Source of the DNA: a virus
DNA: 35,163 bases
IMG/VR virus record: IMGVR_UViG_3300023184_000319
Location: 1 to 35,163 of that record
Strand: one strand, 5' to 3'
The notes under the pieces were generated by a model. That model was not told the DNA's origin. It saw only the letters and a program-made list of their open reading frames with translations, and did no database searches. Position numbers and translations under genes: made by a program. Below are positions 1-35,163 of the stretch, in pieces. How positions within the stretch are numbered: position 1 is the stretch's first letter; each line of letters starts with the position of its first letter.

Positions 1-140
1 GTCGAGGCAGGAAAAACTCAGGTAGAGCCTGATCTAGAGCCACCACCAGAACCGCCAGTTTGGGAAAGACCGCCAGCATCGTGGAAAAAGGATTACCACG
101 AAGCGTGGACAACGGCTGATCCAAAGCTGAAGGAATACGC
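1..140. repeat. Left copy of terminal overlap (contig closes to a circle)
   Basis: These 140 bases recur at 35024-35163. The copies differ only at 11/35034 (g versus t) and 138/35161 (c versus a), leaving a perfect 126-base core at 12-137. Both mismatches lie near the edges of the overlap, and the repeat falls inside one open reading frame. This is what an assembler leaves when a circular or circularly permuted molecule is written out linearly. A true direct terminal repeat is less likely because it would cut the scaffold gene. Confidence 0.9.
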
Positions 141-840
141 TTGGAAACGTGAAGAAGAAATGAAGGCAGGCGTGCAACCGTTGCTTTCTAAAGCACAGTT
201 TGCAGATCAAATGCAGCAGGCGATTGAACCCTACATGAATAATATTCGTGGGTTGGGTATCGAAGCACCACAGGCAGTCAAAGCCTTGATGGAAGCTGAT
301 AACGTCCTGCGGCATGGTTCAGCACAGCAAAAACAAGCATATTTTGCACAGTTAGCGCAGCAATACGGCATCAATATGGGTGACGTTCAAACCACGCCGA
401 CTGATCCAAACTTTTACGCTATTCAAAATGAACTTGCACAAGTCCGTGGCGAGGTGTTAAATTGGAAGCAACAGCAAGAAAATGCACAGAATCAAGCACT
501 TTTGAGCGAAATTACACAATTTCAGACAAAAGCAGAGTATTTTGAGGAAGCACGCCCAACAATGATCCAACTGCTTAACAGCGGTGTGGCTAAGGACTTG
601 GATGATGCGTACCAAAAAGCAATACGCCTAGATAACGAACTGTTTACGAAACATCAGCAAGCCTTACAGGGCGCAGCAGATGCAGCAAAACGGGAACAAT
701 CGAATAGGGCGGCGAAAGCGGCTCGGGCGGCAGCGGTCAGCGTTAAAAGTTCCACACCAGGGGCGGCAACGAGTACCAAAGCGCAAGATAGGCGTTCATT
801 ATTGTTAGAGCAATTTGACAATCTTAATGAGCGTTTTTGA
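1..840 (+). CDS. Scaffolding protein, C-terminal 279 codons (5' end is at 34949)
   Basis: The frame is open from base 1 to the TGA at 838-840. It continues in frame from 34949-35023, giving a full protein of about 304 aa. It starts with an acidic, proline-rich stretch, then a W-x-x-x-Y-H-E-x-W segment followed by a K-R-E-E-E-M-K-A-G helix, which I recognise from podovirus scaffolding proteins. The rest is a long, Gln- and Ala-rich helical region with a basic Ala/Lys-rich tail. It has no Cys and no predicted membrane segment. Scaffolds direct procapsid assembly and then leave or are degraded; the position directly before the major capsid gene (20 nt gap) fits. Base 11 gives Gly where the right-end copy gives Val, so one base is probably an edge error. 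The role is inferred from sequence pattern and position. Confidence 0.75.
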   Translation, partial: VEAGKTQVEPDLEPPPEPPVWERPPASWKKDYHEAWTTADPKLKEYAWKREEEMKAGVQPLLSKAQFADQMQQAIEPYMNNIRGLGIEAPQAVKALMEADNVLRHGSAQQKQAYFAQLAQQYGINMGDVQTTPTDPNFYAIQNELAQVRGEVLNWKQQQENAQNQALLSEITQFQTKAEYFEEARPTMIQLLNSGVAKDLDDAYQKAIRLDNELFTKHQQALQGAADAAKREQSNRAAKAARAAAVSVKSSTPGAATSTKAQDRRSLLLEQFDNLNERF

Positions 841-860
841 TAACCTAATCGGAGATTATT

Positions 861-1862
861 ATGGCATTTGCCAATAGCTCGATCAGCGACATCATTGCGA
901 CTAACATTCAAAGCCGCACAGGTGAACTTGCTGACAACGTAACAAATAACAACGCTTTATTGCGCCGTTTGAAAGAACGTGGCAATGTAAAGACGTTTTC
1001 TGGGGGCAATGTCATCCTCCAGGAAATTATGTACAATGATTCGGCAACTTCGAACACTAATTCCTATAGTGGTTACGAGGTTTTAAACGTCAGCCAAAAC
1101 AGCCCCATTTCGGCTGCTCAGTTCTCAATCACCCAGTACGCATCGGCAGTTTCGATCAGCGGCTTGGAAATGATTCAGAACAGTGGCAAAGAAGCAATTA
1201 TTGATTTGCTTGACGGTCGTATGGCTGTTGCTGAAGCCCAGTTAGCTAACCGTATTTCGGGTGACATTTACCTAGACGGCACTGGTAACTCAGGCAAAAA
1301 CATCACAGGCTTAGGCGCTGCTGTTCCTGATGCACCATCGACTGGTACTTACGGCGGCATTAACCGTGCGACATTCTCGTTTTGGCAATCTGTTGCCTAC
1401 TCAGGCGTGACTAACGGCGGTTCTGCTGTTTCAGCATCGAACATCCAAGCATACATGGATGCACTTGCTGTTCAGTTGATTCGCGGTACAGACAAACCTG
1501 ATTTGATCGTTTGCGACAACAACTATTACAAATTGTATTTGCAATCGTTGCAGTCGATTCAACGTATTACAGATGGCGGCAATTCGTCAGCAGGCGCAGG
1601 CTTTGCATCGTTGAAATACTACGGCGCAGGTATGGCATCTGATGTGGTTTTGGACGGTGGTATCGGTAACGCTGCAACTTCCAACCATATGTGGTTCTTG
1701 AACACTAAATACATTATGTTCCGTCCACACGCTGATCGTAATTTCGTTCCAATCGGCGGCGAACGTCAAGCCGTTAACCAGGACGCTCTGGTTAGATTAA
1801 TTGGCTTTGCTGGCAATTTAACAAGTTCAGGCCCGCAATTCTGCGGCGTTCTGATCGCTTAA
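861..1862 (+). CDS. Major capsid protein
   Basis: This 333-aa protein is preceded by a good ribosome binding site (ggag at 851-854). It lies directly after the scaffold gene, which is the standard place for the major head protein. The N-terminal third is helical and charged (LLRRLKERGNVKTFSGGN), like the N-arm and E-loop region of HK97-fold capsid proteins. It continues with a long alternating beta/alpha body and ends with a segment (MFRPHADRNFVPIGGERQ) typical of capsid C-terminal regions. The protein is soluble, rich in Ser, Asn and Gly, and has no catalytic motif. It is shorter than the P22 coat protein (about 430 aa), so it would lack the P22 insertion domain. The fold is inferred; the assignment rests on gene order and composition. 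Confidence 0.8.
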   Translation: MAFANSSISDIIATNIQSRTGELADNVTNNNALLRRLKERGNVKTFSGGNVILQEIMYNDSATSNTNSYSGYEVLNVSQNSPISAAQFSITQYASAVSISGLEMIQNSGKEAIIDLLDGRMAVAEAQLANRISGDIYLDGTGNSGKNITGLGAAVPDAPSTGTYGGINRATFSFWQSVAYSGVTNGGSAVSASNIQAYMDALAVQLIRGTDKPDLIVCDNNYYKLYLQSLQSIQRITDGGNSSAGAGFASLKYYGAGMASDVVLDGGIGNAATSNHMWFLNTKYIMFRPHADRNFVPIGGERQAVNQDALVRLIGFAGNLTSSGPQFCGVLIA

Positions 1863-1873
1863 AGGAAACCATC

Positions 1874-2407
1874 ATGGCATATACATTTGACGAACCACGC
1901 ATTGGGCTTTTGCAAATTGCCCAAACCAACGACAGCGTTACAACAGCAGGCGGTACAGCAATTCCACCGCCCCCAGCTGTTTTAGGTACTATTGTTCGTG
2001 CATTTGATCCAACTTACGGCGAAGGCGAGTTCATCTTGCTGTTAGGCGTTGCATCAACTGTTGTCGGTTCTGTTGTGCGTTACAACGCTACAACTTACCA
2101 AACAACTTTGGTTGTCAACACCGCCGTTCAAGACGTGCCAGTTGCAGTCGCTATGTCGGCTTGCACAGCAGGTTTGTACGGTTGGTATCAGATTGCAGGC
2201 AATGCAGTCATCAAGAAAACTGCTGTTACTGTTGCTCCTAACGTAACTCTGTTCTTGTCGGCTACAGCTGGTCGTGTAAAAGTCTTGGCATCTGCCGGAT
2301 TGCAAGTTGTTGCTGCTCGTTCAGCCAACTTGACTACCGTCACTTCTACGACTTCTACCGTAACCGTGACCATCAACCGTCCACATCTACAGTCACAAAT
2401 CACCTAA
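1874..2407 (+). CDS. Capsid decoration-like structural protein
   Basis: This 177-aa protein starts 11 nt after the major capsid stop, behind an AAAGGA ribosome binding site. It is almost free of charged residues, rich in Val, Thr and Ala, and predicted to be all beta, with a Thr/Val repeat near the C-terminus (TTVTSTTSTVTVTI). Small beta proteins immediately after the capsid gene are often head decoration or vertex proteins (DUF2190-like proteins are an example). I assign that general role from position and composition only. There is no enzymatic motif, signal peptide or membrane helix. It could also be a short head fibre. Confidence 0.5.
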   Translation: MAYTFDEPRIGLLQIAQTNDSVTTAGGTAIPPPPAVLGTIVRAFDPTYGEGEFILLLGVASTVVGSVVRYNATTYQTTLVVNTAVQDVPVAVAMSACTAGLYGWYQIAGNAVIKKTAVTVAPNVTLFLSATAGRVKVLASAGLQVVAARSANLTTVTSTTSTVTVTINRPHLQSQIT

Positions 2408-2409
2408 TA

Positions 2410-3177
2410 ATGATTGAAGCTGTTCTTGATGTAGTTGGAAACACAGAGCCTGACGTTTTGTTGGGCAATGTGCAGCGATCCGTAAAAAGGTCGCTGCCTT
2501 GGTTTGATTTTGACGAGTCACCCCAAGGCAGCGTCTGTCTTGTTGGTGGCGCACCGAGTCTGGTTGACACGATTGACCAGTTGAGGGTTCGCCATCAAAA
2601 CGGCGCAAAAGTATGGGCGATGAACGGTTCTTACGATCATTTGGTTGGGTTAGGCATAGTCCCAGACGCAATGGTGATGCTTGACGCAAGACCTGAAAAC
2701 GTGAGATTTGTTCAAAATCCGCAGCAATCGACTACGTTTTACATTACTAGCCAATGCGACGATTCAGTATTTGATGCGTTGGAAGGTTATAAGGTTGTGT
2801 TGGTTCACGCCAATACGCCTGGCGTGTACGAGTTGCTTGAGCATGAAAAAGCTAGACCAGTTCACCTAATGGGTGGGTTTACGACTGTTGGCATTTTGTC
2901 GTTGATATTGGCAAAGTTAAAAGGCTATAAGCGTATATTTATTTTTGGCATGGATTCTAGTTATCGCAACGGCGAACACCATGCTTATAAACAAGAAAGT
3001 AATAACGCAGATAGAGTAATTGACGCTATGATTGACGATGTAAAATACCAATGCGCCCCTTGGATGGCACAGCAGGTGACAGATTTTCAGAATGTCGTAG
3101 CAGGCTTTGAAGATGTTACGATTGAAGTATGTGGCGATGGGCTTTTGCATCAAATGGCAAAGGCAATGAGTAATTAA
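2410..3177 (+). CDS. DUF115/MptE-like (MAF_flag10-type) protein, possible glycan-modifying enzyme
   Basis: This 255-aa protein carries an N-terminal nucleotide-binding-like motif GGAPSL (residues 46-51). It is followed by MNGSYDHL and a GIVPDAMVMLDARPEN block (residues 82-97), then a C-terminal GFTTVGILSL and IFIFGMDSSY block (about 156-185). This order matches the DUF115 / 6-hydroxymethylpterin pyrophosphokinase MptE-like family, whose bacterial members sit in flagellin and surface-glycan loci. Phage copies are usually annotated as hypothetical or glycosyltransferase-like. There is no clear ribosome binding site. The start overlaps a second in-frame stop of the decoration gene (TAATAATG), so translation is probably coupled. 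An enzyme among head genes is unusual; modification of virion proteins or host surface sugars is an inference. Confidence 0.65.
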   Translation: MIEAVLDVVGNTEPDVLLGNVQRSVKRSLPWFDFDESPQGSVCLVGGAPSLVDTIDQLRVRHQNGAKVWAMNGSYDHLVGLGIVPDAMVMLDARPENVRFVQNPQQSTTFYITSQCDDSVFDALEGYKVVLVHANTPGVYELLEHEKARPVHLMGGFTTVGILSLILAKLKGYKRIFIFGMDSSYRNGEHHAYKQESNNADRVIDAMIDDVKYQCAPWMAQQVTDFQNVVAGFEDVTIEVCGDGLLHQMAKAMSN

Positions 3178-3191
3178 CTTAAAGGATTATT

Positions 3192-3554
3192 ATGGCATTT
3201 CCCTCAAGAATTCAAGGCGCAGGCAACTCGCCACTATCTGCTTCAACAATTTGCGGTGACGGTGCAACTGGCTTAGTCGCAACAGGTTCAACTGCATCAG
3301 ATGCGTTGCAAATCTCAGCCGTTAATAACACAATTACCACTTCGTCTGCATCAACTGGCGTTAAATTGCCACCGACTGAAGTTGGCGCACAGGTCATTAT
3401 TCGTAATGATTCTGGTCAAACAATTACAATTTATCCGTACAATACAAGCAGCACAATTAACGCAGCTGCATCAAGCGTAACGGTTGCAACAGCAAAAACA
3501 ATTCTGTTGGCAGCAACTTCCGCAACTACATGGGTTTCAATCACAGGGGCATAA
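3192..3554 (+). CDS. Small beta-rich virion-associated protein
   Basis: This 120-aa protein follows an AAAGGA ribosome binding site. It is Ser/Thr/Ala-rich with few charges. A KLPPTEVGAQVIIRNDSG segment is followed by TITIYPYNTSSTINAA and a final strand ending TTWVSITGA. This layout, ending in a Trp-containing strand, recurs in small phage proteins found among head and tail genes and looks like a single beta sandwich. It may decorate the capsid or form a short appendage. No catalytic motif is present. Position between the DUF115-like gene and the head-tail genes supports a structural role; the exact function is unknown. Confidence 0.5.
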   Translation: MAFPSRIQGAGNSPLSASTICGDGATGLVATGSTASDALQISAVNNTITTSSASTGVKLPPTEVGAQVIIRNDSGQTITIYPYNTSSTINAAASSVTVATAKTILLAATSATTWVSITGA

Positions 3555-3555
3555 A

Positions 3556-4092
3556 TTGGCTTTAGACAGCGATGTTTTCAACGCAGATACTCACCTACAC
3601 GTCGAGTTCTATGTTTACGATAAAGATCCTTATAAAGATAAGCCGTTTGTTAGAATCATAGTGCCAGGCGATAAAACGACGATTATTGACCAACCCGTTC
3701 GGGACGATCATAAGCAACGATTTCCTCGCCAATGGTTACATTTTCAGATGCAAAACAATAACGCAGAAGTTATTGGCGTGCCTTTGAAACAATGGGTAAA
3801 GGACGATCCTGAAAATTTTAACGATATGCAGATGGCAGAATTGCAAATCTTTAAGTTTCAGACCGTTGAGCAAGTTGCTACCGCATCAGATAGCCAATTG
3901 CAGCGTATTGGCATGGGGGCGGTGGGCTTGCGAGAGTTAGCTAGGCGTTATTTACAAGTTAAAAACCAATCTTCTAGTCAGACTGAGATAGAACATACCA
4001 AGCAGGAACTTGCTGAAGTTAAAGAGCAAATGGCGGCGTTGATGGCTCAGTTGTCAGAAAAGAAGGTTGGGAGGCCAAAAAAAGAGGACTAA
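3556..4092 (+). CDS. Conserved head/head-tail module protein of unknown function (TTG start)
   Basis: I choose TTG at 3556, giving 178 aa, because AGGGG at 3545-3549 is a good ribosome binding site and the previous gene ends at 3554. A longer reading from TTG 3484 would overlap that gene by 71 nt and add a Gln-rich, non-conserved-looking stretch. The protein has an N-terminal mixed domain (FVRIIVPGDKTTIID, then FPRQWLHFQ), a middle segment TVEQVATASDSQLQRIGMGA resembling a helix-hairpin-helix, and a C-terminal coiled coil of about 40 residues ending in the basic tail VGRPKKED. Proteins with this layout occur in podovirus structural modules without a known role. The gene abuts the tail adaptor gene directly (TAA then ATG). 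Confidence 0.6.
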   Translation: MALDSDVFNADTHLHVEFYVYDKDPYKDKPFVRIIVPGDKTTIIDQPVRDDHKQRFPRQWLHFQMQNNNAEVIGVPLKQWVKDDPENFNDMQMAELQIFKFQTVEQVATASDSQLQRIGMGAVGLRELARRYLQVKNQSSSQTEIEHTKQELAEVKEQMAALMAQLSEKKVGRPKKED

Positions 4093-5001
4093 ATGTCATC
4101 AACGATGCTACAGCTAGTAACCCAAGTCACTAACGAGCTTGGGGTATCAACGCCAACTACTGTGGCATCAAATACCAACCAAGATGTAATTCAAATCTTG
4201 GCGTTAATGAACGCCGCTGGTTATGAGTTCTTAAGGAAACATGACTGGCGGCAATTAACAAAACAGTACACGTTTACCACCGTTTACACTCAAACGACTG
4301 GTAACGTAACTGAAGACACTTACACAATTACCGGAATTCCAAGCACCGCAGGCTTAGATACAACTTATCAAGTCGTGGGTAATGGTATTTCAAACGCTTG
4401 CTACATTGAGTCGGTTGACTCAGCCACGCAAGTAACCGTTAATTTGCCGTCTACGGGCACTTATACGGGCGCTACGATCACTTTTGAAAAGGTGAAGTAC
4501 GCATTGCCCTCGGATTACGAATCAACCGTTCCTAGAACCCATTGGGACAAGTCAAAACATTGGGAAATGCTTGGGCCTGAAAGTCCACAGCAATGGGAAT
4601 GGTTATTGTCTGGCTTTATCTCAACTGGCCCACGGATTCGCTATCGACTGCTTGGCAAATACTTTCAGATTTGGCCTGGCGTTTCAACCAATGAGTTGCT
4701 TGGTTACGAATATCGGTCAAATGGTTGGGCATTGTCTGACACAGGCGTTGTAAAAACATCGTTTACCGCCGATACGGATACTTGTATTTACCCTGATCGC
4801 CTGATGGTATTGGCTACAAAACTCAAATATTTCGAGGCTAAAGGTTTTGATACCACAGCAATGTACCGAAATTATATTGAAGAATTTGAAATTGTTCGGG
4901 CGCAAGATACGTCAGCGGCTAACTTGTCGTTTGCGCCACGCCCAGGCACGGTCTTGATTGGCTACGATAACATTCCTGATACTGGCTACGGGACAAACTA
5001 A
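4093..5001 (+). CDS. Head-to-tail adaptor (tail tubular protein A/gp4-like)
   Basis: This 302-aa protein begins with a helical segment ending in MNAAGYEFLRKHDWRQLTK, characteristic of the adaptor proteins that dock under the portal in short-tailed phages. A beta-rich insertion follows (about residues 70-130: Thr-rich, TYTITGIPSTAGLDTTY). The protein then returns to conserved adaptor-like blocks (KYALPSDYES, then YFQIWPG, then a C-terminal helix ending in the Y-x-x-E-F-E region). The gene follows the previous stop directly and overlaps the nozzle gene by one base (TAATG). The adaptor role is inferred from these blocks and from the order capsid, adaptor, nozzle. The inserted beta domain could be Ig-like and exposed. 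Confidence 0.65.
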   Translation: MSSTMLQLVTQVTNELGVSTPTTVASNTNQDVIQILALMNAAGYEFLRKHDWRQLTKQYTFTTVYTQTTGNVTEDTYTITGIPSTAGLDTTYQVVGNGISNACYIESVDSATQVTVNLPSTGTYTGATITFEKVKYALPSDYESTVPRTHWDKSKHWEMLGPESPQQWEWLLSGFISTGPRIRYRLLGKYFQIWPGVSTNELLGYEYRSNGWALSDTGVVKTSFTADTDTCIYPDRLMVLATKLKYFEAKGFDTTAMYRNYIEEFEIVRAQDTSAANLSFAPRPGTVLIGYDNIPDTGYGTN

Positions 5002-6530
5002 TGGCAAGCCGACTTGTTCAAGGCTCGGCAGCTAGAGTTCAGTCGCTACCTGCGCCTATTGGTGGTTGGAATGTGCGTGATTCTATTGCAAATATGGATA
5101 CACTTGATGCTGTTCAGCTAACAAACTTTTTTCCTACTGTTAATAACGTAGTGTTGCGTGGCGGCTACACTAAATATTCAACAGGCATTACAGGTCAAGT
5201 TCAGACCTTGATGGGTTATTCAAGCGGCGCGACTAATAAACTGTTTGCCATTGCCGGAACGTCAATTTATGACTGTACAAATGGCGGTGCAGTCGGCGCA
5301 GCTGTAAAAACAGGACTAACCAATGCTAAATGGGAATATACAAACGTCACGACTCCCGCAGGTGGTTACATCATGGCGGTCAATGGCGTGGATGCGCCGT
5401 TGCTTTATAACGGAACAACGTGGACAAACCCGTCAATTACCGGAGTCACCAGTTCGACGTTATCAAACATTACAACTTTTAAAAACCAAGTTTGGTTTAC
5501 GCAAGCCTCGACATTAAAAGCGTGGTATTTGCCAACTTTAAGCATTTCAGGCGCAGCTGCGGCAATTGACATGAGTTCGGTTGCTCAATTGGGTGGATAT
5601 TTGGTTGCGGCGGGAACGTGGACAATTGATGCGGGTTATGGAGTAGATGATAATCTAGTATTTATAACGTCTAACGGCGAGGTTATTGTTTATTCGGGTA
5701 CTGACCCTACAGATCCAACAAAATTCGCCCTAGTGGGCGTTTGGCGCATTGGTAAGCCTGTTGGCAAACGATGCTTGATGAAATACGGTGGGGATATGAT
5801 TATCCTCACTTATAACGGGCTTTATCCACTTGCGGCAAGTCTTCAATCGTCTAGACTTGACCCACGAATTGCATTGTCAGATAAGATTCAAGGCGCATTT
5901 TCTGCTGCAACGCAGTCTTATGGTGATAATTTTGGTTGGGATATTAGTTTTGATCCTAAACACAATGCTTTAACTGTAAATGTGCCAATTCAAGAAGGGC
6001 AGCAACAGCAATATGTAATGAATAACATTACAAAAGCGTGGTGCAACTTTACAGGTCAATACGCTAATTGTTGGACAATATTCAATAACGAGCCGTATTG
6101 GGGTGGCAATGGGTTTGTCGCTCATGCTTGGGATGACAATTATGCCGATGATACGGGCGATATAAACGGTTATGCGTTGCAAGCGTTTAACTATTTTGAT
6201 GCCCGTGGCGTTAAAAAGTATTTCACCAGAGCAAGACCGTCAATCTTTACAAACGGCACGCCGTCAGTATTTATTGGTTTGAACATGGATTTTGACTTAG
6301 CAGATACGACTGCGGCGCTAAGTTTTAGCCCACAAGTTAATGCTAAATGGGACGTTGCGCTGTGGGACGTAGGGTATTGGGCTACAGACACCGTTATTAC
6401 AAACAATTGGCAAGGCGTGACAGGAATCGGATATTGCGCTGCAACACAGTTTAAGACTGCAAGTCAGGGAACAACGATTTTATGGGCATCGACGGACATT
6501 GTTTACCAACAAGGTTGGGCTGGCATATAG
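5001..6530 (+). CDS. Tail nozzle/hub protein (P22 gp10-like position)
   Basis: This 509-aa, almost entirely beta protein is rich in Trp, Gly, Asn and Thr. Its repeated short strands resemble a propeller (for example GGWNVRDSIANM, LRGGYTKY, LFAIAGTSIYD, VWFTQASTLKAWYL, MKYGGDMIILTYNGLYPL). The N-terminal phrase PAPIGGWNVRDS is a recurrent opening of podovirus tail tube/nozzle proteins. P22 gp10 is of similar size (about 470 aa) and closes the tail below the adaptor. It starts with a one-base overlap with the adaptor gene. No enzymatic motif is visible. The specific name is by analogy, but a structural tail role is well supported by gene order. Confidence 0.65.
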   Translation: MASRLVQGSAARVQSLPAPIGGWNVRDSIANMDTLDAVQLTNFFPTVNNVVLRGGYTKYSTGITGQVQTLMGYSSGATNKLFAIAGTSIYDCTNGGAVGAAVKTGLTNAKWEYTNVTTPAGGYIMAVNGVDAPLLYNGTTWTNPSITGVTSSTLSNITTFKNQVWFTQASTLKAWYLPTLSISGAAAAIDMSSVAQLGGYLVAAGTWTIDAGYGVDDNLVFITSNGEVIVYSGTDPTDPTKFALVGVWRIGKPVGKRCLMKYGGDMIILTYNGLYPLAASLQSSRLDPRIALSDKIQGAFSAATQSYGDNFGWDISFDPKHNALTVNVPIQEGQQQQYVMNNITKAWCNFTGQYANCWTIFNNEPYWGGNGFVAHAWDDNYADDTGDINGYALQAFNYFDARGVKKYFTRARPSIFTNGTPSVFIGLNMDFDLADTTAALSFSPQVNAKWDVALWDVGYWATDTVITNNWQGVTGIGYCAATQFKTASQGTTILWASTDIVYQQGWAGI

Positions 6531-6928
6531 TGCAAGGGCCTGAAATAGGCCATTGGGTAGCAAAAAGGATAGCAGGCGAGTTCTTTGCTGAAGGATCAAG
6601 TGCAATTGGTTTGCAGAAGGATGGTGAAACGATTGCAGGCGTGATTTACGAGAATTGGAATCGGCAAAGCATTTTTTGTCATATTGCAATTGAAGGACGC
6701 ATGACAAAAGCGTATTTAAAGGCAATATTTGACTATCCTTTTAATGTTTGTAATGTGAAAAAGATTATTGTCCCAGTAGTCAGTAATCATGTAAAAAGCA
6801 TAAAATTAGTAAAAAAGATGGGTTTTAGCGAAGAAGCAAGATTGAAAGATGCCTCACTTGATGGCGATATTATATTTTTGACGTTGGCAAGAGAAAATTG
6901 CCGATTTCTAGGGGTAGAAAATGGGTAA
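6530..6928 (+). CDS. GNAT-type N-acetyltransferase
   Basis: This 132-aa protein has the layout of small phage GNAT proteins: GPEIGHWVAKRI near the N-terminus, a central strand pair (AGVIYENWN, then IFCHIAIEGRM), and a C-terminal acetyl-CoA block with VSNHVKSIKLVKKMGF (the asparagine/serine followed by K-MGF is typical) before EEARLKDA. I prefer GTG at 6530, which overlaps the previous stop as TAGTG. The upstream ATG at 6482 (AGGGA at 6466-6470) would give 148 aa but a 49-nt overlap. The target of acetylation is unknown. Such genes commonly sit between tail genes in podoviruses, which suggests virion-protein or host-protein modification. The 3' end overlaps the next gene by 8 nt. Confidence 0.75.
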   Translation: MQGPEIGHWVAKRIAGEFFAEGSSAIGLQKDGETIAGVIYENWNRQSIFCHIAIEGRMTKAYLKAIFDYPFNVCNVKKIIVPVVSNHVKSIKLVKKMGFSEEARLKDASLDGDIIFLTLARENCRFLGVENG

Positions 6929-8249
6929 GTCAGTCGCAGCACCACCAACACCGGATTATATTGGCGCAGCTAAAGAGCAGGGAGTTCAAAACCTTGCTGC
7001 TGCGAAACAATCTAATATGATGTCAAACCCGAATATGTACACACCTTTCGGGAATCAAACCGTTTCTTATTCTGCCCCAACATTTGACCAAGCGTCTTAT
7101 GATGCGTCTTTGGCTAAATATAATGCCGGAAATATAGACCGTAATCAATATATGCGTGCAGGTAGTCCAGAAGGCGATACGACTACAGGCGGTACATATT
7201 TTGACCAAGCGGCTTATGATGCTGCTAATGCAAAACGAGGTGCTGCGCCAACCCGTGAAGCGTTTATGACTGGCGGCGGTGTTCCAACAGTTACCCAGAC
7301 GCTTACCCCACAAGCGCAACAGACTTTAGCTTCACAACAACGTGTACAGACTGCTTTAGCAAATCTTGGCGAAACAGGCATTGGCAATGCTCAAGCCATG
7401 TTGTCACAACCATTTGTCCCAACTACAACAGAAATTAAGCATGATTTTGGCGGGTATCAAGCAGCGCCATTAGCCGATCAATATGGATTAGCGCAAGCAA
7501 AAACCGCTGCTGATACGTATGGGTTGGCTCAAAGACAAATTGATACAAGTAATTTGGCAGCAATGCCTATCAATGCGGGAATAACTGCACAAGATTTGAT
7601 TCTTCAACGCTTAAACCCAACGATTACCGCTGGCGATACTTCATTCAAACAAGCGTTAGCAAACCAAGGTTTAGCGCCTGGTACAGAAGCCTTTGACGCA
7701 GCAATGCGTAATCGGGAAGCAAGCAAAAACGATTTGTACAACCAAGCGGCACTCCAAGGCATTAATTTGGATATGGCGGCTCGTCAACAGGGTTTAAACG
7801 AACAATTATCTCTAGCGGGTTTGTACAACACAGCAGTCGGTCAAAACTTTGGTCAAGGTATTACAGCAGATCAGCTTGCAAACGCTGCTGTGGGTCAAAA
7901 CTTTGGTCAAGGCATTACCGCACAAGGTCAACAGTACAACCAAGCATTGGCAAAAGCTCAATTCCAAAATACAGCGCAACAGCAACAGTTAGCCCAAGAT
8001 ATGGCGCTAAGACAACAGCCAATTAATGAAGTCATAGGGCTAATGGGCGGTTCACAGATTCAATTGCCTCAATTTCAAGGTTATCAAGGCATGAGTGTTG
8101 CGCCATCACCTACTTTTGCAGGATACCAAGCGCAAGGTCAAAACGCTTTGCAAAATTACGGTATTCAACAATCCGGTGCTAATGCCACAACTTCAGGTTT
8201 GTTTGGTGCGTTAGCTTCTGGTGCGATGTTGGGGTCTAGATTTATTTAA
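6921..8249 (+). CDS. Internal virion/ejection-type structural protein
   Basis: This 442-aa, Gln/Ala/Asn-rich protein has low charge and long predicted helices. The N-terminus (MGKSVAAPPTPDYIGAAKEQ) is a recurrent opening of phage internal or tail proteins in this gene position. Residues about 305-335 hold two copies of an 18-residue repeat containing AVGQNFGQGITA, encoded by a 54-bp tandem duplication. A short C-terminal hydrophobic stretch is rich in Gly and Ala (LFGALASGAMLG). It is the first of three consecutive genes of similar composition ahead of a transglycosylase, matching the ejection-protein block of podoviruses. Start ATG 6921 has a strong AGGGG site. The role is inferred from position and composition. 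Confidence 0.55.
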   Translation: MGKSVAAPPTPDYIGAAKEQGVQNLAAAKQSNMMSNPNMYTPFGNQTVSYSAPTFDQASYDASLAKYNAGNIDRNQYMRAGSPEGDTTTGGTYFDQAAYDAANAKRGAAPTREAFMTGGGVPTVTQTLTPQAQQTLASQQRVQTALANLGETGIGNAQAMLSQPFVPTTTEIKHDFGGYQAAPLADQYGLAQAKTAADTYGLAQRQIDTSNLAAMPINAGITAQDLILQRLNPTITAGDTSFKQALANQGLAPGTEAFDAAMRNREASKNDLYNQAALQGINLDMAARQQGLNEQLSLAGLYNTAVGQNFGQGITADQLANAAVGQNFGQGITAQGQQYNQALAKAQFQNTAQQQQLAQDMALRQQPINEVIGLMGGSQIQLPQFQGYQGMSVAPSPTFAGYQAQGQNALQNYGIQQSGANATTSGLFGALASGAMLGSRFI

Positions 8250-8264
8250 TTACAGGAAATTATT

Positions 8265-8585
8265 ATGATGAATCAATACGTCAATATGTCACCACAACAG
8301 CGCATGGCTCAAATGCTGCAACAGCAACAAAGCCAACAAACCCAATTGCAAGGGCAAGATCAGTCGCAAACAAGTCAAATGGGTACGGCTCAAAACCCGT
8401 TTAGCGGCGTAAATAACGCTATGAATATGTATGGGCAATACGATCAAATGGCTAAAATGAAAGCCTATCAAGACATGATGGCTCGTCAAAGCGGCAATGG
8501 TTTACAAACCGCAGGCGATATGAGCGCACAATCAATGCCCGTAACTGGCGGTGGTTATATTCAACCGACACCTTTAGGTAGTTAA
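8265..8585 (+). CDS. Small Gln/Met-rich protein of the ejection block
   Basis: This 106-aa protein is extremely rich in Gln and Met (MLQQQQSQQTQLQGQDQ near residue 17), with no predicted folded domain except a short helix around DQMAKMKAYQDMMARQ. It has a good ribosome binding site (agga at 8252-8255). It lies between two large ejection-type proteins with similar composition, so it may be packaged with them. I do not recognise a family. Low-complexity Gln tracts make database assignment unreliable. Confidence 0.5.
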   Translation: MMNQYVNMSPQQRMAQMLQQQQSQQTQLQGQDQSQTSQMGTAQNPFSGVNNAMNMYGQYDQMAKMKAYQDMMARQSGNGLQTAGDMSAQSMPVTGGGYIQPTPLGS

Positions 8586-8587
8586 TT

Positions 8588-10234
8588 ATGGCAACCTCTC
8601 TTTCAAATCGTCAAGGTTATTTAGCGCCAGGCCCTTATGATGAGGACTATCGTTCAATAGCCCGTCGAGAGCAATTAGCGCAAATCCTTCAGCAACAAGC
8701 ATTACAACCGATTGAGGCGGGTAGCTATCAAGGTATTCAAGCGCCCATTTCGCCGTTATCTGGTATTGCTAAAGTTTTGCAAGGTTATTTTGCCGGAAAA
8801 CAAAGTGACCAAGCAGACCAAGCACGCCAAGATTTAGCACTAAAAGCGCAAAACGCTGAACTTGCTTTAAGTAATTTGCCACCAGTTGAAAATCCAAGAA
8901 AAATAGCGCAAGCGTTAAGTCAATCTAATGCACCAATGAGCACATCAATTTCAAACGCCAATTATGGCGAAGGTATGCCACCGACTGCACAGCCGCAAGA
9001 ACCTGTTGCTCAAGCGATGCCAATTAGTCTTATGGGTGGTACTCAAGCGCCAGTTTCGGCACAAGCGCCACAAACCGGACAAATAGCGCCGCAAGCGTTT
9101 CAAATGCCTATGTTGAGTAGTGACCCACGAACAAACGCACAATTGGTGCGAGGTTTAGGCGGTCAAGAATATTTAAAATTGTTAGCAAAAACGCTTGAAC
9201 CAACACCTGAAATGAAAAATATTGGGGCGGTTTATGGAAAAGATAGCCAAGAATACAAAGCATTATTGGCTAATGTTGCAACAAAATCCGGATATATTCC
9301 TACAGAAACATTTGCGCCTGGCGCAATTGGTCGTGACCCAAGAACAAATCAATTTGTTTTTGGCGCACCCAAAGATGGTATTCAACCTACTGATTTAGGT
9401 GGCGGTCGAATTGGTGCGGTACAAGTGCCAGGCTTTGGCGCTGCTCAAGCCGACATTGTTGGGCAAGAAAAATTTGCACAAGGTCAAGCGCAAATGGCAA
9501 CGACACCAGAGCCAACTATAAACGCAGCGGGTGAAAAAGTTACGGGCGGCACTCAATTTAGTAATTTATATGGAACGGATAGACCGCCTGCTTTTGGCGC
9601 ACAACCATCTGCTGTGCAACAACAATCAAATGTCACACCTAAAGTATTAGCAGCTAGTCCCGTCATGCAAGCAATTGAAACGGGATTAAATGAAGATTGG
9701 CGTAAAAATGTATTTACACCAACTTACGAAAAAGGACAGGCAGCGCAAAAAATTCTTGATAGTGTATCTGTTTTAAGAAATGCAAACGCTCAAACAGGAT
9801 GGGGAGCGGCATTTCAAGCAAATGCTGCAAGTCTTTTTGCTGCTGCTGGCATTAAAGATGCTGAAAAATTTGCAACAACTGCACAATTATTTGAAAAAGA
9901 AGGGGCAAAAGCATTATTGAATACATTGTCCACGCAAAAAGGGTCACAAACAGAACGTGACGCAATTACGGGTGAAAAGACATATATTAGATTGTCCGAT
10001 ACGCCGCAGGCTACGGCTTTTACTCTTGATCTTGCACAATCTATGGCATTACAAGATCAACGTAAAGCGGGATATTTTCAAAAAGCAGCGGATATGCCTC
10101 AAGTTCATCAAGGCAAATTGGGCAAAATTAGTACAGAATGGTCAAAAATCGAAGGTTCTGTATTTGATATGCCAATTGGTCAAACGCCTGATGGCAAACC
10201 TATCACTATGCGTCAAAAGTACGGGATTCAATAA
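8588..10234 (+). CDS. Second large ejection-type virion protein
   Basis: This 548-aa protein is Gln- and Ala-rich. Residues 1-90 are helical, 90-190 are a Pro/Gln-rich disordered linker, and the C-terminal 200 residues are a helical domain (segments such as VMQAIETGLNEDWRKNVFTPTY and AFTLDLAQSMALQDQRKAGY). It has no membrane helix and no catalytic motif. Its stop overlaps the start of the transglycosylase gene by one base (TAATG), giving translational coupling of the two. In podoviruses the gene just before the internal transglycosylase usually encodes an injection protein that leaves the virion with the DNA. That is the inferred role here; no specific homologue is claimed. Confidence 0.55.
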   Translation: MATSLSNRQGYLAPGPYDEDYRSIARREQLAQILQQQALQPIEAGSYQGIQAPISPLSGIAKVLQGYFAGKQSDQADQARQDLALKAQNAELALSNLPPVENPRKIAQALSQSNAPMSTSISNANYGEGMPPTAQPQEPVAQAMPISLMGGTQAPVSAQAPQTGQIAPQAFQMPMLSSDPRTNAQLVRGLGGQEYLKLLAKTLEPTPEMKNIGAVYGKDSQEYKALLANVATKSGYIPTETFAPGAIGRDPRTNQFVFGAPKDGIQPTDLGGGRIGAVQVPGFGAAQADIVGQEKFAQGQAQMATTPEPTINAAGEKVTGGTQFSNLYGTDRPPAFGAQPSAVQQQSNVTPKVLAASPVMQAIETGLNEDWRKNVFTPTYEKGQAAQKILDSVSVLRNANAQTGWGAAFQANAASLFAAAGIKDAEKFATTAQLFEKEGAKALLNTLSTQKGSQTERDAITGEKTYIRLSDTPQATAFTLDLAQSMALQDQRKAGYFQKAADMPQVHQGKLGKISTEWSKIEGSVFDMPIGQTPDGKPITMRQKYGIQ

Positions 10235-12864
10235 TGGCTGATCCATTTGATATTGCGTTGCAACAAGAAGGGTTAAGTGGCCCGTTGGCTGAACTTGCTC
10301 GTTCAATTTATATGCAAGAATCAAGTGGCGGCAAAAACACGGCAACATCAAACGCAGGTGCGGTTGGTGGGATGCAAATTATCCCTGCTACGTTTGCCCG
10401 TATGGCAGATCAAGGTTGGGATATAAACAATCCTGAACAAAACGCTAGAGCAGGTTTGCGGTATATCAAACGATTAAATGAATTGTCAGGCGGCGATCCA
10501 ATATTGACCGCTGCTGGATATTACGGCGGTGAAGGTGCAATTGATAAGGCTCGGCAAGGCATTGCAATATCAGACCCTAGAAACCCAAATGCGCCTAATA
10601 CCTTGCAATACGGCAGGCAAGTAGCCGATAGATTAGCGAGTGCCACTATGTCAGATGCAAATCCAATAGCAACAACGTCGAATCCATTTGCTGCGTTAAA
10701 TGAAGAATTTAGACTTGGCGCACCAAAAGCTAAAGAAGAAAACCCCTTTGATGCGTTAAATTCAGAATTTGCTTTGCCTAAAGCAGAACCTTATGTTGCA
10801 CCGCCAGCGCCAAAACAGCCAACAACTAGCGAAAGCATTATGGGTGCGCTTAAAGATTTACCACGCCAAGTCGGGTTAACGGCTCGGTATGGAATGGAAG
10901 GTTTGGGCGATGTTGGTTCAATGTTGCTTTCGCCGTTTCAAGTGCCAATTAGTGCGGCATCACAAGCGTTAGGTGGGCCACCCGCGGCAACATTGCGAGA
11001 AATGGCAACAGCAGGCGCTAATGCGATGGGTTTGCCACAACCACAAGGTCGCTTGGAAAACGTAGTTGGTGACGTTACAAGAGGCATGGCAGGCGCTGCA
11101 ACTGGTACACGATTAGCAGATTTATTGTCGCAACAAATTGCAAAAACAGCACCTACAAGATTGGTAGGTTTATCCTCTGAACAATTAGCAACCGCAGCGC
11201 CGACGATCAACCCAACTGTTACGCAAAAAGTAACAGAACAATTGGCTCAAGCGCCAATTATGCAAACCATTGCAGGTGGCACGGCATCTGGGGCAGGCGG
11301 TGCGGCTAAAGCGTTTGGCGGTGGCCCTGCTGCTGAAATAGGTGCAACGGTTGCGGGTGCGTTAGCGCCAGGCGGTGCAACTGCGGCAGCGTCAAAAGGC
11401 TACAAATTAGGTCAAGCAGCAATCCAACCTTTGTACGAAAGCGGCAGAAATCAAATTCTTGCCAATGCTTTACGAAACGTCATCCCTGAAGATAGGGTTG
11501 GTGACATTATTGAAAAATTAACCGCAGCAAAATCATTAGTGCCAGGCTCTATGCCCACGGCGGCAGAAGTTGCAGAAAGTGGCGGTATTGGCGCACTACA
11601 ACGGTCAGCTGCCGCTGCATACCCAGAACCTTACACGCAGCGTGGATTAGAGCAAAATGCGGCTAGAGTGCAAGCGTTGCGTGGCATTGCGGGCGATGAA
11701 CAATCGTTAGCAGCGGCAGAATTAGCCCGTAAAACAGGAACGCAACCTTTATATAGGCAAGCCGAACAATCAACGGCTGAAGTTGATTCAACAAGAGTGG
11801 TTAATTTAATTGATCGTTTAACTGCAAAAAACACAGGTAGACCACAATTAGTTAAAGAATTAAATCAAATTCGTGAAACTTTATTTGAGTCATATCCCGT
11901 GCAACAACGTGGGGCTGACGCTTGGAAAGAATTAGACACAGCATTAACAAGAAGAATGTCGGATGCGGATTCTGACGCTGTAAGAACAGCAAGAACCGTT
12001 ATGAACCGAATTCGCAAAGGCGATATTGATGCTGAAGAAGGTTTGTCGCAATTAAAAGAAATAAAAGTGACTAGTAAAACGGCAACAGATGCCGTTGATT
12101 ATGCTCGGGCGCAATTAAAAACACCTGATTATGTGTTGCGTCAAAAGCCAGAAAATATTATTTCGTCGATTAGCGGAATTAAAGATATTCTTGCAACAAC
12201 AGAAAACAAGTTTTTAACTAGAGAATTGTTAACTGTAAAACGTGCGCTAGAAAATCAATTAAGCAAAGTTGAGCCTGCTTTTAAACAAGCGGAACAAAAT
12301 TTTGCACAATTGTCGCAACCTATCAATCAAATGCAAATTGGGCAAGAATTGCTCAACAGGATGCAACCTGCATTGGCTGATTACGGTGCTTTGGGTTCAG
12401 AAACCGCTGCCAAATATGCACAAGCATTGCGTAACGCAGAACAAACCGCCAAAACAGCAACTGGTTTTAAAGGTGCAACATTAGAACGCACATTAACACC
12501 AGAGCAAATGGGAACGATTACATCTGTTGCTCAAGATTTAGCAAGAAAGACAAATGCACAAAACTTAGGGCGAGGCCCTGGCTCTGATACTTTTCAAAAG
12601 TTATCAATGGCTAATATGGCGCAGCAAGTCGGTATGCCTATTGGTTTGGTTGAATCTGTCGGCAAAATACCTGCAATTGGCGGTTATTTGACTCGTATTT
12701 ACGGCGAGGCAGATACGCAGATGCAACAAGCCTTGGCAAAGGCATTGTTAGACCCACAAGCAACGGCTAAACTGATAGCACAAGCAAACCCAGCGGATAG
12801 AAGTCGATTGATGGCTGACGCTTTGCGTGGAACATTAACGCCATCGTCTTTTATGAACCAATAA
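10234..12864 (+). CDS. Ejection protein with N-terminal lytic transglycosylase (SLT) domain
   Basis: This 876-aa protein has an SLT domain in residues 1-135. The catalytic Glu is in MQESSGG (Glu29-Ser30), followed by VGGMQI (44-49, the usual G-L-M-Q motif) and AAGYYGGEGAI (93-103, equivalent to A-Y-N-x-G). Such domains cleave peptidoglycan so the ejectosome can cross the periplasm. After it come two copies of NPFxALNxEF (150-159 and 170-179), a Pro-rich linker, and a Gly/Ala-rich moderately hydrophobic region (about 335-390) that could insert in the membrane. About 450 residues of mostly helical C-terminal sequence follow. The repeated NPF motif may bind a partner virion protein. Strong assignment for the N-terminal domain; ejection role from position and size. 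Confidence 0.8.
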   Translation: MADPFDIALQQEGLSGPLAELARSIYMQESSGGKNTATSNAGAVGGMQIIPATFARMADQGWDINNPEQNARAGLRYIKRLNELSGGDPILTAAGYYGGEGAIDKARQGIAISDPRNPNAPNTLQYGRQVADRLASATMSDANPIATTSNPFAALNEEFRLGAPKAKEENPFDALNSEFALPKAEPYVAPPAPKQPTTSESIMGALKDLPRQVGLTARYGMEGLGDVGSMLLSPFQVPISAASQALGGPPAATLREMATAGANAMGLPQPQGRLENVVGDVTRGMAGAATGTRLADLLSQQIAKTAPTRLVGLSSEQLATAAPTINPTVTQKVTEQLAQAPIMQTIAGGTASGAGGAAKAFGGGPAAEIGATVAGALAPGGATAAASKGYKLGQAAIQPLYESGRNQILANALRNVIPEDRVGDIIEKLTAAKSLVPGSMPTAAEVAESGGIGALQRSAAAAYPEPYTQRGLEQNAARVQALRGIAGDEQSLAAAELARKTGTQPLYRQAEQSTAEVDSTRVVNLIDRLTAKNTGRPQLVKELNQIRETLFESYPVQQRGADAWKELDTALTRRMSDADSDAVRTARTVMNRIRKGDIDAEEGLSQLKEIKVTSKTATDAVDYARAQLKTPDYVLRQKPENIISSISGIKDILATTENKFLTRELLTVKRALENQLSKVEPAFKQAEQNFAQLSQPINQMQIGQELLNRMQPALADYGALGSETAAKYAQALRNAEQTAKTATGFKGATLERTLTPEQMGTITSVAQDLARKTNAQNLGRGPGSDTFQKLSMANMAQQVGMPIGLVESVGKIPAIGGYLTRIYGEADTQMQQALAKALLDPQATAKLIAQANPADRSRLMADALRGTLTPSSFMNQ

Positions 12865-12874
12865 GAGGTAATTT

Positions 12875-14389
12875 ATGAGTTTCAACGGCAGCGGCACGTT
12901 TGTCATCAATTCAACTGGTCAGCCAGTTGTCACCGGTACAGTCATTTCATCGACAGCGTTTAATGCGCTGACCGCTGATCTTGCAACTGGCTTGTCCACC
13001 ACGATGACCAAAGACGGTCAAACGACAGCGACAGCTAACATTCCAATGGGGACGTTTAAGTTCACAGGTTTGGGAACTGGTTCGGCTGCAACTGATTCGG
13101 CAAACGTGTCGCAAGTCCAAAGTTCATACGGTTCGTTTTTAACCGCATCGGGAACGGACACAATTACGGCTACGGTTAGCCCTTCATTGACTGCTTATGC
13201 CGTTGGTCAAATGTTTGCGTTTGTTGCTGCCAATACAAATACGGGTGCGGTGACAATTAACATCAGTTCGCTAGGTGCAAAAGCAATTACCAAAAGCGGC
13301 ACAACGGCGTTGATTGCTAGTGACCTAACCGCTAACTATTTGTACGTTATTGTTTACGATGGTACGCAATTTCAACTTGTTGGTGTTTCATCTTCGACGT
13401 TTGCAACCTTGACCGTAACGGGCGTTTTAACCCTTTCGGGTTCGGGCGTTCAGATGACCAGTTCAGGTACTGGCGCATGGAAAATGCCTGTTGGCACTAC
13501 GGCACAAAGACCTACGGGCGCATCAGGGTTGATTCGTTTAAATTCAACAACTGGAAACCCTGAATGGTACGACTCGGTTAGTGCGGGTTGGCTTAACTTT
13601 ACGCAAAACTCAGGTTACGTTATTAGTTACCTTGTAGTTGCGGGTGGTGGTGGCGGTGGTGAAGGTGGCGGCGGTGCGGGTGGATTGTTGACTTCTACTG
13701 CAACCTTAAATTCTGGAACTGTTTACACGGTTACGGTGGGCGCAGGCGGCGCAGGCGGTTCTGTTGGTGGTCAAGGTGTAATTGGCAACAATTCTGCGTT
13801 TGGTGCATCCATTATTGCAACAGCAGGCGGCTATGGTGGGTCAGGAATTAGTGGCGGCACAGTTGGAGGCAACGGCGGTTCGGGCGGTGGCGGTGGATAT
13901 GTTCCTATAAACAGCGCAGGCGGCACAGGAGTTTCTGGACAAGGTTATGCCGGAGGCGCTGGAGGTGGCGGTGCATTTACGGGTGGCGGCGGCGGCGGTG
14001 GTGCAGGTGCGGTTGGTACAACGTCATCGGGTACTGTTGCGGGTACAGGTGGAGTGGGCGTATCCAGTTCGATCACAGGATCTGCTGTCAATTATGGTGG
14101 TGGCGGTGGGGGCGGTGGCGATAATCGTGGCAGCAATGCTGGCGGTGCGGGTGGTGCAGGCGGCGGTGGCGCAGCAGGAACTGGTGCAGGCACAGCAGGC
14201 AGCGCAAACACTGGAGGCGGCGGTGGTGGTGGCGGGTACAACGGCGCATTTAATAACGGCGCAGCAGGCGGTTCGGGCGTTGTAATTATTAGCTATTTTG
14301 GATCACAACGTGGCACGGGCGGAACGGTTACGTCTAGCGGTGGTTACACTATCCATACGTTTACTTCTTCATCGTCCTATACTGCTTGA
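12875..14389 (+). CDS. Tail fibre with glycine-rich (polyglycine sandwich-like) tip
   Basis: This 504-aa protein follows a strong AAGAGGT site. Residues 1-60 resemble a virion-attachment domain (TGQPVVTGTVISSTAFNAL). The next 180 residues are beta-rich, with a TTAQRPTGASGLIRLNSTTG block, a typical C-terminal fibre motif that ends in a tryptophan. From residue about 245 to the end lies a glycine-rich tip (many runs of 4-8 Gly separated by Ala, Ser, Thr and Asn). It closes with GGSGVVIISYFG and GGYTIHTFTSS. Glycine-rich tips of this type form polyglycine-II sandwiches in phage receptor-binding adhesins. The gene is the last large tail gene, consistent with host recognition. The run lengths of Gly are likely to vary between relatives. 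Confidence 0.8.
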   Translation: MSFNGSGTFVINSTGQPVVTGTVISSTAFNALTADLATGLSTTMTKDGQTTATANIPMGTFKFTGLGTGSAATDSANVSQVQSSYGSFLTASGTDTITATVSPSLTAYAVGQMFAFVAANTNTGAVTINISSLGAKAITKSGTTALIASDLTANYLYVIVYDGTQFQLVGVSSSTFATLTVTGVLTLSGSGVQMTSSGTGAWKMPVGTTAQRPTGASGLIRLNSTTGNPEWYDSVSAGWLNFTQNSGYVISYLVVAGGGGGGEGGGGAGGLLTSTATLNSGTVYTVTVGAGGAGGSVGGQGVIGNNSAFGASIIATAGGYGGSGISGGTVGGNGGSGGGGGYVPINSAGGTGVSGQGYAGGAGGGGAFTGGGGGGGAGAVGTTSSGTVAGTGGVGVSSSITGSAVNYGGGGGGGGDNRGSNAGGAGGAGGGGAAGTGAGTAGSANTGGGGGGGGYNGAFNNGAAGGSGVVIISYFGSQRGTGGTVTSSGGYTIHTFTSSSSYTA

Positions 14390-14400
14390 TAAGGATAATC

Positions 14401-14802
14401 ATGAGTTATTTTGCAAAAGTACCGTCAATTACAAACGGCAAAGGTATTGTTGACGATGTAATTGCTGCCGATCAATCATTTATTGATTCCGGTGCGGTTG
14501 GCTATCCAAGTTTTTGGTGGCAAACTTCTTACAACACGCACGGAAATGTTCATTACGGTCAAGACGGTCAACCAGATGGCGGCGTAGCATTAAGAGCAAA
14601 TTATGCGGGAGTTGGTTACACGCTTGACACAAGTGTGGTTCAAGATGGCGTAATTGGTGTTTTTTATGCGCCACAACCATTTCCATCATGGATTTTAAAT
14701 ACGCAAACATATTATTGGGAAGCGCCAGTTCCGTACCCTTCAACGGGTGGCCCGTACAACTGGGATGAAGCTACGCAATCTTGGGTTCTTGTGACACCGT
14801 AA
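14401..14802 (+). CDS. Tail-fibre-associated conserved phage protein
   Basis: This 133-aa protein starts at ATG 14401, with aagga at 14391-14395. An in-frame TTG at 14386 would overlap the fibre gene and has no site. It contains a pattern widespread in phages: YFAKVPSI, then V-I-A-A-D-Q-S-F-I-D-S-G, WWQTSYNTHGNVHYG, LRANYAGVGYTLD, FYAPQPFPSWIL, and a C-terminal Y-N-W-D-E-A-T-Q-S-W. Homologous patterns occur in cyanophage and other phage structural proteins next to fibre genes. It may be a fibre component or a small virion protein. Function is not known experimentally to me. It is Trp- and Tyr-rich with no TM segment. Confidence 0.6.
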   Translation: MSYFAKVPSITNGKGIVDDVIAADQSFIDSGAVGYPSFWWQTSYNTHGNVHYGQDGQPDGGVALRANYAGVGYTLDTSVVQDGVIGVFYAPQPFPSWILNTQTYYWEAPVPYPSTGGPYNWDEATQSWVLVTP

Positions 14803-14826
14803 TACTTAGCAACTTGGAAACGCATC

Positions 14827-15060
14827 ATGGATTGGCAACATCTCATTAATTTACTTGGCGGGGCAGGTTTAGCAGTAATCGGATGGTTTGCCCGTCAATT
14901 ATGGGATGCTGTTCAAAATCTTAAAAAAGATATGTCCCAACTTGAATTGTCTATTTCTGAAAATTACGTTAAAAAAGATGATTTTAAAGATGGAATTAGA
15001 GAATTAAAAGAAATGCTTGGCAAAATTTTTGACAAACTAGACGCAAAGGCAGACCGATGA
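14827..15060 (+). CDS. Lysis-cassette membrane protein (TM plus coiled coil)
   Basis: This 77-aa protein has an N-terminal TM helix (about residues 5-26, LINLLGGAGLAVIGWFARQL) followed by a charged coiled coil to the C-terminus. This resembles XhlA-type holin accessories or an inner-membrane spanin subunit. It is the first gene of the lysis cassette, and its stop overlaps the next start (ATGA). No lipobox o-spanin partner is seen nearby, so spanin function is uncertain. Class I/II holin activity alone seems less likely with a single TM helix. Confidence 0.5.
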   Translation: MDWQHLINLLGGAGLAVIGWFARQLWDAVQNLKKDMSQLELSISENYVKKDDFKDGIRELKEMLGKIFDKLDAKADR

Positions 15061-15122
15061 TTCAATACTTGAAATTAAAGTGGGCGGCATTTATACAATG
15101 GTTTAAACAATTGAGGTTTTAA
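15057..15122 (+). CDS. 21-residue cationic amphipathic micropeptide in the lysis cassette
   Basis: ATG 15057 overlaps the preceding stop (ATGA), and the TAA at 15120-15122 overlaps the next start (TAATG at 15122). The frame is therefore locked into the cassette by overlaps on both sides. The peptide alternates Lys/Arg with Trp, Phe, Leu and Ile (it contains LKLKWAAFIQWFKQL), net charge about +4, and would form an amphipathic helix. It may only serve as a translational relay to the holin gene, or it may act on the membrane. I know of no family. Confidence is limited by its size. Confidence 0.4.
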   Translation: MIQYLKLKWAAFIQWFKQLRF

Positions 15123-15487
15123 TGGATCCAATTACTTTACTTGCAGCGTTAGGGCCACTTGCCGTTGATCTCGGTAAATCCTTGATTGGGCGATTTATCC
15201 AAACTGACGTATATAAACCCACAAACGTGGCTGAATACACTCAAATGCGTAACGTCGATTTAGAGATGTTTAAAGCGATGAACAGCGCAGGTGGTGGCGG
15301 CAGTACTTATCCGTGGGTTGAAGCGGTTGTAAGGCTTATGCGCCCTGCTGTTGGGGCTATTGTGCTTGGCACATGGTCTTTTATGATGCTGACCGGACAA
15401 GACAACGCAGCGGTCAATAACTTTGCGTCAGCAGTCGGATTTTATTTGTTTGGAGACCGTACTTTGTTTTACGCACAAAAGAAATGA
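15122..15487 (+). CDS. Holin (GTA-type 3-TM holin-like)
   Basis: This 121-aa protein begins MDPITLLAALGPLAVDLGKSL (a hydrophobic/amphipathic helix). It has a polar middle, including a GGGGS linker, then two C-terminal hydrophobic helices: VVRLMRPAVGAIVLGTWSFM and NNFASAVGFYLFGDRT. The R-L-M-R-P motif before the second helix and the F-G-D-R-T ending resemble the 3-TM holin family found with gene transfer agents and phage endolysins. It overlaps the upstream micropeptide by one base and the endolysin by four (ATGA), so holin and endolysin are translationally coupled. It forms the hole that releases the endolysin to the periplasm. Confidence 0.75.
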   Translation: MDPITLLAALGPLAVDLGKSLIGRFIQTDVYKPTNVAEYTQMRNVDLEMFKAMNSAGGGGSTYPWVEAVVRLMRPAVGAIVLGTWSFMMLTGQDNAAVNNFASAVGFYLFGDRTLFYAQKK

Positions 15488-15993
15488 GCAACTGGGACGA
15501 TGCTTTTAAGCTAATGCTCAAATCCGAGGGTGGATTTTCGAATCACGAAAAAGACCCAGGCGGCATGACAAACCTTGGCGTTACTAAATCTACTTGGGAA
15601 AACTGGATCGGTCGGCAATCAGACGAAGCAGAAATGCGTAATCTTACGCCTGCAAAAGTTGAGCCAATGTATAAAAAAAAGTACTGGGATGCTGTGCGTG
15701 CCGACGAATTGCCTGATGGCATTGATTACTTAGTTTTTGATTTTGCCGTAAACGCTGGCGTGGGGCGTTCAATTAAAACTTTGCAAACTGCTGTGGGCGT
15801 AGCGTCAGACGGTTGGTTTGGGCCTGCAACAATGGCAGCTGTAGAGGCGCTTGATCCGCATGAATTGATTGAGCGTTTTAGTAAAGCAAAAGAAGATTTT
15901 TACCGCAGCCTGCCAACCTTTGAAGTATTCGGTAAAGGTTGGATGAATCGTGTGGCAGACGTAAAAGAAAAAGCCACCGCAATGGTGGCATGA
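15484..15993 (+). CDS. Endolysin, GH108-type muramidase with PG-binding domain
   Basis: This 169-aa protein opens with the GH108 signature: F-K-L-M-L-K-S-E-G-G-F-S-N, with Glu15 as the catalytic acid, then DPGGMTNLGVTKSTWENW (residues 24-41). A short helical core follows (MYKKKYWDA and D-Y-L-V-F-D-F-A-V-N). A C-terminal peptidoglycan-binding-3-type domain has SDGWFGPATMAAVEA (108-122). It cleaves the glycan backbone of murein. There is no signal peptide or SAR helix, so it needs the holin directly upstream (ATGA overlap). Length is normal for the family. Confidence 0.9.
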   Translation: MSNWDDAFKLMLKSEGGFSNHEKDPGGMTNLGVTKSTWENWIGRQSDEAEMRNLTPAKVEPMYKKKYWDAVRADELPDGIDYLVFDFAVNAGVGRSIKTLQTAVGVASDGWFGPATMAAVEALDPHELIERFSKAKEDFYRSLPTFEVFGKGWMNRVADVKEKATAMVA

Positions 15994-16064
15994 AGACTTT
16001 GTTTATTTTGTTTTGCGTTATTGTATTGGCTTGGGTTTTTGCTTTAGTGTCTATCTTAATGTAG
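15990..16064 (+). CDS. 24-residue single-TM micropeptide coupled to endolysin
   Basis: ATG 15990 overlaps the endolysin stop (ATGA), and the frame ends at TAG 16062-16064. Apart from Lys2 the product is entirely hydrophobic (Leu, Phe, Val, Ile, Trp, Ala, one Cys), one TM helix of about 20 residues. Its 3' end overlaps the 3' end of the convergent minus-strand gene by 9 nt. Size and position suggest a membrane effector or holin modulator. A chance ORF is possible, but a random reading frame is unlikely to be both coupled and uniformly hydrophobic. Confidence 0.45.
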   Translation: MKTLFILFCVIVLAWVFALVSILM

Positions 16065-16247
16065 ACAATACTGAGCAAACCGACTGCCGTTTTTTTCAAC
16101 AATAACGGTTTCAATGTCAAAACCTTGTTTTTTAAGTTTGTAAACAATGTCGGCTAACCTGGTTGCACGGTACAACGTAATAGCCTCCCAACTGGTTATA
16201 TTTTTGCGTTTTTGAAGGTGCATATAAACTGCGTCTTTTTTTGTCAT
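16056..16247 (-). CDS. Small helix-turn-helix DNA-binding protein
   Basis: This 63-aa protein starts at ATG 16247, overlapping the upstream stop (ATGA). A longer reading to 16316 would add 23 residues overlapping the preceding gene. The sequence KNITSWEAITLYRATRLADIVYK, followed by the G-F-D-I-E-T strand, is the winged HTH pattern common in small phage regulators (G-x-I-T-x-x-E-A-x, then T-R-L-A-x-x-I). It is the last gene of a three-gene minus-strand operon. Role could be regulation of early or late transcription; target unknown. It converges on the lysis cassette, so it marks the junction of the two transcription directions. Confidence 0.6.
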   Translation of the reverse strand: MTKKDAVYMHLQKRKNITSWEAITLYRATRLADIVYKLKKQGFDIETVIVEKNGSRFAQYCLH

Positions 16248-16435
16248 TGCATCACCCAAGATAAAAGTGGAACAAGCCCAAAAACGGCGGCTAGTAGCGT
16301 TAAACCCACAACCCATCCCATAACAGGTATTTTTTCGTCAGCCCTTGTATAGCGGCTGTATACACGTCTGTGGCGGTCTGTGCGCCCTGTCCAGTTAGAA
16401 CCGGATAAATCTGTACCAAAAGGCCAGTTACTCAT
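16244..16435 (-). CDS. Small membrane protein
   Basis: This 63-aa protein has a polar, Arg-rich N-terminal half (residues 1-37) and one C-terminal TM helix (VGLTLLAAVFGLVPLLSWVM). The many Arg before the helix suggest the N-terminus is cytoplasmic. Its stop overlaps the HTH gene start by ATGA, and its start overlaps the upstream gene by 8 nt. I do not recognise a family. Possible roles are superinfection exclusion or host membrane modulation, but the sequence shows only topology. Confidence 0.5.
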   Translation of the reverse strand: MSNWPFGTDLSGSNWTGRTDRHRRVYSRYTRADEKIPVMGWVVGLTLLAAVFGLVPLLSWVMQ

Positions 16436-16688
16436 TGCCGTCTTCCTCGCAAACAGTTACTTTTTCAAAGTGGTGGCTTTCAACGTAAATTGGAAAAATT
16501 TTTGTAACGCAGCAGTCAATGTCTTTTCCGTCAATTTCAATCAAAGCGTCACCGTGGCGGTCAACTTTTAAGCAATCTGCAAATTGAGCAACAATCTCAG
16601 CAATCTTTTTGTCGGTCAGTTCGTAGGACAATTCCCGAAGCAACTGGCGCTTGCCCATATCGGTCAATTCATATTGTGTGCTAATCAT
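16428..16688 (-). CDS. Hypothetical early protein
   Basis: This 86-aa acidic protein, read leftward from ATG 16688 behind an AAAGGT site, is the first gene after the promoter at 16734-16762. It has an N-terminal helical half (TDMGKRQLLRELSYELTDKK) and a strand-rich C-terminal half with vicinal Cys (DCCVTKIFPIYV). No family is recognised. The leader from the promoter is only about 40 nt. As the promoter-proximal gene of the small operon it is probably expressed early. Confidence 0.5.
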   Translation of the reverse strand: MISTQYELTDMGKRQLLRELSYELTDKKIAEIVAQFADCLKVDRHGDALIEIDGKDIDCCVTKIFPIYVESHHFEKVTVCEEDGNE

Positions 16689-16733
16689 TTATGTACCTTT
16701 TATCGTGGTTAATGGCGTTGTTGCCATAAATAG

Positions 16734-16762
16734 ATATTAAGCTGACTTAACAATCAATGCAA
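16734..16762 (-). promoter_or_regulatory. Sigma70-type promoter for the 16.06-16.69 kb operon
   Basis: Read leftward, TTGCAT (16762-16757), a 17-nt spacer and TAATAT (16739-16734). The -10 and its flank, CTTAATATCTAT, is identical to that of the promoter at 19705-19733. An ATAGATA heptamer (16730-16736) overlaps the -10. Confidence 0.55.
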
Positions 16763-16772
16763 CAGTATTTTA

Positions 16773-16787
16773 TAGGGATAAACCCTA
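16773..16787. repeat. Short perfect inverted repeat upstream of promoter
   Basis: TAGGG-ATAAA-CCCTA, 5-bp arms. It lies just upstream of the -35 of the leftward promoter. A related dyad, AGGAT-TT-ATCCT, is at 20425-20436 in the other control region. This could be an operator half-site pair or a weak hairpin. Confidence 0.35.
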
Positions 16788-16807
16788 AGTGTTGTATTTT
16801 TGTTGAA

Positions 16808-16859
16808 ATGCGGGTACTCGCTGAACAAGGAGCGTGGAGGGACACGGCTTTCCCCGCAT
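16808..16859. other. Structured element (possible RNA hairpin) 3' of exonuclease gene
   Basis: A perfect 7-bp outer stem, ATGCGGG (16808-16814) with CCCGCAT (16853-16859), encloses CGCT/AGCG (16819-16834) or, alternatively, a longer hairpin with GGAGCGTG opposite CAC-G-GCT-TT-CC. No U-tract follows in either direction, so it is not a classical terminator. The GC content is higher than its flanks. It could be a 3'-UTR structure or processing site of the recombination transcript. Confidence 0.45.
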
Positions 16860-16864
16860 ATTGA

Positions 16865-17599
16865 TTATAAGTTGTTTTTACGCTTGTAAAACGCTAGTAG
16901 ATACTGAAAGCAATCCCATGCAGAGGCTAGATCATCCTCTGAATGTTCAATCAGTTTCACATCGCCTTCAGCAGTAAAGAACACGTTGGCGCATCTGGCT
17001 GTGGGCTTGCCAAGGCCGACACGGTAAGCCGCTAGCTGCATGATTTGTTCGTGATACGGCACAACCTTATCGAGCTTATCTTTGCTTTTAAAGTCAATCA
17101 CAATGTTCTCAGCAATCAAATCGACTTTGCCACCAAACCCTTCGTATGCAAACGAGCGTTCTGCCTCCCAAGTTTGGTCATGCCCAAAGTGGATTCTGAT
17201 CGACGCATCAACCTGGTTAACATAAACAGGGTAATCGTCTTGTTCGCCACGGTAAAAACGCTCAAGCACCCCATGCATTTGTGTGCCACGATCCATAGCG
17301 TCACGGCCTGTAGATTTAGAATCGGACATAACCCGTTCTAGCCAGTTTTCTTCTGTTTCGCCAGCAATGCGTGGCAATGTCAGCGCAGCCAGTAACACTT
17401 GTTGTTGCAGCCAGTTCGATAAGCCAGGCTTTGCAACCAATCCCAAAACCGTAGTTACCGACGGTACTAAATTGAGTTCCCGTGCGTCACGAACTGTTGT
17501 GTTGCGTTCTTTACCGTTTTTGCCAATTATCTTGTACGCTGGTGAACCGTCAGCTGCGTACCAATGACCTGATTCTGAGTCTGCTGATTTAATTATCAT
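16865..17599 (-). CDS. PD-(D/E)XK exonuclease (recombination nuclease)
   Basis: This 244-aa protein has the nuclease motifs in order: GTQMHGVLERF (His109), a Glu in WEAERSF (Glu147), GGKVDLI (Asp160), VIDFKSK (Asp169-x-Lys171) and YHEQIMQLAAY (the Q motif, residues 182-192). These are the metal-binding and catalytic residues of RecB-type/lambda-exo-like nucleases. In phages with an Erf or Red-beta annealing protein, such nucleases resect double-stranded ends to produce the single strands for annealing. That fits its place at the end of the Erf-SSB operon. Its ATG overlaps the stop of the 47-aa gene (ATGA). Confidence 0.8.
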   Translation of the reverse strand: MIIKSADSESGHWYAADGSPAYKIIGKNGKERNTTVRDARELNLVPSVTTVLGLVAKPGLSNWLQQQVLLAALTLPRIAGETEENWLERVMSDSKSTGRDAMDRGTQMHGVLERFYRGEQDDYPVYVNQVDASIRIHFGHDQTWEAERSFAYEGFGGKVDLIAENIVIDFKSKDKLDKVVPYHEQIMQLAAYRVGLGKPTARCANVFFTAEGDVKLIEHSEDDLASAWDCFQYLLAFYKRKNNL

Positions 17600-17739
17600 T
17601 TGTTTACCTGTTTAGCTAGTGTTTTAAGCATCTCAATGGCATCTTGAAGGTCTTGCATGGCTCTTGGGTCGAGAACCATGCCTTCGTACCATTGCTGAAG
17701 CCGCCAAGAAATCAATATGGCTTGTTCAGTTTGGTTCAT
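17596..17739 (-). CDS. 47-aa helical protein coupled to exonuclease
   Basis: ATG 17739 overlaps the stop of the HNH gene, and the TGA (17598-17596) overlaps the exonuclease start, both as ATGA. The peptide is helical and slightly acidic (begins MNQTEQAILISWRLQQWYEG, ends with EMLKTLAKQV). No family is recognised. Its lock between two genes of the recombination operon supports it being real. It may be a cofactor of the exonuclease or only a translational bridge. Confidence 0.55.
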   Translation of the reverse strand: MNQTEQAILISWRLQQWYEGMVLDPRAMQDLQDAIEMLKTLAKQVNK

Positions 17740-18167
17740 GTCAAAAGCATTTCTTTATGGCGTTGTTTATGGCACGGTTGACATAACCACATAACGTCCA
17801 AAGGTTTGTCATAATCCTCGTGATGTGCAAGGCTTTTGAGTTCACCACATCGAACACAGGGCATTGGGCTAAGTTCATTGTTTCTAATAGCCCTAGCAAC
17901 TGCGTTATGGCATTTTGCTCTGCGTTTATCTGCCAGCCGCCATTCTTGATTAATCCGCAATGCCGATTTAATCCTGTCTGGCAATTTTGCTCTGCGTTTG
18001 TCATATTCTCTGACCTTTTCAATGTTTTTTAACCTATGTTCAAGTGCATCTTTTTTATTGCACTCTTTGCATTTGTTTAAGTGACCGTCAGCCATTGCGG
18101 TGTGTTTGTAAAACTCATCTAACGGCTTGACGGTCTGGCATTTAAAACACGTTTTAGAACGAATCAT
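17736..18167 (-). CDS. HNH-type endonuclease with N-terminal zinc ribbon
   Basis: This 143-aa protein starts at ATG 18167 behind a strong AAAGGGGTG; an upstream in-frame ATG at 18197 lacks a site. The N-terminus is a zinc finger of the CxxC...CxxC kind (TCFKCQTVKPLDEFYKH, then CKECNKKDA). A basic helical linker follows. The C-terminal nuclease core is PCVRCGELKSLAHHEDYDKP followed by VMWLCQPCHKQRHKE, giving the paired CxxC zinc site and His-rich HNH/treble-clef motif. It is embedded in the recombination operon. Roles could be a homing-type nuclease or a processing enzyme for packaging or recombination. Confidence 0.7.
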   Translation of the reverse strand: MIRSKTCFKCQTVKPLDEFYKHTAMADGHLNKCKECNKKDALEHRLKNIEKVREYDKRRAKLPDRIKSALRINQEWRLADKRRAKCHNAVARAIRNNELSPMPCVRCGELKSLAHHEDYDKPLDVMWLCQPCHKQRHKEMLLT

Positions 18168-18209
18168 GTTGCACCCCTTTGCATGGAATACAACCATTAT
18201 AGACCCGTT

Positions 18210-18653
18210 CTAATTAAAAGGTACATCATCTTGCATATCTTCAAGATGCACAACCGTACCCTCTTTCATTGCTCGATATGCGTTATCAGGCTTTGGTCGA
18301 CTAGGTGGTGGCGGTGGCGCATCGTCGGCAGAACGTGAACCAAGCATCTGCATTTGATCGGCTACCACCTCAGTTGTGTATTGATCCACTCCGTCTTTGT
18401 TCTGCCACTTACGAGTAGTCATACGCCCCGCTACAAAGACCTGTGAGCCTTTTTTTAGATAGTCGGCACATATTCCCGCCAACTTACCAAACGCCGTGAT
18501 CCTGACCCATTCTGTCGTTTCTTTGTCTTTAGACTTGTAACCGACAGCAATAGAGAAATTGCAGATTGCATTAGAGTCTGCGGTGTAACGGACTTCAGGG
18601 TCTTTGCCCAAGCGCCCAATGAACTCACAGCGGTTTAAATCGTTACTAGACAT
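18210..18653 (-). CDS. ssb: Single-stranded DNA-binding protein
   Basis: This 147-aa protein has an OB-fold core (residues 1-105) with LNRCEFIGRLGKDPEVRYT, NFSIAVGYKSKDKETTEWVRI, AFGKLAGICADYLKKGSQVFVAGR and YTTEVVADQMQML, all standard bacterial SSB blocks. A Pro-rich linker follows, and an acidic tip DDVPFN. The tip matches the D-D-x-P-F signature that recruits host SSB partners but has one extra residue after Phe. It protects single strands made by the exonuclease and used by Erf. The start overlaps the preceding HNH gene by 8 nt. Confidence 0.9.
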   Translation of the reverse strand: MSSNDLNRCEFIGRLGKDPEVRYTADSNAICNFSIAVGYKSKDKETTEWVRITAFGKLAGICADYLKKGSQVFVAGRMTTRKWQNKDGVDQYTTEVVADQMQMLGSRSADDAPPPPPSRPKPDNAYRAMKEGTVVHLEDMQDDVPFN

Positions 18654-19098
18654 GGTTTTTCCTTTTTTCGTTGTTTATTTTTTGGCAAGTTTTGCAATTT
18701 CTAAACTGGCGGTTACGTTGAGTTGCTAGGTAAGTATTTTCAAACGTAAATTCATGCCCACGTTTGCAATGCGTCATAGCGGCATAACGCTTTTTATGCG
18801 TTTCAGCACACAAACCACGGTCTGTATTTACTTTTCTAGTGACTACCTCAAGATGATTAGGGTTTATGCAAGACGGGTTGCGGCACAAATGATCTAATTC
18901 CAACCCTTGCGGTATTTCACCAACAAAATGTTGATAAGAAATCCTATGGGCTAGTTTTGATTTGCCTTGCATACCAATTCTGCCGTAGCCTAATTTATCA
19001 ACTGCGCCAGTCCAAACAAAACACCCCGCAAACGGTATAGCAACTGAGTGCCGTTCAAGCCTATCTTGAATAGGCTCACGAACATATATTCTTGCCAT
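18646..19098 (-). CDS. HNH endonuclease (HNH_3-type), between Erf and SSB
   Basis: This 150-aa protein has the core AHRISYQHFVGEIPQGLELD followed by HLCRNPSCINPNHLEVVT (residues about 50-87). This is the canonical HNH_3 motif with His-Asn and zinc-ligand Cys. A second Cys/His cluster (HCKRGHEF...CKTCQ) follows at about 109-138. Such enzymes are often free-standing homing endonucleases that insert between essential genes. Here the start overlaps the Erf stop by one base (TAATG), and the end overlaps ssb by 8 nt, so it has adapted to the operon. Confidence 0.75.
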   Translation of the reverse strand: MARIYVREPIQDRLERHSVAIPFAGCFVWTGAVDKLGYGRIGMQGKSKLAHRISYQHFVGEIPQGLELDHLCRNPSCINPNHLEVVTRKVNTDRGLCAETHKKRYAAMTHCKRGHEFTFENTYLATQRNRQFRNCKTCQKINNEKRKNHV

Positions 19099-19661
19099 TA
19101 TTGATTCTCCCAGTTTGCTTTATATGTGTCGTAAATAGCCTTCAAAGGAGTTTGTTGTTCTTTCAAACATTGTGTCCAAGCCAATCTAAATATGTCCTTC
19201 AGGCTTTCGTAACTGACCGCCCCCGCCATTAATTCAACGGTTACATCCATATCTATGCCTTTGGGTTTTTCAACTTTAACAGGCGCTGATTTAACCGCTG
19301 AATTTCCGTCATCATCTTCAGACGCAATGCCAAGCGCACTTTGCAAACTGTAACGTTTTGCATACGAAATCGCTGAACCGTAGCCTTGCGCATCTTGTTT
19401 ACTTGCAGGGATAAACAACGTGCCACAAGACAGCTGCTCACCAGATTCATGGATCAAAACTGTTTCGACCGCTACGCCACCGTCTGCCGTATGCAACATT
19501 TGCACAAAGGCTAAACCGTTAGCAGACAAAGCAGGCCGCACAGCGTCAATGACTGATGCCAAACTTGAGTATGCAGATTTAAAGTGAGGATTTTTACTAT
19601 CTTTGGCTGCGTGTGACATTGCTGCCTGAGCCTTGACTAATGCTTTAGATAATTCATTCAT
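19098..19661 (-). CDS. erf: ERF-family single-strand annealing protein
   Basis: This 187-aa protein shows the ERF pattern: N-terminal LVKAQAAMSHAAKDSKNPHFKS, A-S-V-I-D-A-V-R-P-A-L, GVAVETVLIHESGEQL, and the hallmark QDAQGYGSAISYAKRYSL (residues 89-106) followed by G-I-A-S-E-D-D-D-G-N. ERF proteins anneal complementary single strands; in P22 the family member circularises the incoming genome. It is the first gene of the leftward recombination operon, expressed from the promoter at 19705-19733. The C-terminal 60 residues are variable and may bind partners. No Walker motif, as expected. Confidence 0.88.
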   Translation of the reverse strand: MNELSKALVKAQAAMSHAAKDSKNPHFKSAYSSLASVIDAVRPALSANGLAFVQMLHTADGGVAVETVLIHESGEQLSCGTLFIPASKQDAQGYGSAISYAKRYSLQSALGIASEDDDGNSAVKSAPVKVEKPKGIDMDVTVELMAGAVSYESLKDIFRLAWTQCLKEQQTPLKAIYDTYKANWENQ

Positions 19662-19681
19662 TTATGCACCTGTATGTTGTC

Positions 19682-19697
19682 CTGACGGGTATGTCAG
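19682..19697. promoter_or_regulatory. Candidate operator dyad at the start of the leftward transcript
   Basis: CTGAC-GGGTAT-GTCAG, 5-bp arms and a 6-nt spacer. It lies at and just downstream of the expected start of the leftward erf transcript. TGTCA recurs at 19692-19696 and 19728-19732. A regulator binding here would block erf transcription. Confidence 0.4.
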
Positions 19698-19704
19698 TAG
19701 ATAG

Positions 19705-19733
19705 ATATTAAGGCATCTAAATAGATATGTCAA
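19705..19733 (-). promoter_or_regulatory. Leftward early promoter (erf operon)
   Basis: Read leftward, consensus TTGACA (19733-19728), 17-nt spacer, TAATAT (19710-19705). Two ATAGATA heptamers (19701-19707 and 19721-19727, 20 nt apart) overlap the -10 and the spacer. Confidence 0.65.
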
Positions 19734-19750
19734 CCCATACAGAAAGATTC

Positions 19751-19759
19751 TGTTAAGAT
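19751..19759 (+). promoter_or_regulatory. Extended -10 promoter of the regulator gene, likely leaderless
   Basis: TG-T-TAAGAT. The hexamer ends only 6 nt before ATG 19766, so transcription should begin at or next to the start codon. No ribosome binding site precedes the ATG. The 13-mer ATTCTGTTAAGAT is repeated at 20606-20618. Confidence 0.5.
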
Positions 19760-19765
19760 TGCTAC

Positions 19766-20005
19766 ATGAATACAACAGAAATTATTGAAACACTAGGTGG
19801 CACGTTTGCTGTAGCCAAACTATGTCGTGTCAGTCCGCCAGCCGTAAGTCAATGGCGCAACAACGGTATGCCTGGTGACAAACTGGTGCTTTTAGCTGCT
19901 GAACTTGAAAAGAAATCAGACGGCAAATGGAATCGTAAAGAAATCCCAAACTGGCAACAAATCTGGCCTGAGTTGCATAAAGTAAAAAAAGCGAATAGAA
20001 TTTAA
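19766..20005 (+). CDS. YdaS/Cro-like HTH transcriptional regulator
   Basis: This 79-aa protein has an N-terminal HTH (residues 11-42): TFAVAKLCRVSPPAVSQWRN followed by NGMPGDKL. That is the YdaS-type antitoxin/Cro-like fold where the helix V-S-P-P-A-V-S-Q-W-R recognises DNA. It ends with a C-terminal W-N-R-K-E-I...W-P-E-L tail typical of that family. It is divergent from the erf operon, with operator-like repeats between them. It is the only repressor-size regulator seen, so it probably controls both flanking promoters. It is followed by the structured RNA/terminator. Whether it supports lysogeny is unclear because no integrase or CI is present. Confidence 0.75.
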   Translation: MNTTEIIETLGGTFAVAKLCRVSPPAVSQWRNNGMPGDKLVLLAAELEKKSDGKWNRKEIPNWQQIWPELHKVKKANRI

Positions 20006-20055
20006 CTATCTATTGGATTGGTAACCCAGTAGTAGTTAAGCACAGCGAATAGAAC

Positions 20056-20151
20056 GCCCTAATAAGGCGGCTTCGTCAAAGCTACAGGAAGGTGGTGCTT
20101 CACCTCTTGTATGTGGCAACCAAGCCTAAAGCCTCCTTATTAGGGCTTTTT
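20056..20151 (+). terminator. Structured RNA ending in intrinsic terminator
   Basis: An 18-base left arm starting GCCCTAATAAGG (20056-20073) pairs, with one mismatch, to a right arm AAGCCTCCTTATTAGGGC (20129-20146) followed by TTTTT. The 55-nt interior holds a second stem, GCTACA with TGTGGC (20081-20086 and 20113-20118), and a third hairpin, AGGTG-GTGCTT-CACCT (20090-20105). A plain terminator does not need a long multi-stem interior. The element could be a small stable RNA, transcribed with or processed from the regulator mRNA, or made from its own start. It terminates the regulator transcript. Confidence 0.65.
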
Positions 20152-20449
20152 GTTGTCTGTCACTTACTTGTCAGGGCGCATTAGCTAACAGAGTGACCGC
20201 TTGTACCCATTTAGGTCAAACATTGTTTTACAGTTGTATCCCGTGTGACCCGCACGCCCCAGTAGAGAAATCGAACAGGATATAGACAGAGTAGAGAAAT
20301 CTACTAAAACCATTTACTCTAGGTATTGATCTTCTACACCTGCAAAGACTGCTAGTGTTTTAGGGAATCTAGGGGTGGGGTGAGTTGCCTGCCACAAAGC
20401 TAACAAGCTACAGGTCTGTCGTAAAGGATTTATCCTCAACTACTACGGT

Positions 20450-20470
20450 GGGTGGGTATAAGGGTAGGGG
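20450..20470 (+). other. G-quadruplex motif
   Basis: Four G-tracts of 3, 3, 3 and 4 bases are separated by T, TATAA and TA (loops of 1, 5 and 2 nt), a canonical G3 pattern with short loops. A second, three-tract G-rich run lies at 20363-20380. It falls in the non-coding region. Confidence 0.5.
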
Positions 20471-20534
20471 AACTATTGTCAAATACATTTAACATCTGAC
20501 GGAAATGTCATATATATTGTACAAATACCGACTT

Positions 20535-20556
20535 TATGTATCATAAGTGATACATA
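20535..20556. promoter_or_regulatory. Perfect 9-bp operator-like dyad
   Basis: TATGTATCA-TAAG-TGATACATA, no mismatch. It lies about 55 nt upstream of the extended -10 at 20610 and is overlapped by an ATAGATA. It is typical of a dimeric activator or repressor site. Confidence 0.45.
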
Positions 20557-20609
20557 GATAACAGTAGGTTAAAAACAACAGTTTAATTGCTGCTTTTTTT
20601 TAAACATTC

Positions 20610-20618
20610 TGTTAAGAT
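20610..20618 (+). promoter_or_regulatory. Extended -10 promoter of the rightward small-gene operon
   Basis: TG-T-TAAGAT, identical in 13 bases (20606-20618) to that of the regulator gene. Predicted start about 20625, leaving a 16-nt leader with AGGAG (20631-20635) before ATG 20641. Confidence 0.5.
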
Positions 20619-20640
20619 AACTAAACAATAGGAGATCAAC

Positions 20641-20808
20641 ATGACAGAGTGGATTGTTTATTCATTGATTGCAGGAATGGTAACTTTTGTGTGGCTGTGG
20701 AAAACTCGATTACAAAAAAACGTGCGACTCGACGTTGACAAACCGTGTCATTGTTTGCATCCCATTAAATGCGACTTGTTTGATAAATGTATGCGAGGTG
20801 AGAAATGA
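20641..20808 (+). CDS. 55-aa membrane protein with Cys cluster
   Basis: A strong AGGAG site precedes ATG 20641, and the TGA overlaps the next start (ATGA at 20805). An N-terminal TM helix (WIVYSLIAGMVTFVWLW) is followed by a basic stretch and a Cys/His-rich C-terminus (CHCLHPIKCDLFDKC), which could bind a metal. It is first in the rightward early operon. I do not recognise a family. A small anchored zinc- or metal-binding protein is what can be said. Confidence 0.6.
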   Translation: MTEWIVYSLIAGMVTFVWLWKTRLQKNVRLDVDKPCHCLHPIKCDLFDKCMRGEK

Positions 20809-21239
20809 GCCGAATTGATTTAATTATTGATGCCCTGGCATACGCTCGCGCTTGTATTGGACGCCAGTTAACCAGTAAGGTAAAACTTACACAGAACCTT
20901 GATAAATTGCATGAGGCCATCGAAGTTGCACAAGAGATGAAAGACCAGTTATATGCTCAAGAAATGGAGCAACCAACTCCGAATCAATCAGGCATCATTT
21001 CTATCACCGTAAACGCAGGACTCGAAGCAGACATTGATTCGCTCTGGGCAGTCAATAGTGCAGATATTGCAGCACTGGAAGATGCAAAAGCCACTCTGGA
21101 AATTATTCGCAAAACAGCACCCATTACATTGAATCCAATAATTTCTCAGTCACTTGCTTTAATTTATAAAGCACTTGGTATGAGTCACAGTGACGCATTT
21201 GAACGAATTATTGACAAAGCAAGGGGCAACCATGAATAA
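20805..21239 (+). CDS. Hypothetical early protein
   Basis: This 144-aa protein is mostly helical: residues 1-55 (IDALAYARACIGRQL, then LDKLHEAIEVAQEMK) and 80-140 (DIAALEDAKATLEIIRK, then ALIYKALGMSHSDAFERI), joined by a less charged segment. Not recognised. It sits in an unbroken chain of overlapping genes, beginning with an ATGA overlap and ending with an 8-nt overlap. The C-terminal codons for ARGNHE contain the next gene's ribosome binding site and start. Confidence 0.5.
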   Translation: MSRIDLIIDALAYARACIGRQLTSKVKLTQNLDKLHEAIEVAQEMKDQLYAQEMEQPTPNQSGIISITVNAGLEADIDSLWAVNSADIAALEDAKATLEIIRKTAPITLNPIISQSLALIYKALGMSHSDAFERIIDKARGNHE

Positions 21240-21456
21240 GAAAATTATGCGTTTGGCTGTAGCGGCTGGATTTCTTGATGGTGACTTGGAATTGTTTCCT
21301 GAAACTATTGAGCGCTTTGCCCAACTTGTGCGACTTGATGAACGTGAGGCTTGTGCTGCGCTGTGTGAAAAATTTATACCAAATTTTGATGACGGCGTCT
21401 TTTTTGCAAAAGTAATTCGTGCAAGGGGTAACCATGAAAATGCGCCATTACCGTAA
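21232..21456 (+). CDS. Small conserved-type hypothetical protein
   Basis: ATG 21232 has AAGGGG at 21221-21226; an in-frame upstream GTG-like start at 21190 would overlap the previous gene by 50 nt. The 74-aa product has a helix (TIERFAQLVRLDEREACAAL) with a Cys and an acidic F-x-D-D-G-V-F segment. It ends ARGNHENAPLP, where ARGNHE is again encoded by the initiation region of the next small gene. Function unknown. Confidence 0.5.
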   Translation: MNKKIMRLAVAAGFLDGDLELFPETIERFAQLVRLDEREACAALCEKFIPNFDDGVFFAKVIRARGNHENAPLP

Positions 21457-21532
21457 ACAATTTTGGTATTTCCCTGAATTCGGCGTTTTTATGAAGTCGC
21501 ATACACGCAAAGTTAAAGAGAAGAACACATGA
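21434..21532 (+). CDS. 32-aa basic micropeptide
   Basis: ATG 21434 has an AAGGGG site (21423-21428) identical in context to that of the preceding gene, and its TGA overlaps the next start (ATGA at 21529). The peptide is strongly basic and aromatic (it contains HYRKQFWYFPEFGVF and a K-V-K-E-K tail). No family. Its good start site and overlaps on both sides argue that it is translated. Confidence 0.45.
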   Translation: MKMRHYRKQFWYFPEFGVFMKSHTRKVKEKNT

Positions 21533-21813
21533 ACACACAACAAAAAATCCTTAAATTCTGCTTAACGCCACAAACCGTTGTAGACATTGCTGAACATTGT
21601 GCGCTAGAGAAAGCGTCTATTTATTCTCATTTGCTGACGTTACAGCGATCCAAAAAGATTGAGAAACGTGGAGACGGTAAACGCAGAGCAATGCCTGCCG
21701 TGTTTGTAACCATTCAGCAAGCACCAGTTGCAACGCAACATACGGATGATTATCAAAACTTGGTGTTAATTTGGGCGCATAACCCGTTTGGGTCTAATTT
21801 GGGGGCAACGTGA
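21529..21813 (+). CDS. Winged-helix-like DNA-binding protein
   Basis: This 94-aa protein has an N-terminal winged-helix pattern: a first helix QQKILKFCLTPQTVVDIAEH, a recognition helix ALEKASIYSHLLTLQRSKKI (residues about 24-43), and a wing EKRGDGKRRAMPAVFV. Similar small proteins occur in phage early regions as transcription or replication regulators. It lies about 900 bp to the right of the control region, so it might act there. The C-terminal 35 residues are not recognisable. Confidence 0.55.
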   Translation: MNTQQKILKFCLTPQTVVDIAEHCALEKASIYSHLLTLQRSKKIEKRGDGKRRAMPAVFVTIQQAPVATQHTDDYQNLVLIWAHNPFGSNLGAT

Positions 21814-22139
21814 CCGATTATTCACCTCACCCAGCTATAGAATACATTTGGGACAACGCCCCTGCCTATGCTAAGGCCAAAGGTGAATTGGCGCAATTAG
21901 AAGCGTTTAAATCAAGCCTAAAGGCTATTCTGATGAAAAAGTCAGGTGAATCTACGGTAACGGCTCAAGAACGGGAAGCCTACGCCCATCCAGATTATCA
22001 GAACCATTGCCATGCAATCGGGCAAGCCACCGAAAAAGTTGAGTTGTTAAAGTGGCGGTTAACAAGCGCACAACTTAGGTTTGATGCCTGGCGGTCAGAA
22101 CAGGCTAATAACCGCAACATGGATAAGTTGACCAAATGA
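21810..22139 (+). CDS. Conserved phage hypothetical protein, coiled
   Basis: This 109-aa protein begins with GTG 21810 (GTGA overlap with the previous stop, GGGGG site at 21801-21805). It has a helical pattern recurring in phage early genes: L-A-Q-L-E-A-F-K-S-S-L, MKKSGESTVTAQEREAYAHP, then EKVELLKWRLTSAQLRFDAW ending R-S-E-Q-A-N-N-R. Function unknown; often found near SSB and annealing genes. Soluble, no motif of catalysis. Confidence 0.6.
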   Translation: MTDYSPHPAIEYIWDNAPAYAKAKGELAQLEAFKSSLKAILMKKSGESTVTAQEREAYAHPDYQNHCHAIGQATEKVELLKWRLTSAQLRFDAWRSEQANNRNMDKLTK

Positions 22140-22342
22140 CAGCAAACGACACCCAAACTGGCGGCTCTCATTACCAAGTAAAAATACAACCTTGGGATTA
22201 CATCATTGAAAATAACTTAGGTTATTTAGAAGGCAATATCATAAAATATGTAACGAGGTACAAAGCAAAAGGTGGTGTTGAAGATTTAAAAAAAGCGCAA
22301 CATTATTTAAGTAAACTAATCGAAGTTAACTCAAAGGATTGA
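22136..22342 (+). CDS. DUF3310 (SaV-like) protein
   Basis: This 68-aa protein matches DUF3310 in full: GGSHYQVKIQPWDYI, NNLGYLEGNIIKYVTRYK, KGGVEDLKKAQHYLSKLIE. The family is widespread in phages, is sometimes annotated as nucleotide kinase-like, and its role is unknown. ATG 22136 overlaps the preceding stop (ATGA). Sequence match is clear. Confidence 0.85.
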   Translation: MTANDTQTGGSHYQVKIQPWDYIIENNLGYLEGNIIKYVTRYKAKGGVEDLKKAQHYLSKLIEVNSKD

Positions 22343-22343
22343 C

Positions 22344-22514
22344 ATGGCTATTACCTTTTATTCTGAGCAAGAAGATGGTACTGAAGTGCTGATTACAACC
22401 GAGCATGAAGGATTAACCGAAATCTTTGAAGTATTTAAAAACTTTCTCAAAGCTAACGGCTACGATCCTGACGTTTATGACTTTTCAAACGAGCCGCTAG
22501 ACTTTGATGAGTAG
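22344..22514 (+). CDS. 56-aa acidic protein
   Basis: ATG 22344 with AAAGGA at 22333-22338. It is an acidic peptide (TFYSEQEDGTEVLITTEHEG then PLDFDE at the end), likely a small alpha/beta fold. No family recognised. It overlaps the next gene by 8 nt. Supported by a good start site and its place in the chain. Confidence 0.55.
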   Translation: MAITFYSEQEDGTEVLITTEHEGLTEIFEVFKNFLKANGYDPDVYDFSNEPLDFDE

Positions 22515-22650
22515 TTGGTTAATAGTGCTGACAGGCTCTATATACGCCTATATCAGCGTTGAACAACTATTTAAGGGTAATGTACCCATGTCGGTTACTT
22601 ACGCAGGATACGCCCTTGGTAATGTCGGTTTGTACTGGATGGCAAAGTGA
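22507..22650 (+). CDS. 47-aa two-TM membrane protein
   Basis: Starts in the tail of the previous gene (ATG 22507) and ends in a GTGA overlap. It has two hydrophobic segments (SSWLIVLTGSIYAYISV and SVTYAGYALGNVGLYWM). The phrase S-V-T-Y-A-G-Y-A-L-G-N-V-G-L-Y recurs in small phage membrane proteins, so this is a known but uncharacterised type. Function unknown. Confidence 0.6.
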   Translation: MSSWLIVLTGSIYAYISVEQLFKGNVPMSVTYAGYALGNVGLYWMAK

Positions 22651-22754
22651 TCTATTTGTTAACGGCTTTTGTGTTGTGTCACCTTGAAGCGGCGTGGGGC
22701 TGGTGGGTAGCCTTTGCTTTATGCTTCATTTTTGATGCGTTAAGGCGTTTATGA
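22647..22754 (+). CDS. 35-aa membrane micropeptide (GTG start)
   Basis: GTG 22647 overlaps the preceding stop (GTGA), and TGA 22752-22754 overlaps the next ATG (22751). A single long hydrophobic stretch (IYLLTAFVLCHLEAAWGWW then VAFALCFIF) ends in a basic tail A-L-R-R-L. The peptide is probably membrane embedded. No family recognised. Confidence 0.45.
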   Translation: MIYLLTAFVLCHLEAAWGWWVAFALCFIFDALRRL

Positions 22755-22921
22755 ATGACTATTCTGAATGTTTAATTAAAATCAACGCAGGTTTAAAACA
22801 ATACCAAAATGCTATTTTGAGCAACAATATGTTTGAAGCCTTTAAAATTGCTGAAGATTTAAAACATTTGTGTCAGTGGCTTGAAGGTTGGACTTACCAA
22901 AAGGTCAAAAGTGGTAACTAA
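22751..22921 (+). CDS. 56-aa helical hypothetical protein
   Basis: ATG 22751 overlaps the upstream stop (ATGA); stop TAA at 22919-22921. It is a helical hairpin-like small protein (INAGLKQYQNAILSNNMFEA, then FKIAEDLKHLCQWLEG). Small two-helix proteins of this kind are common in phage early operons. Its last codons carry the AAGG site of the next gene. Confidence 0.5.
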   Translation: MNDYSECLIKINAGLKQYQNAILSNNMFEAFKIAEDLKHLCQWLEGWTYQKVKSGN

Positions 22922-23174
22922 AGCCGAAAAGAAACACTACGACAAACTTGCCCAAATTGGCTGCGTGCTTTGTAAACATTTGGGTTATGGCGAAACACCT
23001 GCTCACATTCACCACATACGGCGGCTAGGCATGAAACGCAGCAATGCAGACGTTATACCGCTATGCCCTGAACATCATTTAGGCAAGACTGGCGTACACG
23101 GCTTGGGTAGAAAAGCGTTTGAATCAACTTATGGGTTAACAGAAGATGATCTTTTATTAACTTATTGCTCATAA
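22911..23174 (+). CDS. Ref-like HNH nuclease
   Basis: I choose GTG 22911 (AAGG at 22901-22904, 6 nt away), giving 87 aa; a TTG at 22881 is less likely. The core is the HNH-type pattern of Ref/RecA-dependent nucleases: IGCVLCKHLGYGETPAHIHH (Cys pair and the His-His), then R-S-N-A-D-V-I-P-L-C-P-E-H-H (second Cys plus His-His), and a G-V-H-G...TYGLTEDDLL tail. P1 Ref cuts DNA in D-loops made by RecA. It is the last gene of the rightward early operon and converges on the SprT gene with a 6-nt overlap. Confidence 0.75.
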   Translation: MVTKAEKKHYDKLAQIGCVLCKHLGYGETPAHIHHIRRLGMKRSNADVIPLCPEHHLGKTGVHGLGRKAFESTYGLTEDDLLLTYCS

Positions 23175-23513
23175 TTCAAGCGGATCAAACCCTAATTCAT
23201 TGGCAATCTGCGCTGCGTAACGTCTAAAAGTGTCATCGTGTTTATCCCATTTGGACGTATTCCAACGCTTGCAATGGATCATTTCATGGGCAAGAGTACG
23301 AATGACTGTGGATAAATGACCGTTTTTAGCTTTAGAGATGGTAATTATGTGGCGTTCTGTCAGGTCGCAATAAAAATAAGTACCCATTGCGTCGAGTTCA
23401 TTGGTAACCTTAAACTCAATCAGTGATATTTCCGGTAGATGCCAACCAGAAAATGGCTTGAGCGTTTTAAGCATTGAATAGATTGACTCAAGCATTTTGG
23501 AGGTCAGTTTCAT
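23169..23513 (-). CDS. SprT-like zinc metallopeptidase
   Basis: This 114-aa protein has the zinc motif AHEMIH (HExxH at residues 76-80) and a downstream His (WDKHDDTFRRYA, His92) as third ligand. These are the SprT/WLM-like layout. SprT-like proteases in phages and hosts are linked to DNA-protein crosslink repair or to host protein turnover. It starts one base after the metallophosphoesterase gene's stop on the minus strand (gap of 1 nt), so the two are an operon. Shorter than Escherichia SprT (about 165 aa), but all catalytic residues are present. Confidence 0.75.
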   Translation of the reverse strand: MKLTSKMLESIYSMLKTLKPFSGWHLPEISLIEFKVTNELDAMGTYFYCDLTERHIITISKAKNGHLSTVIRTLAHEMIHCKRWNTSKWDKHDDTFRRYAAQIANELGFDPLEL

Positions 23514-23514
23514 G

Positions 23515-24471
23515 CTAAACCTTTATGATTTTGCCACGGAACACCACTTCGTCTTCGCCAAACACTTGAACCAGTTCGGGCATTAACAACTTGCCTCGAT
23601 CCCAAGTTAACACGGCAAACCCTGAACGCCAATCTTTAGGATTGTCTTCGGTATAGTCAGCAAACTGCATATTGTTGGGTTCTGCAAGCGTCCCAGTTTG
23701 AACCCCGTACCGAGTGCCGTTGTAGTCGGTAATCGGCTGAACGGCTAAAACATGAGTATGGCCCGTAACAATAGACGTACCGCCATGCAGCGTATTGTTA
23801 TAACCTGCGTACTTACCACCTTTAAAACGGTGCTTGATGCAAACGTCTTCGTTTACCCAATATGACCAACAGGGTGACCAACGAGGGAAATGGTCTTTTA
23901 AAGTGAAACCTTGAACACCTTCAAAAGCAGACGCTTGGTTAGCCAACATGGTTTCAAAACGTGCATCATGGTTACCTAAAGTCCAGATTAACGGGCATTT
24001 TGTAATGTCTTCAATTTTGCCCAAATAGAACTTGCAAGCCTCTAATTCATCTTTAACCGTGGGTTTGGAGTCCCAACCAATGCGTGGATAGCGGGAAATA
24101 GCACCACCGTCAAATGCGTCCCCATTGTTTACAATTACGGTTGGACGTAGTAATTTAATGAAATGAATCAATGCTTTAAAAGCTGTGGTGGTATCGTCAG
24201 GCCAAAAGTGAGCGTCTGAAAAGACAAGTACAACGCCTTTTTCAATGTCAATGCCACGGCGCACGTTGCCAGGCGTGTTGTGTATTTTTTTAACGTAAGC
24301 GTATTGTTGCGAATTAGTTGTAGGAAGTTCTACGTTATGCCTAAATTCAACTGCTCGTCTGCGTGCATAAACATTACGAACAGCGATATTTAATCGTTTT
24401 GCCACTAACGCTGGGCTGCCTAACTCGTTCCAGGCTTTAATAAATTCATCATCGGTATACACAAGTGACAT
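23515..24471 (-). CDS. HTH-calcineurin-type metallophosphoesterase fusion
   Basis: This 318-aa protein starts at ATG 24471 (GGGG site). Residues 1-70 are HTH-like (DDEFIKAWNELGSPALVAKR then NIAVRNVYARRRAVE). The rest is a calcineurin-fold phosphoesterase: VFSDAHFWPD (D86-x-H88), VNNGDAFDGG (115-123), TLGNHDAR (165-171) and VTGHTHV (235-241), the metal-binding set. Such enzymes hydrolyse phosphodiesters (nucleotides or DNA ends). Their phage role is unclear; the DNA-binding N-terminus suggests action on DNA. It is divergent from the nuclease at 24483, with 11 nt between the start codons. Confidence 0.8.
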   Translation of the reverse strand: MSLVYTDDEFIKAWNELGSPALVAKRLNIAVRNVYARRRAVEFRHNVELPTTNSQQYAYVKKIHNTPGNVRRGIDIEKGVVLVFSDAHFWPDDTTTAFKALIHFIKLLRPTVIVNNGDAFDGGAISRYPRIGWDSKPTVKDELEACKFYLGKIEDITKCPLIWTLGNHDARFETMLANQASAFEGVQGFTLKDHFPRWSPCWSYWVNEDVCIKHRFKGGKYAGYNNTLHGGTSIVTGHTHVLAVQPITDYNGTRYGVQTGTLAEPNNMQFADYTEDNPKDWRSGFAVLTWDRGKLLMPELVQVFGEDEVVFRGKIIKV

Positions 24472-24482
24472 AAAATTACCCC

Positions 24483-24752
24483 ATGAGAGCAAAACGAGTC
24501 GATACGAATCAAAAAGAAATAATCCACGCCTTACGGACTTTTGGTGCAGTTGTTGTGGATTTATCGGGAGTAGGCAAAGGCTGCCCAGATTTATTAGTTG
24601 GCTTTAAGGGTAAGACCTATCTTATTGAAGTTAAAAAAGATAGTAAAGCGAAATTTACCGCACCACAGTTACAATTCAATGAATTATGGGATGGTGGTGT
24701 AATTGCTCGCATAGAAACGGTTATTGAGGCTATTGACCTGTTAAACGGTTGA
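24483..24752 (+). CDS. VRR-NUC-like PD-(D/E)XK nuclease (resolvase type)
   Basis: This 89-aa protein has the VRR-NUC-type layout: R-V-D-T-N-Q-K-E-I-I-H-A-L-R (helix), VVVDLSGVGKGCPDLLVG (with catalytic Asp in P-D-L), YLIEVKKDSKAKFTAPQLQF (E-V-K, the D/E-x-K pair, and a conserved Gln). The fold is found in Holliday-junction-resolving and repair nucleases. In a phage lacking RuvC-type resolvases it may clear branched DNA before packaging. Start codon has no clear ribosome binding site. Divergent from the metallophosphoesterase. Confidence 0.75.
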   Translation: MRAKRVDTNQKEIIHALRTFGAVVVDLSGVGKGCPDLLVGFKGKTYLIEVKKDSKAKFTAPQLQFNELWDGGVIARIETVIEAIDLLNG

Positions 24753-24760
24753 TTTATAAT
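24733..24760 (+). promoter_or_regulatory. Strong promoter leading into the packaging/late genes
   Basis: TTGACC (24733-24738), a 16-nt spacer, and perfect TATAAT (24755-24760). An ATAGATA heptamer (24759-24765) overlaps the -10 end. It lies in the 3' end of the nuclease gene and the 27-nt gap after it. The next start is ATG 24780 with GAGG. Confidence 0.7.
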
Positions 24761-24779
24761 AGATAAAACTGAGGTAATT

Positions 24780-25136
24780 ATGGATTATCCTGCCGTATTT
24801 GTCGCAACTTTGTTCCATAGCGGGACAAACGCTCACTTTATGCACTTGCAAACAGACAGCTACGCTAAACACGTTGCGCTGAATGAGTACTACGACACAA
24901 TTATCGAACTGGCTGATAAGTGGGCAGAAGCGTATCAAGGCTGCTACGACATCATTAAGACGTACCCAAGGGATTTTCACTTAGCAACTGATCCAGTTAA
25001 ATACATTGCTGGCATTAAGAAGTTTGTCAAAGACATTCGCACTGAATTGCCTGACGAGTCTGAGTTGCAAAACATTGTGGACGAGATTGCTGATTTAGTG
25101 GATAGCACGCTGTATAAGCTAAAGGCGTTTAAATAA
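24780..25136 (+). CDS. DUF5856-like (Dps/ferritin-like) small phage protein
   Basis: This 118-aa protein is a four-helix bundle by pattern: ATLFHSGTNAHFMHLQTDSY, HVALNEYYDTIIELADKWAE, then a helix after AYQGCYDI and one at the C-terminus. The T-N-A-H-F-x-H-L-Q-T-x-S-Y-A-x-H segment resembles the DUF5856 family of phage Dps-like proteins. The H-x-x-x-H and acidic residues could be a metal site, but I cannot show ferroxidase activity. First gene after the strong promoter. It overlaps the next gene by one base (TAATG). Confidence 0.5.
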   Translation: MDYPAVFVATLFHSGTNAHFMHLQTDSYAKHVALNEYYDTIIELADKWAEAYQGCYDIIKTYPRDFHLATDPVKYIAGIKKFVKDIRTELPDESELQNIVDEIADLVDSTLYKLKAFK

Positions 25137-25297
25137 TGCCAAGCACATCCGAAAAACAAAAACATTTTATGGCTGCTGCGGCGCACAATCCTAAGTTCGC
25201 TAAAGAAGCAGGTATCCCAGTAAGCGTAGCTAAAGACTATAACGAAGCAGATAAAGCTAAGAAAACCGCAGCGTTGTTAAGTAAGATGAAAAAGTAA
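25136..25297 (+). CDS. Conserved 53-aa phage protein preceding terminase
   Basis: ATG 25136 overlaps the previous stop by one base. The peptide (begins PSTSEKQKHFMAAAAHNPKF, contains GIPVSVAKDYNEADKAKK, Lys-rich tail) matches a recurrent small phage protein found before terminase genes. It is basic and helical. Its role, perhaps nucleic acid binding, is unknown. Too small for domain assignment but the pattern is recognisable. Confidence 0.65.
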   Translation: MPSTSEKQKHFMAAAAHNPKFAKEAGIPVSVAKDYNEADKAKKTAALLSKMKK

Positions 25298-25342
25298 GCT
25301 ACACTACCTCATAGACTTAAACTATCACAATTGGATAAGTTG

Positions 25343-25642
25343 ATGAATCAAACTAAAAAACAATCTATAAATATTAAAGGTGCAGGCAGACCCAAGGGAG
25401 TGCCTAACAAAAGCACTACAAAGGCGCGTGAGGCGATTGCAGCGTTTGTTGATGGTAATGCCCACCTATTGCAAACGTGGCTTGAACAGATTGCTATGGA
25501 TGACCGATATGGGCCAAAAACAGCGTTTGATTGCTTTATGGCTGTAGCTGAGTACCACGTTCCCAAACTAGCTAGGCAAGAACACGTTGGCGCAGACAAT
25601 GGCCCAATTGAAATGGTGGTCAGGTGGCAAGACGGGAAATAA
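25343..25642 (+). CDS. terS: Small terminase subunit (putative)
   Basis: I start at ATG 25343 (99 aa); TTG 25331 is a poorer start. N-terminal AGRPKGVPNKSTTKAREAIA is a basic, AT-hook-like DNA-binding opening common to small terminases. It is followed by helices (HLLQTWLEQI; FDCFMAVAEYHVPKLARQEH), the A-E-Y-H-V-P-K-L-A-R motif being typical of this group. It lies directly before and overlaps the large subunit by 19 nt. It should recognise the packaging start site and recruit the motor. Confidence 0.65.
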   Translation: MNQTKKQSINIKGAGRPKGVPNKSTTKAREAIAAFVDGNAHLLQTWLEQIAMDDRYGPKTAFDCFMAVAEYHVPKLARQEHVGADNGPIEMVVRWQDGK

Positions 25643-26961
25643 CCCTACCGTACTCGCCTAGATCAGCGTTCAAGCCATTTCACGACAGATCAGAGCGTTG
25701 GGCGTGTCTTGTTGCCCATCGACGGGCTGGGAAAACAGTTGCGGCTATCAATGACATTATCAGGGCTGCACTCATGTGCAAAAGCCCAAATCCCCTATTT
25801 GCGTACATTGCACCGTTTCGTAGCCAAGCTAAGTCCGTGGCGTGGGATTACCTTAAACACTTTGCTAGACCAGTTCTCGCATCGAGCAATGAGGCAGAAT
25901 TAACGGTTGAGTTGGTAACTGGCGGCAAAATACGACTATTTGGTGCTGACAATGCAGATGCCATGCGAGGCTTAGGCTTTGATGGCGTGTTTATGGATGA
26001 ATACGGTGACTTCAAGCCTAGCGTATGGGGTAATGTCGTAAGACCGTGTTTGAGTGACAAAATGGGCTGGTGCGTCTTTGCGGGCACGCCGAAAGGAAAA
26101 AATCAGTTTTGGCAGATATTTGAGCAAGCCAAGAAAACGCCTAGCGAATGGTTTCACCTGGTGCTAAAAGCCTCCGAATCTGGACTGTTGCCTGACACCG
26201 AGTTACGAGCAGCTGCGGCACAGATCAGCGATGACCAGTTCTTGCAAGAATACGAGTGTTCATTTGAAGCCGCTATCTTGGGGGCGTTCTATGGTGAAGA
26301 CTTACGCAGAATCACAGATGCAGGGCAAGTTAGGCGTGTTGACTACGATCCGCACTTACCGACGCACACGGCTTGGGACTTAGGATTTCGTGACGATACG
26401 GCGATTTGGTGGTATCAAGTGGTACGCAACGAAATTCACGTTATAGATTATTTTGCAATTTCTGGTGCAAATGTTGCAGAAATAGCTAAAATAGTCGTAG
26501 AAAAGCCGTATAAATACGGAAAACATTACTTACCCCACGATGCAAGGGCTAAAACACTAGCGGCAGCGGGGAAATCAGTAATTGAGCAATTGAGTGAGTT
26601 TTTAGGCATCAACAACATGGCGATTGTGCCTGATTTGTCGGTGCAAGACGGGATTCAGGCAGTAAGACAAATGCTGCCGATGTGTTGGTTTGATGCTGAA
26701 CGGACGCACGATGGGCTAGAGGCACTTAGGCAATATCAGCGAGAATACGACGAGGATAAGAAAGCATTTAGGCAAACACCAAGGCACGATTGGACAAGCC
26801 ACCCAGCAGACGCTTTTAGAATGATGGCAATTGCTTGGCGGTTAGAACCAAAGGTAAGACCACCGGACACGATTAAACCGTTGATGGTTGGCCCTGAAAA
26901 CACAGTAACGCTTGAAGATATGTGGGCAACCCACAAACCAACTAGGAGTAGCAGATTATGA
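25624..26961 (+). CDS. terL: Large terminase subunit
   Basis: This 445-aa protein starts with GTG 25624 inside the small subunit gene. ATPase: Walker A AHRRAGKT (31-38), Walker B GVFMDEY (121-127, Asp125-Glu126), and the coupling motif AGTPKGKN (153-160). Nuclease: TAWDLGFRDDTAIWW (Asp252), LPHDARAKT (Asp306) and TSHPADAFRM (Asp396), the RNase-H-like acidic triad. It pumps DNA into the procapsid through the portal and cuts the concatemer. Length is typical. Stop overlaps the next start (ATGA). Confidence 0.92.
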   Translation: MARREITLPYSPRSAFKPFHDRSERWACLVAHRRAGKTVAAINDIIRAALMCKSPNPLFAYIAPFRSQAKSVAWDYLKHFARPVLASSNEAELTVELVTGGKIRLFGADNADAMRGLGFDGVFMDEYGDFKPSVWGNVVRPCLSDKMGWCVFAGTPKGKNQFWQIFEQAKKTPSEWFHLVLKASESGLLPDTELRAAAAQISDDQFLQEYECSFEAAILGAFYGEDLRRITDAGQVRRVDYDPHLPTHTAWDLGFRDDTAIWWYQVVRNEIHVIDYFAISGANVAEIAKIVVEKPYKYGKHYLPHDARAKTLAAAGKSVIEQLSEFLGINNMAIVPDLSVQDGIQAVRQMLPMCWFDAERTHDGLEALRQYQREYDEDKKAFRQTPRHDWTSHPADAFRMMAIAWRLEPKVRPPDTIKPLMVGPENTVTLEDMWATHKPTRSSRL

Positions 26962-27281
26962 GTGGTGTACAACTTCCGTATGAGTATCAATATGAACACG
27001 TTGCTGCTAGTCAGACAGCACAAGTCTTAGGCGGCACAGGCGCAGTTGGTGATTATCTGCATCGAATCATCTGTACAGTCACTACAGCATTGACTTCATC
27101 GGTTCAAATCGTTGATGGTTCAGGTGCGGGCATTTTGACGCACACCGTATTGCCTGCTGCTGTTGGTCAAGGCATTGGATGCTACAACATTGAAATCAAT
27201 GCAATGTCGTCCAATGGCGCTTGGAAGATTACAACTGGCGCAGGCGTTGAAGTCATGGCAGTCGGTATTTTTAGCGCATGA
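26958..27281 (+). CDS. Small structural-type conserved protein
   Basis: This 107-aa protein is beta-rich and uncharged (YEHVAASQTAQVLGGTGAVG, LHRIICTVTTALTSSVQI, SNGAWKITTGAGVEVMAVG). The same type occurs in other podovirus genomes near terminase or portal and is annotated as hypothetical. Overlaps terL by ATGA and the glycosyltransferase by ATGA. It may be a small capsid or fibre component. No motif. Confidence 0.5.
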   Translation: MSGVQLPYEYQYEHVAASQTAQVLGGTGAVGDYLHRIICTVTTALTSSVQIVDGSGAGILTHTVLPAAVGQGIGCYNIEINAMSSNGAWKITTGAGVEVMAVGIFSA

Positions 27282-27868
27282 TCGTAGCGAGTGTATTGCG
27301 TTCAGGCGGGGATTTTGAACCGAAGCACGTTTATGCGCTGCAAAAGATGTGCGCTAAGTATCTGCCTCCGCATGAGTTTGTTTGTTTGTCTGATGTTGAT
27401 CTAGAGTGCAAAACCATTCCTTTGCTGCATGATTGGGAAGGTTGGTGGGCAAAGATGGAGTTGTTTAGGTTGCCAAGTGCGTTGTACTTTGACTTAGACA
27501 CGGTGCTAACTGGTGACTGTACGGCAATAGTAGAGGCGGCAAAGCAACACGATTTTGTGATTATGCGTGACGTTTATCGTGGTCAATACAACCCGAAAGC
27601 GATGCAATCTAGCATGATGTACTGGTCAAAACCTGTAGAGTTGTACAAAAAATTCGCAGAATTACAGATGTACGCAGCTGGTGGTGACCAAACTTACATT
27701 GAACACCACATGAAAGGTCGGGTAACGTATTGGCAAGATATATGTGATGGAATTGTAAGTTTTAAGGCGGACGTTTTACCGAACGGGCTAGACGATGCCA
27801 AAGTGGTGATATTTCACGGCAAGCCTCGTCCGTGGGAACAAACAAGGATTCTGTATGAAATTGGTTGA
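27278..27868 (+). CDS. GT-A-type glycosyltransferase-like protein
   Basis: This 196-aa protein begins IVASVLRSGGDFEPKHVYAL. It has WEGWWAKMELFRLP then ALYFDLDTVLTGD (residues 69-80), where Asp-Leu-Asp (72-74) is the DxD metal/nucleotide-sugar motif. It also has a late GGDQTYIEHHM and a C-terminal FHGKPRPW, which completes a GT-A pattern related to family 8 enzymes. Substrate unknown. Located between terminase and portal beside a methyltransferase; it could glycosylate a virion protein or change host O-antigen. Overlaps the next gene by 14 nt. Confidence 0.7.
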   Translation: MIVASVLRSGGDFEPKHVYALQKMCAKYLPPHEFVCLSDVDLECKTIPLLHDWEGWWAKMELFRLPSALYFDLDTVLTGDCTAIVEAAKQHDFVIMRDVYRGQYNPKAMQSSMMYWSKPVELYKKFAELQMYAAGGDQTYIEHHMKGRVTYWQDICDGIVSFKADVLPNGLDDAKVVIFHGKPRPWEQTRILYEIG

Positions 27869-28466
27869 AGGTTGGCAAGTTCCCGATATTGACGAATGTT
27901 GTATCAATGCGATATTGGCTGAATTGCCTGACTTAGCAATTAGTTATGTATACGTTAAGAACTTTCGTACCGTGATCCAAGCAGGCGGTAATGTGGGTGT
28001 TTATCCTGCGTCGATGGCTAACCGATTTGACCGTGTAATTACCGTTGAGCCTGATCCGGTCAATTATTCGGCTTTATTGCTAAATGTTGAGGGAATGAAG
28101 AACATCGAGCATCAACAAGCTGCTTTTGGTGACAAGCCAGGCACAGCAGCGATGGATCATATTCAACCTGAGAACATTGGGGCGCACCAGTTAAAAGAGG
28201 GAACTGGCGTTAAAGTTGTGACTATTGACTCTTACGGCGTAGAAGATTGCGATTTCTTGCAATTAGACGTAGAAGGCTCAGAGCATCAAGCACTATTAGG
28301 TGCTGAACAAACGATTAAGAAAAGCTATCCGGTTATTACGCTTGAACTCAAAGGCTTGGGCAGTCGGTATGGCTACAGCAACGAAGATACCTTCGATTTG
28401 CTTGAAGGTTGGGGCTATCAAATTGTCGGACGGGTTAACCGTGACGTAATTTTTGCGAGAATCTAA
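27855..28466 (+). CDS. FkbM-family SAM-dependent methyltransferase
   Basis: This 203-aa protein has motif I VIQAGGNVGVYP (residues 40-51), the motif II-like VITVEPDPVN, and FLQLDVEGSEHQALLGAEQT followed by PVITLELKG, as in FkbM methyltransferases. The usual G-x-x-G-x-Y motif here reads G-G-N-V-G-V-Y. The family O-methylates sugars or small molecules. With the upstream glycosyltransferase it suggests a glycan decorated with a methyl group. It overlaps the glycosyltransferase gene by 14 nt and ends 1 nt before the portal start. Confidence 0.8.
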   Translation: MKLVEGWQVPDIDECCINAILAELPDLAISYVYVKNFRTVIQAGGNVGVYPASMANRFDRVITVEPDPVNYSALLLNVEGMKNIEHQQAAFGDKPGTAAMDHIQPENIGAHQLKEGTGVKVVTIDSYGVEDCDFLQLDVEGSEHQALLGAEQTIKKSYPVITLELKGLGSRYGYSNEDTFDLLEGWGYQIVGRVNRDVIFARI

Positions 28467-28467
28467 G

Positions 28468-30789
28468 ATGGAAGCACTTACTGGCGTTCAAAAGTGGCTG
28501 AATGTTATCAGCCAGTACGACAATGAATTTAAGAAGTGGGAAGGGCGTGTTAACAAGATTATTAAGCGTTATCGTGATGACAACCGCAATCAGAACACGA
28601 ACGAAACCGCTAAATTCAACATTCTGTGGTCTAACGTACAAACCCTGATTCCTGCGGTATATGCTCGTTTGCCAAAGGCTGACGTTGCCCGCAGATTTGG
28701 GGATAACGATCCAGTCGCTAGGGTAGCAAGTCAGTTAATTGAGCGTGCGCTAGATTTTGAGATTGAGCATTACACCGACTTTCGCTCAACAATGAAGCAC
28801 GCAGTCGAGGATAGATTCTTAGGCGGTCGTGGGGTTGCTTGGGTACGCTATGAGCCGCACGTTCGGGCGCAAGATGAACCTGAAGACGGATTTCAAGTAA
28901 CTGAAGACGTTGACGAACCTGATGAAGAAGGCAGTCAACAAGTCAAGACTGCAATGCCTGGCGTTGATGGCGCTATGGGTGAGGAAGTCGAACCACAAGA
29001 GGAAATTGAGTACGAATGTGCGCCGACTGACTATGTGCATTGGAAAGACTTTGGACACGCAGTCGCACGGACATGGGAAGAAGTCACCTCCGTGTGGCGC
29101 TGGGTGTACATGACAAAAGAAAGCCTTGCTGAACGATTTGGCGAGGAAATGGCTAAAAAGATACCTTTGGATGCAGGGCCGGAAACCAACAAACAGTATT
29201 CCACCCAATCCAAAGACTTTACACGCGCTAAGATTTGCGAGATTTGGGACAAAGAAAGCGGCAAAGTCTACTGGTTGAGTAAGAGTTGCCCTGAAGTGCT
29301 AGACGAGCGTGACGATCCGTTAGAACTAGAGAATTTCTTCCCATGTGCCAAACCTTTGTACGCCACAATGACTTCAGACACGCTTGTGCCTGTGCCAGAC
29401 TTCGTGCTGTATCAAGATCAAGCAACAGAATTAGACATTCTGACTGACCGCATTGACGGGTTGGTCAAGGCTTTGCGTGTTCGTGGGGTCTGTGACGCAT
29501 CACAACCCACCTTGCAGCGTCTTTTAACTGAAGGCGATAACAATACCCTTATCCCAGTCGATAAGTGGATGGCGTTTAGCGAAAAAGGCGGCTTAAAAGG
29601 CTCGATTGACCTGCTGCCTTTGGATACGTTGTCTAATGCTCTGTTGCAATGCTATCGGGCAAGAGATGAAATCAAAAACCAAATCTATGAAATTACAGGT
29701 ATTTCAGACATTGTTCGGGGACAGACTTCAGCTAGTGAAACCGCAACGGCCCAACAGATTAAGGGTCAGTATGCGGGACTGCGGTTGCGTGCAATGCAAG
29801 AGGACGTTGCCTTGTTTGCTAGTGAATTATTCCAGTTAAAAGCACAGGTTATTTGTACTAAGTTCCAACCCACGACGATTTTGCAATACGCAGCGGCTCA
29901 AGCAATGAACCCTGCGGATCAAGCGTTGATCCCACAGGCGTTGATGTTGCTGCAAGACAAGCCTTTGCGTAACTTCCGTATTCAGGTTGATTCTGATAGC
30001 TTGGTGCAAATTGACGAAAATCAGAACAAACGTGAGCGTACTGAGTTTTTGCAAGCGATGGGTGGATTTTTAACTCAAGCCCTGCCAATGGGTCAGCAAG
30101 CACCGGAATTAGTGCCAATGCTGATCGAACTGGTCAAGTTTGGAGTGGGCGCTTACAAAAAAGCCGAGCCGATTGAAGGCGCAATAGATCAGGCAATGGA
30201 TCAAATGAAGCAAAAGCAGCAACAAATGGCCGCTAATCCTATGCCACCGCCACCTGATCCTGAGATGATGAAATTGCAAGGCCAGCAGCAGATTGAGCAA
30301 ATGAAGATGCAAGCCACGGCGCAAGCAGACCAATTGCGTGTGCAGGCAGATGCACAAAATGCCCAGACGCAAGCCCAGTTTGATATGCAAGTTGAGCAAA
30401 TGAAGATGCAGGCAGAGGCTCAGTTAGAGTCACAAAAGCAACAGTTTGAGATGGCTTTGGCTAATCAAGAGTTGCAAGTTAAAGAGCGTCAGGAGCGTTA
30501 CAAGAGCGAATTAGACGCAGCAACCAAGATTACAATTGCCTTGTTGTCTGCTAACCCTGATTCAAGCGTTGAAGAAGCCAATGCTCAAGCTACGCAATTG
30601 ACCAATCAAATCAGCCAAAATATCAACGCTGCAATGGCTCAAATGGCAGCATCAAGCGACAATATGGCAGCAATGCACGGTCAAACACTAGCCCAGTTAG
30701 GAAGTGCTGTTAAATCTTTAGTAGCGCCTAAAAAGGTAATTAGGGGTTCTGACGGTCGAGTTGTTGGGGTTGAAGTCATAAGTGATTAA
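28468..30789 (+). CDS. Portal protein
   Basis: This 773-aa protein starts at ATG 28468 (TTG 28453 overlaps the previous gene). N-terminal WEGRVNKIIKRYRDD then NILWSNVQTLIPAVYARLPKADVA (residues about 20-75), FRSTMKHAVEDRFLGGRGVAWVRYEP and an acidic insertion; DATELDILTDRIDGLVKALR-like stem region, and GISDIVRGQTSASETATAQQ are typical of P22-type portals. Residues about 560-690 form a Gln/Met-rich coiled coil (many M-K-M-Q-A-x-A-Q repeats), the long barrel helix seen in P22 (725 aa). It forms the dodecameric DNA channel. The longest head gene in the window. Confidence 0.9.
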   Translation: MEALTGVQKWLNVISQYDNEFKKWEGRVNKIIKRYRDDNRNQNTNETAKFNILWSNVQTLIPAVYARLPKADVARRFGDNDPVARVASQLIERALDFEIEHYTDFRSTMKHAVEDRFLGGRGVAWVRYEPHVRAQDEPEDGFQVTEDVDEPDEEGSQQVKTAMPGVDGAMGEEVEPQEEIEYECAPTDYVHWKDFGHAVARTWEEVTSVWRWVYMTKESLAERFGEEMAKKIPLDAGPETNKQYSTQSKDFTRAKICEIWDKESGKVYWLSKSCPEVLDERDDPLELENFFPCAKPLYATMTSDTLVPVPDFVLYQDQATELDILTDRIDGLVKALRVRGVCDASQPTLQRLLTEGDNNTLIPVDKWMAFSEKGGLKGSIDLLPLDTLSNALLQCYRARDEIKNQIYEITGISDIVRGQTSASETATAQQIKGQYAGLRLRAMQEDVALFASELFQLKAQVICTKFQPTTILQYAAAQAMNPADQALIPQALMLLQDKPLRNFRIQVDSDSLVQIDENQNKRERTEFLQAMGGFLTQALPMGQQAPELVPMLIELVKFGVGAYKKAEPIEGAIDQAMDQMKQKQQQMAANPMPPPPDPEMMKLQGQQQIEQMKMQATAQADQLRVQADAQNAQTQAQFDMQVEQMKMQAEAQLESQKQQFEMALANQELQVKERQERYKSELDAATKITIALLSANPDSSVEEANAQATQLTNQISQNINAAMAQMAASSDNMAAMHGQTLAQLGSAVKSLVAPKKVIRGSDGRVVGVEVISD

Positions 30790-30791
30790 AA

Positions 30792-30820
30792 TTGCAGAAT
30801 TTAGTATGCAAAGATACAAT
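30792..30820 (+). promoter_or_regulatory. Internal late promoter before the fibre/decoration block
   Basis: TTGCAG (30792-30797), 17-nt spacer, TACAAT (30815-30820) in the 65-nt gap after the portal. The gap is otherwise empty. The expected leader of about 27 nt ends at ATG 30855. Confidence 0.6.
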
Positions 30821-30854
30821 GTTTAACATTAGTTTTCTTAATTAAGGCGCAATC

Positions 30855-31286
30855 ATGGCAAAGTCAGTAATTACTTGCACAAACATACTTAAGCTGATCT
30901 TTAATGCAACAGCTTGGGCAAATATGGCAGACAATGCAGCGTCTTCGCCATACACGAACTTGTATGTGGGACTGTACACGGCAGACCCAGGCACGGGTAA
31001 TAGCCAATCCACCAATGAAACCTCGTACACCAATTACACTCGCATTGCGGTGTTGCGTACTTCGTCAGGTTGGACGGTTTCTACCAACACAGCGGTCAAT
31101 GCTGCGTTGATCCAGTTCCCGCAATGCGGCGCTACAGGTGCGACTTTGACCTATGTGGCGATTGGAACTGCCTCAACTGGCGCAGGTAATGTCTTGTATT
31201 CGGGTGCATTAAACAGTTCTTTAACAGTCGCATCCGGTATTCAACCGCAGTTTAATGCTTCAGCTTTAACAGTTACGGAGACTTAA
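30855..31286 (+). CDS. Small tail/fibre-type beta protein
   Basis: This 143-aa protein has an N-terminal amphipathic region (LKLIFNATAWANMADNAASS) and then a beta body: YTNLYVGLYTADPGTGNS, TNYTRIAVLRTSSGWTVSTN, and AALIQFPQCGATGATLTYVA. The L-Y-T-A-D-P-G-T-G pattern recurs in small phage proteins commonly annotated as tail fibre or hypothetical. Its own promoter (30792) suggests it begins a transcription unit. Not enzymatic. Function unknown. Confidence 0.6.
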   Translation: MAKSVITCTNILKLIFNATAWANMADNAASSPYTNLYVGLYTADPGTGNSQSTNETSYTNYTRIAVLRTSSGWTVSTNTAVNAALIQFPQCGATGATLTYVAIGTASTGAGNVLYSGALNSSLTVASGIQPQFNASALTVTET

Positions 31287-31457
31287 TTGGAACAGCCAAA
31301 CCTCGCTAAAGGTGAATTGCCTTTGTACTTGTGTTCTGAGTGCAATGCGCCTGTATTTTTAGTTGAACATATCGTCTACAAACCTTGTGGTCACAAAGAA
31401 GCGTCTGTCTTGGCTAACCTTGAGGCGGCTTTGCGTGGCACTAGCGCAGTCAGCTAA
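31287..31457 (+). CDS. 56-aa zinc-ribbon protein (TTG start)
   Basis: TTG 31287 follows the previous stop directly, with GGAG at 31277-31280. The peptide has YLCSECNAPVFLVEHIVYKP then C-G-H-K (Cys16, Cys19, Cys34, His36), a small zinc ribbon, with a short helical tail. Small zinc ribbons of this kind occur among phage structural genes; role unknown. Ends immediately before ATG 31458. Confidence 0.65.
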   Translation: MEQPNLAKGELPLYLCSECNAPVFLVEHIVYKPCGHKEASVLANLEAALRGTSAVS

Positions 31458-32336
31458 ATGGCTATTACCTCGTTCAAAGGATTTGTGGACGCTCAAGAAA
31501 ACGGGCAGACGTTTATTGGCGGCTTTCGTAAAAACATTACAGCCGTAACGGGCGGTAACTCATGGTTTGACGTTACGCTATCGCCTGGCAATCCTCTCCC
31601 GTTTTACTATGCGTCCACTCCCTTGATTGGCGCACCAATGAGTCAGTCAGCAAACGGTGGGATACCGCACAATCAACCCGTGGCAAGCCTTGGTTATCAG
31701 ACGTATTTAAAGACCATAGCACTTACGCCATCGGGTACGGCTGGTGTCAATACAGTCAATATTTTGTGTGATTACCTGTTTTATTATCCATTTGTTGATA
31801 CAGGCACGACTGACGAGCAAGTGCTAGATAACACGCTAAGTTTGACCCGATACACAACGGGTCAAGGCGTGAGCGTCATGGCAGTGCAGATGGCGGGTAT
31901 GCTCGGTACAGGTAATCCGACATTTAGGTTTACTTATTACAACCAAAGTGGCGTGTTGCAAACGTCACCTACGCAGACTTGCGGATCAGGTTCAATTGTT
32001 GGTGAATTGGCAACAGGCAATAATTCTACTACCTCGCAAATCAACAGTAATTACCCGTTTCTCGCATTAGCGCCTGGTGACACAGGCATCCGCAGCGTGC
32101 AAACCGTCACTTTTGACACGCCTGACATTGGATTGCTTGCGTTTGTGTTGGTCAAACCGTTAGAACAAGTTTGCTTGCGTGAGAACGGCGCATCTGCCGA
32201 ACGTACACCAGCTATAGATTTTTTTGATTTACCGATAATTGCGGATAACGCATATCTTTCAATGCTTGTATCTACAGGCAATACATCAGCGTCCAGTAAT
32301 AGCTTTATTGGCACAATTCAAACGGTTTGGGGATAG
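31458..32336 (+). CDS. Virion structural protein, paralogue A
   Basis: This 292-aa beta-rich protein aligns by eye with the next gene: SWFDVTLSPGNP near residue 35, LSLTRYTTGQGVSVMAVQMA, TFRFTYYNQSGVLQTSPT, YPFLALAPGDTGIRSVQTVT, and the end S-F-I-G-T-I-Q-T-V-W-G. It has few charges and no catalytic motif. The pair probably arose by duplication. It may be a head fibre, decoration or tail appendage. It starts right after the zinc-ribbon gene. Confidence 0.6.
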   Translation: MAITSFKGFVDAQENGQTFIGGFRKNITAVTGGNSWFDVTLSPGNPLPFYYASTPLIGAPMSQSANGGIPHNQPVASLGYQTYLKTIALTPSGTAGVNTVNILCDYLFYYPFVDTGTTDEQVLDNTLSLTRYTTGQGVSVMAVQMAGMLGTGNPTFRFTYYNQSGVLQTSPTQTCGSGSIVGELATGNNSTTSQINSNYPFLALAPGDTGIRSVQTVTFDTPDIGLLAFVLVKPLEQVCLRENGASAERTPAIDFFDLPIIADNAYLSMLVSTGNTSASSNSFIGTIQTVWG

Positions 32337-32339
32337 ATT

Positions 32340-33461
32340 ATGGCACTGCAATCGATGGATCAAATCATCTCTGCTATTACAGCAGGGCAATTTAACCGCA
32401 CGGATTGGAACAAGAACGCATTGCCAACAACTGCTCAGACTGCGGGTGTTTGGTATGACCTATCCACTGGCGCTGGTAATCCGTTTCAGAACTCAACGCA
32501 TGGATCGACTACTAACCTAGCGTTTCAAGCGTTGTCTAGTAGCACTAGCACGACTGCCACAACGGGTGCTTTAGGCGGCTCAATTGCAACCACGACTTTT
32601 ACTGACACAACGCACAGCACGGGTCGCTTTACCGTTGGTATGTTGCTTACAGGTACAGGCGTAACTGCGGGTACTTACATTACGGCTTTGGGTACAGGTA
32701 CAGGCGCAAACAACGGCGGTACTTACACCGTCAACATTTCGCAGACTGTTACGTCGCAAACCATTACAGGCACGGCTTATCCGAATGGTTTGTATACAGG
32801 CGGTGACGTATCGCCATCAGTTAAAAACATTCTAAACGTGTCAGGTTACTCAGCCGCAGCGACATCTAACCCTGCCGTGCTGATGCTTGTTGACCAAGTG
32901 GCAATGTTTACCGTTTCGTCGGTTACTACAACTGGCGCACAAAACTTCACAGGTACGCAAACATTAACTCGTTATACCGATGGCGCAGGACTTCAGGCAT
33001 ACATTGTGCCATCCGTGGTTATGGGTGCGGGTACTCCTACAATCCAGTTGGGCTATACAAACGCAGCGGGTACAGCAAGCCGTTTGACTCCTGCAAGCCC
33101 AGTCTTGCCGACTGCCACTACAACTTCGCCTGTTGGGTCAATTATTTATTCAGGTACAGGCGCAGGTAAGTACGGCCCATTCATGCCGTTGCAAGCAGGT
33201 GACACGGGTATTCGGTCAATTCAGTCAATTAACTTGTCTGCCACAATGACTTCAGGCTCTCTTGTTGTGGTGTTGTGTAGACCATTGTTTACACTACCCT
33301 TAACGACTGTGGGTATTGCCTCTGAGCGTGACTTGGTAAACCAATTGCCCTCAATGCCACGCATTTATGATGGCGCAAATCTGCAATGGTTAATGTACGC
33401 AGGTGCAGCAACGCCGACTAATACGGCTTATTACGGCAGCTTAGATGTAGCTTGGGGCTAA
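32340..33461 (+). CDS. Virion structural protein, paralogue B with inserted domain
   Basis: This 373-aa protein shares with paralogue A the blocks [73 protein letters not shown] and the terminal Y-G-S-L-D-V-A-W-G. The extra ~80 residues are mainly a Thr/Gly-rich domain at about 55-135 ([20 protein letters not shown]-type turn, N-G-G-T-Y-T-V-N). This inserted domain is of a kind that recurs in phage virion proteins. Role likely exposed on the virion surface. Confidence 0.65.
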
Positions 33462-33462
33462 T

Positions 33463-34269
33463 ATGGCTTTGCTTGGCAATTATTCCGTGTACGACAAAAT
33501 GCCGCTAAAATTTACTAGCGGTGCTGGCGTTCAGAATGGCGCACGGGGTAATTTTGCCGAAAGCGGTCGTGTTCGTAACCGCATGATGCAATCTCAGACC
33601 ACAAATGCGGATGAATATTATGCATTGCCCAATGGTGGTTATCCATCACTTACTTGGTTTATTCCGCAAAAAGTAGGGCAGATAGGTTCTAGTAATCAGA
33701 TTTATGGTTCTGGCATACCCACGGCAACTTTGGCAGGCGGTCTTGCTGCTGCAAGTACGTTGACAGGTTCAGGCACAATTTCTGACGGCGGCTTATCGCT
33801 TATTGCAGACCTGATTGCCTCGCTGACGGGTGCAGGTGACCTTTCACCACCTGCAAACTTGATTGCAATTCTTAACCTATATAGCGATCAATTAACGGGC
33901 GCAGGCGCAATTGCAGCAACTTTGACGGCTTATGCGTCCGTACAAGCTGATCTATTGGGTGAAGGCACATTAAGCCTTACACCTTATGCGGTAGGTGAAT
34001 TAGCAGCCGACATTACGGGTGAATCTGCCTTATCCCCACAAAGTCTGGCAGCAGCGGTATGGAGTGCATTAGCGGCTCAATACAACGAATCCGGCACGAT
34101 GGGCAATAAGATGAACTCGGCAGCATCAGGCAACATTGACTACGCAACACTAGCTGCGGCAGTCTTGGCGGCTATGAACGCAGCACCGCCAGATGTAAAC
34201 ATTTCCAAGATTAACGGTTATGTTGTTGATGGCGTTGGTTCGGATACAAATCCGTGGGGGCCTGCGTAA
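33463..34269 (+). CDS. Virion structural protein with tandem aliphatic repeats
   Basis: This 268-aa protein has an N-terminal beta domain (residues 1-85). It is followed by about five degenerate repeats of 20-24 residues built on L-T-G-x-G-x-I/L-S...(A/L)-x-A-D-L (for example LTGSGTISDGGLSLIADLIA, LTGAGAIAATLTAYASVQA, LLGEGTLSLTPYAVGELAA). A C-terminal AAVWSALAAQYNESGTMGNK helix motif typical of phage tail proteins then leads to the P-P-D-V-N-I-S-K-I-N-G-Y end. Likely a repeated beta/helical stalk or fibre. No catalytic residues. Confidence 0.6.
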   Translation: MALLGNYSVYDKMPLKFTSGAGVQNGARGNFAESGRVRNRMMQSQTTNADEYYALPNGGYPSLTWFIPQKVGQIGSSNQIYGSGIPTATLAGGLAAASTLTGSGTISDGGLSLIADLIASLTGAGDLSPPANLIAILNLYSDQLTGAGAIAATLTAYASVQADLLGEGTLSLTPYAVGELAADITGESALSPQSLAAAVWSALAAQYNESGTMGNKMNSAASGNIDYATLAAAVLAAMNAAPPDVNISKINGYVVDGVGSDTNPWGPA

Positions 34270-34620
34270 ATGGCTTCAGCTTGGGGCTTATCGTTTGGCA
34301 GCGCATGGGGGTTTTCATTTGGTAAAACCACCATCATTGACATTGACACGCATGACGGTGGCGATAAGAAACGCAAGTTTTTAGAAGAAGCGGATAAAAA
34401 ACGCAAGAAACGTGAGGAAATAGTCCGTTTATACGAGCAACTGGTTGAAGGTAAACCCGAAATTGCCCGTGAGATTGCGTTGCCGATACTAGAAAACGCA
34501 TCAATTGTTGAATTAAAATCAATAAACTTTGATGAATTGCTTGCTGATTTGTCACGAATTGATCGGATTTATGCGGCTTGGCTTGAGATGGATGATGAGG
34601 ACGTTTTGGCATTGCTATGA
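34270..34620 (+). CDS. Structural-type protein with SAWG repeats
   Basis: This 116-aa protein begins with two repeats, SAWGLSFG and SAWGFSFG (residues 3-18), then an acidic/basic HDGGDKKRKFLEEADKKRKK coiled region and an acidic helical C-terminus. Proteins with tandem W-G-x-S-W/F-G repeats followed by a Lys/Glu helix are common in phage head-tail modules. They may anchor a fibre or bind capsid. Its stop overlaps the next ATG (ATGA). Confidence 0.55.
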   Translation: MASAWGLSFGSAWGFSFGKTTIIDIDTHDGGDKKRKFLEEADKKRKKREEIVRLYEQLVEGKPEIAREIALPILENASIVELKSINFDELLADLSRIDRIYAAWLEMDDEDVLALL

Positions 34621-34937
34621 GAAAAACATACATATATGTGAACGGCGAATTAGTCGAGAAAGGCTCAAAAGAACACTACGACAGCCTTGGGCCAATGGTC
34701 ATGCCCGACATTCAGCCGTACAAATCTATGATCGACGGCTCAATGATTACGAGCCGTTCTGTGCATCGTGACCACCTTAGACAACATAATTGCATTGAGG
34801 TTGGCAACGAAAAGATGGAAAGTAGACCGCCACCACCGAAAGACACTCGGCGGGAAGTCATGCGGCAACAACTAGGCAACATGACGCACAAGCAAGCAAA
34901 TCAAATTCTCACACAACTACGCCGTAAATTTACCTAA
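34617..34937 (+). CDS. Conserved phage protein preceding scaffold
   Basis: This 106-aa protein contains PMVMPDIQPYKSMIDGSMIT, SRSVHRDHLRQHNCIEVGNE and a Pro-rich then helical C-terminus (REVMRQQLGNMTHKQANQIL). The M-P-D-I-Q-P-Y-K-S-M-I-D-G block recurs in phages next to head genes; function unknown. It may be a head or scaffold cofactor. It starts with an ATGA overlap and is separated by 11 nt from the scaffold start, with a GGGG site (34939-34942) between. Confidence 0.65.
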   Translation: MRKTYIYVNGELVEKGSKEHYDSLGPMVMPDIQPYKSMIDGSMITSRSVHRDHLRQHNCIEVGNEKMESRPPPPKDTRREVMRQQLGNMTHKQANQILTQLRRKFT

Positions 34938-34948
34938 AAGGGGTACGA

Positions 34949-35161
34949 ATGGACAATACTGAACAACCGGATCGTCGGGAATTACTGTCACAGCAGTTCG
35001 ACGAAGTTCAGAATGAAACACCAGTCGAGGCAGTAAAAACTCAGGTAGAGCCTGATCTAGAGCCACCACCAGAACCGCCAGTTTGGGAAAGACCGCCAGC
35101 ATCGTGGAAAAAGGATTACCACGAAGCGTGGACAACGGCTGATCCAAAGCTGAAGGAATAA
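34949..35161 (+). CDS. Scaffolding protein, N-terminal part (continues at base 1)
   Basis: ATG 34949 with AAAAGGGG upstream. The first 25 codons (34949-35023) are unique; the rest duplicates 1-137. An in-frame stop appears only because 35161 is a rather than c (TAA for the TAC at 136-138). In the circular genome the gene reads through to 840. Treated as the 5' end of one 304-aa gene. Residues 1-25 are polar and acidic (DNTEQPDRRELLSQQFDE), as in scaffold N-termini. Confidence 0.85.
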   Translation: MDNTEQPDRRELLSQQFDEVQNETPVEAVKTQVEPDLEPPPEPPVWERPPASWKKDYHEAWTTADPKLKE

Positions 35162-35163
35162 GC
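35024..35163. repeat. Right copy of terminal overlap
   Basis: Repeats 1-140 with mismatches at 35034 and 35161. Merging the copies gives a circle of 35,023 bp. The mismatch at 35161 creates a false stop in the scaffold gene. Confidence 0.9.

Follow-up and report, generated by a model that had tools for sequence, protein, structure and literature searches.

A long stem followed by a run of U residues directly past a regulator gene may simply end transcription, or it may belong to a structured RNA in its own right; this is the question raised by the present locus. We examined it in a viral DNA of 35,163 nucleotides (IMG/VR record IMGVR_UViG_3300023184_000319), referred to in its full length as the window. 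Here a cro-like gene on the plus strand (19766-20005; PHROG 35 transcriptional repressor, 1.9e-11, with a P22_Cro match slightly below the Pfam cut-off) is separated by 635 bases from the next gene at 20641, and no open reading frame (ORF) of at least 50 amino acids overlaps 20006-20640 on either strand. An earlier sequence-only reading had placed a multi-stem RNA ending in a terminator at 20056-20151, right behind the cro-like gene.

Anatomy of the element

That reading described an outer stem of 18 positions with a U-tract, enclosing two further stems, and this layout holds up. The 5' strand of the outer stem (P0) lies at 20056-20073 and the 3' strand at 20129-20146 (plus strand, as all features below); 17 of the 18 positions are paired, the exception being a C20068/U20134 mismatch, and five U residues at 20147-20151 complete an intrinsic terminator. 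Enclosed are the P3 (20083-20111) and P4 (20115-20126) hairpins. The minimum free energy amounts to -45.8 kcal/mol against -25.4 +/- 3.1 kcal/mol for shuffled sequences (z -6.55; 0 of 200 as good). The element, which we call RNA1, thus shows the G+C-containing stem and subsequent U-tract of a terminator. A description as a single short-loop hairpin was rejected in view of the 55-nt enclosed part, its two covarying or invariant hairpins and the P1 and P2 hairpins upstream.

The initial limits proved too short, because a promoter (19973-20001) and two hairpins, P1 (20010-20032) and P2 (20035-20046), are conserved upstream; the hairpin first noted forms the 3' two-thirds of RNA1. With our covariance model R1 the whole element spans 20006-20153 (131.8 bits), and the predicted transcript runs from about 20008 to 20151 (roughly 140 nt). 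The sigma70-like promoter (-35 TTGCAT at 19973-19978, a 17-nt spacer, -10 TAGAAT at 19996-20001) overlaps the 3' end of the cro-like gene. P1 (helix 1) has its stem at 20010-20016/20026-20032, with double-sided changes in 5 of 5 pairs, and a loop AUUGGUAAC (20017-20025) in which UGGU is invariant. P2 (helix 2; 20035-20037/20044-20046) carries the loop AAGCAC (20038-20043), which finds its partner in the P3 loop. After the 5' strand of P0 (helices 3-5, as folded) follows the junction CGUCAAAGC (20074-20082), whose CGUCA is invariant in a 70-sequence alignment, partly as a consequence of the search pattern. P3 (helices 6-7) pairs 20083-20088 with 20106-20111 and 20090-20094 with 20101-20105, and its loop GUGCUU (20095-20100) kisses AAGCAC at 20038-20043. 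P4, GGC-AACCAA-GCC (20115-20126), is invariant across relatives.

The minus strand of the hairpin region folds as well. Nonetheless, the plus strand is taken as the functional one, because G-U cells outnumber A-C cells among the paired positions of the relatives (187 against 19) and both promoter and U-tract lie on this strand.

Relatives and covariation

Pattern scans of IMG/VR with the two outer-stem arms yielded eight contigs, with the inner core 95 and with a looser pattern at least 119; RNA1 is thus present in over 100 uncultured viral contigs. Removal of near-copies left 72 nonredundant RNAs. Of 23 whole viral contigs, every one has a single strong match to R1, and one of them an additional 19-bit match; by this comparison of contigs, RNA1 occurs once per phage. 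It lies after a primase gene, beside a terminase gene or after a cro-like gene, and the proteins encoded around it are diverse (primase, terminase, ParB-like, HNH, cro-like). Since flanking genes vary between phages, the proposed regulation of early phage genes gains no specific support.

No match to RNA1 was obtained in INPHARED phages or PLSDB plasmids, also when searching with the RNA1 of a relative, and Rhodoferax phage P26218 and Venkman, the nearest terminase relatives, lack the element. Neither R1 nor RF02932 (Betaproteobacteria-1) matches anywhere in 369 Gammaproteobacteria genomes; as the R1 search had no positive control and the host may be another organism, this is weak evidence that host genomes lack RNA1. 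A DNA search of phages with the window region gave chance matches only, and three pattern matches in GTDB species representatives as well as those in L019, L041, L147 and L179 were likewise set aside as chance. In 23 loci an ORF extends through RNA1 (cluster 10); as the loops differ by single bases, we regard this ORF as a side effect of the conserved RNA.

Compensatory changes among relatives, whose absence had been set beforehand as a refuting outcome, are abundant. When 73 distinct sequences are aligned by fitting to the model, standard pairs fill 97.0% of the cells and 27 of the 37 pairs show double-sided changes; this alignment is biased towards the structure, and an independent MAFFT alignment likewise gives 27 of 37. 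The covariation score reaches 0.650, against 0.209 (sd 0.008) for shuffled data and at most 0.147 with slid partners. P0 is well represented, its helices 3-5 being paired in 99.5, 96.5 and 100% of the cells with double-sided changes in 11 of 17 pairs. RNAalifold, run on the MAFFT alignment, recovers the helices that are seen by eye when relatives are placed side by side and returns a single set of helices as consensus fold, in which no alternative antiterminator helix is seen.

Inside each RNA the six-base P2 and P3 loops complement each other, yet they vary between RNAs (60 distinct P2/P3 loop sequences in 72 RNAs). The summed pairing length of a P2 loop with the P3 loop of its own RNA is 432, while the maximum in 10,000 permutations is 320 (none reached 432). 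Of the 72 RNAs, 51 combine full loop pairing with both stems, as do 84 of 2129 chimeras, and the covariation of the contact is 0.733 (0.206 when shuffled, at most 0.215 when slid). The pairing is broken in few members (for instance L079); as far as sequence data go, it may take place within one molecule or between molecules.

A further contact is suggested by the P4 loop, of which ACCAA is complementary to UUGGU of the P1 loop. Within class A, as we call the RNAs of the window's kind (UGGU/ACCA), both loops are invariant and the contact therefore shows no covariation. Two free-loop scans for compensatory P4-loop variants gave no real variant, so that the contact, which we consider probable, rests on analogy with two unrelated RNAs described below (class B and MW202545). 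The seed patterns fixed CTTCGTCA and parts of P4, and the invariance of these positions is biased accordingly.

Promoter and terminator are as regular as the fold. A promoter score of at least 9 out of 12 (against TTGACA/TATAAT) is found directly before P1 in 44 of 72 relatives and at 14 of 680 control places, with the end of the -10 element 7-9 nt before P1; the promoter in the window is weaker (8 out of 12). All 72 nonredundant relatives end in a U-tract of U4-U9, and after it no promoter-like signal rises above background (mean 5.6 against 5.7). Comparison of sequences thus establishes the P0-P3 helices and the P2-P3 contact along with the promoter position, the U-tract and the plus-strand sense. 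The suggestion that the element exceeds a simple terminator is borne out: it is a conserved structured RNA with a terminator at its end and a promoter at a fixed distance.

The RNA island and the exchange of cassettes

In most types about 17-60 nt separate the U-tract from what comes next, which is usually another conserved noncoding stretch. In the window this RNA2 (20170-20470, ending in CTACGGTGGGTGGGTATAAGGGTAGGGG) is of a type common to 35 other viral contigs and has no Rfam match. It is structured, with 21 compensatory pairs and -102.6 kcal/mol in the RNAalifold consensus against at most 14 pairs and at best -66.8 kcal/mol in 30 column-shuffled alignments. Elsewhere the downstream stretch belongs to one of several unrelated RNA2 types, or a small ORF is present instead. 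In four loci (L015, L025, L027, L089) Betaproteobacteria-1 (RF02932) starts 17 nt past the U-tract of RNA1, which is the position of RNA2 in the window; RF02932 itself has no match in the window.

Another RNA2 type starts with CTATCGGG (L012, L013, L014, L023, L024, L040, L047, L065, L073 and L090-L092); several of its members have a hairpin resembling a tRNA T arm (GGTTCAAGTCC), where ARAGORN reports no tRNA. A type starting with ACCCGTACTCCGCACGATAG lies downstream of RNA1 in L017, L046, L050, L078, L101, L121 and others. RNA2 modules seem to be shuffled, because in L029 and L158 the front part of this type is joined to the back part of the window's RNA2. In L162, L173, L174 and L177 an ORF (74 amino acids in L162, no Pfam match) separates the terminator at the RNA1 position from RNA2. 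Acidovorax phage AP1 (L145; OM049504.1) has an unannotated Betaproteobacteria-1 RNA (about 11857-11980, 93.4 bits) directly past its primase gene and with no RNA1 before it.

The 72 loci (663 kb) contain seven tRNAs, each on the strand of RNA1 and 113-372 nt ahead of it (L020, L040, L051, L065, L074, L118, L129); most loci have no tRNA. A 13-mer, ATTCTGTTAAGAT, is present in the window at 19747, before the cro-like gene, and at 20606, before the gene at 20641; it probably represents a promoter element common to both genes, on either side of the RNA island.

In about 20 relatives with the RNA2 of the window, and often with a near-identical cro-like gene, RNA1 is replaced by another RNA that we call class B (carriers fall within L148-L178). 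In three of these (L160, L155, L153) identity to the window is 90-100% immediately ahead of 20006, falls to mostly 5-65% between 20006 and about 20166, and is high again from there on, apart from a short divergent patch near 20206; the promoter stretch of L160 is identical to that of the window. The replaced segment in these near-identical phages runs from the start site to the U-tract, and such a comparison establishes that RNA1 is exchanged as a cassette reaching from start to terminator. Class B follows the same plan (promoter, P1, long terminator stem) with unrelated sequence and similar topology. Over 7-9 bases its P1 loop pairs with the stretch immediately preceding the 3' side of the terminator stem; 18 unique sequences, among which 9 different loops occur, all retain this pairing (pairing sum 147, at most 124 in 5000 permutations).

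A third RNA1-like unit, so far a single example, was observed in MW202545.1 (L146; 2830-3010). It has a promoter, a terminator stem and a 10-base P1-loop pairing in which GTGGAAAACC of P1 matches GGTTTTCCAC; a tRNA cluster precedes it and Betaproteobacteria-1 directly follows.

A small RNA, a leader or part of a longer RNA

From these comparisons we consider it rather likely that RNA1 represents a new family and is a discrete, probably stable small RNA, with a terminator that controls transcription into the RNA downstream. Transcription would start at P1 and mostly stop at the U-tract; the 5' hairpins and the 3' P0 clamp, tied together by the loop-loop contacts, would then give a compact RNase-resistant RNA of ~140 nt. 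RNA1 would act as RNA; most likely it would bind a protein, of the host or the phage, or another RNA, and the invariant junction (GGCUUCGUCA...GGC(A)AACCAAGCCUAAAGC) together with the UGGU loop may form the binding surface. The terminator would limit transcription from the RNA1 promoter into RNA2 and, as the gap contains no separate RNA2 promoter, would set this flow. RNA1 may thereby combine two roles in a phage RNA island, those of abundant product and of gate.

The short distance from RNA1 to RNA2 in most types is just as compatible with a leader or attenuator. RNA1 could be mainly a cis-acting conditional terminator (an attenuator or riboswitch-like leader), with tertiary contacts deciding between a stop at P0 and read-through into RNA2, or in some phages into a small ORF. 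This is a possibility of some substance, though one that we doubt. It agrees with the RNA2 or ORF lying some 20-60 nt behind on the same strand in most types, across a promoterless gap, and with class B, which occupies the same place with equal logic and has its P1 loop paired just before the 3' strand of P0. However, cassettes without common sequence precede one and the same RNA2, which makes a shared ligand-sensing core unlikely, the consensus fold offers no antiterminator helix as an alternative, RNA2 types and flanking genes vary widely, and the next gene in the window is preceded by a separate copy of the cro-type promoter element. The constant order, the small gap, the structured RNA2 and the tRNA-island setting might also be read as one long ornate RNA of 450-600 nt (the GOLLD/ROOL kind) with an internal U-tract and an exchangeable 5' domain. 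We find this improbable: class A, class B and MW202545 independently show a strong stem followed by a U-tract, as expected for termination, the RNA2-like Betaproteobacteria-1 of Acidovorax phage AP1 does without RNA1, and in some relatives an ORF separates the RNA1 position from RNA2.

An antisense function had been proposed at the outset, and a terminator-ended small RNA with exposed loops that adjoins a regulator gene does recall lambda OOP, P1 c4 and P4 CI RNA, which would pair with an early phage transcript. Yet the longest complement to RNA1 elsewhere in the window is 11 nt, no more than for shuffled RNA (9-13), the variable loops complement one another inside RNA1, and no neighbouring gene is conserved as a target, so we hold this function to be very unlikely. 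A stem and a U-tract past a gene are also what an ordinary intrinsic terminator with chance structure would show. The covariation of the helices and of the P2-P3 contact refutes this almost entirely, extending as it does over the whole element including the parts upstream of the terminator; moreover, RNA1 has its own promoter and is swapped as a unit.

The preferred reading, a discrete small RNA, has partial counterparts among known systems. At gathering score, Rfam 15 contains no family for RNA1 (searched with the window and 42 related loci); the only matches there are tRNA and, downstream, RF02932, and a relaxed threshold adds chance miRNA and sRNA matches only. Betaproteobacteria-1 is, like RNA1, a structured RNA with unexplained function, but it is the downstream element and differs in sequence and fold. 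The lambda 6S RNA / pR'-tR' late leader resembles RNA1 in that a promoter and a short terminated RNA precede sequence reached only by read-through; the 6S RNA is not known to have a conserved tertiary fold, and PHROGs tests of 30 window proteins name no Q-like antiterminator. The put RNAs of HK022 are likewise structured at the transcript start, whereas they prevent termination and hold no terminator and RNA1 ends in one. The stable species 1 and 2 RNAs of phage T4, located beside tRNA genes and of unknown function, are by description alike in size and tRNA setting. In phi29 pRNA, as in RNA1, two complementary loops of one RNA vary between phages; those of pRNA pair intermolecularly and function in packaging by gp16-type motors, while the window phage has an ordinary large terminase. 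GOLLD and ROOL are structured RNAs of phages and prophages that lie near tRNA islands and have kissing loops (PMC12286853). RNA1 shares the phage location near tRNAs (7 of 7 within 372 nt upstream), though GOLLD and ROOL are much longer than its about 140 nt, and neither family has an Rfam match to RNA1, RNA2 or class B. The open-licence literature yielded no paper on put RNA or naming Betaproteobacteria-1 RNA. RNA1 is a structured RNA family new to Rfam that may have been described earlier, as our search covered open-licence papers only.

It is unusual for whole RNA cassettes to be swapped from the start site through to the terminator. Tentatively, the locus might be regarded as an RNA cassette system of phages that are otherwise near-identical, in which unrelated RNAs of one topology (a 5' hairpin with its loop paired inside a terminator stem) replace each other at a fixed site, between a promoter and a second set of exchangeable structured RNAs; this would suggest diversifying selection with the RNA as determinant, exerted for instance by host defence or phage-phage exclusion. 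RNA1 adds a well-supported structured RNA family in uncultured phages, for which the collections searched offer no cultured member, and Betaproteobacteria-1 can now be seen more broadly, as one among several RNAs that alternate downstream of RNA1. Acidovorax phage AP1, which is cultured and carries this downstream partner of RNA1, provides an entry for experiments on RNA2.
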